From Emcibacteraceae bacterium (lineage in GTDB: Bacteria; Pseudomonadota; Alphaproteobacteria; Sphingomonadales; Emcibacteraceae), in the NCBI GenBank assembly GCA_028281625.1, contig JANQJN010000143.1, positions 1-49,098 of the forward strand: a DNA stretch of 49,098 nt, written 5' to 3'. This document shows, piece by piece, positions 1 through 49,098 of this stretch; the stretch's first letter is position 1, and each line of letters starts with the position of its first letter. Made by a program: the position numbers and the translations under genes. Under the pieces are notes generated by a model that was given only the letters and a program-made list of their open reading frames with translations, had not been told where the DNA came from and searched no databases.

Positions 1-141
1 CGCGCCATTCTCACCCGGAGTTACTTTTTTGGGTTCCATATTCCAGACTTCTGTTGCTCGTGGTTCGGGAACCATTTGTGCTCCTACATAGCTGGTACAG
101 AGCGCTAGACTGATGGTTATAAAAACGATGGCTTTTTTCAA
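1..141 (-). CDS. Secreted protein, N-terminal fragment (DUF1080-like start)
   Basis: Only the first 47 codons are in the window; the gene continues beyond base 1. The start is TTG at 141, chosen because AGGGAG lies about 8 bases upstream and the frame opens at once with a Sec signal peptide (MKKAIVFITISLALCTSYVG, then AQ). The mature start reads MVPEPRATEVWNMEP, then KKVTPGENGA. This resembles the leader segment seen before the DUF1080 (3-keto-disaccharide hydrolase) fold in secreted proteins, but the diagnostic domain is outside the window, so the family is a guess. The divergent GMC oxidoreductase and subunit 3 genes are of the type that make 3-keto sugars, which would fit. The export call is firm; the function is tentative. 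Confidence 0.6.
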   Translation of the reverse strand, partial: MKKAIVFITISLALCTSYVGAQMVPEPRATEVWNMEPKKVTPGENGA

Positions 142-249
142 AACTTAACTCCCTGAATATTCTTTTTAAAAAGAGTAGGGCTTCAAAAGAAGGCTGTCAA
201 TTGGCACAGATTATGGCTATAGTTTTTTAAAAAATAAGAGGGAAGTTAA

Positions 250-1941
250 ATGGCATCATATGATGGTTTTGAATATGACGTATTGATTGTTGGGTCAGGG
301 GCAGGCGGTGGCATGTCAGCCCATATCCTTACCGAAGCTGGGATAAAAGTTCTGATGCTTGAAGCAGGACGGGACTACGATCCGGTTGAAGAAACCCCCA
401 TGTTTCAAATGAACCATGAAGCGCCGCTTCGCGGTGTTCCCACACCGGATAAGGAGACATTCGGCTATTATGATGCCACGGTCAACGGTGGCTGGTGGGT
501 TCCGGGGGAGCCATACACCAAAGCTGAAGGGACAGAATTTCTATGGTGGCGGTCCAGGATGCTTGGCGGTCGGACAAACCACTTTGGTCGATATGTGCCG
601 CGCTTTAATGATCGCGATTTTAAGCCCTTCAGTCATGATGGTCTGGGTGTTGATTGGCCGCTGGATTATGATGAAGTTCAGCCTTGGTACGACAAATGCG
701 AAAAACTGGTTGGTGTCAGCGGTAATAATCCTGGTGTATATGACGTGCCAGATAGCGGAGAAGGAGTGCTTCAACCCCATGCGCAGCCGCGTGTTTATGA
801 ACTTCTTGTCGAAGAGGCTTGTAAGAAACTGGGGCTTCCGATTGTACCCATGCGCCGCGCGGTCCTCACCCGTGCCATTGATACCCGAGAAGCCTGTTTT
901 AATGCCACTGACTGTGGCCGTGGATGTTCTATTGGCGCAGCCTTTCAAACGACAACATCGGTTATTCCATGGGCAAAAGATACAGGAAACTTGAAAGTTT
1001 TGACGGACGCCATGGTTCGCGAAGTCCATTTGAACGACGAAGGAAAAGCGTCGGGTGTGACATTTGTGAACAAGAAAACACGCGAAGATGTTCGTCTTGA
1101 TGCGGCCGTTGTGATCCTTGCTGCCAGTGCCTGCGAAACGGCGCGCCTGATGCTTAATTCAAAAAGTGAGCGTTTCCCAAATGGCCTTGCAAATTCAAGC
1201 GGGCAGGTGGGTCGCAACCTCATGGATAGCACGGGCGCTAATTTTAGCGGTCATGTCCCGGCGCTACGCGGTCGGCCCCGTTATAACGAAGATGGACTGA
1301 GCGGAAACCACCTTTACATCCCCTGGTGGGATTATGAAGGACAGGATAATGGGTCGGTAAAATTCAAGCGTGGCTATCATCTTGAAATTGGCGGTGGCTT
1401 TGGTGAACCAGGAATGGGTGTTGGTGGTTCCGCCGATGGTTATGGTGCTTCCGCAAAACAAATGGTTCGGGATAACTATGGAAGTAACATTAGCCTATAT
1501 CTCCGTGGTGAGATGGTGGTAAACGAAAACTGTTTCTGTGAAATTGACCCGGACGTTAAGGACGAATGGGGTATTCCGGTACTCAGGTTTCACTGGAAAT
1601 GGTCTGATGAAGAATATAATCAGGTAGCCCACGGTCTTGAATGGAGCAAAAAAATTATCGAAGCCATGGGTGGTTATGTCACAACTTCCGGAACGACCCC
1701 GGAAGAGGCTTTGCTTCCCGGAGGTGAGATTATTCATGAAGTGGGAACCACACGTATGGGCGATGACCCCACCACATCGGTGACCAATAAATGGGGGCAG
1801 TGCTGGGATGTGGATAATCTTTACATTATGGACGGCGGGGTGTTTGCATCAAACCCCCATAAAAACTGCACCATCACCATTCTGACACTGGCGATGAAAA
1901 ATTCAACCTATCTGGCTGAGCAACTTAAGGGAGACGCGTAA
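250..1941 (+). CDS. GMC-family FAD-dependent oxidoreductase (sugar or alcohol dehydrogenase, catalytic subunit)
   Basis: This is a 563-residue flavoprotein of the glucose-methanol-choline family. The N-terminal Rossmann segment DVLIVGSGAGGGMSA (about residues 10-24), followed by an acidic strand end (MLEAGRDYD), binds FAD. The C-terminal DNLYIMDGGVFASNPHKNCT carries the His/Asn pair expected at the active site. A C-x5-C-x3-C cluster at about residues 216-226 (CFNATDCGRGC) resembles the region that holds an Fe-S cluster in some FAD-dependent sugar dehydrogenases; this is inference. There is no signal peptide, so export would have to be piggyback on the Tat-signal-bearing partner that follows with a one-base overlap. 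GAGGGAAG precedes the ATG. By analogy with glucoside 3-dehydrogenases the likely reaction is oxidation of a sugar or glycoside, but the substrate cannot be read from sequence. Confidence 0.9.
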   Translation: MASYDGFEYDVLIVGSGAGGGMSAHILTEAGIKVLMLEAGRDYDPVEETPMFQMNHEAPLRGVPTPDKETFGYYDATVNGGWWVPGEPYTKAEGTEFLWWRSRMLGGRTNHFGRYVPRFNDRDFKPFSHDGLGVDWPLDYDEVQPWYDKCEKLVGVSGNNPGVYDVPDSGEGVLQPHAQPRVYELLVEEACKKLGLPIVPMRRAVLTRAIDTREACFNATDCGRGCSIGAAFQTTTSVIPWAKDTGNLKVLTDAMVREVHLNDEGKASGVTFVNKKTREDVRLDAAVVILAASACETARLMLNSKSERFPNGLANSSGQVGRNLMDSTGANFSGHVPALRGRPRYNEDGLSGNHLYIPWWDYEGQDNGSVKFKRGYHLEIGGGFGEPGMGVGGSADGYGASAKQMVRDNYGSNISLYLRGEMVVNENCFCEIDPDVKDEWGIPVLRFHWKWSDEEYNQVAHGLEWSKKIIEAMGGYVTTSGTTPEEALLPGGEIIHEVGTTRMGDDPTTSVTNKWGQCWDVDNLYIMDGGVFASNPHKNCTITILTLAMKNSTYLAEQLKGDA

Positions 1942-2654
1942 TGACCAATAAATACGTTTCCAAGATAAACCGTCGTGATAGCCTTAAGTGGCTTGGAAGT
2001 CTGTCGTCTTTCGTGGTTGTTGGTGGTGTTGTTGTTGCGTGTGATACGCCACAGGAGCCAATGCCAGACGTAACAGGCGAGAGTAATTGGCCAAACCTTA
2101 CGTTCGAGCCGATAAACGCGCCGGGTTATGGCACCGATCCAGATTTGCTCAATCCAACGACCCCTTGGCCAAAAACGCTAACAGAGGAACAGCTAAACCT
2201 GGTTGCGCATTTAAGCGACATCATTTGCCCTGCTGATGATGGCGGCCCCTCCGCAACGGATGTTGGTGTGCCGGATGTAATTGATGAATGGGTTAGCGCT
2301 CCATACCCTGCGCAACAATCGGATCGGGTTCTCATCCTAAATGGTCTTCACTGGCTTGATGACGAAGCGGGTCGCAGATTTGGTAGTATTTTTATAGTCG
2401 CAAGTGCGCCCGAGCAGCTGCAGATCATTGACGACATTGCCTTTGAAACACAAAAAGAAGTGGCAGAATTCGAGCATGCGGCACTTTTCTTTGATAAGCT
2501 GCGCACGCTGGTATTTGGCGGATATTTCACCACCCCCGAAGGGATGGCGGATATTGGTTACATGGGGAACGTCCCTATCCTTGGCGATTATCCTGGTCCA
2601 ACCGAAGAGGCCATGGTGCATCTCAATGAGGTTATTGCGAATTTGCCTGCATAG
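1941..2654 (+). CDS. Gluconate 2-dehydrogenase subunit 3-family protein, Tat lipoprotein-like
   Basis: This 237-residue protein is the small partner of the preceding GMC oxidoreductase. Its ATG at 1941 overlaps the upstream stop by one base (TAATG), which points to coupled translation. The N-terminus has a twin-arginine motif (NRRDSLKW), a hydrophobic stretch and a lipobox-like VVVAC, so Tat export with lipid anchoring is plausible. The body (for example EEQLNLVAHLSDIICPADDGGPSA) matches the subunit 3 family, which in known complexes accompanies and exports the FAD subunit. No cytochrome c gene follows, although three-gene sugar dehydrogenase complexes usually have one. The electron acceptor is therefore not encoded here, or lies elsewhere. 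Confidence 0.85.
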   Translation: MTNKYVSKINRRDSLKWLGSLSSFVVVGGVVVACDTPQEPMPDVTGESNWPNLTFEPINAPGYGTDPDLLNPTTPWPKTLTEEQLNLVAHLSDIICPADDGGPSATDVGVPDVIDEWVSAPYPAQQSDRVLILNGLHWLDDEAGRRFGSIFIVASAPEQLQIIDDIAFETQKEVAEFEHAALFFDKLRTLVFGGYFTTPEGMADIGYMGNVPILGDYPGPTEEAMVHLNEVIANLPA

Positions 2655-2674
2655 AAAACCTGTTTTTCCAAGGG

Positions 2675-2706
2675 AAAAAAAAGAGCGCGGATTAATCTGC
2701 GCCCTC
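2675..2706 (-). terminator. Rho-independent terminator of the amidohydrolase gene
   Basis: Read on the minus strand, a GC-rich hairpin with arms GGCGC and GCGCT around the self-complementary GATTAATC is followed by a run of eight T. It lies 24 bases past the stop of the amidohydrolase at 2731. On the plus strand the same hairpin lacks a good T run, so it is a weaker stop for the gene ending at 2654. Confidence 0.8.
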
Positions 2707-2730
2707 AGTCTTTCATATGGAGTACTCAAA

Positions 2731-4371
2731 CTATTCTCTTGGAGTGGTGATGATTGGCATAGGGCCAGGTGGAATGCCAAGCCGATCTTTTTCAGCCTTT
2801 ACCATCGCTCGAACATCCGCAAGGAGTTGTGGGGCGTCATAAACAATACCGTCCTTAATGGTGTATTTAACTCCACCAACACGTTCTACTTCGCGGGTTT
2901 CATCATTTAACTTAATATGGCCGGTGCCAAGTAACACATGGAGGTTTGCAAGCGGGTTTTCTTTTGTCACCACAAAATCCGCTTTCTTACCTACTTGGAC
3001 AGACCCCACTTCATCGTCAATGCCTAATGCTTTTGCCGCCACCAGGGTTGCCGCATGGATAACTTCTAGCGAAGAAAACCCCGCTTCCTGCAACAGTTCC
3101 AGCTCCTGGATATAACCAAAGCCATAGAGGTTGTAGATATAACCAGAATCAGATCCCGGGATAACCTTGCCACCACGATTTTTATATTCATTTACAAATG
3201 TCATCCATAATTGGTAATTATTTTTCCACTCAATTTCATCTTCAAGCGTCCAGTCAAACCAATAAGAACCATGGGCGTCCCGGTTTGGGCGGTAAAATTC
3301 CCAAAGGTTTGGCATGGTATATTCTTCGTGCCATAAGGCTCGGCTCATACGCATGAAATCGCGGCTTGTCTGATAAGCGGTGAAAGTGGGGGATAAAACG
3401 AAATCGCGGTCAAGAAGCGTTTGCATCACCTCGTTCCATTTTTCGCTGCCAGGTTGTGCAGCTTGTTTCCAGAGCCGTCCTGCTTCACCAAAGCGGTCCT
3501 GTTCATCGTGATAAATGTAGCTAGGCGGATAGCGTTGCAGTTGTTTGTCCTCAAACATGGCTTCCGGCAGACCATACCAGTGCTCCATAGACTTAAGACC
3601 GTGTTCCGACGTGGTCAGTACATTGGCATGGGTTACATCAAGCTGCGCGTGGTGTGTTGTGCTGTTTAAGCCCAGCTTATCGGCTTCTTCCAGCGCTGCC
3701 CACATGATTTCTTCCGGGGCACCAAAGAACTTAACGCCTGAGCCACCAGCTTCCTTGATGTTGCGGATACGCTCACGAGCCTGCTCAGGAGTGTTAATGG
3801 GTCCTGCTTCGCTGGAATCAAAAACGGGATACACTTCGATGCGGGGACCGGTAATTTCATTATTTTCAAGCTTTCTCTTTTGCTCCAACTCCCACATCAT
3901 GCCTTCGCCGCCAAGGGTGCGACCGCTGGTGACCCCGTGTCCCATCCAAAGCTTTAAGACGTATTCCGGCGGCACATTTTGGCCGGAGGCTGGCGTGTGC
4001 AAGTGAAGATGACTATCAATAAAGCCTGGCATGATATACATCCCTGACATATCAATTTCTGTTCCGCCGTTCAGTGGTGGCCGGTTATCCGGATTGATCG
4101 GCAGGAGTGGATAACCCACTGTTTTTACTTCCACAATTCGATCATTTTCGATAACAATATCCACCGGTCCTCGTGTTGGTGCGCCGGTACCATCAATCAA
4201 ATATGCGCCGCGTAGGATCAAGCGTTCGTATGGGCCTTCTCCTTCGCTTCTTGGCTCAATGATGAGGCCATCCTGTGATCGTGCGGATTGAGGCGCGACA
4301 ATCATGAGAACTGCCGTGCCTGCAGCTAGAAGCATGATGAGCGTCATCAGTCTTTTTACTATAAGTGTCAT
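2731..4371 (-). CDS. Secreted amidohydrolase-family metal-dependent hydrolase
   Basis: This 546-residue protein belongs to the amidohydrolase superfamily (imidazolonepropionase/prolidase-like TIM barrel). The start at 4371 is preferred over an in-frame codon 51 bases upstream because GGAGG sits 8 bases before it and a Sec signal peptide begins there (MTLIVKRLMTLIMLLAAGTA, ending near SARSQ). The metal-binding HxH is in GFIDSHLHLHT after an N-terminal beta-sandwich segment. STTHHAQLD and SEHGLKSMEHW supply further histidines, and PGSDSGY carries the late aspartate. The C-terminus returns to the sandwich (VGKKADFVV). Secreted members act on amides, dipeptides or cyclic compounds; the substrate is unknown. 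It is a separate unit from the minus-strand operon upstream (212-base gap) and has its own terminator. Confidence 0.85.
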   Translation of the reverse strand: MTLIVKRLMTLIMLLAAGTAVLMIVAPQSARSQDGLIIEPRSEGEGPYERLILRGAYLIDGTGAPTRGPVDIVIENDRIVEVKTVGYPLLPINPDNRPPLNGGTEIDMSGMYIMPGFIDSHLHLHTPASGQNVPPEYVLKLWMGHGVTSGRTLGGEGMMWELEQKRKLENNEITGPRIEVYPVFDSSEAGPINTPEQARERIRNIKEAGGSGVKFFGAPEEIMWAALEEADKLGLNSTTHHAQLDVTHANVLTTSEHGLKSMEHWYGLPEAMFEDKQLQRYPPSYIYHDEQDRFGEAGRLWKQAAQPGSEKWNEVMQTLLDRDFVLSPTFTAYQTSRDFMRMSRALWHEEYTMPNLWEFYRPNRDAHGSYWFDWTLEDEIEWKNNYQLWMTFVNEYKNRGGKVIPGSDSGYIYNLYGFGYIQELELLQEAGFSSLEVIHAATLVAAKALGIDDEVGSVQVGKKADFVVTKENPLANLHVLLGTGHIKLNDETREVERVGGVKYTIKDGIVYDAPQLLADVRAMVKAEKDRLGIPPGPMPIITTPRE

Positions 4372-4563
4372 AAATTCCTCCCTCAAATAATCTTGTACCT
4401 CCAATGTCGCCAAACAAAGCATTGGGGTGTGCTGGTGATTTTAATTTATGGACAAGTACAAGTCATAATGAGCGTCCCTTCGCTCAATACGCGCTATATT
4501 ATAATGTGCATATAGCAAGTTGACTAATAAGGTCTTTTGAACTGTGGCTTAACAAAACAGAAT

Positions 4564-4581
4564 GGAAGCGTTTAAACTTCC
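4564..4581 (-). terminator. Possible weak terminator after the cupin gene
   Basis: The arms GGAAG (4564-4568) and CTTCC (4577-4581) form a small hairpin two bases past the cupin stop. On the minus strand it is followed by a T-rich but interrupted tract. The stem is short, so this is only a candidate. The rest of the 4372-4583 gap shows no gene. Confidence 0.3.
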
Positions 4582-4583
4582 AA

Positions 4584-5303
4584 TTATTCCTGCCATTCTG
4601 CTTCGTATATTTGACGGACGTCGTCGAGCGCCTCATCGCGCACGCCGAGATATGGCGTGCCGTGTTCGGGTCTGGGTTTCAGACGGGTCGTGATATCAAG
4701 TCCATGTGCCCCTTCCGGGCCGGCGATAAAACCATGGATGTTATTACGGTCAAGGGAGACCAAATTAATATTTCCTTTGGTCAATTGCTGATCAACGGTC
4801 TTTCGTATTCTTACTATATTACCAGGAACATAGTCTCTGTCTTCACTAACCACTTCAAAGTTTCTAACGCGCGCTTCTCCGCCAAGTCCAAGGGTGACTA
4901 CATTACCGTAATCATGACGGTGAAGACGAATTTCCGTATTGGGTGCCAAGCGCCAGTGAAGTACGGTGAAGCTTTCCCCGCCCGGTGTAAAACCGATTTC
5001 AGTGCCGGGTGTAAAGCTTTGGGTGCTATCATTCCAGGCCGCCGGGTCTGGTACTGCATCAATATGTGCGGCAAGTGCAGCAATTGAGTGTAGATATTCA
5101 TCCTGCCCTGCGGTGGACGTATCGCCAATCAGTGATTTTGCCAGTGGATTAGCAGCGTCGAGAAATTGTTGGTATGTGGACGAGTCCTGTGCGGCAGCAA
5201 ATGTATTAACCAAGTTTAGAAAAGCGACCGAGGCGGCGCTACCAACAATGAATTCCCGCCTTTTGGCAAAAATACCATCAGCAATTTCGACTTCTTCAGT
5301 CAT
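4584..5303 (-). CDS. Tat-exported cupin protein with a 3-His metal site (thiol dioxygenase-like)
   Basis: The 239-residue product starts at 5303 with AGGAGGAAG just upstream, embedded in the last codons of the nitrilase gene, which it overlaps by 8 bases. The N-terminus [12 protein letters not shown] followed by a hydrophobic stretch ending near FAAAQ looks like a Tat signal. The core is a cupin barrel: RLHRHDYGN gives H128 and H130, and NNIHGF gives H190. Three histidines without the usual glutamate recall cysteine/cysteamine-type dioxygenases, so a mononuclear iron site is plausible; this is inferred from motif spacing, not homology. It is odd that an exported protein is translationally coupled to two cytoplasmic enzymes (nitrilase and BKACE). 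The true substrate is unknown. Confidence 0.75.
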
Positions 5304-6240
5304 CTTCTTCCTCCTCGACGAATGTCACCACACTTTGGCGCGGCGTTTCGTTGACCCGAAGCTCAAAAATATCTGGCCGCGCATAGTGGCCGATCACGTC
5401 AAGATCATAGCGTGATTTCGCAATGTCATTCAAATCAACTTTTGTTGAAATAAGGCCCTCTTCACCAATGAGCGGGCCAGCCAGCTTTTCACCAAGTGGA
5501 CCAAAAATAACGCTGCCACCAGGGATAAGAGCCTCATCCGATGGCCAATTTTCGACTTTTAAGCCTAATTCATTCGGTGAAGGCTGGTATTGGCAGGCCG
5601 AGATGACAAAACATCGTCCCTCCAAGGCGATATGCTGCATGGTGGATTGCCATACGGGTCGCGCATCAACTGTGGGCGCACACCAGATTTCAATGCCTTT
5701 TGAATACATGGTGGTTCTAAGTAGTGGCATATAATTTTCCCAGCAGATTACCGCACCGGTTTTTCCCACACTTGTATCCACCACAGAGAGTGTGGAGCCA
5801 TCGCCCTGTCCCCAGATTAGCCGCTCTGAACCCGTTGGTATTAATTTTCGGTGTTTGTTGGTAAGTCCCTTATCTGGATCAATAAAAACGGCTGTGCAAT
5901 ATAATGTGGAACCAGATTTTTCAATGATGCCTGCGACAATAGAGGTGCCAGTTCTGTTTGATAGTCCACTCAGCGCTTCCATTTCCGGCCCGTTAAGTTC
6001 AATGGCAGCGTCATAGTATTTTTGAAAAGTTTCTCTTCCACTTTCCAGACGGAAGCCAAGTTGGGTGCCGAAACTTTCTCCCTTCGGGTAGCCACCGAGA
6101 ATCGCTTCCGGAAGGACAACGATATCTGGCCCTGCGGCTGATATTTCCTGTTCATAGCTGAGGATTTTTTTCAATGTCGCCTCGGTTCCTTTGGGTGAAG
6201 AACCAAGCTGCAGGACACTCAGTGTTTTTAAGTCTGTCAT
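5296..6240 (-). CDS. Nitrilase (carbon-nitrogen hydrolase superfamily)
   Basis: The 314-residue enzyme shows the full catalytic triad: E45 in [15 protein letters not shown]132 in KHRKLIPTG and C166 in [12 protein letters not shown]. The CWENYMPL context is the one found in true nitrilases (nitrile to carboxylic acid plus ammonia) rather than amidases. No signal peptide is present, so it is cytoplasmic. It is the middle gene of a three-gene minus-strand operon, 2 bases after the BKACE stop and overlapping the cupin start by 8 bases. This arrangement suggests that a nitrile or amide-like compound is converted alongside a beta-keto acid cleavage step. The exact substrate is not predictable. Confidence 0.92.
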
Positions 6241-6242
6241 AT

Positions 6243-7067
6243 TTAGTCTCTCACATTAAAAGTACTACGGACCAGATCTGCGGTGGCGAGGGGGCGCCGC
6301 GCTATATCTGCAATACGGGCAGCATGACTGATCATTTCGGCATTATTCTCAAGCAAGCTATTGTCCGATTTCCAGATGTTATTTTCAAAGCCAACCCGCA
6401 CGTGCCCATTTTCAAACGCAGCATGGGAAATACATTCAAGCTCATTATCCTGAAAGCCGCACACCGACCAGGGAAACGAGGCTTCAATCGAATTTTCCAT
6501 TAGCAAAATTGAAGCCTCCATACTTTCTCTTGATTGTCCCTGATAACTTCCTAGCACAAACAATGCGAATGGTTCTTCATCAGGGAATATCCCACGTTTC
6601 CGGTAGTCTTTAAATCTAAGATAATCATCACGATTATAGAGAATAAACTGCGGGAATATTTTTTCGACCTTAATCCATTTCAAAAAATCTGAAAATTCTG
6701 AAACATCATCTTCACCGGGACACAGTTCGCGTAAGGCGAGTGATACGGCTTCCGGTCTCAAGTTTCGAACCATTTCCATTTGCTGGTGACGATTGTAAAT
6801 GCCCACAGCCTCTGTTGTCGCCTGAATGATCAGATTATTACCCACGGCGTCTTTCACGGCTGCGATGGATGCTTTGTAGCGGTCTACATCCAGCGAATGG
6901 GTGCCTTCCTCATCCCGTACATGCAAGTGAAGTATGCTTGCACCCGCCTCGCTGATCTCAATCGCGCATTGTGCCATTTCCTTTGGTGTGAGTGGAATTT
7001 CCGGATGATCTGCTTTTTGCCGTCTCGCACCATTGGGTGCGCTCATAATGATGAAGGGATTGTTCAT
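6243..7067 (-). CDS. Beta-keto acid cleavage enzyme (BKACE, DUF849)
   Basis: The 274-residue TIM-barrel protein matches the family of 3-keto-5-aminohexanoate cleavage enzyme. These enzymes condense a beta-keto acid with acetyl-CoA and release acetoacetate plus a new acyl-CoA. The zinc-binding pair H47/H49 is in [10 protein letters not shown]. The N-terminal [10 protein letters not shown] and the C-terminal [10 protein letters not shown], which bears the conserved glutamate, fit the family. It is the first gene of the operon with nitrilase and cupin. No clear Shine-Dalgarno is seen before the ATG at 7067. BKACE substrates vary widely (aminated, carnitine-derived, hydrophobic), so the specific acid is unknown. 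The divergent neighbour is ompW, and both share the 135-base region with the FNR-type box. Confidence 0.9.
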
Positions 7068-7124
7068 TAATTGTTATCGCAAGTTTCTGATTTCGCACGG
7101 TTAATATCAAGTATTGCAATATAA

Positions 7125-7138
7125 TTGACCTTGGTCAA
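7125..7138 (+). promoter_or_regulatory. FNR/FixK-type box upstream of ompW, with matching -10
   Basis: TTGACCTTGGTCAA is a perfect dyad (TTGAC, 4 bases, GTCAA) fitting the FNR/FixK/FnrL consensus. Its centre is 7131.5. A -10-like TATTTA at 7161-7166 predicts a start near 7173, which places the box at -41.5, the class II activator position. The known FNR control of ompW in enterobacteria supports the call. The BKACE operon starts in the other direction and could also respond. Confidence 0.75.
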
Positions 7139-7202
7139 ATTTTTCCCTCTGCTCTGGCGTTATTTATTAGGCAGATGATAAAACTTGACTGGAGGAAATG
7201 AG

Positions 7203-7841
7203 ATGTCAAAAAAATTATTGGCCGGAGTGAGCTTGGCCGCACTTTCATTAATTGGTGCTGAAACAGCAATGGCACAACAAGCAGGTGATCTGTTTGTACG
7301 TGCCCGCGCTATCTATGTTGCCCCGGATGAAAGCGCAACAACATCAATTGGTGGTACTGTCTCCATCGATAACAAGGTGGTGCCGGAGCTAGACTTCACA
7401 TACTTCATTGCTGACAATATCGGTCTTGAACTGATTGCTGCGACAACAAAGCATAATGTTGTTGGTGTAGGCACAGCGCTTGGCGCGTCTGCGGATCTTG
7501 GTAGTGCGTGGCTTTTGCCGCCAACATTGTCACTTCAGTATCACCTGCCGATGTCAAATGGTGAAGCATTTAAACCTTACATCGGTGCCGGTATTAACTA
7601 CACATTCTTCTATAGTGAAAAGGAAGCTGGCGGCGCGATTACAGACTTTAATCTTAAAGACAGTGTAGGATTTTCACTGCAGGCAGGAATGGATTTTGAA
7701 ATCGCGGAAAACACATTTTTCAACGTGGATGTTAAAAAGCTATTCTTAAGCACAGATGCCGAAATCAACGGTGGTACTGTCACCGCAGATGTGAAGATTG
7801 ATCCATGGATCATCGGTGCCGGTATCGGTAGAAAATTCTAA
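7203..7841 (+). CDS. ompW: OmpW-family outer-membrane beta-barrel protein
   Basis: The start at 7203 follows GGAGG with a 7-base spacer and opens a Sec signal peptide (MSKKLLAGVSLAALSLIGAE, cleaved near AMAQQ). The 212-residue product has the OmpW pattern: VRARAIYVAPDES at the start of the barrel, LPPTLSLQYHLP, KPYIGAGINYT, and a C-terminal GAGIGRKF ending in phenylalanine for BAM recognition. OmpW forms an eight-stranded barrel with a hydrophobic channel for small nonpolar molecules. It is monocistronic, between an FNR-type box and a strong terminator. Confidence 0.93.
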   Translation: MSKKLLAGVSLAALSLIGAETAMAQQAGDLFVRARAIYVAPDESATTSIGGTVSIDNKVVPELDFTYFIADNIGLELIAATTKHNVVGVGTALGASADLGSAWLLPPTLSLQYHLPMSNGEAFKPYIGAGINYTFFYSEKEAGGAITDFNLKDSVGFSLQAGMDFEIAENTFFNVDVKKLFLSTDAEINGGTVTADVKIDPWIIGAGIGRKF

Positions 7842-7860
7842 TTGTACCTTATAAGTGAAA

Positions 7861-7887
7861 GGCCCGTAATTTTACGGGCCTTTTTTT
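7861..7887 (+). terminator. Rho-independent terminator of ompW
   Basis: A perfect 9-bp stem, GGCCCGTAA with TTACGGGCC around a TT loop, is followed by seven T. It starts 19 bases after the ompW stop and overlaps the last bases of the convergent mdeA gene. Confidence 0.95.
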
Positions 7888-9118
7888 ATGCTACTTTGTT
7901 GTCACGGGTTCTGGTCAACGCCCGGTCAAGGGCATATTTCAGATCTGTCATAATATCATCTGGTGTTTCAAGCCCAATCGAAAGACGCATCAATGTATCT
8001 GAAATTCCATGTTCAGCGCGTTCCTCTGGCGTGTAGGTGGAATGAGTCATGCTGGCTGGATGTTGAACTAACGTATCGACATCACCAAGGCTAACCGCCC
8101 GCTTGATCAGATTAAGATCATTCATAAACTTTGTGCCTGTTGCAAGCTCCCCTTCCAGCTCAAAGGCGATCATTCCGCCTGGTTTTGCCATTTGCCGTTT
8201 GGCGAGGCCATATTGCTCAAAGCTTTTGAGGCCGGGGAAATAGACCTTTTTAACAGCGGGATGGTCCTCAAGTTGTTGGGCGACAAGCTCAGCACTGCTG
8301 CAGTGGCGATCCATTCGAATCTCAAGGGTTTTAAGCCCGCGCATAATTTGAAAGGCAGTCAGCGGTGCCATCACAGCGCCGGTCATGTCTTTTACACCTT
8401 CAAGGCGAATCCGATCAATCATTTCCTGCGAACCGGCAATGATGCCCGCGACCAAATCCCCGTGTCCGCCCAAATATTTTGTCGCTGAATGAACCACAAT
8501 ATCGGCACCCCATGAAATAGGGCGTGTTAGATACGGTGTTGCGTAGGTATTATCAACAACAGTGATGATACCATTTTCTTTTGCGATTTGTGCGACAGCG
8601 CCAATTTCCACCAGGCGCATATTCGGATTTGCCGGTGTTTCGAAATAAATGACTTTGGTGTTGTTGGTAATTGCATCACGTACATTTTCTGGTTCACGCA
8701 TATCCACATGCTTTATCGTCACGCCAAATTTGGTGAGGCCATGCTGGAAGTAAGAAAAGGTGCATCCATAAAGAGTTTTGTCCACCAGAATCTCATCACC
8801 TTGTTCCAGCAGCGTCCAAAGCGTTGACGTAATCGCACCCATACCAGATGCTGTCGCCATCGCCGCTTCCGCGCCTTCGAGGCTCGCCATACGAAGTTCA
8901 AGCAGGGAAAGGGTTGGGTTTGAAATCCGAGTATAAAAATGACCATCTTCTTCGCCCGCAAAGAGGGCAGCGCCCTGTTCTGCAGTTTCAAAAGTGAAAG
9001 TGGATGTCATGTGAACTGGCGGCACAAGTGCGCCTTCAGCGGATGTTGGGTCATAGCCATCATGGATGGCGCGGGTGGCAAATCCAAGAGGTGCCTGATT
9101 ATCATTTTTTGATTTCAT
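7886..9118 (-). CDS. mdeA: L-methionine gamma-lyase
   Basis: The 410-residue PLP enzyme splits L-methionine into methanethiol, 2-oxobutyrate and ammonia. ATG at 9118 is chosen because GGAGAG lies 7 bases upstream; the longer open frame to 9223 has no ribosome site. Hallmarks are SNPTL, Y117-G-C119 in DKTLYGCTFSYFQHG, K214 for PLP in SATKYLGGHGD, and SLGDVDTLVQHPASMTHS. The cysteine after YG is the residue that separates methionine gamma-lyase from cystathionine gamma-synthase and lyase. The residue offset to the Pseudomonas putida enzyme (Tyr114, Cys116, Lys211, from memory) is a constant 3. It diverges from an Lrp/AsnC-type gene, as in the P. putida mdeR-mdeA pair. Confidence 0.93.
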   Translation of the reverse strand: MKSKNDNQAPLGFATRAIHDGYDPTSAEGALVPPVHMTSTFTFETAEQGAALFAGEEDGHFYTRISNPTLSLLELRMASLEGAEAAMATASGMGAITSTLWTLLEQGDEILVDKTLYGCTFSYFQHGLTKFGVTIKHVDMREPENVRDAITNNTKVIYFETPANPNMRLVEIGAVAQIAKENGIITVVDNTYATPYLTRPISWGADIVVHSATKYLGGHGDLVAGIIAGSQEMIDRIRLEGVKDMTGAVMAPLTAFQIMRGLKTLEIRMDRHCSSAELVAQQLEDHPAVKKVYFPGLKSFEQYGLAKRQMAKPGGMIAFELEGELATGTKFMNDLNLIKRAVSLGDVDTLVQHPASMTHSTYTPEERAEHGISDTLMRLSIGLETPDDIMTDLKYALDRALTRTRDNKVA

Positions 9119-9157
9119 AATAATACTCTCCATCAAATTACGATCAATTACAGAAGC

Positions 9158-9172
9158 AATTATAGCATAATT
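9158..9172. promoter_or_regulatory. AT-rich palindrome between mdeA and its Lrp-type regulator, candidate operator
   Basis: AATTAT (9158-9163) and ATAATT (9167-9172) form a perfect dyad with a 3-base centre in the 125-base divergent region. Lrp/AsnC proteins bind about 15-bp AT-rich dyads, so this is a good candidate site for the adjacent regulator. Partial copies (GTAATTATC near 9191) lie beside it. Binding is inferred. Confidence 0.5.
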
Positions 9173-9243
9173 TTTCAGCAATGTGCTTGCGTAATTATCT
9201 AATAAATGTTTATATATTGGCATAAAATGCTAAGAAAGTGACT

Positions 9244-9699
9244 ATGGACGCTATAGATAGAAGAATTATTCGATCTTTGCAGCAGAATGCGAGATTAAGT
9301 AATCAAGAGCTTGCTGATCAAGTGGGGCTGTCGCCATCGCCCTGCCTGCGGAGGGTGCGAAATCTGGAAAAAGCAGGAGTGCTTAGTGGATATACGGCGC
9401 TGGTGGATCAGGATAAATACGGCCTACCGCTTACCGTATTTGTCCATATACGGCTTGAGAGACATTCGGATCAATCCATTAAAGGGTTTGAGTATGGTAT
9501 TTCCAAACTGGATGAAGTGATGGAGTGCTACTTGATCACCGGTACGTCAGACTACCTACTCCATGTGGTCAGTGAAGACCTGAAAAGCTATGAAAAATTT
9601 GTCCGCGACAAAATTTCAACAATCCCGGGGATTGCCGGGATTGATTCAAGTTTCGTGTTTGGGCGGGTAAAACGTAAACTCGAGTTTCCCGCTTTATAG
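9244..9699 (+). CDS. mdeR: Lrp/AsnC-family transcriptional regulator, likely activator of mdeA
   Basis: The 151-residue protein begins MDAIDRRIIRSLQQNARLSN, the standard Lrp/AsnC opening. A helix-turn-helix follows (NQELADQVGLSPSPCLRRVR), then the RAM ligand-binding domain (MECYLITGTSDYLLHVV). ATG at 9244 is preferred over GTG two codons earlier because AGAAAG then has a proper spacer. It is divergent from methionine gamma-lyase, mirroring P. putida, where the Lrp-type MdeR controls mdeA. Methionine-responsive control of the pair is therefore likely. The symbol rests on synteny. Confidence 0.88.
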   Translation: MDAIDRRIIRSLQQNARLSNQELADQVGLSPSPCLRRVRNLEKAGVLSGYTALVDQDKYGLPLTVFVHIRLERHSDQSIKGFEYGISKLDEVMECYLITGTSDYLLHVVSEDLKSYEKFVRDKISTIPGIAGIDSSFVFGRVKRKLEFPAL

Positions 9700-9702
9700 A
9701 GC

Positions 9703-10101
9703 CTATATCAAACCGAGCAGATTTAGTGCAAGTATTACTTCTGCAAGAAACCCGGCGGCGAAAGTCAGTGTGCGTGCTACTGGAATGCCAGCCGTATAAA
9801 CCACGAAATGCGCAAGCCTTGCGACAAAATAAACCATGCACATGGTGGCCGTAAGTGGTGTACCCACACCAAGCACATGAGTTGCAAGCACCAGAGCTGC
9901 AAACAAAACCAAATTTTCGATGGCGTTTTTGTGGGCTGCCATTGCGCGAATGGCCCAATCCGATTGCGGTTTGTCGTCAGGGGAAGGATTCCCCATCGCT
10001 TTGACCAGCCCGCGAACAGCGATCCTGTTTAAGATATATGGCACCCAGAATAAAGATGTCATTAGAGCGGTTAATACCAACCAGTATAACTCTTCGGTCA
10101 T
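9703..10101 (-). CDS. MAPEG-family integral membrane protein
   Basis: The 132-residue protein has four predicted membrane helices and the MAPEG signature around AHKNAIENLVLFAALVLA, where the E-N motif recalls glutathione- and lipid-interacting residues of the family. A strong GGGAGG precedes the ATG. Bacterial members are mostly uncharacterised; some have glutathione transferase or peroxidase-like activity. It ends 3 bases from the convergent mdeR stop, and no terminator is visible between them. No functional link to its neighbours is evident. Confidence 0.88.
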   Translation of the reverse strand: MTEELYWLVLTALMTSLFWVPYILNRIAVRGLVKAMGNPSPDDKPQSDWAIRAMAAHKNAIENLVLFAALVLATHVLGVGTPLTATMCMVYFVARLAHFVVYTAGIPVARTLTFAAGFLAEVILALNLLGLI

Positions 10102-10125
10102 AATGCTTCCTCCCTTTAGGTTTTG

Positions 10126-11733
10126 TTAGTCTTCGGTATCTGCTTCTTCGATAATTGTCGGTGAAATAAATGGTACCAGTTCCACCTTAAAGTCATCATC
10201 TCCGTTTCTGAACAATTGTCCCACGAATGGAATTGTGCTTACCGGATCCATTTTCGGCCTGGAAACATGTGTTACCAAGTTAAGCTGACCACTACGGTCA
10301 AAGGTCGCGGGGTCAATGTTAAAGGTTGCACCAACTTGTCGTGCGCCAGCATGGGCCCGGTCATAGCCAAACATCTGCCAAATGCCAGGGATGTTTGCAA
10401 GCGGGTTTGATCCAACACGGAAAGTGCCCAGATCTTCTACCCAGCTCTCGGTCCAGCCGCCGGATGTTTGACTAACCAGAACACCGTCTTGGTAAACGCT
10501 CTCTGTCCAGCTTACGGTTAGGGTGTGTTTTGCCCAGATTTTATAGAGATCAACACGTTCTGGGCCTAGTATATTTCCGTTTTCATCCACAAGATAAATA
10601 TACTGGAATGTGGCCTTGTCATCTGAATCCTTGATGTTCACGCTTACATGCAGTTTATCATCAACCCAATTGGGACGAATTTCGAGCTTGGTGTCAGTTT
10701 CTTCGTGATAGAGTTCCGATTTATCAGCCCGCCTTGCAGGGTCACGCTTGGTTTTTGGCTTTTTCTCTTTGCGGCCACCGCCAAATCCACCAAGCAAACT
10801 ACCGAGCGCTTTTCCAGCAGCTGCTTTTACAACTTTGGATCCAAGATCTTCGGTGCCCACTTTTGATTTAGGGCCAATTTCCACAGGATCATAAGGGCTC
10901 CATATCAAAGTAAATGCAGATTCTGAAATCAGGTTCCCTGCAAGATCATAATATGACCGTGTTCCCATATCGGCACCGTTGGTGCGAATGACACTGCGTC
11001 CGAAACTGTCATATTGGTAGTTGTAGGTTGATCCTTTGGGATCTGTTGAGCGTATGACGCGCCCCATACTGTCATATTCATTTACCGTTGTGCCTTGATA
11101 GTTTGAGATACGGACCTGATTGTTGTTGGGATCGTAATTATATTCTGAACGGGTGCCGCTTGGGCTGGTTTCCGCTATTTTTCGTCCCATACTGTCATAT
11201 TCATATTTTGTGATATCACCGTTATGGTCGGTAACGCTGGTGCGCCGTTCCAAGTTGTCATAGGTGTAGCGGGTGACCAGGTCGTTTTCATTGGTTGATG
11301 AAATTATGCGGTTCAAATCGTCATATTCAAGGCGGTGCTTCATTCCCGTCGGGTCAACCCAGTCGGTAATAAGTCCGTCCCGGTTGGTTTCAACAGGAGA
11401 TAGAGTAATCGATCCGAAAGGTTGATTTGTGAATGTTGATGATGTCGCTCCGTCTTTTGTGTTTATCACCGCCGTACCCATATCATATTCGTAAATGGGG
11501 ACGTCACTAGAGAAGTAATATTCGTATCCTGCGTCGGGGCATTCTTCCACTTCAATATTACAATCGGAAGATTTTTTTATCTCCTTTTCTCCTAAGCCCG
11601 GTAGCGAAATGGTCGCACCTTCCATGGGAATGTCGACGCTGCTAAGTTCAACACCCGTCGCCACCGCCAGTGCTCCTGAGCTATAAATTAGAGGGCTCGC
11701 ACATAGTAATAAAACAGGTATTTTCTTAAGCAT
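10126..11733 (-). CDS. Secreted YD-repeat (RHS-type) protein
   Basis: The 535-residue protein has a Sec signal peptide (MLKKIPVLLLCASPLIYSSG then ALA). Residues about 137-272 hold seven YD units (YDDLNR, YDNLER, YDSMGR twice, YDPNNN, YDSFGR, YDLAGN), which in RHS proteins build a beta-shell. A Gly-rich and then strongly basic segment (GGFGGGRKEKKPKTKRD, near residue 330) leads into a beta-rich C-terminal region of unknown fold. The RHS core end motif and a C-terminal toxin are absent, and the repeat tract is short, so it is not an ordinary RHS toxin. It is the last gene of a minus-strand group, 27 bases after the subtilase stop. A role as substrate, scaffold or surface protein of that group is possible. 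Confidence 0.82.
   Translation of the reverse strand: MLKKIPVLLLCASPLIYSSGALAVATGVELSSVDIPMEGATISLPGLGEKEIKKSSDCNIEVEECPDAGYEYYFSSDVPIYEYDMGTAVINTKDGATSSTFTNQPFGSITLSPVETNRDGLITDWVDPTGMKHRLEYDDLNRIISSTNENDLVTRYTYDNLERRTSVTDHNGDITKYEYDSMGRKIAETSPSGTRSEYNYDPNNNQVRISNYQGTTVNEYDSMGRVIRSTDPKGSTYNYQYDSFGRSVIRTNGADMGTRSYYDLAGNLISESAFTLIWSPYDPVEIGPKSKVGTEDLGSKVVKAAAGKALGSLLGGFGGGRKEKKPKTKRDPARRADKSELYHEETDTKLEIRPNWVDDKLHVSVNIKDSDDKATFQYIYLVDENGNILGPERVDLYKIWAKHTLTVSWTESVYQDGVLVSQTSGGWTESWVEDLGTFRVGSNPLANIPGIWQMFGYDRAHAGARQVGATFNIDPATFDRSGQLNLVTHVSRPKMDPVSTIPFVGQLFRNGDDDFKVELVPFISPTIIEEADTED
11063..11204 (-). repeat. DNA-level repeat in the YD tract
   Basis: The 19-base string CCCATACTGTCATATTCAT occurs identically at 11063-11081 and 11186-11204, each encoding EYDSMG of a YD unit. 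Such identity at DNA level suggests recent duplication of a repeat unit. Confidence 0.75.
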
Positions 11734-11760
11734 AATCAGCTCCTTAGCTAGTTACATTCA

Positions 11761-13176
11761 TTATCCCAAATCAAGCCTGAACCGGGCTTCTCTTGTCCTT
11801 CCATTTTCGTGCGTGGTAATCAGGCGAATGACCCAAACAGTTGAGCCGGCAAATTCCGCGGCCGGGATGCCGCCGATTTGCCCGCTGGATACAGCGGCTT
11901 CAATATCATCGGTTATAACCTTCCATTCGGCTGGGTCATCACCTTGGCCCATCTGGATGGATGCGTTTGAAAATTGATCGGCATTTGTGGTTCCCATTAC
12001 GGCAACCACAGTGCCGCTTTCCGTCTGCTGCACTGCTACGCCGGTAATGGATGCTTCAATGAAAAAATCCTTGTTGGCAGTTAGCGCCGCATTGGCATCA
12101 ACAAGGCCGTAACCGGTATATTGATCGATACCAGGTGTATCAACATCCTGCGCGGAATTAAGCAATATTCTCTTGATTTCCTCTCCAGTTAAGTCGGGCC
12201 GGTTCGAAACAAGTAGGGAAGCAACACCAGCAACGATCGGCGCAGAGAAGGACGTACCACTTGCGCGGTAATAGCGGTTATCATCACCGACATATGCCGC
12301 ACCGGCCTCATAGGTAATACCGGGTATTCCTTCCATAAAATCTGTTCTTCTTGCTCTAAGGCTTAGAACATCTAGACCAGGGGCCGAAATGTCAAGCTTT
12401 GCCCCCCAGTTTGAAAATACAGCGCGTTTATCTTCGAGATCAGTTGATCCGACGGTGATCACTTCGTCCATAGCCGCGAAGCCAAAATCTTCAACATTCA
12501 CCGCTGAGTTGCCCGCAGCAACGATAACAACAACACCCTTTGAGTTTGCGTATCTCACTGCTTCGGCAAGCATTTTTGTTTCACCTTCACCGCCAACACT
12601 CATGTTCACTATCTTAGCGCCATTGTCGGTGGCGTACACAAGCGCCGCCGACAGATAGGATGCGCGGCTATGGCCAAAATTATTAAGCGCTTTAAGTACC
12701 ATAATTTTGGCCTTGGGATTGATGCCGGCGATACCAGCGTCATTATTCCAGGTGCCCGCAATCACACCGCTGACGAATGTACCGTGGCCATCGTGATCCC
12801 AGGGTTTATTGTCGTTTGCAAAGAAATTCCAACCAATCATATCATCGACGTAGCCGTTGCCATCGTCATCAATGCCATTGTCCGCAATTTCACCTGGATT
12901 GACCCAGATATTATTCCACGACATATCCAGGTGGTTCCAATCAAGCCCGGTATCAATTACTGCGACGATGACTTCTTCAGCATCATCGCTCATTTTGTTC
13001 CAAGCGGAATTTTCATCGTCGGTAAAACCAACCCGCTTGATGGCCCATTGGTCTTCATGTTCCTGCTGCCAAGTGCCTTGACCTTTGTAGTTAGGGTCAT
13101 TGGGCAGGTCCTGTGCTACCGCGGTTACATGACTGAGCGCAAAAATTATCCCTGTAAGAAGTATTTTTATTTTCAT
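11761..13176 (-). CDS. Secreted subtilisin-like serine protease (peptidase S8)
   Basis: The 471-residue protein has a Sec signal peptide (about 1-21, ending AVAQ) and an intact catalytic triad: D75 in AVIDTGLDW, H131 in DHDGHGTFVSGV and S309 in SGTSFSAPIVAG, with VIVAAGNSA supplying the oxyanion asparagine. A Ca-type loop NGIDDDGNGYVDD precedes the histidine, as in many S8 proteins. Only about 50 residues separate the signal peptide from the catalytic domain, so the usual I9 propeptide is missing or tiny. About 90 residues of beta-rich C-terminal region follow (from ITGVAVQQTESG). Its start overlaps the stop of the metallopeptidase-like gene by 4 bases, so the two are probably made together. 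Confidence 0.93.
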   Translation of the reverse strand: MKIKILLTGIIFALSHVTAVAQDLPNDPNYKGQGTWQQEHEDQWAIKRVGFTDDENSAWNKMSDDAEEVIVAVIDTGLDWNHLDMSWNNIWVNPGEIADNGIDDDGNGYVDDMIGWNFFANDNKPWDHDGHGTFVSGVIAGTWNNDAGIAGINPKAKIMVLKALNNFGHSRASYLSAALVYATDNGAKIVNMSVGGEGETKMLAEAVRYANSKGVVVIVAAGNSAVNVEDFGFAAMDEVITVGSTDLEDKRAVFSNWGAKLDISAPGLDVLSLRARRTDFMEGIPGITYEAGAAYVGDDNRYYRASGTSFSAPIVAGVASLLVSNRPDLTGEEIKRILLNSAQDVDTPGIDQYTGYGLVDANAALTANKDFFIEASITGVAVQQTESGTVVAVMGTTNADQFSNASIQMGQGDDPAEWKVITDDIEAAVSSGQIGGIPAAEFAGSTVWVIRLITTHENGRTREARFRLDLG

Positions 13177-15671
13177 TGAATACCTCCTACTGGAATTGAA
13201 ATTTTGGCGTTCGGAATATCATTTCCTTGCGCAAGGCCTAATGTGTCAATAAAGGTTCCCATCGGTGGGCCTGGCTGCTCATCACCACAGATGTTTTCCT
13301 CAACTTCCCACTGAAGGTCATACTTCATCTTAAGGTCAACGCCCCAGTTATACTCCATGCCCATGCTATAGCCGGATGTAAAGGTATAGTAGGTATTGTC
13401 ACCAACGGTTAATTTAGAGCCCGCTGAATTTGTGACCTCTTCGGGAAGCGTTTCCACTTGATCATTAGGAACGATCATATTTTGGCTGTTTACCTTATTT
13501 GCGGCGACTTCCACATTGATTTCCGCGATGGGTAGTGTGCCATCAGGGTTTAAACCGTATGCAACTGCATCTTCGCCTGTTAAGCCATTGGCAGGAGTAC
13601 CACCACCTTGAGCCGGTGTGCCACGAAGTGTAATCGTTGGCTGGTCCGTAGGTGCACCGCCCGGGGTAACATTGGGTAAGCTATTCAGTAGGTCCTTCAC
13701 ATTAACCTGGATATCGCATTCACCAAGATCATCCGTTGTACATTGTGTTGGACTTGCATCATAGCCAACATCCGTTTTTTCGTTATCCGTCATGGCAAGT
13801 TGAGGACTTTGCAGTGATGGATCAATCAGCTTAATCCTTTGCCCACCCATATTTTGTGAGAGCTTGGTACCATCACCTTGCGTCACAGAATCTTTGGCTT
13901 TCATATGATATACAACCGTTGGCGTAACCGTTTGCGGTTTATCCTCTTCCGGCGTTTCTTCCGGTGTGGTCTCTTCTGTTGGTGTTTCCTCTTCTGGCTG
14001 TGCTGTATCCAGTGGCACCGGAATCTCTATTTCCAAATCGCCATACCTGATCCGGATTGGAACTTCCATTTTGGGACCGCTTGGAACAAAAACGCCGCCA
14101 CCATCTTCGGTTGGTGTTACTCCTGGTCCTTGAATTGTTCCGCCCGGTGGATTAGCAGTTGGTCCCTCATACCAACTAGAGGTATCACCGCTTTCAAAAC
14201 CATCAGAAAAAATCTCGTCGGGTGTTGGAATGGTCATACCCGGTGTGGATCCAGGTGTTGAACCTGGTGTGCCGCCTGGCGTTGTTCCTGGTTGAGGTTG
14301 AGGATTAGGTGTGCTGTCCGGATCGTCAACTGTGCCACCTGGCGGGTCTATCGTCATTGTTGGCGGTTCAATGTAAGTATCTTCGTTACCGCCCGCATAG
14401 GTGCAAAACTCTGTACTGTCAGTGCCCAGGCCCCATTTAAGATTGCCAAGTCCAAGGCGCCCGTCAAGGGCGAAGTCATCAAGGCCGTAAGTACTCATGT
14501 CATCGCCCATGGAAGTTTCGGTTGTTTCTTCTACCGGATCACTGCAGTCTTTCTTCGCTTTATTCAGGCGATCAAGTTCTGCTTTGATTTTACGGTAAAG
14601 ATCAAGCTTCGTCGCAGTGGGAAGGCGGGACTGACCCATATTCTTCATTTGATCATTAAGATCATTAATGCCCTGATTAATCTGATCCAGATTACATGCT
14701 CCTATGGCGTTACCCATTGCGCTGGTGGTGCGGCCGAGCTGCACATAGTATCGATCTGTTTGTTCCTCATTTGGGCAGCAATCGCATTCAATACCGGCCT
14801 GATCAATAATACTTTTAAGATCCGATTCATGGGGAAATCCGTTGTTGTTGGCCATAACGTTTGCTTCTTGACCGGGTACATCCACTGATTCCACTTCCCC
14901 GTCGCCGTCATGATCATGATCGTGATATTGGTCACCCAGTTGCATCAAATGGCCGACCTCGTGTGAGCTGGCATCCCAACCGGTTGCTTCGGGACGTGGA
15001 TCAAACGCCCATTGACCGCTTGTTGAGCGGTTCTGTCCATTGCGAACATATTTGCCATCGATCAATTCTCTGTTCACGTAGGAACGAACCTGTTTCTTGA
15101 CTGTTTTGCCGCCAACTTCGACTTCTTTATATTTTTCAACGACTTTGATTTGGTGGTAATCATCTGTTGGTTCAGCGTCATCAGCGCGCATCCGGACGTC
15201 AGCGACAAATGTAATGGTGCAGCAGTTTACGATGGCATTGCTGCCTTCCATTCCCATCGCATCCATCATTTCCTTATGTTTTGCGAGAAGTTTTTCCTGG
15301 AAGATGCGCATATTGTCATTATTTCTTTTGGTTGTTGCTTCGCGCTGCGCTGGTGTCATGCCGGGTGTAAGCGGTGTATAGCCAAATTCACCCGTTCCCA
15401 AGGCACCATCATTAATCGCAATATTTTCCATAGTTTCTTTTGTGGGACCGTTCCATTGACTTTCAATTTTATCTTTCCATCTGTCAATTACGGCTTGGGA
15501 GGCCATAGGTCCCCAAATTTCAATTTTTATGGTGACACGGATGCTGCATTGGCCGGTTTTTTCAACGACTGTACGGCCATGTGACGATGTCGAGAAAAGT
15601 ATGAAAAGACATAAGATTGTAATGAGTGAAACGAGCGCCCGATAATAATAACCCCTCCAGTTTTTGATCAT
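13173..15671 (-). CDS. Large secreted HExxH metallopeptidase-like protein with low-complexity linkers
   Basis: The 832-residue protein has an N-terminal hydrophobic signal segment (about residues 11-29). H237-E238-V239-G240-H241 followed by LMQLGDQ, then NVMANNNG (M273 as a possible Met-turn), looks like a metzincin-type zinc site with an unusually placed G-D. Between them DHDHDGDGEVES resembles a calcium loop. Several CC and CxC pairs (NCC, CDCC) suggest disulfides or metal binding. Residues about 459-480 form a Pro-Gly-Thr-Ser linker, then comes IFSDGFESGDTSSW, a segment common in secreted proteins, and an acidic Thr-Pro-Glu linker at about 559-578. A beta-rich C-terminal part ends the protein. 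I know no named family for the whole architecture. It overlaps both neighbours by 4 bases. Confidence 0.75.
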   Translation of the reverse strand: MIKNWRGYYYRALVSLITILCLFILFSTSSHGRTVVEKTGQCSIRVTIKIEIWGPMASQAVIDRWKDKIESQWNGPTKETMENIAINDGALGTGEFGYTPLTPGMTPAQREATTKRNNDNMRIFQEKLLAKHKEMMDAMGMEGSNAIVNCCTITFVADVRMRADDAEPTDDYHQIKVVEKYKEVEVGGKTVKKQVRSYVNRELIDGKYVRNGQNRSTSGQWAFDPRPEATGWDASSHEVGHLMQLGDQYHDHDHDGDGEVESVDVPGQEANVMANNNGFPHESDLKSIIDQAGIECDCCPNEEQTDRYYVQLGRTTSAMGNAIGACNLDQINQGINDLNDQMKNMGQSRLPTATKLDLYRKIKAELDRLNKAKKDCSDPVEETTETSMGDDMSTYGLDDFALDGRLGLGNLKWGLGTDSTEFCTYAGGNEDTYIEPPTMTIDPPGGTVDDPDSTPNPQPQPGTTPGGTPGSTPGSTPGMTIPTPDEIFSDGFESGDTSSWYEGPTANPPGGTIQGPGVTPTEDGGGVFVPSGPKMEVPIRIRYGDLEIEIPVPLDTAQPEEETPTEETTPEETPEEDKPQTVTPTVVYHMKAKDSVTQGDGTKLSQNMGGQRIKLIDPSLQSPQLAMTDNEKTDVGYDASPTQCTTDDLGECDIQVNVKDLLNSLPNVTPGGAPTDQPTITLRGTPAQGGGTPANGLTGEDAVAYGLNPDGTLPIAEINVEVAANKVNSQNMIVPNDQVETLPEEVTNSAGSKLTVGDNTYYTFTSGYSMGMEYNWGVDLKMKYDLQWEVEENICGDEQPGPPMGTFIDTLGLAQGNDIPNAKISIPVGGIQ
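14232..14297 (-). repeat. Short in-frame repeat encoding a PGTTPGGTPGS-type linker
   Basis: About 12-base units recur and encode TPGG, TPGS, TPGS and TPGM. The translation is a flexible Pro/Gly/Thr linker between the peptidase-like region and the C-terminal half. Slippage could change its length between strains. Confidence 0.65.
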
Positions 15672-16213
15672 CTTTCGGCCTCTCCATATTCTTCAATATG
15701 TAGGGCGTTATAAACGATGATACGTTCACCGGGCATTTCGCGGTTGATGGCAATAGCAATGGCGTCGAAATCAGCCTGGCGTATGTTGGTGGTCCTCACG
15801 ACATGTCTTTGGCCATTCGCTGTTACCTCCAGCCGGGCATAGTCCCCGCCGTCAATCGCTTCGTCGATATAGCTTTCCTTTAACGTAAAAAAGTCATGAT
15901 CCTGAATTGCGCTATAAATGCGACCAAGGGCAGCCTCATCCAACTGATAAGTCATTTGCGGCAAGCGGCCATTTTCTGAATCCATTTCGGAAATTTCCAC
16001 GTTACCGTCAGCAGAAATTGTGATCCGTTCAGTGCCCATGGGATGGGTTGGGTGGGTTGAAGCGGATGATAAATCAATTGCAAGATCAGCAGGAACAGAT
16101 TGCGCCCAGGACATCGACGTGCTCGTTAGAAAAATGATGGAAAAACATAGTAAAGAAAATACCGAAAATATTCGGCATCTTTCACGGATCAGAATTAGAC
16201 TTCTAGAAATCAC
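15668..16213 (-). CDS. Small secreted protein of unknown function (DUF6438-like pattern)
   Basis: The 181-residue product starts at GTG 16213 with AGGAGGGTGGA directly upstream. A long basic N-terminus leads into a hydrophobic signal segment ending near SMSWAQ. The mature part has the pattern ISADGNVEISE, then LDEAALGRIYSAIQDHDFFTLKE, then RLEVTANGQRHVV. This recalls DUF6438-type domains (sign of a strand, a helix ending in FF, then strands), but I am not certain. It is the first gene of the four-gene secreted cluster and overlaps the metallopeptidase-like start by 4 bases. An inhibitor, chaperone or propeptide-like role for the proteases downstream is one idea without direct support. Confidence 0.7.
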   Translation of the reverse strand: MISRSLILIRERCRIFSVFSLLCFSIIFLTSTSMSWAQSVPADLAIDLSSASTHPTHPMGTERITISADGNVEISEMDSENGRLPQMTYQLDEAALGRIYSAIQDHDFFTLKESYIDEAIDGGDYARLEVTANGQRHVVRTTNIRQADFDAIAIAINREMPGERIIVYNALHIEEYGEAER

Positions 16214-16277
16214 TCCACCCTCCTAACCGCCCGAGGCATGTTTATTATTGTTGTTCCCCAATGCCCTTAAGACTCGG

Positions 16278-16306
16278 AGCATACTATATTTTTGCTGAAA
16301 TATCAA
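16278..16306 (-). promoter_or_regulatory. Candidate sigma70-type promoter for the secreted protease/YD operon
   Basis: On the minus strand TTGATA (16301-16306) and TATGCT (16278-16283) are separated by exactly 17 bases. They lie about 65 bases upstream of the GTG start at 16213. This is the only strong -35/-10 pair I see in the 143-base gap. Confidence 0.5.
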
Positions 16307-16356
16307 AAGGCTAGGGAGGGTGCGGTATAGGGTCAGCAGAACATATATTTTATTTG

Positions 16357-17421
16357 CTAATTATGACTTGCGAGTCTCTTAATAATTCTGCGCATGATTG
16401 CACCAGGTTTGTCTGCTTTGATGGTGATTTCGCGATAGTCATGCTGATCTTTTTCCAGCATATCCTGAAGCAGATTAATGGCGACCAGGTCTTCGTTAAA
16501 GCCTTGCTGGACCATATCGCCCTGCTTTTTGCTGTAGTCCTTATCATCAAGCGCATAGTTGCGGGCGACATACCAGAAATAATGACATGTGCCTTCGCTT
16601 TCGGGCGTGACATAATGGCTGACATAATGACCGACGGGGGCCTGTTCAGCACCATTTTCGTCCACGGGATAGAGCAGGCCGTAGCCCTTATTGGTGGCGG
16701 GGGTGACATATTCACCGCCTGAGCGGTAAATCACTTGTTGATTTCCAAAATCAAGGCCAGGGTGGAAAAAAGGCTTCAGCAAGTTCCAGTCTTCCAATTC
16801 CCGGTAGAAGGTGACCTGGTCCCCAGTTTGTTCCACTTTTATGGTGGCCGCGGTATATTCTTTCGGGAATTTAAAAGTTTCCGCATGCAGATACGGCAGA
16901 TGCGAGAGGTCGCACAAATTTTCCTGCATCAGGATATAATTGCCTTTCAGATAATTATAATCGCCGACCACATGGGTCCATTTACCCATATCGTGAACCG
17001 GGAGTTCCGGGATGTCAGCTTCATTAGCGGCCTCCGCTTCACCCATCCAGATCCAAACCATAGGTCCAATTTCTTTGGTGATGTATTTCTTGATACCTGA
17101 GCGTGGGCAGCTGTCTTGACAAGGAACGTCGGTAATTTCACCGTCGTGGTTATATTTAATGCCGTGGTAGCGGCAGCGAATACCGCCGTCTTCAAGGGTG
17201 CTTTGATCCAGTGGAAAGCTGCGGTGTGCGCAACGGTTTTGCAGAATAACAACTTTATCTTCTTCGTCGCGGTACATCACCAGCGAATGATTGAGGATGG
17301 TTCGCTCTTTAAGTTCGCGGGTAATTTCGCTTCCCAGCGCCGCTACATACCAATAGTCATAAAGTAGCGGAGTATGGATATCGGCAAGATCACCGGCGCC
17401 GTATGATTTGGGTTCTGCCAT
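16357..17421 (-). CDS. Rieske non-haem iron oxygenase, VanA-like oxygenase component
   Basis: The 354-residue protein carries the Rieske 2Fe-2S motif (C64-A-H66 and C83-R-Y-H86 in CAHRSFPLDQ and IRCRYHG). The mononuclear iron site is ENLCDLSHLPYLH (N168, D171, H174, H179). This is the layout of aromatic O-demethylases and ring hydroxylases of the vanillate monooxygenase group. ATG at 17421 is chosen over an upstream in-frame TTG because the latter has no ribosome site. No reductase gene is adjacent, so a shared or distant ferredoxin reductase is needed. It diverges from the EamA transporter-M20 hydrolase pair, which may handle a substrate or product of the same pathway; that is inference. Confidence 0.9.
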   Translation of the reverse strand: MAEPKSYGAGDLADIHTPLLYDYWYVAALGSEITRELKERTILNHSLVMYRDEEDKVVILQNRCAHRSFPLDQSTLEDGGIRCRYHGIKYNHDGEITDVPCQDSCPRSGIKKYITKEIGPMVWIWMGEAEAANEADIPELPVHDMGKWTHVVGDYNYLKGNYILMQENLCDLSHLPYLHAETFKFPKEYTAATIKVEQTGDQVTFYRELEDWNLLKPFFHPGLDFGNQQVIYRSGGEYVTPATNKGYGLLYPVDENGAEQAPVGHYVSHYVTPESEGTCHYFWYVARNYALDDKDYSKKQGDMVQQGFNEDLVAINLLQDMLEKDQHDYREITIKADKPGAIMRRIIKRLASHN

Positions 17422-17514
17422 TATTAACCTGTCTTTTTTTATTAGGCATAAATTCAAAATTAGACTATCACAGGACTATAACGATTTATAGCTTAAATTA
17501 ATGGCGAGAGCGAC

Positions 17515-18429
17515 GTGTCCGAACAGGCATTAAAAGAGAAAAATCAAGTCACTATGACTGCTTTTATATCGCTGCTTATTGGCGGTATTGCGCTGGGTAC
17601 GTCACCGATTTTTATGCGCTATGCTCAGGAAATTGTGACCCCTACATCTGCGGCATTCTGGCGTCTGGCGCTGTCCATACCGCTCATGGTGGTGTGGCAA
17701 TATTATGATATTCAAAAGAATAATGGTGACAGCACGCCAAGCCTGAACTGGCCGGATATGAAGGTGTTGATCATTGTTGGACTTTTCTTCGCACTTGATC
17801 TGGTGTTCTGGCACTGGTCGGTTCAGCTTACCACCGTCGCCAATGCAACGCTGCTTGCTAATATGGCGGTGATTTTTACCGCCGCGGGAGGTTTTTTGTT
17901 TTTTGGGGAAAGATTTAGCCGTACTTTCATAGGCGGGATGTTCCTGGCCCTTTTGGGCGCCATGGCGCTTATGGGAAGTAGTTTTGAACTGAACAGGGCG
18001 CACATAACAGGGGACTTGGTAGCGCTGACGGCAGCGGTGGCCTACGCCGCCTATATGGTGATGAGTGGCCAGGCAAGAAAGAAATTTTCCACCGTTTCCA
18101 TTGTGCTGGGAACAGCGGTTTTTGGTAGCCTGTTCCTGTTCCCCATTGCAGTGATGGAAACGGGAAATTTTATTCCGCCAACACTTTCTCAGTGGTGGCC
18201 TTTGATCGCGCTTGCATGGTTTACACATGTGGTAGGACAAAGTTGTATTGTTTATGCGCTAGCCCACCTGCCCGCGGCTTTTGGGTCGGTAAGCCTGCTT
18301 ATTCAGCCGTTGATCGCCGCGGTCCTTGCGTGGATTTTATTTGCCGAGGCGCTTGGAATATATCATCTTGTTGGGGCAACGTTAATAATCACCGGCATAC
18401 TCGTCTGCAGGAGAGGGGTACGAAAATGA
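17515..18429 (+). CDS. EamA/DMT-family transporter
   Basis: The 304-residue protein has about ten predicted membrane helices in two EamA repeats (ISLLIGGIALGTSPIFMRYA at the start; AHLPAAFGSVSLLIQPLIAA in the second half, a typical DMT signature). The start at GTG 17515 is supported only by a weak GCGAGAG; ATG at 17554 is the alternative. Its stop overlaps the start of the M20 hydrolase gene (ATGA), so the two are cotranslated. Such transporters usually export amino acids or metabolites. Release of an amino acid by the partner hydrolase could be linked to this export. Confidence 0.9.
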   Translation: MSEQALKEKNQVTMTAFISLLIGGIALGTSPIFMRYAQEIVTPTSAAFWRLALSIPLMVVWQYYDIQKNNGDSTPSLNWPDMKVLIIVGLFFALDLVFWHWSVQLTTVANATLLANMAVIFTAAGGFLFFGERFSRTFIGGMFLALLGAMALMGSSFELNRAHITGDLVALTAAVAYAAYMVMSGQARKKFSTVSIVLGTAVFGSLFLFPIAVMETGNFIPPTLSQWWPLIALAWFTHVVGQSCIVYALAHLPAAFGSVSLLIQPLIAAVLAWILFAEALGIYHLVGATLIITGILVCRRGVRK

Positions 18430-19568
18430 CTAAGCTTGATAAAGATATGCGCAGCTGGCGCCATGATATTCACAAACATCCCGAACTAGGTTTTGATGAA
18501 AAACGCACGGCTGACAAAGTTGCGAGTATCCTCAAAGATCTTGGAGTTGAAACCCATGAAAATATCGGTACCACCGGTGTTGTGGGCGTGATCGGAAAAG
18601 GAAGCTCCAATCGAGCGATTGGACTGCGCGCGGATATGGATGCGCTTCCCATTCAAGAGATGGGCGAGGTGGATTATAAGTCGGTCCATGATGGTGTGTT
18701 TCATGGTTGTGGTCACGATGGACACACATCCATGTTGCTGGGTGCTGCGGCGAAGCTTAAAGAGATTGATTTTAATGGTACTGTTTATCTTGTCTTCCAG
18801 CCTTCAGAAGAAAACGGCCTCGGCGCACTGGCGATGATGGAAGACGGGCTTCTTGAGCGCTTTCCGATGGAGGCAATTTACGGACTTCATAACATGCCAG
18901 GGATCAAACAGGGGCAATTTTCGGTCAAGTCCGGACAAATGATGACATCTGAAGATATTTTCGTAATCGATATCGTCGGAAAGGGTGGGCATGCGTCCAT
19001 GCCTCATATGACTCGGGATCCGATGGTTGCTGGTGCCGAAATTGTCACTGCGCTTCAATCAATCGTTTCACGCTCATTAGGTCCGGAAGAATGGGGGGTG
19101 GTGTCCGTCACAGAATTTATAACCGATGGCGCTCGTAACATTATTCCGTCAAATGTGACCATAAAAGGGGATGTGCGCGCCCTTGACCCCACTGTTCAAA
19201 AGAAAATAGAGCAGCGCATGCGTGAGATTGTAGACGGTGTTTCAAAAAGCCACAAAGTGGCGGGCACCGTAGGCTATAACCATGAATTTATTGTGCTGGA
19301 TAACAGTGAAAGTGAAACGACCGCTGCTATTGAAGCGGCGAAAATGACAGTTGGTGAGGCGATGGTTGATGGAACATGTGAAACTTGCGCCTGTTCGGAA
19401 GATTTCGCACAGTTTCTGAAACAGGTGCCCGGATGTTTCATTCTGCTTGGCGCCGGTGACGGGGACAATAGCCCGCCACTTCATAATCCATATTATGATT
19501 ACAATGACGAATTACTGGAAATCGGCTCTGATTATTGGGTTAACTTGGTTAAATCGCAGCTTATCTGA
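18426..19568 (+). CDS. M20-family amidohydrolase (hippurate/N-acyl amino acid hydrolase-like)
   Basis: The 380-residue enzyme starts at 18426, overlapping the transporter stop. M20D signatures are HKHPELGFDE, GLRADMDALPI, FHGCGHDGHTSMLLGAA (metal ligands C, H and D) and FQPSEENGLGALAM with the catalytic glutamate pair. GKGGHASMPHMTRDP belongs to the lid domain, and the late CSEDFAQF carries a conserved E-D-F. Members hydrolyse N-acyl or N-aroyl amino acids to an acid plus the amino acid. It has no signal peptide and is cytoplasmic. Its stop abuts the convergent hydrolase gene with no gap. The exact substrate is unknown. Confidence 0.92.
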   Translation: MTKLDKDMRSWRHDIHKHPELGFDEKRTADKVASILKDLGVETHENIGTTGVVGVIGKGSSNRAIGLRADMDALPIQEMGEVDYKSVHDGVFHGCGHDGHTSMLLGAAAKLKEIDFNGTVYLVFQPSEENGLGALAMMEDGLLERFPMEAIYGLHNMPGIKQGQFSVKSGQMMTSEDIFVIDIVGKGGHASMPHMTRDPMVAGAEIVTALQSIVSRSLGPEEWGVVSVTEFITDGARNIIPSNVTIKGDVRALDPTVQKKIEQRMREIVDGVSKSHKVAGTVGYNHEFIVLDNSESETTAAIEAAKMTVGEAMVDGTCETCACSEDFAQFLKQVPGCFILLGAGDGDNSPPLHNPYYDYNDELLEIGSDYWVNLVKSQLI

Positions 19569-20483
19569 TTAATCCGGCACTTTGGAAACAAGTTCAAGCC
19601 AGTCATTTGCAAAATCCTCGGTGGGAAGCCAAGTGGTATCTTCCTTACGTATTCCTTCGACACGTCCAAGCGTGTGTTCATAAATATTTCCCACCGTTCC
19701 CATATCTTCTGTGACTGGCTTTAGTGCCTTATAGCCCAGTGCGCCTTCTGTCATGCGTAGCTTCATTACGGCTTCATAGTATGATACAGCCAGGTCACGA
19801 CTACCTGCCACTTCATGGGCAACACCCTGTTCTTCAACCAGTGTCCAAAGGGCGCCTGCTCGGCGATTGGTCAAATACATACCACGGATCATGCTGTTTC
19901 GGCTTGGAAGATCTTCAAGCCCTATCACATACAAACCCGGTGTTTGCCGGGTCGCCTCTGATGGAACAGATGAATAGTAATATCCACCTTTGTTCACGAC
20001 ATATGCGATCACTCTTTCCGGGATCCAGGAGGCAATTTCATGGTTAATTTCACCACCAGCAGACATGCCCCACAGTAAGAACGGGGCGTATGATAACTCT
20101 TCATGACCACTTTCTTTAGCGATCATATCAATGGCATCAATGAATGCCTTGCCGCTGCCTTTGCTCACTTGGATATATTCTTCGATCATCATATTGGGAT
20201 GGAGGTGATCAGTAAAATAGGTTCCCATGAGCGCAAAATGATGTTTGTTGGCAAATTCCTGCCAGTAGGGATCATCCACCTGCCCACGACCATCACCGTT
20301 TGAGCCAGGGTTAAGCATCAAAATACCCTTTATCCTCTCATGTTCAGGGTTCATCCAGACCTTAAACGCTGCCATTTTGTAGACATCGCCTGGTTCAATG
20401 GTTGCATCATATGATTGGCTATAGGCATTGGTGGTCAATAACAAGCTCGCTACGACGAAAAGAAAGATTCTTTTGAACTTCAT
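19569..20483 (-). CDS. Secreted serine hydrolase (alpha/beta-hydrolase-like)
   Basis: The 304-residue protein has a clear Sec signal peptide (MKFKRIFLFVVASLLLTTNA, cleaved near YSQ) and AAGGGG before its ATG. The nucleophile elbow is LLWGMSAGGEINHEI (G-x-S-x-G-G), and GILMLNPGSNGDG supplies an oxyanion-type loop. The overall pattern resembles secreted esterase-like proteins in which the fold is used on polymers or esters. The acid and histidine of the triad are not obvious. It is monocistronic, tail to tail with the M20 gene. Confidence 0.75.
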   Translation of the reverse strand: MKFKRIFLFVVASLLLTTNAYSQSYDATIEPGDVYKMAAFKVWMNPEHERIKGILMLNPGSNGDGRGQVDDPYWQEFANKHHFALMGTYFTDHLHPNMMIEEYIQVSKGSGKAFIDAIDMIAKESGHEELSYAPFLLWGMSAGGEINHEIASWIPERVIAYVVNKGGYYYSSVPSEATRQTPGLYVIGLEDLPSRNSMIRGMYLTNRRAGALWTLVEEQGVAHEVAGSRDLAVSYYEAVMKLRMTEGALGYKALKPVTEDMGTVGNIYEHTLGRVEGIRKEDTTWLPTEDFANDWLELVSKVPD

Positions 20484-20556
20484 TTTTTTATCCCCTTGAT
20501 GATTTAAATAATATAATAACTTCGCTTTAGAAAATTACCAGTCAGATGGAATTTAA

Positions 20557-21240
20557 ATGGGTAAGAAACTGATTACATGGCTTGATAATGGTCGACCACT
20601 ATCACTTCTTTATGATGATATTTATTTTTCCGGCGAAGACTGGATCACTGAGAGTAACGCGGTTTTCCTTGATGGCGTTGGCGCGCCTGAGATTTGGCAA
20701 GGAATGACCGAGTTTACAATTTGCGAGCTGGGGTTTGGTACTGGACTTAATTTTCTAAATACCATGGCGCGCTGGCTTGAAACGACGGGTAGTGATCAGA
20801 AACTTCTTTATTATGCTACCGAGAAGCACCCGCTTTCGCGGGATCAGATTGAAAAAGCCATTTGCTTCCCCAAGCTCATCAAGCAAAGAGACATGCTTTT
20901 AACCAGTTATCCTGATCGAGAAATTAATTTTTATAAGGGAAGGGTAAGTTTAAAATTGCTCATTGGGGATAGTCTGGAGCAATTAAAAAAGACAGAATTT
21001 AAAGCGGATGCCTGGTATCTGGACGGATTTGCGCCAAGCAAAAATCCGGATATGTGGAGTGATCCACTCCTTAAATCCATTGCGGATCATTCCAATGAAG
21101 GAGCTGCACTTGCGACATTTACGGCGGCCGGTCGGGTGCGCAGGGAGCTTATGGATGTTGGTTTTGATGTATCAAAAAGACCAGGATTTGGTAACAAGCG
21201 TGAAATGATTACCGCAAATTTTAAAGAACTACCGTCATAA
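20557..21240 (+). CDS. mnmD: tRNA 5-methylaminomethyl-2-thiouridine methyltransferase, stand-alone MnmD
   Basis: The 227-residue protein corresponds to the methyltransferase half (MnmC1, DUF752) of the two-domain MnmC. It makes the last step of mnm5s2U at the wobble base of several tRNAs. Seen are the SAM site CELGFGTGLNFLNT, the acidic YATEKHPLS, and the C-terminal DAWYLDGFAPSKNPDMWS followed by GRVRRELMDVGF. The FAD-dependent domain of the fused enzyme is missing and no second gene for it is nearby. The nm5 precursor must therefore come from the glycine or ammonium branch without cmnm5 removal, or from an unlinked enzyme. The start has GATGGAA upstream. Confidence 0.92.
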   Translation: MGKKLITWLDNGRPLSLLYDDIYFSGEDWITESNAVFLDGVGAPEIWQGMTEFTICELGFGTGLNFLNTMARWLETTGSDQKLLYYATEKHPLSRDQIEKAICFPKLIKQRDMLLTSYPDREINFYKGRVSLKLLIGDSLEQLKKTEFKADAWYLDGFAPSKNPDMWSDPLLKSIADHSNEGAALATFTAAGRVRRELMDVGFDVSKRPGFGNKREMITANFKELPS

Positions 21241-21323
21241 AAAAATTTGTTTACTGTAAGAAAAGCTTAATAAAGCCTGTTGTATAGTCTGTGGGTAATT
21301 AAATATAAATCAGGGACAAAAAT

Positions 21324-22016
21324 ATGGTTAAGTTCTTCATGGATAAGCCTTATTTCAGCATTATTACAATGCTGTTCTTTATCATTTGGATCGAATTTTT
21401 TCCGGTATCCTATACATTTTATAATCAGGAAGACCGTCTGCTTGAGAATCTTTCAGCGGTACTATTTTTCATCGCCAGTGTGGCTTTTGTCATTACGGCT
21501 ATGAAATCATCATACCTTAAGGAAGCCAATTCCAAACTTGCTTACTTTATGATTATCAGCTGGGCGATCTTGATGTTCGTCTTTGCTGGTGAGGAAATCA
21601 GCTGGGGACAGCGGATATTCGATTTCGGCACCCCTGACGGCCTTAACGAAATAAACCTTCAAGGTGAGTTTAATATTCATAACATCGATATTGTTGATCA
21701 ATTTGGTGGCGGTAAATATCGCTATCTAACCATTATGATGCTGCTTACCGGGGTTGTTTTTCCACTTATGGCACTTCATGAAAAAGGAAAACAATTTTTC
21801 CAGATCTTTAAATATCCTGTCCTACCTATGCATTTTATGCTGTTTTTCCTGGGTGCATATCTTTATGGCAAATGGTATGTGGCATGGTTCCCTGCTGATC
21901 TAACAGATATGAATGCCCCCACGGAAGTTCGAGAATTCATATTTGGCCTTGGGATGATGTTCCATGCACTATACGGCGTTTATAAACCAAACGCGCTATT
22001 TTTGGCTGAGGACTAA
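21324..22016 (+). CDS. Conserved polytopic membrane protein with a GEEISWGQR motif
   Basis: The 230-residue protein has about six predicted membrane helices. The sharpest feature is FAGEEISWGQRIFDF, followed by NLQGEFNIHNIDIVDQFGGG, which repeats charged residues and N-H pairs next to a helix. Such motif conservation points to an enzyme or binding site at the membrane face. I have seen this combination in unnamed membrane proteins but cannot name the family. It lies upstream of, and in the same direction as, the DUF4129-MoxR cluster; an 80-base gap with a weak AAGGGT/ACCCTT hairpin (22030-22050) separates them. Confidence 0.7.
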   Translation: MVKFFMDKPYFSIITMLFFIIWIEFFPVSYTFYNQEDRLLENLSAVLFFIASVAFVITAMKSSYLKEANSKLAYFMIISWAILMFVFAGEEISWGQRIFDFGTPDGLNEINLQGEFNIHNIDIVDQFGGGKYRYLTIMMLLTGVVFPLMALHEKGKQFFQIFKYPVLPMHFMLFFLGAYLYGKWYVAWFPADLTDMNAPTEVREFIFGLGMMFHALYGVYKPNALFLAED

Positions 22017-22096
22017 AGACGCTTTCCAAAAGGGTCGCAGAGTAACCCTTGTAATTTATATATTTGGGATTTAGTCTGTTCTGGAATGTTATTAAC

Positions 22097-22849
22097 ATGG
22101 TTCCAGAGGGCGACGTAATTACTAAATCCATTTATCCAAAACTCGCCAAATTCTTAACGATCGGTTTTGTATTTGCAGCATTGTCAGCGTGGGAGAGTAA
22201 CACCCTTGCGCAGGAGCAGTCTGTTGAGGAAGCGGTTCGCTCTGTGCTGGAAAACGAAGCGATCCAAACAGAACTCCCTGAACCTGAACCAATAACCGAA
22301 ATTGAGCTACCGTCCTGGCTTGAAGCGATGTTGGAAGGAATAGGTTCATTTTTCAGTGGACTTGGTCCGCTCTTCGAAATTTTGTTTTATGTCGGTGTTG
22401 CTGCTTTTGTTATTTGGATAATTTACTTCCTGGTAGAAAAATTTGAGTGGCGTGCCAGTGCGAAGGAAGGAAAAACCGCGAAAGCCGTTAAGAAAACCTA
22501 TTCAACCGAACAAAGTGATCTGCCTGTGGAAGATAGACTTTTCTCATTAGAAGATGCTGATGCATTTGCTGCAGATGGAAACTATTCGGATGCTGCGCAT
22601 ATTCTCCTTATAGTCGCCATTGACTTTATACAGCGGAAGGTTAGAGGGATGCTCGCCATTTCCGAGACCAGTCGCGAAATTATCAGAAACGAGGAGGTGG
22701 AACAGCAAGATCGGAAACTTATCCTGCCCATTGTTGAAAATGTCGAAAAGTCGTTGTTTGCAGGACATTTGATGGGCCAAGAAGAATATGATCGATGCCG
22801 CTCCAGCTTTATTGAGCTTGTGCAGAGTAACGGGAACACTGGTTCATGA
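22097..22849 (+). CDS. DUF4129-type membrane protein, first gene of the MoxR cluster
   Basis: The product, 250 residues from ATG 22097, has a signal-like N-terminus (LAKFLTIGFVFAALSAW), a periplasmic segment, a membrane helix (LFEILFYVGVAAFVIWIIYF) and a helical cytoplasmic C-terminal domain (FAADGNYSDAAHILLIVAID, typical of DUF4129). An upstream TTG at 22064 is in frame but does not improve the ribosome site; neither start is well supported. Its stop overlaps the DUF4350 start (ATGA). In this recurring cluster the DUF4129 and DUF4350 proteins probably act with the MoxR ATPase and DUF58 protein at the membrane. Confidence 0.75.
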   Translation: MVPEGDVITKSIYPKLAKFLTIGFVFAALSAWESNTLAQEQSVEEAVRSVLENEAIQTELPEPEPITEIELPSWLEAMLEGIGSFFSGLGPLFEILFYVGVAAFVIWIIYFLVEKFEWRASAKEGKTAKAVKKTYSTEQSDLPVEDRLFSLEDADAFAADGNYSDAAHILLIVAIDFIQRKVRGMLAISETSREIIRNEEVEQQDRKLILPIVENVEKSLFAGHLMGQEEYDRCRSSFIELVQSNGNTGS

Positions 22850-24276
22850 GTAAGAGGAGCAGCTCCATTTTTTCTCCACGAATGGTGATGATCCTTGCTG
22901 GACTAGGGATCGTCGCGATGATGGGGATGTTGCTGGTCAGTGCCCTGGGAAGTGACAGAAGTACAAAGATGACAGTTGGACCCAATAGTTACTCCGTTTC
23001 GGTACTTGGTCATAGAGCCCTGATGGAGACGATTGAAGCTATGGATATTCCGGTAATGGTCAGCCAATATAGAACGTTGGAAAGACTGGATCCGATTAAT
23101 TCCTTATTGTTACTTCTTGAGCCAAGCCTGACAAATAATAGTATGGATGATTTAAGAGAGCTGCTTACCCACAATTCAGTCATTTACGCACTTCCTAAAC
23201 GTAGACCCGCGATGAGGCAACAGAGCAACCTCAGGTGGTTGCAAAGCGATGGTATGGTATCCACCGGTAATGTGGATAAATTCCTGAAACTAATCGACAG
23301 CAATGCTCAGATTATTAGACCTGATGCCAAGCCGGTAGTGCAGAAAAGCGATGACGAATCCGAAGAAGAAACAGTTGAAGACAATGAAGTGCAGGATGAA
23401 GACGCGCAAGAAAAAGGGATCGTAATTGATCTTTCTGAACTCAATATTGGCCGATACAACAGAGGGGAAGAGACAGAGTATGATGGCACATGGACGGAGA
23501 ATATACCGGGCTTTACGCCATCTGTGAAAAATGTGCAGCTGATTAGTTCTGACATTATTACGCCGCTAATTGCTAGCGAGCAGGGAATATTGGTTGGAAG
23601 CATTGTCAATGAGTTTGGTGGAACGACAATCATTGTTTCGGATCCCGATTTAATTTCCAATATGGGGATTGGCGAAGGGGAAAATGCACAAATAATCTTC
23701 TACTTAATAGAGCTGTTCTCAAATGATTTTGCGACTATTTTTGTCGATGAAACCATTCATGGCTTCGAACGGAATCCTGAATTGATGCGCAGCGCGTTTG
23801 AACATCCATTCATTTATTTTACATTTCAGGTGCTGATTTTTGTGGTGTTGCTGGTGTGGGCAACGCTACAGCGTTTTGGATCCCCGCCAAAAATGATGCC
23901 TCAGTTCAGAACAGGAAAAGCAGTGCTTATTGAAAGCGCTGTAAATCTGCTAAACCATGGAAACCATAAGCCGGAAATACTGGCTCGTTATGTTGAGCTA
24001 ACTCAAAATGCGATGGCAAAAAAGCTTAAAGCACCAAAGAACCTATCAGACGATGAAATTGTCGAATGGCTTGACGATTATGGCGCACGTCGCGGTGTGG
24101 AACTATCACTTAAGACGATCAAACACCGTGCCATGATGTCGCGCAGCGGTTCGGGAAGACAAACCAATACTTACATGGATCACGTCCATGAAAAACCACT
24201 TATACAAATAGCGAAATTTCTTCAGCAATGGAAACAGGAGATGCTTGATGGATCTGGAACAGATAAAATCAATTAA
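22846..24276 (+). CDS. DUF4350-domain membrane protein
   Basis: The 476-residue protein has an N-terminal helix ([20 protein letters not shown]), an extracytoplasmic DUF4350-like domain ([20 protein letters not shown], then LLLLLEPS), a second helix near residue 330 ([15 protein letters not shown]) and a cytoplasmic helical C-terminus. An insert at about residues 164-190 is strikingly acidic ([20 protein letters not shown]). The domain resembles GATase-like folds without catalytic residues. It starts within the DUF4129 stop and overlaps the MoxR start by 29 bases. The joint role is not established. Confidence 0.82.
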
Positions 24277-25204
24277 CGAAAATATTAGGGAGCAGGTCGC
24301 CAAAGTCATTATCGGACAACAAGATGCACTTGATCTGATCATGGTTTGCCTTGTGTCCGAAGGTCATATTCTGCTTGAAGGTGTGCCAGGTACCGCCAAA
24401 ACGCTGTTGGTAAAAACAATTGCTTCAACATTGGATCTAAGTTTCGGACGTATTCAATTTACACCGGACCTAATGCCCGGCGATGTTTTGGGGACCAATT
24501 TGTTTAATTTTCAGACGAACGAGTTCATTCTTACCAAAGGGCCAATTTTCACAGAGCTTCTACTGGCGGATGAGATAAACCGGACCCCCCCAAAAACCCA
24601 GGCTGCTTTGCTTCAAGCAATGAATGAACGCGAAGTGACGATTGATGGCACCACACATGATCTTGGTGCTGGGTTTATGGTTATTGCTACGCAAAACCCG
24701 ATCGAACAGCAAGGCACCTATCCACTTCCGGAAGCGCAACTGGACCGTTTCTTGTTCAAGCACATTTTAGGTTATCCTACTGAAGACCAGGAAAAAAGCA
24801 TCGTTGCTCAACATGGCCATAAAACCACTATGGCGGAAGTTGATGAGTTCAAAGTCTCGCCGGTAGGCAATTTGCAGACGCTAAAAGAAATTAGAGCTTT
24901 TGTAGAAACAGTTACGTTATCTGAAGAAAATGTTGAATATATCGTCAATATTGTGCGCAGCACGCGTGAGCATCCGGCCATCCAATTTGGCGCTTCACCA
25001 CGTTCTGCAACAATGCTGGCCAGAGCATCCCGCGGGCTAGCAGCGCTTAACGGACGTGACTATGTGATACCTGATGATATCAAGCATCTGGCGGTTCCAA
25101 CATTGCGTCACCGGGTGTCCCTTGCACCTGGGGCTGATATTGAAGGTATCACCACCGATCATACTATTGAGCAAATCGTCGAACAAACGGCGGCACCAAG
25201 GTAG
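24248..25204 (+). CDS. MoxR-family AAA+ ATPase
   Basis: ATG at 24248 follows AGGAG with a 7-base spacer. The start lies 29 bases inside the DUF4350 gene. The 318-residue product has Walker [14 protein letters not shown], Walker [19 protein letters not shown] and sensor 1 [20 protein letters not shown], then the lid domain ([20 protein letters not shown]). MoxR ATPases work as chaperone-like machines together with vWA-domain partners such as the DUF58 protein encoded next (14-base gap). They often assist maturation of enzymes or envelope assemblies. Confidence 0.96.
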
Positions 25205-25218
25205 TTTAAGGACCCAAT

Positions 25219-26529
25219 ATGAGACCCACCATTCTGTCCATATTTGTTTTCGCAATCATTATTGTCATCTCATTGGCGATATTGCTGATTAAAGACGAAT
25301 GGTCGATTGTCTGTTTCATTCTCACAGGTGTGTTTATGGGATGCTTCGTTCTGGATGGGCTTGGATGTCGAAAGAGTAATGAATTTTCTGTGCGTTGGCG
25401 ACTACCCAATACACTCTACATTGGCTCAACCGACTATCTAGAGTTAGAAGTCCGAGTTCCGTCAAACTGGCCGGTACGTCAAATAGAAACTTCGGTAGAT
25501 TTTAATGAAAAGCTCGAAGCAATTGATGACTTTTACTTTAACATTGATCCAAGTAGCAGCAATCTCCTTAAAATCGATCTAACACCTAAAAGGCGTGGGC
25601 AGGCTGGTATTGAAACCATCTGGCTTCGTTGGAGCGGACGTCTTGGGCTCGCGAGCTGGACGGAGAAACTGGAAATCAATCAGCAAATTCCGATAATACC
25701 CAATATTCGCGCTGTTGCTAAAGATGCACTCAAGTTTTCATCCAGAGACGCACTGTTCGGGATCAAACCACAATGGCAGTTGGGTGATGGTTCTGAGTTT
25801 GATGCCCTAAGGGAATATGTTCCTGGATTTGATAGCAGGGCAATCGACTGGAAAAGCTCCGCGCGCCACCATAAACTAATCTGTAAGGAGTTTCAGACAG
25901 AAAGAAACCACCAGATTATCCTCGCATTTGATACAGGACATCTCATGATTGAGCCAGTTAAGGGGCTTTCAAAAATGGATCACGCGATCAATGCCGGGCT
26001 TTTGCTTTCTTATTTGTCACTTAAAAATGGTGATAAGGTAGGTGTTATGGGTTTCAATTCAAAAGTAGAGCAATATTTGCCTCCCGTAAGCAGCGTTCAT
26101 AACTTTCAAAAAATTCAGCAGGTATGTGCTGGCATTGAATATAGCACCGAAGAAGCCAACTACACGCTGGCGATGACGGAGCTGCTATCACGGCTTAACA
26201 GACGCTCATTGATTATTCTGATTACGGATTTTGTCGATACAGTGACGGCTGACTTGATGATTGACAATATGGCGCGCTTATCAAAAAAGCATCTGATCGT
26301 GTTTGTATCGCTAAAAGATAAAAATCTTTATAAATATGCAAATAAGGAAATTGCAGCGCTGGATGATCTAAGCGGCGCAGTTCTTGCGCAAGATTTTATT
26401 CTGGAACGGGATGTGGTTATCGAACGGTTGGCCCGGCTTGGAATTCAATGTGTCGATACAACCATTGAAAACCTTAGAGTGGAGATTTTGAACAAATATA
26501 TCCACATCAAATTACGGGAGATGATCTAA
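25219..26529 (+). CDS. DUF58-domain protein (vWA-like partner of MoxR)
   Basis: The 436-residue protein begins with two membrane helices (ILSIFVFAIIIVISLAILLI and WSIVCFILTGVFMGCFVL) and then a beta-rich periplasmic or cytoplasmic segment. It carries the DUF58 core FDALREYVPGFDSRAIDWKS, followed by the vWA-like part: IILAFDTGHLM, with LIILITDFVDT further on. The metal-ion site DxGxx is partly present (DTGHL). AGGA precedes the ATG. The stop overlaps the SpoIIM-like start by one base. Confidence 0.93.
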   Translation: MRPTILSIFVFAIIIVISLAILLIKDEWSIVCFILTGVFMGCFVLDGLGCRKSNEFSVRWRLPNTLYIGSTDYLELEVRVPSNWPVRQIETSVDFNEKLEAIDDFYFNIDPSSSNLLKIDLTPKRRGQAGIETIWLRWSGRLGLASWTEKLEINQQIPIIPNIRAVAKDALKFSSRDALFGIKPQWQLGDGSEFDALREYVPGFDSRAIDWKSSARHHKLICKEFQTERNHQIILAFDTGHLMIEPVKGLSKMDHAINAGLLLSYLSLKNGDKVGVMGFNSKVEQYLPPVSSVHNFQKIQQVCAGIEYSTEEANYTLAMTELLSRLNRRSLIILITDFVDTVTADLMIDNMARLSKKHLIVFVSLKDKNLYKYANKEIAALDDLSGAVLAQDFILERDVVIERLARLGIQCVDTTIENLRVEILNKYIHIKLREMI

Positions 26530-27527
26530 TGGCAGGAAACAGCCTAAAAAGTTCAACCTTCCGCGCAGAACGTGAGCACATCTGGAAAGAACTGGATGAA
26601 CTGCTGCATAAAGCGGAAAAGAAAGGACTTTCTTCGCTTACATCGAAAGAGTTACTTAGATTACCAAATTTATATCGGGCAACTCTGTCTTCCATATCTG
26701 TCGCCCGTGGTATTTCATTGGATTTGAGTTTGGTGACATATTTGGAGAATCTGACCACCCGTGCGTATCTTCAGATTTATGGTGTAAAAGCCACTGTGAA
26801 AGGATCTGTTGCCAAATTTATATTTATCCAATTTCCCAATGCCGTGAGGCAGGCGAAATGGCACGTTCTGATTTCTTTTATCTGCTTACTTATGGGAACC
26901 ATAACTGGGTACACGCTGACCACAGCCAATCAGGATTGGTATTATACATTTGTGGGAATGGATGATAGCAGATCCCCTACGTCAACCACCGAGGATCTTC
27001 GGAAGGTCATTTATAATGAAAATCCAGGTGAGGGCGGAGATCTATCGGTTTTTGCGACCTTTTTGTTTACCCATAATGCCAAAGTAGGAATGCTTGCCTT
27101 CGCGCTTGGTTTCGCGTTAGGACTTCCCACCATATATTTGGTGTTCAGCAACGGATTAATGCTCGGCGCCTTTACTTCTTTGCATGCGAGCAGGGGGTTA
27201 GGGCCGGATATTTGGGGTTGGCTGCTTATTCACGGCGTAACCGAGCTTCTCGCAATAATATTATGTGGAGCGGCGGGTCTTATACTAGGTGCCGCAATAA
27301 TATTCCCGGGAAAGCACTCTCGGTTGGATAATCTTGCCATTGAAGGGAAGAAGGCGGGTATAATTGTTATTGGCTGCGTGGGGATGTTTTTGCTAGCTGG
27401 TTTGCTTGAAGGATTTGGCCGACAGCTTGTCACCAGTATGGAGCTGCGGTATCTGATTGCTTTTATAACCGGCGCTTTCTGGCTGTTGTATTTTCTATTT
27501 ATCGGTAGGGGAATGAGCCGTGAATAA
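26529..27527 (+). CDS. SpoIIM-family (stage II sporulation protein M-like) membrane protein
   Basis: The 332-residue protein has a soluble helical N-terminus (about 1-110, AEREHIWKELDELLHKAEKK) and then about six membrane helices. SpoIIM features are FLFTHNAKVGMLAFALGFAL, GLMLGAF and WGWLLIHGVTELLAIIL with the buried H-x-x-x-E. In Bacillus SpoIIM belongs to the DMP machine that hydrolyses peptidoglycan during engulfment. In non-sporulating Gram-negatives it recurs in MoxR/DUF58/RDD clusters with unknown duty. It is flanked by 1-base and 8-base overlaps. Confidence 0.93.
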   Translation: MAGNSLKSSTFRAEREHIWKELDELLHKAEKKGLSSLTSKELLRLPNLYRATLSSISVARGISLDLSLVTYLENLTTRAYLQIYGVKATVKGSVAKFIFIQFPNAVRQAKWHVLISFICLLMGTITGYTLTTANQDWYYTFVGMDDSRSPTSTTEDLRKVIYNENPGEGGDLSVFATFLFTHNAKVGMLAFALGFALGLPTIYLVFSNGLMLGAFTSLHASRGLGPDIWGWLLIHGVTELLAIILCGAAGLILGAAIIFPGKHSRLDNLAIEGKKAGIIVIGCVGMFLLAGLLEGFGRQLVTSMELRYLIAFITGAFWLLYFLFIGRGMSRE

Positions 27528-28470
27528 GCCTAATATTCAATTCACACCTATTCGAAGTGATAAGGATAGCAAGAAAAGGTTGCGCAAGATCGAAACGCCC
27601 GAAGGCATCGAACTTGCTGTCTATCTGGCGCCTAGAGGAGACAGGGCGTCGGCGGTTATTGTGGATTTTGTGATAATCAGCCTTATGGTTGTTGGTATTG
27701 GACTTACAGCGGCTTTGATTGGAAAACTCACAGGCGCTTTTTCGGCTGGAATATTTTTTCTTCTTTCTTATTTTTTTCTAAGAAGCTTTTACTTTATATT
27801 TTTTGAACTCAAGTGGAAGGGGCAGACACCAGGTAAGAGATATTTCGGCCTTAGAGTGATCAAAAGATCAGGTGGCAAGTTGGATTCAGGATCGATTTTT
27901 GCGCGTAACCTGATGAGAGAAGTAGAAATTTTTCTTCCAATGACAGTAATTTTTGCTGGTGGGATTATCCTGGATGGTTGGATGCTTTTATTCAGCTGGC
28001 TTTGGTGCGGCATTATGGTTTTTATGCCGTTCTTTAATAAAGACAATATGCGGGTAGGAGACCTTGTTGGCGGGACCTGGGTAATTTCAATGCCAAAAAC
28101 GGCACTGCTCGACGAAGTGGGAATACATGCGGAGAATACGTCAGAAGAAAAACCGAGTAACAACGTTTATTTTACAAAAGAACAACTATCCATTTACGGA
28201 ATTTACGAGCTTCACACGTTGGAAAATGTGTTGCGCAGCGAAAACCCTGAACTACACAATAATGTAATGATTAAGATTCAGAATAAAATCGGCTGGAAAG
28301 CTGACCAGTTTTACGGTACGGCCGAAGAGTTCCTTCAGGCTTTTTATTCAGAACTCAGGCGTCACCATGAGGGCGAGATTCTTATGGGCCGCCGGCAAAA
28401 AGATAAGTATAGCGGCAAGCATAGATACAAAGAGCCGAAGCCCATAAAAAATATTCTTAAAGACCGTTAG
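27520..28470 (+). CDS. RDD-family membrane protein with a C-terminal extension
   Basis: The 316-residue protein starts at GTG 27520, inside the SpoIIM-like stop, with GTAGGGG upstream. It has the RDD-domain helices (RASAVIVDFVIISLMVVGI, FELKWKGQTPGKRYFGLRVI) and an extra soluble C-terminal region (about residues 205-316) rich in charged and helical sequence (KEQLSIYGIYELHTLENVLR). The family is thought to move ions or small solutes or to aid cation homeostasis. Its TAG overlaps the stop of the convergent membrane gene by 3-4 bases, so no terminator fits between them. Confidence 0.9.
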   Translation: MNKPNIQFTPIRSDKDSKKRLRKIETPEGIELAVYLAPRGDRASAVIVDFVIISLMVVGIGLTAALIGKLTGAFSAGIFFLLSYFFLRSFYFIFFELKWKGQTPGKRYFGLRVIKRSGGKLDSGSIFARNLMREVEIFLPMTVIFAGGIILDGWMLLFSWLWCGIMVFMPFFNKDNMRVGDLVGGTWVISMPKTALLDEVGIHAENTSEEKPSNNVYFTKEQLSIYGIYELHTLENVLRSENPELHNNVMIKIQNKIGWKADQFYGTAEEFLQAFYSELRRHHEGEILMGRRQKDKYSGKHRYKEPKPIKNILKDR

Positions 28471-29207
28471 GTAAATACACTTCCAATTTCTTCCACGTTA
28501 CCGCCTTCTTTCTCTTCAATAATTCTCTGATATACAACCGCATAGAGAGAGTAGGTATAAGCATAGTAATAAATGGAAAGTAATATGCTCAGTATAAAAC
28601 CAATTATTGGTATGATCATCAGAACGATATTCAAGATATAAAAGATAATAATTGGAACGACAATAATCGCGAGAATTTTTATCCTGTAGCCCTGCGTTAA
28701 ATCCATACTGCGTTTTAGGCTCTCGATCGCGGAACGACCTTCAGCAATCTTGATCGGGAAAGCGAGATAAAACATCAACATCAGAATTATGCCTGGAATA
28801 ATGAGCAACAGAAAACCTATACCGATTGCTATACCCATTATTATTGCCAAGCCAATAAGTGGGATCGTTTCAGTGTTGTATGCTTGACCAGTTGCACCAA
28901 CAGACGTATTGAGTTCGTTTAAGGATGTCAAAGATTTGCGTACAACATAACTAAGGTAGAAAACAAAAATATAGGCGTACACAAATGCTATACCGATAGC
29001 GATAATTATTGTGAATATCGAATCTGCACCGCTAAAGCTCGCCATCGATATTCCCAGAAATGCTGTGCTTACAAAAGTAATTGCGAGCACTGCTATTGCC
29101 AAAATCAATGCCATTCCCAAAAATGGCAGCAGGTTTTTATTTACAACGTCAAACCCGGTTCTGAAAATGTTCCCTACTGAGAATTCTTTGTAAACTTCAC
29201 TAGACAT
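28467..29207 (-). CDS. Polytopic membrane protein, paralog A of a tandem pair
   Basis: The 246-residue protein has about six predicted membrane helices and no soluble domain. Its N-terminus MSSEVYKEFSVGNIFRTGFD and C-terminal EEKEGGNVEEIGSVFT are near copies of those in the next gene (MSNQVYSSFSVGGVLSSSFS; GEKEGGDVDSVSQVFS), while the core has diverged. LLLIIPGIILMLMFYLAFPI with a downstream basic stretch resembles the membrane domain of glycerophosphodiesterase-type or DUF975-like proteins. GGGG precedes the ATG. Convergence on the MoxR/RDD operon suggests, but does not prove, a related function. Confidence 0.75.
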   Translation of the reverse strand: MSSEVYKEFSVGNIFRTGFDVVNKNLLPFLGMALILAIAVLAITFVSTAFLGISMASFSGADSIFTIIIAIGIAFVYAYIFVFYLSYVVRKSLTSLNELNTSVGATGQAYNTETIPLIGLAIIMGIAIGIGFLLLIIPGIILMLMFYLAFPIKIAEGRSAIESLKRSMDLTQGYRIKILAIIVVPIIIFYILNIVLMIIPIIGFILSILLSIYYYAYTYSLYAVVYQRIIEEKEGGNVEEIGSVFT

Positions 29208-29224
29208 ATTAATCCCCTGTTTTG

Positions 29225-30010
29225 TTATGAAAAGACTTGTGAAACACTGTCTACGTCACCGCCTTCTTTTTCGCCCACCAATGATTTGTACGTAACACCT
29301 ATAATCACAACATTGAATGTAAGATAGAGCGCATATAAAAGTGCATTTATGATTTGCGTGCCTATACCAACATCAAGCATAGCGTTTATATCACCATCTG
29401 CGCCAAAAAAGGCAAACCCGGCGATCCCTGATGTTATTACTGTGTATATAATATATGGAATAAGAAAAAGAGCAAAAATGCCCCAACGATGCCCCTTGGT
29501 TAGTTCTTTGCTGCGTGTCATGGATGCGAATACACCAATTCCTTCTGATACTTTTACGGCGTAACAAATATAATAAGTTACCATGATTATAAGGCCAGGA
29601 ATAATCAGAATGATAAAACCAAATATCATGTAGCTTGTATAAAAAATACCAAGGCCAAGCATTGGAATTAACAATTTAAAACCATTGGCCATGTGGTCGC
29701 TGAAGTTTGTTTCCTGACCTTTCATTAGAGTTAAGGATCCGTCAAGCACCATAATACTATAAAGGCTTATGCCAATAAGATAGACAACCAGCATTGTTAT
29801 AATAGAGCCAAAAGAAAAATCTGGACTGACTTGAAGGCTTTGTAAGTCGTTAACTCCCATCAACTGCAAATAGAGCATATTGTATAAAAATGTTGCGACT
29901 ACGCTAAGCAAGAGTGCTGTGCCGAAAAATGCAAAATTATTTTTAATGAGCGAAAAACTGCTCGATAACACCCCACCAACAGAGAATGAAGAATAGACTT
30001 GATTGGACAT
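29225..30010 (-). CDS. Polytopic membrane protein, paralog B of a tandem pair
   Basis: The 261-residue protein is a paralog of the following gene, sharing the N-terminal VY-x2-FSVG and C-terminal EKEGG-x-V segments. It has six predicted membrane helices with IILIIPGLIIMVTYYICYAV as the matching central hairpin. GGGGGAG lies before the ATG. The two genes are 17 bases apart and surely cotranscribed. Conserved tails with a variable core suggest that the termini interact with a common partner. The function is unknown. Confidence 0.75.
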   Translation of the reverse strand: MSNQVYSSFSVGGVLSSSFSLIKNNFAFFGTALLLSVVATFLYNMLYLQLMGVNDLQSLQVSPDFSFGSIITMLVVYLIGISLYSIMVLDGSLTLMKGQETNFSDHMANGFKLLIPMLGLGIFYTSYMIFGFIILIIPGLIIMVTYYICYAVKVSEGIGVFASMTRSKELTKGHRWGIFALFLIPYIIYTVITSGIAGFAFFGADGDINAMLDVGIGTQIINALLYALYLTFNVVIIGVTYKSLVGEKEGGDVDSVSQVFS

Positions 30011-30121
30011 AACTCCCCCTTGTTGTTTATTTTCCCTGCCTAACTATGTGAAGTAGTGTCCAAATTGTCAACGAAATTGTCGTTTTTGGTTAGAATTGGC
30101 GAGTTGCTTGCGTAGCAGAAT

Positions 30122-30155
30122 AAAAAAAAGCGGTCGAGATTAAATCGACCGCTTT
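30122..30155 (-). terminator. Rho-independent terminator of the beta-propeller gene
   Basis: A perfect 11-bp stem (plus-strand AAAGCGGTCGA, 30127-30137, with TCGACCGCTTT, 30145-30155) and a 7-base loop is followed on the minus strand by a run of T. It is 26 bases past the stop of the 1047-residue gene. Confidence 0.95.
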
Positions 30156-30180
30156 AGTTGTAAGATTTAAGAGTAACTTC

Positions 30181-33100
30181 TTATGGCGAAACAACGTGCC
30201 TTACGTTGTTTGCATCAGCCCAACTATTGATCGGATCGATATGGTCAGACGTGATCGCTGCAAGCTCTGCTTTGCGCGCGGCCCACTCTGTGGTTACATC
30301 AGCAAGGCGGTCCAGAGCACCTCGTGCAACAGGTGCGCCAGCGCGATCCATCACATCGACCACATGTTTAACCTGTACATTAAGCATACTTGGCCAGGCG
30401 TCCTCATCCTCAAGCACTTGGAAATAAACCTGATCAATGAGTTTTTCCCACTCGCTGATTTGATCGATGGCCATAGCTCCACGTGCCATTAGGTCCTCGT
30501 CACCAGCAAAATCTGCCATCAATCCTTTAATCTGACTACGCGCCTTGCGTGCGTTATCCAGAGTTGTAAGGATTTCATTGAGAAGATTTGTACCTTCAAC
30601 AATGCGAGCCTCAAGGGCGTCATACTCGGCTGAAGACGCATCATTACGTGGATCTGGAAGTAGATCGAAACTTACTGTTTCTTCATAATCGCCGATGGTG
30701 ACACGTGCCTGATAACTGCCTGGCATCACTTTTGCACCATTCCAGCCAGAGAACATGAAGACATCATCAATACAGTTGAAACCGTCCCGACGCATATCCC
30801 AGGTCCATAGGTTCATTCCCTGTTTTTTGGCTGGATATGAGAAGGAACTCATCTGACGTGGGGAGAGGTTCCCTTGCACGCAGCGGTCACGAGCGCTTTC
30901 ATCACTTGAGTAACTGCGCACCACATTACCGATGCTGTCCAGAATCTCAATGGACAGCGGACCATCATGCTCATCTTTGATGTGATAGCTCAGGATTACA
31001 CCATTTGGCGGGTTCTTTCCTTCAATATTAGTTCCGCCGCCTCGGCCAGTAATCATTTCAGTCGGACTTGGGTTCAGGAGATGAAGCGGCTTATCGGCCT
31101 GATCATTTGAAATCTGGCTGAAGATGGCAATGTCATCCATAACATAAAAACCGCGACCTTGCGTCGCAACCACCAGATCACCCTGGCGGATGGTGAGATC
31201 CGTGATTGGCACAGGCGGCAGGTTCAGATCCAGTGATTGCCAATGTTCACCATCATCAAACGAGATATACATTCCAAGCTCGGTACCAGCATAAAGCACG
31301 CCTTGCTTGTTTTTATCTTCGCGAACCACACGAACGAAGTTTCCTTCCGGCAGGTCTTCATCCAGCCGTGTCCAGCTTTCACCGTAGTTGGTTGTTTTAT
31401 AGATGTACGGATCTGGATCGTTCATTTTATATGCTGCAAGCGCGACATAAACTGTTCCCGGATCATGGGGACTGACCTCGATGGCGTTGATCATGCCTTC
31501 CGGTGCACCCCGCGGTGTTACATTTTGCCAGCTTTCACCGTCATCACGGGTTACATAAACCAGGCCGTCATCACTACCGGACCAGATCACACCGCGTTCA
31601 TGATGGCTTTCAACGATGTAGTAAACGGTGCCGTAGAATTCCGCACCAACGTTTTCCACAGTGAGTGGGCCACCGTTCAAGCGCTGCTTTTCCTTGTCGT
31701 CGCGGGTAAGGTCCGGGCTGATTTCTTCCCAGGTTACACCGCGGTCATTACTACGGAGAATCAGCTGCGCACCATAATAAATGATGCTTGGATCGTGAGG
31801 TGACGATGCCACCGGTGTATTCCAGTTTGCGCGATATTTAAGATCTTCTGAATTCATTCCATATACATATTGTGGATATGGTTTGATCGGACGAACGCGT
31901 CTGTTTTCAGTATCAATCTCGGTCAGTGTGCCGTTGATGGTTGTCGCGTAGACATATTTTGGGTTGTTTTCATCAAACGCGATGTGAGCACTTTCACCGC
32001 CACCGACAGCATAATAATCATCGGTGCCAATACCACCGGTGAAGGACTCGGATGTAATCGCCATCGTTGAGTTATCCTGCTGACCGCCGTAAATGCGGTA
32101 TGGAGACATGTTGTCAGTGATAACCCGATAGAATTGTGCCGTTGGCTGGTTCATGATGCTGGACCATGATTTACCACCATCAAAGGTAATTTCGGCACCA
32201 CCGTCATCCGCCAGCGCCATGTTGAGGCTGTTTTCCGGATTGATCCAGAGATCATGGGTATCGCCATGACCAATGTTATTGTTGATTTCGTAGGTTTTCC
32301 CACCATCAATTGATTTCAGAAACGGAACATTCATCACATATATGGTGTTGTCGTCATTGGGATCTGTCTTCAGGTGGTTATAATACCACGCACGTGAGTG
32401 GGTCAGGCGGTTTGAATTGATGTTGCTCCATGTTTTACCGGCATCGTCACTTCGGTAAACACCACCATCATCTGTATACATGTCGCCTTCAACAACGGCA
32501 TAAACGCGGTCAGGATTTGACGCCGCGACGTCAATACCCACTTTACCAATTTTAGTAGGCAGTCCGCCACCCAGTTTTTCCCAGGTATCGCCACCATCAG
32601 TGGTTTTCCAGATGCCACCTTTTTCACCGCCGGAAAGAATATACCAAGGCTTACGGCCATTTTCCCACATGGCGGCATAAAGAACGCGCGGGTTGGTTGG
32701 ATCCATTACCAGATCGCCACCCCCCACTTGTGGATCAATCTTCAGGACATGTTCCCATGTCTCTCCACCATCAGTGGTGCGGTAAATTCCACGCTCTTCA
32801 TTTGGACCCCAGATGTTACCCTGTGCGGCTGCATAAGCAATGTCGGGATTGGTTGGATGAATGCGTACTTTGGGAATTTGACCAGCGTTTGGAAGCCCAA
32901 TATGTTTCCAGGTTTTGCCGGCGTCGGTTGATTTGTAAATGCCGTCACCGCTTGCTGTTGTTACGCCGCGGATCGGACCTTCACCGGTTCCCACATAGAC
33001 CACATTCGGATCAGATTCTGATACGGCAATGGCACCTATTGTACCAACACCAAAAAAGCCGTCAGAAACATTGAACCAGCTGACACCGGCATTAGTGGTT

Positions 33101-33324
33101 TTCCACACGCCGCCACCGGCAGCACCCATATAGTAGGTTAGTGGATCGCCGATCACGCCAGATATGGCCTGAGCCCGTCCGCCGCGCCAAGGGCCGATCA
33201 GCCGATATTCTTTGCCGGCATAAAGCGATGGATTAACTGTATCAGTTGCAAAACTTGATGTCTGAGTGAAAGTTGCACCCAGAAGAATTGCAAGTGAAAT
33301 TCTGAATAATTTGCGAAATGACAT
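30181..33324 (-). CDS. Large secreted BNR/sortilin-like beta-propeller protein
   Basis: The 1047-residue protein has a Sec signal peptide (RKLFRISLAILLGATFTQTS, near SFA). It repeats the Asp-box/BNR pattern many times (VWKTTNAGVSWFNV, IYKSTDAGKTWKHI, IYRTTDGGETWEHV, VYRSDDAGKTWSNI, VYVTRDDGESWQNV). These segments form the two propellers of the VPS10/sortilin-like exported glycosyl-hydrolase-type family. A C-terminal part from about residue 770 (PTEMITGRGGGTNIEGKNPP) is beta-sandwich then helical (LEARIVEGTNLLNEILTTLD). Such proteins are abundant in marine bacteria; their ligands are unknown, and catalytic residues of sialidases are not seen. A GGGGAC site precedes the ATG. Confidence 0.88.
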   Translation of the reverse strand: MSFRKLFRISLAILLGATFTQTSSFATDTVNPSLYAGKEYRLIGPWRGGRAQAISGVIGDPLTYYMGAAGGGVWKTTNAGVSWFNVSDGFFGVGTIGAIAVSESDPNVVYVGTGEGPIRGVTTASGDGIYKSTDAGKTWKHIGLPNAGQIPKVRIHPTNPDIAYAAAQGNIWGPNEERGIYRTTDGGETWEHVLKIDPQVGGGDLVMDPTNPRVLYAAMWENGRKPWYILSGGEKGGIWKTTDGGDTWEKLGGGLPTKIGKVGIDVAASNPDRVYAVVEGDMYTDDGGVYRSDDAGKTWSNINSNRLTHSRAWYYNHLKTDPNDDNTIYVMNVPFLKSIDGGKTYEINNNIGHGDTHDLWINPENSLNMALADDGGAEITFDGGKSWSSIMNQPTAQFYRVITDNMSPYRIYGGQQDNSTMAITSESFTGGIGTDDYYAVGGGESAHIAFDENNPKYVYATTINGTLTEIDTENRRVRPIKPYPQYVYGMNSEDLKYRANWNTPVASSPHDPSIIYYGAQLILRSNDRGVTWEEISPDLTRDDKEKQRLNGGPLTVENVGAEFYGTVYYIVESHHERGVIWSGSDDGLVYVTRDDGESWQNVTPRGAPEGMINAIEVSPHDPGTVYVALAAYKMNDPDPYIYKTTNYGESWTRLDEDLPEGNFVRVVREDKNKQGVLYAGTELGMYISFDDGEHWQSLDLNLPPVPITDLTIRQGDLVVATQGRGFYVMDDIAIFSQISNDQADKPLHLLNPSPTEMITGRGGGTNIEGKNPPNGVILSYHIKDEHDGPLSIEILDSIGNVVRSYSSDESARDRCVQGNLSPRQMSSFSYPAKKQGMNLWTWDMRRDGFNCIDDVFMFSGWNGAKVMPGSYQARVTIGDYEETVSFDLLPDPRNDASSAEYDALEARIVEGTNLLNEILTTLDNARKARSQIKGLMADFAGDEDLMARGAMAIDQISEWEKLIDQVYFQVLEDEDAWPSMLNVQVKHVVDVMDRAGAPVARGALDRLADVTTEWAARKAELAAITSDHIDPINSWADANNVRHVVSP

Positions 33325-33404
33325 TTTAGTGAGTCCCCTTTATTGAATTTTTAGGCAGATAGGTTGCCCCAAATTTATACTTTTGTATAGGGTAAATGTA
33401 GATT

Positions 33405-34556
33405 TTATGCGCTTAAGGCAGCTTTCAGCGTCGCCACCACCTGATCCTGCTCATCGTGAGTGAGTTTAGTATAAAGTGGGAGGCTGATGGCACGGGCATA
33501 ATAATCTTCAGCAGCGGGGTAATCACCCGGATTAAAGCCAAGCCTTTTGTAATATGGCTGCAGGTGGATAGGGATATAATGCAGGTTTACACCAACGCCA
33601 TTTTTTCTCATGTATTCAAAGACTTGACGGTGCTTGCCCTCGTCCTCAAGCTTGATGACATAAAGATGCCTTGCTGAATAGCAGTCAGTATGTTGAACTG
33701 GGGTGACAACGGCAACATCGGCAAGGAGCTGATCGTATCGATACGCCAAATCGTTTCTTATTTTGATAAACTCATCAATGCGCTGCATCTGACTGGTACC
33801 AAGCGCTGCCTGAATATCGGTAAGGCGGTAATTGAACCCAAGATCAATTTGCTGATAATACCAGGGTCCGTGACTTTCTTCTTTCATGAGATTCTCGTCA
33901 CGGGTTACACCGTGACTTCTGACAAGTGCCATCCTCTCAGCGAGTTCATCATCATTTGTCATGGAAATGCCACCTTCTGCAGTGGTAATGATCTTAACTG
34001 GATGAAAACTGAAGACGGTGATGTCAGAATATGCACAATTCCCCACCGGTGCGCTTTTGTATTTTCCGCCTACAGCGTGTGATGCGTCTTCGATCACTTT
34101 GAAGTTATAGTCTTCGGCAAGCTGGGCTATTTCTTCCATTTCACAGGATTGGCCGGTAAGGTGGACTGGAATTACTACCTTTGGGAGTCTGCCAATGGAC
34201 TTTGCCTCTATCAACTTTCTTTTAAGCCGTTTGACTGACATATTGTATGTGGCCGGATCAATATCTACGAAATCGACATCAGCACCACAATATCTGGCGC
34301 AATTGGCGGACGCTACAAAGGTTACTGGCGATGTCCAGACAATATCGCCTTTTTCAACACCAAGGGCATGGCAGGCAATATGAAGCGCTGCTGTTGCGCT
34401 GCTCACGGCGACTCCATGTTTTGCACCGGTATAATCGGTGAGTGATTTTTCAAACGTCGGAATGCGGGGTCCCTGGGTGATGAAATCAGATTTTAATGCT
34501 TCAAGTACAGCATCAATATCATTCTGATTTATATCTTGTTTTCCGTAAGGGATCAT
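33405..34556 (-). CDS. pseC: UDP-4-amino-4,6-dideoxy-N-acetyl-L-altrosamine aminotransferase (PseC)
   Basis: The 383-residue PLP enzyme is a DegT/DnrJ/EryC1-type aminotransferase. Its opening MIPYGKQDINQNDIDAVLEA and ITQGPRIPTFE are those of PseC, which makes the second intermediate of pseudaminic acid, a flagellin or surface sugar. The PLP lysine is K188 in SFHPVKIITTAEGG, and the D-A-S-H at 157-160 binds the cofactor. The remaining pse genes (pseB, pseH, pseG, pseI) are not adjacent. No Shine-Dalgarno is seen before the ATG, so translation may be weak or leaderless. PseC versus related 4-aminotransferases is the main uncertainty. Confidence 0.87.
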   Translation of the reverse strand: MIPYGKQDINQNDIDAVLEALKSDFITQGPRIPTFEKSLTDYTGAKHGVAVSSATAALHIACHALGVEKGDIVWTSPVTFVASANCARYCGADVDFVDIDPATYNMSVKRLKRKLIEAKSIGRLPKVVIPVHLTGQSCEMEEIAQLAEDYNFKVIEDASHAVGGKYKSAPVGNCAYSDITVFSFHPVKIITTAEGGISMTNDDELAERMALVRSHGVTRDENLMKEESHGPWYYQQIDLGFNYRLTDIQAALGTSQMQRIDEFIKIRNDLAYRYDQLLADVAVVTPVQHTDCYSARHLYVIKLEDEGKHRQVFEYMRKNGVGVNLHYIPIHLQPYYKRLGFNPGDYPAAEDYYARAISLPLYTKLTHDEQDQVVATLKAALSA

Positions 34557-34638
34557 GTGGCGATGTTAACGAAACTCAATGTTAAAAGCAATTGAGTAAA
34601 ACAACAACGAGTGTACCATTCAGCAACACTTTTTTTGA

Positions 34639-34974
34639 CTAGCTGGCTTCAAACTTGACCGCTGAAGCTGAATGATAATTCCAGTTTAGGCAATTATCTT
34701 GATACCAAAATTTAATTTTTTTGCCGGTAGCGGCGGCGGTCATCAGCATACTTAGTGCTTGATTTTTGGAATCAGTATTGGTCAAACTCATTATATATTT
34801 TGAACTGACGCAACCTGTGTAGTAAACACCAGCACCGCCGCTCGTTTCCGCAACAATAAGGTTGTCTTGTATCCAAACTGCATCAATTGTAAGTTCGTCC
34901 GTCCAACCTGCAGCAAAAACGTTGGTACTAAAAGTGAAATAGATAATTGAAATTAAACAAAGAATTTTGTTCAT
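34639..34974 (-). CDS. Small secreted protein with a conserved TGC/DNC cysteine pair
   Basis: ATG at 34974 follows GGGGGC by 4-5 bases and opens a Sec signal peptide (MNKILCLISIIYFTFSTNVF, cut near AAG). The 111-residue precursor gives a mature protein of about 87 residues with VYYTGCVSSKYI and WYQDNCLNW, so one disulfide is likely. ALSMLMTAAATGKKIKFW ends in a basic strand. I recognise a general small beta-protein pattern seen in other secreted hypotheticals but cannot name it. There is no partner gene. Confidence 0.65.
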   Translation of the reverse strand: MNKILCLISIIYFTFSTNVFAAGWTDELTIDAVWIQDNLIVAETSGGAGVYYTGCVSSKYIMSLTNTDSKNQALSMLMTAAATGKKIKFWYQDNCLNWNYHSASAVKFEAS

Positions 34975-35040
34975 TTTTGCCCCCAAATAAAATTAAGATT
35001 TTGTCATTTCAGATTAATGTTCTGATGGACTATTTGCAAT

Positions 35041-35071
35041 AAAAAAACCCCCCAGGAACTGGAGGGTTTTT
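35041..35071. terminator. Bidirectional terminator after the molybdenum hydroxylase operon
   Basis: Arms of four plus three base pairs with one mismatch (CCCCCCAG with CTGGAGGG) around a GAA loop are flanked by A and T runs on both sides. It stops the minus-strand operon ending at 35091 and could also act on the other strand. Confidence 0.85.
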
Positions 35072-35090
35072 AAATTGAGTTTTGTATTCG

Positions 35091-35237
35091 TTATTTTTTG
35101 CCCGTGACCATTTTATAGACCAGATGGCCGACAATAATAACAGCGGCTATACCTGCGAAAACGGGTAGAAGATCCCAGGAAACACCTTGCAGTGTTTCCT
35201 GACCATACATATCGCGAGTGTAGCGTAATATTTCCAT
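35091..35237 (-). CDS. 48-residue single-helix membrane protein at the end of the molybdenum hydroxylase operon
   Basis: This gene is below usual size cut-offs. From ATG 35237 it encodes MEILRYTRDMYGQETLQGVS, then WDLLPVFAGIAAVIIVGHLV and YKMVTGKK. One membrane helix (about residues 23-42) has a short soluble N-terminus and a basic C-terminus, so N-out, C-in is expected. AGAGGATAAG precedes the start, overlapping the last codons of the FAD subunit gene, 5 bases away. It is followed by a strong terminator 20 bases past the stop. The context says it is a fourth component of the operon: a membrane anchor or cytochrome-docking peptide. There is no known family that I can name. Confidence 0.82.
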   Translation of the reverse strand: MEILRYTRDMYGQETLQGVSWDLLPVFAGIAAVIIVGHLVYKMVTGKK

Positions 35238-35242
35238 TGAAC

Positions 35243-36229
35243 TTATCCTCTGATGGCTTTCTTAACCAGATTTTCCATCAGTGGAATTTTGAAGTGGTTA
35301 TAGTTCAGCGGGCTTGCGCCACGCGCAGCAGAAGTCGCAGCAAGATTTGCTGTTTCTTCGTTTGCCGCACTGCCGCGAACAATGTCTTCCACAACGGATA
35401 GTTTTCTTGGAACACATTCCACACCGCCACAGGTGAGGCTGATGTCTTCGATCATGCCGTCTGTTACCTTCATGGCTCCAGCCATATTTACCAGTGGGAA
35501 GTCCCATGTGTTACGGTCGGCTACTTTTTCAAAGAAGAATTGAGCACCAGCCCATTTACCAGGAATTCTGATTTTGGTTAGAACGTCACCTGGCTCAAGC
35601 ACGGTCATGCGCTCAATATCAACATCAGGGCCGATGAAATAATCGGCTGCAGCAACAGTGCGCTCACCGCCAGGGCCAACGATTACCATTTCTGCTTCCA
35701 GTGTTGCGACTGCAACCGCTGTATCGGACGGTGTTACCGCCACACAGCGTGACGCACCGAACAGGCAATGCTCGCGGTTCATACCTTCCGGTGTGTCCGC
35801 ATAGCAGGTGTTACCACCCGCACGGTAGCAGTCAAGACCGGCACGGTAGTACCAGCAACGGGCGTCCTGGCTGATGTTGCCACCAAGTGTACCCACGTTT
35901 CGAATTTGCGGACTTGCAACACGGCCAGCAGCCATAGCAAGAACACCAAATTTTTCCTGGATTACAGCATTATTTTCAACGTCCGTCAGTGTTGTCATCG
36001 CACCGATTTCAACACCGCCATCGGCTGTTTCAGTTATACCGGAAAGTTCAGCAACACCGCTAAGATCAACAACTGTTGACGGGCGCTTAACACGGTCTTT
36101 AAACCAGTCAAGACTGTCCTGACCACCGGCCATCGCCCAACCACCTTCACCAGCATCGCTGAGCGCGCTGACCGCACTCGCGAGATCAGCAGGTTGGACC
36201 AGATTGAAGTTTGGCATCATATCTTTCAT
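35243..36229 (-). CDS. FAD-binding subunit of a periplasmic molybdenum hydroxylase, with extra cysteine cluster
   Basis: The 328-residue subunit has the PCMH-type FAD fold (WAMAGGQDSLDWF, IRNVGTLGGNIS) and the CO dehydrogenase FAD C-terminal domain. Between these, C125, C134, C142, C155 and C162 lie in DARCWYYRAGLDC, GNTCYAD and EHCLFGASRC. This is where 4-hydroxybenzoyl-CoA reductase and PaoB-type FAD subunits carry a 4Fe-4S cluster, so a fifth redox centre is likely (inference). It has no signal peptide, so it would be exported with the Tat subunit. GGAGGG precedes the ATG. It sits 15 bases after the Mo subunit gene. Confidence 0.9.
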   Translation of the reverse strand: MKDMMPNFNLVQPADLASAVSALSDAGEGGWAMAGGQDSLDWFKDRVKRPSTVVDLSGVAELSGITETADGGVEIGAMTTLTDVENNAVIQEKFGVLAMAAGRVASPQIRNVGTLGGNISQDARCWYYRAGLDCYRAGGNTCYADTPEGMNREHCLFGASRCVAVTPSDTAVAVATLEAEMVIVGPGGERTVAAADYFIGPDVDIERMTVLEPGDVLTKIRIPGKWAGAQFFFEKVADRNTWDFPLVNMAGAMKVTDGMIEDISLTCGGVECVPRKLSVVEDIVRGSAANEETANLAATSAARGASPLNYNHFKIPLMENLVKKAIRG

Positions 36230-36244
36230 AATCTGTGCCCTCCT

Positions 36245-38674
36245 TTATACGTTTACTTGTAGTGGTGTAAATGATTGGTCACGACCCGCAAGCGCGTTGA
36301 TGATCATGTCCGGATCCACCGGTGTACGGTTGAAGTAAGTGCCGGTCGCATCAGAAATCGCACTGAGAAGTGCGGCTGCCGCGCTACCCATGGCAGGCTC
36401 ACCGATACCCTTAACCCCAAATGGATTTTGAGGATCAGGCTGGTTCACCGCATCAGTTTCAATAACAGATGGAATATCGAGTATTGAAGGTGGCTTGGTT
36501 TGATAAAGACCAACTGTCGCACATAGTCCGTTTTGTGGATCATAGATCATGCGGTCAAGAACCGCTTCACCAATTCCCATCACGGCACCACCACGAAGCT
36601 GTTGTTGAAGTCCTTGTGGATGAAGAACGGTACCACAGTCGGCGATGTTGTTCATTTCAAGTATTTCGTATTTGCCAGTGTCCGTATCCAGTTCAATCAT
36701 GCAGAAGGATGCGGCCATACCGGCTGCACTACCTTCTTTGAAGAGCTCGTCTTTTGCTGCAGCAACAATGCCGAGGCCTTGTACATGCTGCATCGCAGAC
36801 TTGGTTACGTCGTTTAGGTTATCGGGATACTCATGACCGTCCCACTCACCGCCAAGCTCGATCGCTTTGGTGGCTGCATCCGCAAGGCTCATGGTGAGGC
36901 TTGCATCGGATGTGTTGGTTACGGCTTCATTTGCAACTTCATAGTCACCAGCTTCACCACCAAGTTCCTGTGCGGCAAGGCTCTTGAGCATTTCTCTCAT
37001 CTTAACGGCTGCCACGAAGTTAGTTCTTGTATTTGTGAAGGCGGAGTTACTTCCGAACTGTGCCAGTGTCCATGGAAGACCATGGCGGCTGTCACCGCGA
37101 AGAACCACTGTGTTTTCCCAGGCAACGCCCAGAACCTCAGCAGCGGCACGGCAGGTGCCAGCGTAGGAATAAGTACCCAGGTTACCAACACCAGAGTGAA
37201 CATAAAGCTTGCCGTCTGGACGAATTGAAATCAGACCGTCAAATCCGTTGGAACCAGCTGAGTGATAAGCAGAGCCAACACCGATACCGATGACTTTGGA
37301 TCCGTTGCGCTGACCACTTAGTGCTTTCTTTTCTTCCCAGTTGAACTTTTCAGCGCCCAGATTGTAGGCTTCTTTCAGGTACATACTGGTCACTGTGCTG
37401 TTACGGTTTGAGAAGACAACGTCTGCTTCCGGTGAGTTAAGATCACGAATTGCAAGACGGTCAATGCCAAGTTCCTTGGCAGCGCGGTCCATCAAAGGCT
37501 CAACCACAGTTGCAAGCTGGTTCTGACCAGGGCCACGCTGTGAAACGTGCCATGGCTTGTTGGTTACGACCGCAGCACCGCGGAAACGCATGTGGGTTGG
37601 TGTATAAACAAGCGCTAGTGCACCAGCAGCAGATGAATAGTCGCCCGAACCGCGGTTTGGGCCACCTGATTGCACGATATACAGATCAGCAGCGGTCATT
37701 TTACCATTGGCGTCAAAGCCCAGTTTAACCTGACCCTGGAAGCCTGGACGTGTACCACCGAGGTGATATTCTTCGGCACGGGTTACACGGATCATGACCG
37801 GTCGATTGATTTTCTGTGCCATGTAAGCAGTCATACCCTGAATTGGGTATGGTGACGCTTTAGCACCAAATCCACCACCGCAATATTCAGCGATATAGAC
37901 GATGTCATCCAGAGAAACCTGCATCATGCGGGCCAGACCTGGCATCATCCATGATTGTGACTGTGAGGAGCCATGGATGAAACATTTACCATTTTCCCAA
38001 TATGCGAGCGTACTGCGTGGCTCAAGTGCAGCATGGCTGGAACTTGCGGTTACAAATGGCTCGTCAATGACAAGGGCTGCTTCTTCGAACGCTGCATCCA
38101 CATCACCAACTGACCATTCAACAGGCGCATCACCCATTGGCAGTCTGTCTTCACCAGCTTCAGCAAACACGCGAGCATCCCACTTGGCAGTGTGAATTGG
38201 CGCATTGTCAGGGCCACCACCGGTTACGTTTCCACTTTCAAGCGCGTTTGGACCGCCTGGATATAGGCTCTCCAACGGATCAAGCACGAATGGTTGAGGC
38301 TCATAAGTTACATTTATTCTTTCCAAAGCCTCACAAGCAATGGCTTCTGTTTCAGCAGCGATCGCGCAGATTGGCATACCAAGCTGGCGTGGCTTCATTG
38401 TCAGCATTGGATAACCTGGCTCATCCGTTGGTGGTACGTCGTCCGCTGTCAGAATGCCGATTACACCTGGCATCGCCAGCGCTTCCGAAGCATCAAGATT
38501 TGTTACATTTGCGCTTGGCATCGGGCAAAGCAGCATTTTCATATAGCACATACCTTCTTTCTTGAAGTCTTCGGCATATTTGCCTGTGCCCATGACTTTT
38601 GGTTGCACGTCCTGTGGGACGAAGTCTTTACCAACCAAATTCATTTCTTTTCCGATTAGATATTCGTCAGACAT
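36245..38674 (-). CDS. Molybdenum cofactor-binding subunit of a xanthine dehydrogenase-family enzyme
   Basis: The 809-residue large subunit shows AEYCGGGFGAKASPYPI (Mo-cofactor contact), HVSQRGPGQNQ (substrate-site region) and FGVKGIGEPAMGS, whose E759 is the base that activates water in the family. The enzyme would hydroxylate an aldehyde or aromatic heterocycle using water. The substrate is not predictable from these motifs. No signal peptide is present. The gene starts 2 bases after the 2Fe-2S subunit stop. It carries no N-terminal fusion and its length is normal for single-subunit large chains. Confidence 0.94.
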   Translation of the reverse strand: MSDEYLIGKEMNLVGKDFVPQDVQPKVMGTGKYAEDFKKEGMCYMKMLLCPMPSANVTNLDASEALAMPGVIGILTADDVPPTDEPGYPMLTMKPRQLGMPICAIAAETEAIACEALERINVTYEPQPFVLDPLESLYPGGPNALESGNVTGGGPDNAPIHTAKWDARVFAEAGEDRLPMGDAPVEWSVGDVDAAFEEAALVIDEPFVTASSSHAALEPRSTLAYWENGKCFIHGSSQSQSWMMPGLARMMQVSLDDIVYIAEYCGGGFGAKASPYPIQGMTAYMAQKINRPVMIRVTRAEEYHLGGTRPGFQGQVKLGFDANGKMTAADLYIVQSGGPNRGSGDYSSAAGALALVYTPTHMRFRGAAVVTNKPWHVSQRGPGQNQLATVVEPLMDRAAKELGIDRLAIRDLNSPEADVVFSNRNSTVTSMYLKEAYNLGAEKFNWEEKKALSGQRNGSKVIGIGVGSAYHSAGSNGFDGLISIRPDGKLYVHSGVGNLGTYSYAGTCRAAAEVLGVAWENTVVLRGDSRHGLPWTLAQFGSNSAFTNTRTNFVAAVKMREMLKSLAAQELGGEAGDYEVANEAVTNTSDASLTMSLADAATKAIELGGEWDGHEYPDNLNDVTKSAMQHVQGLGIVAAAKDELFKEGSAAGMAASFCMIELDTDTGKYEILEMNNIADCGTVLHPQGLQQQLRGGAVMGIGEAVLDRMIYDPQNGLCATVGLYQTKPPSILDIPSVIETDAVNQPDPQNPFGVKGIGEPAMGSAAAALLSAISDATGTYFNRTPVDPDMIINALAGRDQSFTPLQVNV

Positions 38675-38676
38675 GA

Positions 38677-39318
38677 TTATGCACTCCCCGCTGCTTTAAC
38701 GATTGCACTTACATAGTTGTTGTAAGCACCACAGCGACAAAGGTTACCGGCAAGAGCCTGGCGCACTTCCTCGCGACTTGGGTTTGGATTACGCTGCAGA
38801 AGCGCAACACCGGAAACCACCTGACCTGGCGTACAATAACCACATTGAGGAGCAAGCTCTTCGATCATCGCAGTTTGAACCGGGTGAAGTTCACCGTTTG
38901 CCCCGCCGACACCTTCCACAGTTACAACATTCGCTGAACGAACAGTATGTGTGAGGATGGAGCAGCTGTTCACAGTTGTACCATCGACCATCACCGTACA
39001 GGCACCACAGGAGCCGCGGTCACAACCTAGCTTTGTTCCCGTGAGCCCAAGCTTGTTGCGAAGGGTATGTGAAAGTGTTTCGTTAGGCATAACGTCAACA
39101 TTACGCGACATGCCGTTTACATTGATTGAAATCAACCTCTCTGCCGATCCGGCAGGAGCTGATCCGCCATCGCCGTCACCAGAACAGCCGGTCATTAGAC
39201 CAGCCGCACCGGCCACAGTACCGCAGGCAACTACGCCTTTGATGAAATGACGTCTTGAAACATCATCCCGTGCTGTGCCCTGTGGGTCGTAGCGATCTGA
39301 ACTGAATTTTTTTTGCAT
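38677..39318 (-). CDS. Tat-exported 2Fe-2S subunit of the molybdenum hydroxylase, lipoprotein-like
   Basis: The 213-residue subunit carries eight cluster cysteines: C99, C104, C107 and C119 (plant-type ferredoxin) and C159, C162, C194 and C196 (the second 2Fe-2S). Ahead of them lies SRRHFIKG, a perfect Tat motif, followed by AAGLMTGC with a possible lipid-modified C45. Membrane-tethered periplasmic location is thus probable, and the Mo and FAD subunits would be carried along as in PaoABC. ATG 39318 is chosen over an upstream in-frame GTG because GGAGGAG has a good spacer only to it. First gene of the operon, behind the divergent promoter region. Confidence 0.94.
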   Translation of the reverse strand: MQKKFSSDRYDPQGTARDDVSRRHFIKGVVACGTVAGAAGLMTGCSGDGDGGSAPAGSAERLISINVNGMSRNVDVMPNETLSHTLRNKLGLTGTKLGCDRGSCGACTVMVDGTTVNSCSILTHTVRSANVVTVEGVGGANGELHPVQTAMIEELAPQCGYCTPGQVVSGVALLQRNPNPSREEVRQALAGNLCRCGAYNNYVSAIVKAAGSA

Positions 39319-39395
39319 TAAATTTTGCTCCTCCACTTAAAAAAATTCTTACATTTTGTTGCAACATATTCAAAAGACATAAAAAAATGTCCGAA

Positions 39396-39440
39396 TAACC
39401 TCCCGTCCGCTAAATATCCCGATTAGCGATCATGAGGTTA
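39396..39440. promoter_or_regulatory. 45-base nested inverted repeat in the divergent promoter
   Basis: TAACCTC (39396-39402) matches GAGGTTA (39434-39440), and inside it GCTAA (39409-39413) matches TTAGC (39423-39427). The spacers on both sides are 6 bases and the central one is 9, so the whole is exactly symmetric. It lies in the 290-base region between the 2Fe-2S subunit start and the cytochrome b start. It looks like a compound operator for a dimeric or tetrameric regulator; the regulator itself is not in the window. Confidence 0.7.
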
Positions 39441-39497
39441 CAATTACGATGTTTTCATATCTCTTGAATATTTTTGTATTTTTTCTTGAGATATTTT

Positions 39498-39518
39498 TTG
39501 CCTCCCGTTATGAGGTAA
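39498..39518. promoter_or_regulatory. Second CCTC/GAGG palindrome in the divergent promoter
   Basis: TTGCCTC (39498-39504) and GAGGTAA (39512-39518) flank a 7-base centre. The heptamers are one-base variants of the arms of the 39396-39440 repeat, and CCTCCCGT occurs in both sites. ATAACGGGA at 39560-39568 is the reverse complement of TCCCGTTAT at 39503-39511. Confidence 0.6.
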
Positions 39519-39583
39519 TGTAACTATATAACTATGAGTCTAGTAAGTCTAGATGCAAAATAACGGGACAAGACGAAAAAAGG

Positions 39584-39597
39584 CGCTAACTTTAGCG
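39584..39597. promoter_or_regulatory. CGCTAA/TTAGCG hairpin just before the cytochrome b start
   Basis: CGCTAA (39584-39589) and TTAGCG (39592-39597) form a perfect stem of 6 bp with a 2-base centre, ending 11 bases before the ATG of the cytochrome b gene. The same arms occur inside the 39396-39440 repeat. It may be an operator half-site pair or an RNA hairpin masking the start; the gene has no good Shine-Dalgarno. Confidence 0.55.
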
Positions 39598-39608
39598 AAT
39601 AAACACTT

Positions 39609-40214
39609 ATGGAAGAAAATGAAAATCATGTTGTACGGCACAGCCTGGTCAGCCGTATTTTTCACTGGTTAATGGCAATTTGTATTCTTACACTTTTGGC
39701 CACAGGACTGCTACCAGTGCTGGGTGCGAATTTTGAATGGGTGGAGCCCCATTGGATCGCTGGTGTAGCGCTCACAATTGCGGTTCTTATTCACCTGATC
39801 AGGTCTTTAAGTCCCCGGAAATTGAAGTCAATGTGGATCTCAGTTTCAGATGTAAATGAGTTTATTGCCGGTGGCGGTCATGTGCGCGGCGGTAAATACT
39901 CACTTGAACAAAAACTGATGCATCACGGAATTACCCTTTTCAGCCTGGTATCACTCGTTACAGGATGGATTATGCTTCTTAAAATCGATACACCTTTCTG
40001 GGAGAGGGATCCCTTTATATATAGTGCTGACACCTGGGGTGTGATTTATGTGCTTCACGGTCTTTCGACCTTGCTTTTTGTGTCATCCATAATGCTGCAT
40101 ATTTATTTCTCGCTACGACCGGAAAAGTCACATTACTTAAGGTCGATGTTCAAAGGTTGGCTGACACGCGAAGAATATAATGAAAATCATGACCCGGATC
40201 GCTGGGCGAAATAA
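39609..40214 (+). CDS. Di-haem cytochrome b (formate dehydrogenase gamma/cytochrome b561-like)
   Basis: The 201-residue protein has four predicted membrane helices. Haem-ligand candidates are H19 (FHWLMA), H48 and H62 (EPHWIAGVALTIAVLIHLIR), H150 (VLHGLS) and H164 (MLHIYF). GGKYSLEQKLMHHGI recalls the K-Y-N-x-x-Q-K motif of formate dehydrogenase gamma, as does the C-terminal GWLTREEYNENHDPDRW. It passes electrons between a periplasmic enzyme and the quinone pool. Divergence from the molybdenum hydroxylase operon suggests that is its donor. No strong Shine-Dalgarno is visible. Confidence 0.9.
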   Translation: MEENENHVVRHSLVSRIFHWLMAICILTLLATGLLPVLGANFEWVEPHWIAGVALTIAVLIHLIRSLSPRKLKSMWISVSDVNEFIAGGGHVRGGKYSLEQKLMHHGITLFSLVSLVTGWIMLLKIDTPFWERDPFIYSADTWGVIYVLHGLSTLLFVSSIMLHIYFSLRPEKSHYLRSMFKGWLTREEYNENHDPDRWAK

Positions 40215-40237
40215 TCTGAAAACCGAAAGAATAATTT

Positions 40238-40660
40238 ATGAGCGAAGAGAATAAGGAAAAGTTACGTGCGTCCATTAACGCCGTAGAAGCAGGATACGAA
40301 TTTATGCTTGCCTATGCGGCTCAAGGCTGGGACGTGGAAAAAGTCGGTGGCGGCGGTGGTCCCTCCATCAGGGGCTATCTTGAAGATATGATAGCCGGGC
40401 TTGAGACGCTTGCCGATGATTTTGAAGCGGTTATTGCCGAAGAAGAAAGTGCAGATAAGGAGCTTTTCCGTGCATATAACGACGTGCTGCGCGTAGACGC
40501 TGAAAAAACACATACGGCGATTTCACTGATTATGTCCTTGCCATCTATCGGTTCGCAAATGGTTGATAATATTAATGCATCAATCCATGTTCGCGCGCTG
40601 CTTACGGATATATTTGTTCTCGACGAAGCGATCATATCGCTTTCAAAAAAAACGAACTAA
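40238..40660 (+). CDS. Small all-helical protein of unknown family, cotranscribed with cytochrome b
   Basis: The 140-residue protein has no signal peptide and looks like a four- or five-helix bundle, with one glycine-rich break (VEKVGGGGGPSIRGYLEDMI). The segment INAVEAGYEFMLAYAAQG is the most distinctive part. There are no cysteines, and its histidines (HTAISL, HVRALL) do not form an obvious metal site. It lies 23 bases after cytochrome b. It may be a maturation or assembly factor for the divergent molybdenum hydroxylase or a regulator of its export. I cannot name the family. Confidence 0.7.
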   Translation: MSEENKEKLRASINAVEAGYEFMLAYAAQGWDVEKVGGGGGPSIRGYLEDMIAGLETLADDFEAVIAEEESADKELFRAYNDVLRVDAEKTHTAISLIMSLPSIGSQMVDNINASIHVRALLTDIFVLDEAIISLSKKTN

Positions 40661-40717
40661 TTGCTGCCGTATTTTGCTGCTTATATCGACCTGACCTTAA
40701 TAATAATTGGAATAAGT

Positions 40718-42031
40718 ATGAATATAGCCGGTTTGCTTAAGAAAATTGGAGTTGGTCTTGCGGCAGGTGTTTTAGGTGTAATGCCCGCATTTGCCCAGCA
40801 AGACCTTAGCGAAGATCAATTGTTTCAGCAATTCCAAGCGATGGTTATTGTTGAGGAAGCCAACCAGCATTGTCCGCTTCTTTCCCGCCTCGAAGCTGAA
40901 GTGCTTCGTGGGCAGATTGTGTTTGCTAAAGATACATTTGCTGGCCAACTGGATATGGTGGAAAAGTTTAAGAAAGAAGCAAGAATTTTCTCAAGAAGAT
41001 CCTCCTGTAATTCACCAGATATTCTAGGCCTGGTGGGGCTCGCCAGACAGGCTGCTTACGATTATATGATCAATCATTTGCTGCTCGCACGTCAAATCAA
41101 CGTGCTTGATCGCGCTGACCGTTCAGCAGGGACCATACCAAGCGGACTATTGCTTGATTTTATCACTGACGAAGAGTGGACGATGATCGACGAACTCCGT
41201 GAAGAAGTGAAGGCAAACTATCTATCGCAGGCCAGCGAAGAAGCCTGGCATAAATTTGTAACGTCTATTGAAGATGTTGCGGGTGACCGGTCAGCGAAAC
41301 TTTATCTGGAAAATCAAGCTATTTTGGAAATGGATAGTTCCGAAAATTTTCAAACTGCACAAGCAATGGCGAGAAACCGAGAAATAACCACATATTATTA
41401 TCACCTTGATCGCACTGTACGCGCGTTTTTAAGTGGTGCGACCGCAGACGAAAGGAATTATCCTTACAGCAGAGCAGCCAATGATTTTACGGATTGGATT
41501 TCGTACCGACCAAAGGATGGAACAACAAATTGGGTGATATCTTATCCAGGCTGTGCGGGATTTGATCTCTCTTCAGAATGTACGCTCTTTACCACAGTAA
41601 ACGGTGAACTTGGTGTTGTTGTGGGTGATCAAGTGCAGGATGTGACACTAGAATACAGAAATCCCGGCAATGAAACATTAAGAACGGCCAATAAGACCGT
41701 CGAAGGCCCGATCGGCAGCAATATGCTTCATGAAGCCAATATGAATTCCAATCTTGAAGCGATGCTCGCTTCTGCAGATAAGGTTCTAATAAACGCCACA
41801 CCGCGATTGAACACAGAACCATATGCAGCGCAGACCGGAGAAGAAGCATCGGCGAATGCCAAGGTGTTTATTTTTCCGGAAGGAACGTTGGCTCAGATAG
41901 AAGAGCTTGGAAGGAATGATGTTATTTATTTGTCGGTTGATACTCTGGCTGAAGAGGGCAATAATAAAAGTACTGTGATTCCGGTTCATAATTATCACAG
42001 GGCAAAGAACTGGGCTTACTCTGTTCAATGA
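40718..42031 (+). CDS. Secreted protein of unknown function, 437 residues
   Basis: ATG 40718 follows TTGGAATAAG and starts a Sec signal peptide (MNIAGLLKKIGVGLAAGVLG, near AFAQQ). An upstream in-frame start would disrupt it. The first half is helical (FQAMVIVEEANQHCPLLSRL) and resembles a small repeat of helices with one cysteine pair (CPLL, RSSCNSPD). The second half is beta-rich (SYPGCAGFDLSSECTLFTTV, VGDQVQDVTLEYR) with another Cys pair. No catalytic motif is evident. It follows the cytochrome b and helical genes by 57 bases and may belong to the same transcript. Confidence 0.65.
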   Translation: MNIAGLLKKIGVGLAAGVLGVMPAFAQQDLSEDQLFQQFQAMVIVEEANQHCPLLSRLEAEVLRGQIVFAKDTFAGQLDMVEKFKKEARIFSRRSSCNSPDILGLVGLARQAAYDYMINHLLLARQINVLDRADRSAGTIPSGLLLDFITDEEWTMIDELREEVKANYLSQASEEAWHKFVTSIEDVAGDRSAKLYLENQAILEMDSSENFQTAQAMARNREITTYYYHLDRTVRAFLSGATADERNYPYSRAANDFTDWISYRPKDGTTNWVISYPGCAGFDLSSECTLFTTVNGELGVVVGDQVQDVTLEYRNPGNETLRTANKTVEGPIGSNMLHEANMNSNLEAMLASADKVLINATPRLNTEPYAAQTGEEASANAKVFIFPEGTLAQIEELGRNDVIYLSVDTLAEEGNNKSTVIPVHNYHRAKNWAYSVQ

Positions 42032-42050
42032 TCTGATTAAAGGTGCGAAA

Positions 42051-42962
42051 ATGAAACAAATTAAACTTCTGGTCCTCATCCCAATTTGTTTTGTTTTCAG
42101 TATCCAGGCTGTTTTTTCACAAGACAAATACGCCACCAAACATACGGTGATGGCTGATGGGCATCCCATTGCAGTTTGGGAAAAATCGGTTAAAGACCCA
42201 AAAGGGATCATCCTGCTTCATCACGGCAGGACCTGGAGTTCGCTGCCAGATTTTGATCTGCAGGTAGAAGGCGAAGATCTTTCCCTGATGGATGGATTTA
42301 ATGAGCGCGGTTATAGCGTCTGGGCCATGGACGCGCGTGGTTATGGTGAAACACCGCGCGATGATACCGGTTGGAATACACCAAACCGGGCATCAAAGGA
42401 CATTTCCATTGTTCTTCAGTGGCTCACCGACCGTACTGGTGAAAAAATTCACCTTTGGGGTTGGTCCATGGGATCCATGTTAAGCCAGCTGGCCGCGCAG
42501 GCCTTTCCAGAAAATATTGCAAGCCTGACACTGTTTGGATATCCGGTTCGGCTTGACACGGTTTACCCGAAAGATGAACCGGAGGGGGAGCCGCCACGTG
42601 AAGCCACCACTGCCGAAGCAGCCGCGAGCGATTTTATCGTACCTGGCGCCATCAGCCAGAAAGCCATTGATGAATATGTGCGTCACTCGCTTGAAGCGGA
42701 CCCGGTACGGGCCGATTGGCGATATCAGGATCAATATAATCAGCTGGATGGATCTGTGCTTTCCATGCCAGTTTTGCTTTTACAGGGAGAGTTCGATCCG
42801 CTAACGGATACAAACATGCATGCGGCTTTGTTTGCCCAACTGCCTAATGGCAATAAACAATGGGTGGTACTTGACGACGGAGATCACGCAGCGCTACTTG
42901 AAAAATCCCGTGGTAAACTGATTGACGCTTCCATCAATTTCATTGAGTGGCTGGATAAATAA
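42051..42962 (+). CDS. Secreted alpha/beta hydrolase
   Basis: The 303-residue protein has a Sec signal peptide (MKQIKLLVLIPICFVFSIQA, cut near VFSQ). The fold is a typical alpha/beta hydrolase: oxyanion loop LLHHGRTW, nucleophile elbow LWGWSMGSMLSQ, acid in GEFDPLTD and histidine in DGDHAALLE. An unusual cap with PEGEPPREATTAEAAASDFI is present. It follows the unknown secreted gene by 19 bases. The substrate (ester, lactone or peptide) is unknown. Confidence 0.88.
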   Translation: MKQIKLLVLIPICFVFSIQAVFSQDKYATKHTVMADGHPIAVWEKSVKDPKGIILLHHGRTWSSLPDFDLQVEGEDLSLMDGFNERGYSVWAMDARGYGETPRDDTGWNTPNRASKDISIVLQWLTDRTGEKIHLWGWSMGSMLSQLAAQAFPENIASLTLFGYPVRLDTVYPKDEPEGEPPREATTAEAAASDFIVPGAISQKAIDEYVRHSLEADPVRADWRYQDQYNQLDGSVLSMPVLLLQGEFDPLTDTNMHAALFAQLPNGNKQWVVLDDGDHAALLEKSRGKLIDASINFIEWLDK

Positions 42963-42963
42963 C

Positions 42964-43779
42964 TTACTGATACACGAAGTAGAGTAGAAGTACGCCCAAT
43001 GCCACCCGGTAAAGCACAAAGGGTGTCATGGAAGAGCGTTCAAGCCATTTCATCAGAGCCGCAATAGCGATCAGCGCTGAAATAAACGAAAGGCTGGCCC
43101 CCAAAACGAGTTCAGCGATTGACGCTGCATTTTCATCTGAATTCGTCGCCAGATGAAGCAGCTGAAGGGCTGCCGCAGCGAGGATGGTCGGAATTGACAT
43201 CAGCATGGAAAAACGTGCCGCAGCTGTGCGGGAAAAACCAAGACCACGCGCGGCTGTCATCGTGATGCCTGATCGGCTGGTGCCGGGAATAAGAGAAAGA
43301 ACCTGTGCTAGTCCTATGATGAGGGCATGCCCGTAGCGCAGTTCATCCATTCTCAATTTGATGGGTGATTTGGTATCGTACCAGTAAAGCAGGATGCCAA
43401 AGATGATCGAAGTCCAGCCGATCACTTCGATGGTTCGGAGTGTGTCGGACAGGCCAAATTCGGACGCCAGACCGCCAAATACAACGATCGGTATTGTTGA
43501 AAGGACGACAGCGAGCATTAAGTGACGTTCTGCTTTGTCATATTCCTCCCTTAGCAGGAGCATTTGTCCCGCCGCATGGAACATGCGCCACACTTCTTTT
43601 TTGAAATACAGAATAACCGCGAGCAAGGTGCCAAAATGAACACCCACGTCCATCATCACGCCTTGGTCAGACCAGTCGGTAAGTTCCGGCACCAGGATTA
43701 AATGCCCCGAAGAACTGATAGGTAAAAATTCAGTGATCCCCTGAACGATGGCAAGGACGATGATTTGCAAAATGGTCAA
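42964..43779 (-). CDS. uppP: Undecaprenyl-diphosphatase (UppP/BacA)
   Basis: The 271-residue polytopic protein recycles the lipid carrier of cell-wall synthesis by hydrolysing undecaprenyl diphosphate. The two family motifs are intact: QGITEFLPISSSGHL in the first part and SLIPGTSRSGITMTAARGLG in the second, with the catalytic glutamate, serine and arginine. About eight membrane helices are expected. It lies tail to tail, 1 base from the secreted hydrolase. It is a single gene unrelated to the neighbours. Confidence 0.97.
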   Translation of the reverse strand: MTILQIIVLAIVQGITEFLPISSSGHLILVPELTDWSDQGVMMDVGVHFGTLLAVILYFKKEVWRMFHAAGQMLLLREEYDKAERHLMLAVVLSTIPIVVFGGLASEFGLSDTLRTIEVIGWTSIIFGILLYWYDTKSPIKLRMDELRYGHALIIGLAQVLSLIPGTSRSGITMTAARGLGFSRTAAARFSMLMSIPTILAAAALQLLHLATNSDENAASIAELVLGASLSFISALIAIAALMKWLERSSMTPFVLYRVALGVLLLYFVYQ

Positions 43780-43814
43780 TATGCTATTCCGTAGCTTATT
43801 TGTTTGATTTTTAT

Positions 43815-44357
43815 CTAGCCGTCATTTGTGACGTCATTATGAAGCAAGAGTGCGATGCGCGCCATTCTTTTCATACTTATTACGGAAAGTGTTGAACCTG
43901 AAATCCCATTAATAGGTTTATCAAGTGAATTATTGTGGGTGATAGCAGCACCGTAATATTGCGCGCGGTGCACTCGACTTTGTACTTCGTGGCCGCGTGT
44001 TTCGCGGTAAGTAAGCACGCTGATATCGAGAATTTTACCGTCTTCTACCACAACACCTGCGGTGATTGGCATGGTGCGTGCGACGCTGTCAAGCACCCAT
44101 AAAGTTCTGTTGTCCTCACGCCAATAGCGGTATCGAACCGGTGTGCTTTCAGCATTGTTTATCACTTCATTGATGTTATCGCGAAGATCGCCGATCACCC
44201 ACACAGTGGCTTTTTTGGGGGTATCACCATTAAAAAAGCTTTTAACATAATCACTGGTTTTTACGAACACACGGTCCGCTGGTTTATAGGTACCCTGCGC
44301 CGAAGCGGAAAGGGTACCCAAAATGATAAACGCAGTGATTATGCCAAATAGTCTCAT
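43815..44357 (-). CDS. Secreted FMN-binding-domain protein, substrate of ApbE flavinylation
   Basis: The 180-residue protein has a Sec signal peptide (MRLFGIITAFIILGTLSASA, near QG). The FMN_bind motif is PINGISGSTLSV with T156 as the likely covalent flavin site. The usual form has S-G-A-T, so here alanine is serine. It follows the coiled-coil porin gene by 11 bases and is therefore in its operon. The divergent ApbE encoded 1.5 kb away is the flavin transferase that would modify it. The group is a periplasmic or surface redox system. Confidence 0.85.
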   Translation of the reverse strand: MRLFGIITAFIILGTLSASAQGTYKPADRVFVKTSDYVKSFFNGDTPKKATVWVIGDLRDNINEVINNAESTPVRYRYWREDNRTLWVLDSVARTMPITAGVVVEDGKILDISVLTYRETRGHEVQSRVHRAQYYGAAITHNNSLDKPINGISGSTLSVISMKRMARIALLLHNDVTNDG

Positions 44358-44368
44358 AATGCTCTTTC

Positions 44369-45676
44369 TTAGAACTGAACACCAACCCCAAGGTTGACGC
44401 GGTTATCTTCTTTTGTCTCGTCAGCATAATCATCAATCTGATAATCAGCCTTAAGCGCCACATTTTCATGAGGCCAGTAATTTACCCCAAAAGCCGTTTG
44501 CTTGTATGCTGACAGGATATCGTCGCCGGCATTATTATCAAAAGAACTGTAGCGAGTAAAGAAGCCAATTGCATGACCATTTGCAAACTTATATTTGTAG
44601 GATGGTTCGATGAACCAACCGCGCTGAACATCGCGGCCGATCAGTTCCGCTTCCATGCTGTTCAGGTTCCATTGTGCATAAAGCGCGCGCAGGCCGAACT
44701 CACTGGTTGAATTGATTTGGCGCTGAATATTCGCATGGCCTTCAAACAGGGTGGCCGATGTTGGTACAACAGACTGCGTTAGATCATCCTGATATTGGAA
44801 AGAGGCGGCAAGGTTGACACCCGCAATTGGCATCCAGCTGAGGCGGCCGGTAAAAGCTGTGTTTTTCCACGATGCCTCGGCCACTTTTTGTCGTCCACTT
44901 CGGATAAGGAATGCGTTACCGCCTTCTGTCGGGGTTTTAAGGCCCGAGTGAACCATAGCATCATATCGAAGGGTGTCGCCAATTTTGCCGCTCAGTTTAA
45001 CACCTGCTTCCCACCACGTGGTTGGCAGGATGTTTTTTTCCACGTCATTGCGTTCTACTCCATAAAATGTTGGTGGCTCGTGAGTTTCATTAAGCATACC
45101 GACTGGCACAAGTTGAAGACCAATGGATGTGCTCGTATTGTCGTTTAGGTCGTATTCAATGAAGGCCTGTTCCAGTTCCACTTCACCGGGCTTGCCGTCA
45201 CCTGCGAGGGAATGTTCAAGTTCAAGTTCGCTGAAGAAACGGACGCGGTCGCTAAATTCCTGACCAAAGTATAAAACAAAGCGGTGATAATCGATCTGAT
45301 CCTTTTTGCCGCCATTAAAATGAAGTTCGCCGTAGCCACCAATTTTTGTTTTTCCAAAGGTTGGCTCACTGGAAGCGCTTCCACCCTGTTCTATGGTTTC
45401 CACTGCAGCTTCAACAATCATGCCGGTTTCTTGAACCTGCTCCTGGGTTTCGGCTACTTGTTCCCGGGTCTCAGCCACCTGTTCCTGGGTTTCCGTGACG
45501 GCCTGCTCAGTCATACCAAGTTTTTCTTCAAGTCTGCTGATTTGTTCCTGCTGCTGCAGAATGATCTTCCACATTTCTTCTGCAGAAGGCATTTCCTGCG
45601 CAAATGAAGGTGACGCAGACAAACACATAGAGAGCGCCAAAAGTGAGCTTGCAGACTTTAGAGATTTGATTTTCAT
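44369..45676 (-). CDS. Outer-membrane porin-like beta-barrel with an N-terminal coiled coil
   Basis: The 435-residue precursor starts at ATG 45676 (GAAATGGA upstream) with a Sec signal peptide (MKIKSLKSASSLLALSMCLS, near SFAQ). A coiled coil follows with near-repeats such as TQEQVAETREQVAETQEQVQ at about residues 50-70. After a short linker comes a beta-barrel of alternating strands (FVLYFGQEFSDRVRFFSELE) ending in GVGVQF, with the terminal phenylalanine. It is the first gene of the operon with the FMN-binding protein. It may give solute or electron access to that protein. Confidence 0.82.
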   Translation of the reverse strand: MKIKSLKSASSLLALSMCLSASPSFAQEMPSAEEMWKIILQQQEQISRLEEKLGMTEQAVTETQEQVAETREQVAETQEQVQETGMIVEAAVETIEQGGSASSEPTFGKTKIGGYGELHFNGGKKDQIDYHRFVLYFGQEFSDRVRFFSELELEHSLAGDGKPGEVELEQAFIEYDLNDNTSTSIGLQLVPVGMLNETHEPPTFYGVERNDVEKNILPTTWWEAGVKLSGKIGDTLRYDAMVHSGLKTPTEGGNAFLIRSGRQKVAEASWKNTAFTGRLSWMPIAGVNLAASFQYQDDLTQSVVPTSATLFEGHANIQRQINSTSEFGLRALYAQWNLNSMEAELIGRDVQRGWFIEPSYKYKFANGHAIGFFTRYSSFDNNAGDDILSAYKQTAFGVNYWPHENVALKADYQIDDYADETKEDNRVNLGVGVQF

Positions 45677-45725
45677 TTTAATTCCATTTCTCAATTGAAT
45701 ATGATTTACTTTAATTGTAATTTTC

Positions 45726-45740
45726 TAAGAACGATTCTTA
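45726..45740. promoter_or_regulatory. Palindrome TAAGAA/TTCTTA between the divergent porin and ApbE genes
   Basis: TAAGAA (45726-45731) and TTCTTA (45735-45740) are exact inverted copies around CGA. The site lies in the 148-base divergent region. Its form recalls AT-rich dyads bound by Fur-superfamily regulators such as Irr, which would fit an iron- or redox-linked module; this is only a resemblance. Confidence 0.5.
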
Positions 45741-45824
45741 ATAACTGCGCTATTAATAATTATTATTAAAAACGACGCAAGCTAAAAATACGGCATTTTG
45801 AAACTTTTTTTGTGATCAAATTTT

Positions 45825-46808
45825 ATGAATTTAAAAAGACGTAAATTATTGAAAATTTTGGGTGTTTCAGCAGGCGCTATGGCGTGGCCACTATCCGCAG
45901 AATACCGCCAAAATCTGCAGCTATTCCGCTGGGAAGGTTACGCGCTTGGGGCAGATACGGAGATCCAGCTTTATGCAAGTAATAAGTCGGATGTAGAGGA
46001 TACTATTAGCTACGTAACTGAACTGATCGCCAAACTTGAAGGCATTTTTAGTCTTTATGATCCTGAGTCGGAAATTAACATGTTAAATAGCATCGGTGCT
46101 TTGGAGGCTGCATCCGCTGACATGATCGAGCTGATTAACATTTCAAAATCATTCAGCGTGAAAACAAATGGTGCTTTTGATGTAACGGTGCAGCCACTTT
46201 GGGAACTCTATGACCGGTATAGGGATGATGGCGATCAGTTGGCCTTCGATCGCGATTTAAAAGACATCGTTCCCTTGATCGGATCAGACAAAATTAAAAT
46301 CGATGACCGTAAAGTTACCTTCTTTGAAGAAGGTATGGCCATCAGCTTCAATGGTATCGCACAAGGCTATATTACCGATAAGGCAGTCGCTCTTTTGAAG
46401 GAAAATGGATTTACAAATACCCTCGTCGATGTGGGTGAATATTCAGCCGGTGGTCCGCAATGGGGTGGGGATCCCTGGCGCATTGGGCTACTTGATCCAT
46501 TTGATCAGATTTCGGTTGCTGACGTTTTGGAGTTAAATGGGGGTGGGCTCGCCACGTCCGGAGGGTACGGGACCGTATTTGCAGATGATGGCAGCAAGCA
46601 CCACTTGTTTAATCCAATCACGGGTCTTAGCGCGAACCAATATGCATCAGTGACTGTGACCGCGAACAATGCGACGACCGCTGATGCCCTTTCCACGGCG
46701 TTCTCAAATATGTCCTCAGAAGCAATCAAAGAATATGTGAAACGTCATCCTGACTTGCGCGTCAGATTGACGCATTACAATGGCGAAGTTGCCCGTATCT
46801 CCCCTTAA
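45825..46808 (+). CDS. apbE: FAD:protein FMN transferase ApbE, Tat-signal form
   Basis: The 327-residue enzyme attaches FMN to a threonine in FMN_bind domains. The N-terminus LKRRKLLKILGVSAGAM is Tat-like. Core signatures are FSLYDPESEINMLN, GAFDVTVQPLWELYD, ISFNGIAQGYITDKAV and HHLFNPITGLSA. The Mg/FAD region GGGLATSGGYGTVF is intact. The partner FMN_bind protein is encoded in the divergent operon. ApbE acts in the periplasm, which fits the signal. No strong Shine-Dalgarno is seen before the ATG. Confidence 0.94.
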   Translation: MNLKRRKLLKILGVSAGAMAWPLSAEYRQNLQLFRWEGYALGADTEIQLYASNKSDVEDTISYVTELIAKLEGIFSLYDPESEINMLNSIGALEAASADMIELINISKSFSVKTNGAFDVTVQPLWELYDRYRDDGDQLAFDRDLKDIVPLIGSDKIKIDDRKVTFFEEGMAISFNGIAQGYITDKAVALLKENGFTNTLVDVGEYSAGGPQWGGDPWRIGLLDPFDQISVADVLELNGGGLATSGGYGTVFADDGSKHHLFNPITGLSANQYASVTVTANNATTADALSTAFSNMSSEAIKEYVKRHPDLRVRLTHYNGEVARISP

Positions 46809-46914
46809 CAGTTCACAAATCCGTCATTTGATCTTTCAAAATGCTTGTTATAAGGTAACAAAAACGCAGGGAAATGTGATCACTTGCGTATAATAATGAA
46901 AAAAGGGAGAACAT

Positions 46915-48207
46915 ATGAGCGAACAGGGGCGCTTAGCAAAAACAGTTGATTCATTTAAGTCCGTTTTTGAAAAGGAAGGGGAGGCCTTTATCTGGTCGTT
47001 TCTGTATTTCTTTTCCATCCTTACGGCTTACTTTATTTTAAGGCCAATTCGTGATGCTATGGGGATTGCCAGCGGCGTTGGATTTTTGCCGTGGCTCTTT
47101 ACCGGGACATTTTTTGTCATGCTGGCTGTAATGCCTTTTTATGGGGCGCTGGTATCGCGTTTCCCACGACATAAATTTATGCCTTATGTATACGTCTTTT
47201 TTATCTTGAACATCCTCATATTCTGGTATTTTTTCGCCAATGATATTCGTATGGATGTTGTTGCCCAGGTGTTTTTCATCTGGCTCAGTGTTTTCAATGT
47301 TTTTGTAGTATCGATCTTCTGGAGTTTTATGGTCGATATTTATAAGTCCGGCGACAGCAAGGTGTTGTTTGGCATGATCGCTTCTGGCGGGACCATTGGC
47401 GGTATTTTAGGACCATCGATTGTAACTTTTCTTACGGAAACCATCGGCACCGAAAGTTTGCTGTTGATATCCGCGGCGGTTTTATCCTTTTCTGTTGTCT
47501 GTATTTATAGGCTCGTTGCCTTAAGGCATGATAGCCTTCAGGATACGCCGACCGCGAATGACAATGGTGAAAAAGCCATTGGTGGTGGCATGATGAGTGG
47601 GGTAACTGAGATACTAAAATCCCGCTATCTGATGGGCGTAACAACCATGGTGTTTTTGCTATCCCTTACCGCGACATTTGCTTATTTCCAGCAAGGGACC
47701 ATGATATATGAAACGATCTCTGATACGGACGAACGGGTACAGATCTTTGGCCTTATCGATTTATCGGTATCCATAGGAGCCCTCATATTCCAGGTGTTTA
47801 TTGCAGGTCCGGTACTTTCAAATTATGGGGTTAAAGGTGGAATAATTGTTCTGCCGATCATTACCGTTATCGGCTTCGCGCTTCTTGCCATTTCACCCAC
47901 AATCGGCGTGTTTATTATTTTCCAGACGCTGAGACGCGCATCTGAATACGGAATGTTTGAACCTTCGAGGCAAAATCTGTTCGGTGTGGTAAGCCGTGAA
48001 CAGAAATATAAATCCAAAAACTTCATCGATACCGTTGTATTTCGCGGCGGCGATGTTGCCAACAGCTGGTTCTACAATATGCTAAGTTCTGGCCTTGGAT
48101 TAACGATCGGAAAAGTGGCCATGGTTGGGGTGCCTATTGCCGCTGTTTGGGGATTACTTGGCTGGAAGCTGGGTAAAACACATGAGGAAATGGAAAAGGG
48201 TGCGTAA
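46915..48207 (+). CDS. MFS-family transporter
   Basis: The 430-residue protein has about 12 predicted membrane helices. FSILTAYFILRPIRDAMGIA at the first helix and ASGGTIGGILGPSIVTFL are typical of an uncharacterised MFS subfamily distantly like ATP/ADP or nucleotide exchangers. AAAGGGAG precedes the ATG. It lies 21 bases before the aldo/keto reductase gene and in the same direction, so both are likely cotranscribed. The substrate is unknown. Confidence 0.9.
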   Translation: MSEQGRLAKTVDSFKSVFEKEGEAFIWSFLYFFSILTAYFILRPIRDAMGIASGVGFLPWLFTGTFFVMLAVMPFYGALVSRFPRHKFMPYVYVFFILNILIFWYFFANDIRMDVVAQVFFIWLSVFNVFVVSIFWSFMVDIYKSGDSKVLFGMIASGGTIGGILGPSIVTFLTETIGTESLLLISAAVLSFSVVCIYRLVALRHDSLQDTPTANDNGEKAIGGGMMSGVTEILKSRYLMGVTTMVFLLSLTATFAYFQQGTMIYETISDTDERVQIFGLIDLSVSIGALIFQVFIAGPVLSNYGVKGGIIVLPIITVIGFALLAISPTIGVFIIFQTLRRASEYGMFEPSRQNLFGVVSREQKYKSKNFIDTVVFRGGDVANSWFYNMLSSGLGLTIGKVAMVGVPIAAVWGLLGWKLGKTHEEMEKGA

Positions 48208-48228
48208 CATTTAAAATGGAGAGATGAG

Positions 48229-49098
48229 ATGGCAGATTTGCCAAACGCAATAACCCGGAAAAAATTTATTAAACTAGCTGGAGCGGCGGCCCTGTCGACG
48301 ATGCTTCCCGGCACAGGTGCAAGGGCGCAGGAAGATGCCCTTCTGCACCGCCCCATCCATTCAACGGGCGAAATGATTCCTGCCGTAGGTCTGGGTACCG
48401 CCAGCGACGGTTTTGGCAGGCAGAGCACAAGCGCACAATATGAGCAGCGGCGAAACGCTATTGCAGCCTTAATCAACAACGGTGGCACAGTGATCGATAC
48501 ATCACCCACTTATCGCGGTGCGGAAGCGGTGGTGGGGCGTGCGCTGGATGAGCTAGGCATGCGGGACCGATGCTTCCTTGCAACCAAGACCAGCATTTAT
48601 GGCCAGCAGGATGGTATTCGTCAGAATGAGGCCTCTTTCGATTATTTACGTACAGGTACATTTGATCTTTTGCAGGTTCATAACCTCAAGGACACAGATG
48701 ACCATCTTGAAACCCTTTATGGTCTAAAGGAAGAAGGCAAAATCCGCTACTTGGGAATTACCCATGTGCGCTCAAGACTAAACAATGAAGCAGCGGATTT
48801 TATGGAAAAATATGATCTCGACTTCATTCAGTGCCAATATAATATGTTTGACCGCTCCATTGAACAACGGGTGCTACCCGTCGCCCGGGAACGTGGAGTG
48901 GCTGTGATGATTAATGTGCCCTTTGGGCGCGGGCGTCTGTTTAGGGCGGTATCCGGAGAAACGGTTCCAGAATGGGCAAATGATTTTGGTGCGGATACTT
49001 GGGGGAAATTTTTCCTAAAATATTTGCTGGCGCATCCAGATGTGACGGTCGTAATACCGGGCACGGTCAATGATTACCATGTGATTGATAATTTGGGC
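48229..49098 (+). CDS. Exported aldo/keto reductase, 3' end outside the window
   Basis: The frame is open to the last base, giving 290 codons of a longer gene. ATG 48229 follows GGAGAG by 5 bases. The N-terminus ITRKKFIKLAGAAALST is Tat-like but has R-K in place of the twin arginine. The catalytic tetrad candidates are D and Y in IDTSPTYRGAE, K in LATKTS and H in LLQVHNLKD, as in AKR-family NADPH-dependent carbonyl reductases. Export with a cofactor already bound would explain a Tat signal. It is downstream of the MFS gene. Confidence 0.85.
   Translation, partial: MADLPNAITRKKFIKLAGAAALSTMLPGTGARAQEDALLHRPIHSTGEMIPAVGLGTASDGFGRQSTSAQYEQRRNAIAALINNGGTVIDTSPTYRGAEAVVGRALDELGMRDRCFLATKTSIYGQQDGIRQNEASFDYLRTGTFDLLQVHNLKDTDDHLETLYGLKEEGKIRYLGITHVRSRLNNEAADFMEKYDLDFIQCQYNMFDRSIEQRVLPVARERGVAVMINVPFGRGRLFRAVSGETVPEWANDFGADTWGKFFLKYLLAHPDVTVVIPGTVNDYHVIDNLG

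Follow-up and report, generated by a model that had tools for sequence, protein, structure and literature searches.

The locus described here most probably (we put the chance at about 0.78) encodes a dehydrogenase of the xanthine oxidase family that is bound to the membrane and faces the periplasm. Composed of six conserved proteins, it would pass its electrons through an FdnI-type cytochrome b to quinone. The window, i.e. the whole analysed stretch of 49,098 nucleotides from an Emcibacteraceae bacterium, contains all six ORFs at the positions given in a preliminary description (Table 1): the minus strand codes for p48 and the FAD, Mo and 2Fe-2S (FeS) subunits, the plus strand for cytochrome b and p140. 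The 48-residue membrane peptide of that description exists, but the "one-helix protein" listed there as a separate product is the same ORF. The set of six genes is common to bacteria of several phyla. A search of the literature at the level of titles and abstract openings yielded no description of such a complex, nor did we find biochemical work on any protein of the module.

Table 1. Features of the locus, with coordinates in the window
Feature	Coordinates	Strand	Remarks
p48, 48-aa single-helix membrane protein, predicted fifth helix of cytochrome b	35091..35237	-	Invariant His38 within helix
FAD subunit with cysteine-rich insert	35243..36229	-	Pfam FAD_binding_5/CO_deh_flav_C
Mo-binding catalytic subunit, xanthine oxidase family	36245..38674	-	Pfam Ald_Xan_dh_C + MoCoBD_1/2
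2 x [2Fe-2S] subunit, Tat motif SRRHFIK, lipobox-like ...MTGC	38677..39336	-	Pfam Fer2/Fer2_2
Intergenic region separating the divergent operons; several imperfect inverted repeats	39337..39608	.	
FdnI-type di-haem cytochrome b	39609..40214	+	Pfam Ni_hydr_CYTB (PF01292), E 1e-19
p140, predicted cytoplasmic four-helix bundle, unnamed family	40238..40660	+	
p456, N-terminal signal-like segment, likely ATG at 40718	40661..42031	+	Conserved within genus

Within the genus of the window, cytochrome b and p140 are present in 12/13 genomes (source genome counted), the sole exception being G113, which is 53% complete; in all 12 genomes that have both, the two genes lie together next to the FeS gene. 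The p48 gene directly follows the FAD gene in 10/10 genus loci with a sufficiently long contig (window counted), two further loci being not scorable as their contigs end inside the Mo gene. The p456 gene was not seen in the wider module beyond the genus, and its product is at most an accessory component.

The small proteins p48 and p140

Neither p48 nor p140 of the window matches any Pfam family above the curated cut-off (only noise, E 0.05-0.19), and no match to NapE/TorE or to any other Pfam family above cut-off appeared when seven other separate p48 proteins were included. Nevertheless, p48 is, judging from the sequences, a real subunit of the system, because it is fused to the N-terminus of cytochrome b in 25 distinct genes (24 plus L102) and carries an invariant membrane histidine (His38, 43/43); the fusions mark it as a subunit of the cytochrome in particular. 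On the cytochrome tree, from which L128-L131, L136 and L163 were left out as repeats or truncated sequences, the fused or separate state changed at least twice, most simply three times (L163 and L165, being the same gene, count as one). Alignment A10 comprises 12/38 of the separate cytochromes and 15/38 of the separate p48 rows (the p48 of L064, with an unknown residue, was omitted). The structural model of a fused protein is of modest confidence (pLDDT 77, and 53-71 over the p48 part).

The model of p140 is a four-helix bundle, and the protein has no strongly hydrophobic segment. In 37 members of its family there is no Pfam match, and thus no XdhC_CoxI domain; NCBIfam searches gave three single-member matches only (E 0.002-0.009), the PDB sequence search nothing better than E 0.0016 (a coiled-coil design, going by its name), and Foldseek nothing under E 0.035. 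We rejected the identification of p140 with a known chaperone on the basis of these results. In 13/13 genus genomes, an XdhC_CoxI match is located on another contig or far off. We consider p140 probably an assembly factor. The alternative, that it is a structural or regulatory subunit on the cytoplasmic face of the cytochrome, is a serious one, if the less probable: cytochrome b and p140 are adjacent on the same strand in 36/36 pairs, with a 4-bp overlap in 14, p140 lacks a strongly hydrophobic segment, and the cytochrome possesses three invariant histidines beyond the predicted haem ligands (H11, H62 and H105), all predicted on its cytoplasmic side. However, one genome (G429) retains p140 alongside FeS-Mo-FAD with neither p48 nor cytochrome b next to them, and no cytochrome b hit was obtained anywhere in this genome at the threshold used; it follows that the cytochrome is dispensable in some cases or that the enzyme can use a different acceptor.

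Cytochrome b and the predicted exported enzyme

The earlier assignment of the cytochrome to the formate dehydrogenase gamma type holds at the level of the nearest NCBIfam model, TIGR01583 (E 1e-13), with a score under the equivalog cut-off (51.7 vs 115.85 bits). In a PDB sequence search up to E 1, nothing but FdnI matched the cytochrome (E 5e-4), and in Foldseek FdnI alone reached E <= 0.001 (1.4e-5). H19, H48, H150 and H164 align with FdnI H18, H57, H155 and H169, and we take them to be the haem-ligand histidines of an FdnI-type cytochrome b, with H19/H164 and H48/H150 as the predicted pairs. These four positions are occupied by His in 29/29 other PF01292 proteins compared (non-module proteins; the module cytochrome L192 was kept apart). 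His62 in TM2 was also considered as an FdnI-type ligand and rejected, since it is H48 that aligns with FdnI H57. All seven histidines are invariant in 42/42 cytochromes (41 separate plus L102) and in 25/25 fused proteins (24 plus L102).

It may be speculated that the cytochrome is a new five-helix type, in which H62 and H11 combine with the membrane histidine of p48 to create, towards the cytoplasm, either a third haem site or a quinone site of a new kind, and that the assembly is a universal socket used in turn by several exchangeable periplasmic Mo subunits from separate aromatic-catabolism clusters; we regard this reading as doubtful. H11 and H62 distinguish the module cytochrome from FdnI and the other PF01292 proteins, as might be expected if it delivered electrons to a partner other than quinone, but the fold match is FdnI and no CXXCH motif was seen in the ORFs listed around three loci, so that we find such a partner improbable.

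The enzyme itself is, by its domain composition, a molybdo-flavoenzyme of the xanthine oxidase family, with Ald_Xan_dh_C and MoCoBD domains, two [2Fe-2S] clusters and an FAD subunit. E759 of the Mo subunit lies in the GxGEP motif, is invariant in 11/11 sequences and corresponds to the conserved catalytic Glu of the family. The Mo subunit has no hydrophobic signal-like segment of its own. The 2Fe-2S subunit, which the preliminary description regarded as exported, exceeds the cut-off of the NCBIfam Tat signal model TIGR01409 (21.1 vs 16.7 bits; the Pfam Tat signal match is sub-threshold), and the Tat motif recurs in 59/60 loci, from which export is predicted. The lipobox-like Cys51 is invariant in 12/12 genus sequences; in the 60-locus comparison, a lipobox-like cysteine is not universal, as judged with a loose pattern that gave some matches before the true site and missed some cysteines.

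The similarities of the Mo and FAD subunits raise the question of the direction of electron flow, which could in principle be reversed, with quinol as the donor, cytochrome b as the relay and, at the end, a Mo enzyme that works reductively, like 4-hydroxybenzoyl-CoA reductase (4-HBCR). The closest NCBIfam models of the two subunits are those of 4-HBCR alpha and beta (scores far under cut-off), the top PDB match of the Mo subunit is 4-HBCR alpha (1rm6), and 4-HBCR beta, too, has the cysteine insert seen in the FAD subunit. C125, C142, C155 and C162 of this insert are invariant in 10/10 sequences, three of them in register with the cysteines of 4-HBCR beta and one shifted by ~2 residues; in FAD subunits of the 4-HBCR type we take the insert to provide [4Fe-4S] ligands. 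However, the FAD subunit is matched best in the PDB by 5y6q_B, an aldehyde oxidase medium subunit that also has cysteines at places aligned with the insert, and 4-HBCR beta (1rm6) comes second; the FeS subunit bears an export signal, and CoA thioesters would not be expected in the compartment to which it leads; and quinol is too weak a donor for reductions of the 4-HBCR type. Reverse flow is thus unlikely, and we retain oxidation of the substrate with transfer of electrons toward quinone, a direction suggested by analogy with FdnI.

Distribution of the module

Among 80 Mo loci, 33 contain all six genes, 8 a part of them, 22 FeS-Mo-FAD only and 17 Mo only (one genome belongs to both of the latter groups, and 4/17 Mo-only loci are from the genus of the window). 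The order elsewhere is a single colinear run FeS-Mo-FAD-p48-cytb-p140, instead of the two divergent operons of the window. We rejected the idea that FeS-Mo-FAD loci without cytochrome b use another acceptor, because p140 is encoded elsewhere in 21/22 of these genomes, beside p48 and cytochrome b: in 20 of the 21 next to a fused p48-cytb gene, in one next to separate genes. Likewise, p140 is found elsewhere in 16/17 Mo-only genomes. Where p140 was detected by whole-genome search away from a Mo locus lacking it, a cytochrome of the module type adjoins it in 37/39 loci, the other two being partial matches. Such searches gave no p140 match in G538, G560 and G908 and short partial matches only in G909 and G552, and one module locus without p140 (L060) has a p140 elsewhere in the same genome. 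Enzymes of aromatic catabolism adjoin lone Mo genes, which suggests that the lone Mo subunits are exchangeable catalytic subunits.

A single-sequence search in 147 genomes of the order had given the impression that p140 is restricted to the genus; this was rejected when profiles applied to the Mo loci revealed p140 in several phyla. A plasmid collection yielded no match to p140 and, for the Mo subunit, distant enzymes only (~28% identity among the matches listed).

When 385 genomes sampled evenly from the class were searched (Mo E <= 1e-60, cytochrome b E <= 1e-10), the Mo subfamily turned up in 5 genomes, and the cytochrome in 4 of these and in 0 others (Fisher p ~5.5e-9, kinship ignored). 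This survey, the 37/39 p140-cytb loci and the 25 fusions agree with the preliminary proposal that the small proteins are new components that accompany the Mo hydroxylase and cytochrome b. Neither of the two findings that the preliminary description named as fatal to its proposal was made: in the class sample, the cytochrome was seen only in Mo-bearing genomes, and the 2Fe-2S subunit carries the Tat motif in nearly all loci. That the plus operon encodes a cytochrome b561-type system of its own, e.g. a superoxide oxidase, placed beside the Mo operon by chance or through shared regulation, deserves hardly any credence: the operons of the window are divergent and CybB (5oc0) is among the Foldseek matches, but only at E 0.21, whereas the six genes are colinear elsewhere, p48, which adjoins the FAD gene in the window, is fused to cytochrome b in 25 genes, and the co-occurrence of Mo and cytochrome b in the class sample is near-complete. 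The membrane-wired oxidation system proposed earlier is therefore supported by co-occurrence, gene fusions and the Tat motif; the quinone step is inferred from likeness to FdnI.

Proposed mechanism and known systems

We propose that the Mo and FAD subunits, once folded, are taken by the 2Fe-2S subunit through the Tat pathway. At Mo, a substrate that is probably an aromatic aldehyde or a heteroaromatic compound would be oxidised with water. The two [2Fe-2S] clusters and then the FAD subunit, which probably holds a [4Fe-4S] cluster, would relay the electrons to the FdnI-type cytochrome b. There they would move across the membrane, haem bP (H48/H150) coming first and haem bC (H19/H164) second, and quinone would be reduced close to the cytoplasmic side. 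As the fifth helix of the cytochrome, p48 would direct its N-terminal stretch toward the enzyme and have His38 in the cytoplasmic half, taking the part that in formate dehydrogenase N falls to the C-terminal helix of its FeS subunit. p140 would remain in the cytoplasm and aid assembly or export proofreading, and further Mo subunits, encoded elsewhere, may share the same membrane module. The Mo enzyme probably oxidises aromatic compounds, and the module points to a way in which poorly studied bacteria from several phyla could gain energy from extracytoplasmic aromatic matter. It also adds two unnamed protein families, p48 and p140, to a well studied enzyme class.

Formate dehydrogenase N of E. 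coli (FdnGHI) is an exported Mo enzyme wired to quinone, and its cytochrome shares the fold and the four in-register histidines. It differs in that its catalytic subunit belongs to another Mo family, the cytochrome of the module has the extra invariant H11, H62 and H105, and FdnH carries its own anchoring helix, which here is the separate or cytochrome-fused p48. 4-HBCR, despite its resemblance to the Mo and FAD subunits, is cytoplasmic and reductive and, to our knowledge, has no cytochrome b. The aldehyde dehydrogenase 8gy3, which we take to be a membrane-wired enzyme of acetic acid bacteria with a c-type cytochrome subunit, likewise has a large subunit of the xanthine oxidase family; in our locus, the cytochrome is instead of the FdnI type, with p48 and p140.

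TorE/NapE is described as a small protein with one helix that accompanies the respiratory cytochrome of a periplasmic reductase system (PMC6134056). p48 is also short, single-helix and cytochrome-linked, but it matches no Pfam family above cut-off, many genes encode it as a fusion with the cytochrome, and its membrane histidine is invariant.

Among exported enzymes of the xanthine oxidase family, the one that allowed the best comparison is PaoABC of E. coli, which likewise has three subunits, the 2Fe-2S subunit being exported (as is predicted here from the Tat motif). The PaoA model matches the N-terminal region of our 2Fe-2S subunit and the FAD subunits match over most of their length, while the equivalog cut-offs are not reached (PaoC 258.8 vs 1180 bits; PaoA 151.6 vs 322 bits). 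According to one report, PaoABC is a periplasmic aldehyde oxidoreductase that prefers aromatic aldehydes, with a terminal acceptor still unidentified in 2014 (PMC3958847). As the preliminary description stated, PaoABC appears to have no dedicated cytochrome b or small anchor: the paoABCD operon as described includes the XdhC-type chaperone PaoD and no cytochrome b, p48 or p140 (PMC2997495). The module would give PaoABC-related enzymes a dedicated route into respiration, and it makes the question of the acceptor directly testable.

Gene layout in the window and in its genus

All reading frames named in the preliminary description are present in the ORF listing where it had placed them, in a window that is part of a 3.9-Mb draft genome. 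Pfam and NCBIfam searches confirmed the enzyme subunits and a PF01292 cytochrome, whose nearest NCBIfam model is formate dehydrogenase gamma (score under the model's cut-off). The same searches returned nothing above noise for the window's p48 (48-aa membrane protein) and p140 (140-aa helical protein). Several imperfect inverted repeats, possibly regulator sites, occupy 39363-39568 in the intergenic region between the divergent operons.

Features of the module and its surroundings in the window
Feature	Position	Strand	Remark
p48	35091-35237	minus	ORF listing
FAD subunit	35243-36229	minus	ORF listing
Mo subunit	36245-38674	minus	ORF listing
2Fe-2S subunit (FeS)	38677-39336	minus	ORF listing
cytochrome b (cytb)	39609-40214	plus	ORF listing
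p140, 140 aa	40238-40660	plus	ORF listing
456-aa protein	40661-42031	plus	3' of p140; signal-like N-terminal segment, no Pfam match
alpha/beta hydrolase			after the 456-aa protein, plus-operon side
FMN_bind-domain protein, porin-like protein (by eye), ApbE flavin transferase	43815-46808		beside the module

A search for p140 across 147 genomes of the order detected it in 12 of the 13 genomes of the genus, the window's own included, and in no other. The cytochrome was found in the same 12, with two weak matches elsewhere; the remaining genus genome is 53% complete. The cytb and p140 genes are adjacent and adjoin the FeS gene in 12/12 genus loci, and p48 follows FAD in all ten loci (window counted) on contigs long enough to include it. 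Several of the closest loci are titled Kordiimonadaceae or Emcibacteraceae. The gene of the 456-aa protein belongs to the plus operon in all 12 genus loci, one of them truncated by the end of its contig; in the wider module it was not seen. FMN_bind recurs in 8 of the 11 loci of the genus that were fetched, ApbE in 8 and the porin in 6, which suggests a second exported flavin electron-transfer system; the window's FMN_bind-domain protein bears, by eye, a C-terminal SGST-like motif. Inspection by eye of window 250-2654 also indicated a GMC-like flavoprotein and, after it, a small protein of Tat type, comparable to a gluconate-2-dehydrogenase-like pair and a candidate for another exported dehydrogenase.

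Distribution of the six-gene module

Genomes of named species were scanned with the Mo alignment, and the best 80 of 398 relatives' loci were kept. According to six-protein profiles, 33 of these carry all six genes, 8 a part (some end at contig ends; locus L060 does not), 22 FeS-Mo-FAD alone and 17 Mo alone. Full sets are titled Alphaproteobacteria, Gammaproteobacteria and Latescibacterota, among others. A common order, on one strand, is FeS-Mo-FAD-p48-cytb-p140; in the window, as in other loci, it is broken into two divergent operons. Spacing between the genes is tight: cytb and p140 are neighbours on one strand in 36/36 pairs, with a 4-bp overlap in 14. One full module (L092) is titled Klebsiella pneumoniae, its Mo subunit groups with that of an uncultured gammaproteobacterium (L105) and its cytochrome is placed near L105 and Kordiimonadaceae rows in the cytochrome tree; it is probably a mislabelled bin.

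Loci without the cytochrome are mostly no exceptions at the genome level. p140 is encoded elsewhere in 16 of the 17 lone-Mo genomes (four from the window's genus; loci L110 and L099 from one isolate) and in 21 of the 22 genomes of the FeS-Mo-FAD group, where genome G534 is counted in both groups and G552 has a short p140 piece at a contig end only. A cytochrome of the module type lies beside p140 at 37 of the 39 p140 loci fetched from such genomes, the other two (L144, L162) being partial p140 matches only. p140 was not found anywhere in genomes G538, G560 and G908.

Even samples served to gauge rarity. For the class, 385 genomes were covered: members of the Mo subfamily (E <= 1e-60, with the two best candidates of each genome scored) are present in 5 and cytb (E <= 1e-10) in 4, all within those 5 and none elsewhere (Fisher p 5.5e-9 with kinship ignored; two of the four share a genus, and another of them is the query genome). 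In 398 genomes of the phylum, p140 was detected only in the window's own genome. The fifth Mo-carrying genome of the class, G429, has FeS-Mo-FAD-p140 without p48 or cytb; of all cases it speaks most clearly against an invariable set of six proteins.

The cytochrome and the two small proteins

With hits up to E 1 considered, FdnI, the cytochrome b subunit of Escherichia coli formate dehydrogenase N, is the sole PDB sequence match of cytb (E 5e-4); it is also the only structure match with E <= 0.001 for a model of the natural p48-cytb fusion L102 (pLDDT 77, the p48 part weaker). H18, H57, H155 and H169 of FdnI align with H19, H48, H150 and H164 of cytb. Seven histidines are invariant in 42/42 cytochromes (41 separate plus L102) and in 25/25 fused ones (24 plus L102). 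Among 29 PF01292 proteins of other kinds, taken from relatives of the window's organism, the four FdnI-ligand histidines are always present, H105 occurs in 19, and H11 and H62 in none, position 62 being Arg in 26. Since H11 and H62 are confined to the module cytochromes in this comparison and His38 of p48 is invariant, the three residues travel together, and they might belong to a third haem site or to a modified quinone site.

Gene fusions mark p48 as a subunit of the cytochrome: in 24 distinct genes of the second locus set, as well as in L102, the cytochrome ORF begins with the p48 sequence. On a tree of 73 cytochromes, the state (fused or separate) must change at least three times, and well supported branches force two of these changes; depending on the root they are fusions or splits, and L102 is a long branch. 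Gly12, Gly18 and His38 are invariant in 43/43 p48 sequences (42 separate plus the N-terminal part of L102), and the equivalent of His38 is retained in all 24 further fused genes. By hydropathy, p48 has a single helix, with His38 close to its end. The N-terminus of FdnI is on the cytoplasmic side. Because p48 leads directly into the corresponding end of the cytochrome, His38 should, by analogy, lie in the cytoplasmic half of the membrane, and the conserved stretch at the N-terminus of p48 should face the periplasm.

Thirty-seven diverse p140 sequences share the motifs YEfMLAYAAQG and SSQ-DN-NAS-HLRALLTD-F--DEA. The AlphaFold2 model is a confident helical bundle (pLDDT 91.4) of four long helices and one short; no segment reaches the membrane-helix hydropathy threshold, the best Foldseek match (E 0.035) is among generic bundles, and database searches gave no Pfam match and single-member NCBIfam matches only. 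PaoABC, the E. coli periplasmic aldehyde oxidoreductase, requires PaoD, an XdhC-type chaperone coded in its own operon, according to passages of PMC2997495. p140 is not XdhC, since each of the 13 genus genomes has its one XdhC_CoxI match away from the module locus. We consider p140 more likely to be an extra assembly or export factor. A structural role, suggested by the tight linkage of p140 to cytb, is a less likely alternative; in G429, where cytb is missing, p140 accompanies the enzyme, which ties it to the latter and not to the cytochrome.

Export, substrates and comparison with known systems

The window's 2Fe-2S subunit scores above the cut-off of NCBIfam's general model for Tat signals, and its Cys51 is invariant in 12/12 genus sequences. 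Of the Tat-lipoprotein-like character ascribed to this subunit earlier, the Tat part holds widely (motif in the FeS N-terminus in 59/60 loci). A lipobox-like cysteine, sought with a loose pattern, is present in 40/60, but in only 3/12 Gemmatimonadota-titled and 0/4 Acidobacteria-titled rows; thus, anchoring by a lipid is not constant. Cysteines 125, 142, 155 and 162 of the FAD subunit are kept in 10/10 sequences, three of them in register with the insert of 4-hydroxybenzoyl-CoA reductase; the PDB entry that the FAD subunit matches best, an aldehyde oxidase medium subunit, has cysteines there too. By analogy, electrons would pass from Mo through two successive 2Fe-2S clusters to FAD/4Fe-4S, haem bP, haem bC and finally quinone.

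Besides the Mo gene of the module, the window genome has one other of the subfamily (L018, G000:C122, 5725-8127; 61% identical), with no FeS or FAD gene adjoining. It is part of an aromatic-catabolism cluster that also encodes a LigB-type ring-opening dioxygenase, three RraA-like proteins, a flavin reductase, a sulfatase and an iron-dependent alcohol dehydrogenase family protein, read as maleylacetate reductase. Other lone Mo genes lie near HpaB (L097), an amidohydrolase (L094) or, in L074, an FAA hydrolase together with a double-cupin protein, the latter read as a gentisate-type dioxygenase; LigB is found near eight Mo loci from several groups, and a Rieske dioxygenase near module loci titled Rhodospirillaceae. 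Lone Mo genes are scattered over the Mo tree (FastTree), with at least four state changes forced by supported branches. We infer that the substrates are probably aromatic and that the membrane module may be shared among Mo subunits. In L070 (88-4798) and L086 (5933-11679) one FeS gene is situated between two Mo-subunit genes (the second in L070 in two pieces), as if one electron-transfer partner served two catalytic subunits.

Literature searches, covering mainly titles and the beginnings of abstracts of open-licence papers, listed no account of such a complex, and excerpts from a review on Mo enzymes describe three-subunit enzymes of the xanthine oxidase family with no mention of a cytochrome b (PMC7759655). 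The nearest exported enzyme among those we can name is PaoABC, which, according to parts of a 2014 paper, favours aromatic aldehydes and had at that time no identified terminal acceptor (PMC3958847). The module subunits score under the cut-offs of the PaoA and PaoC models, hence the module is a relative of PaoABC and not a member. FdnI provides the nearest cytochrome to cytb, and TorE/NapE, as described in passages of PMC6134056, a precedent for a small helper protein.
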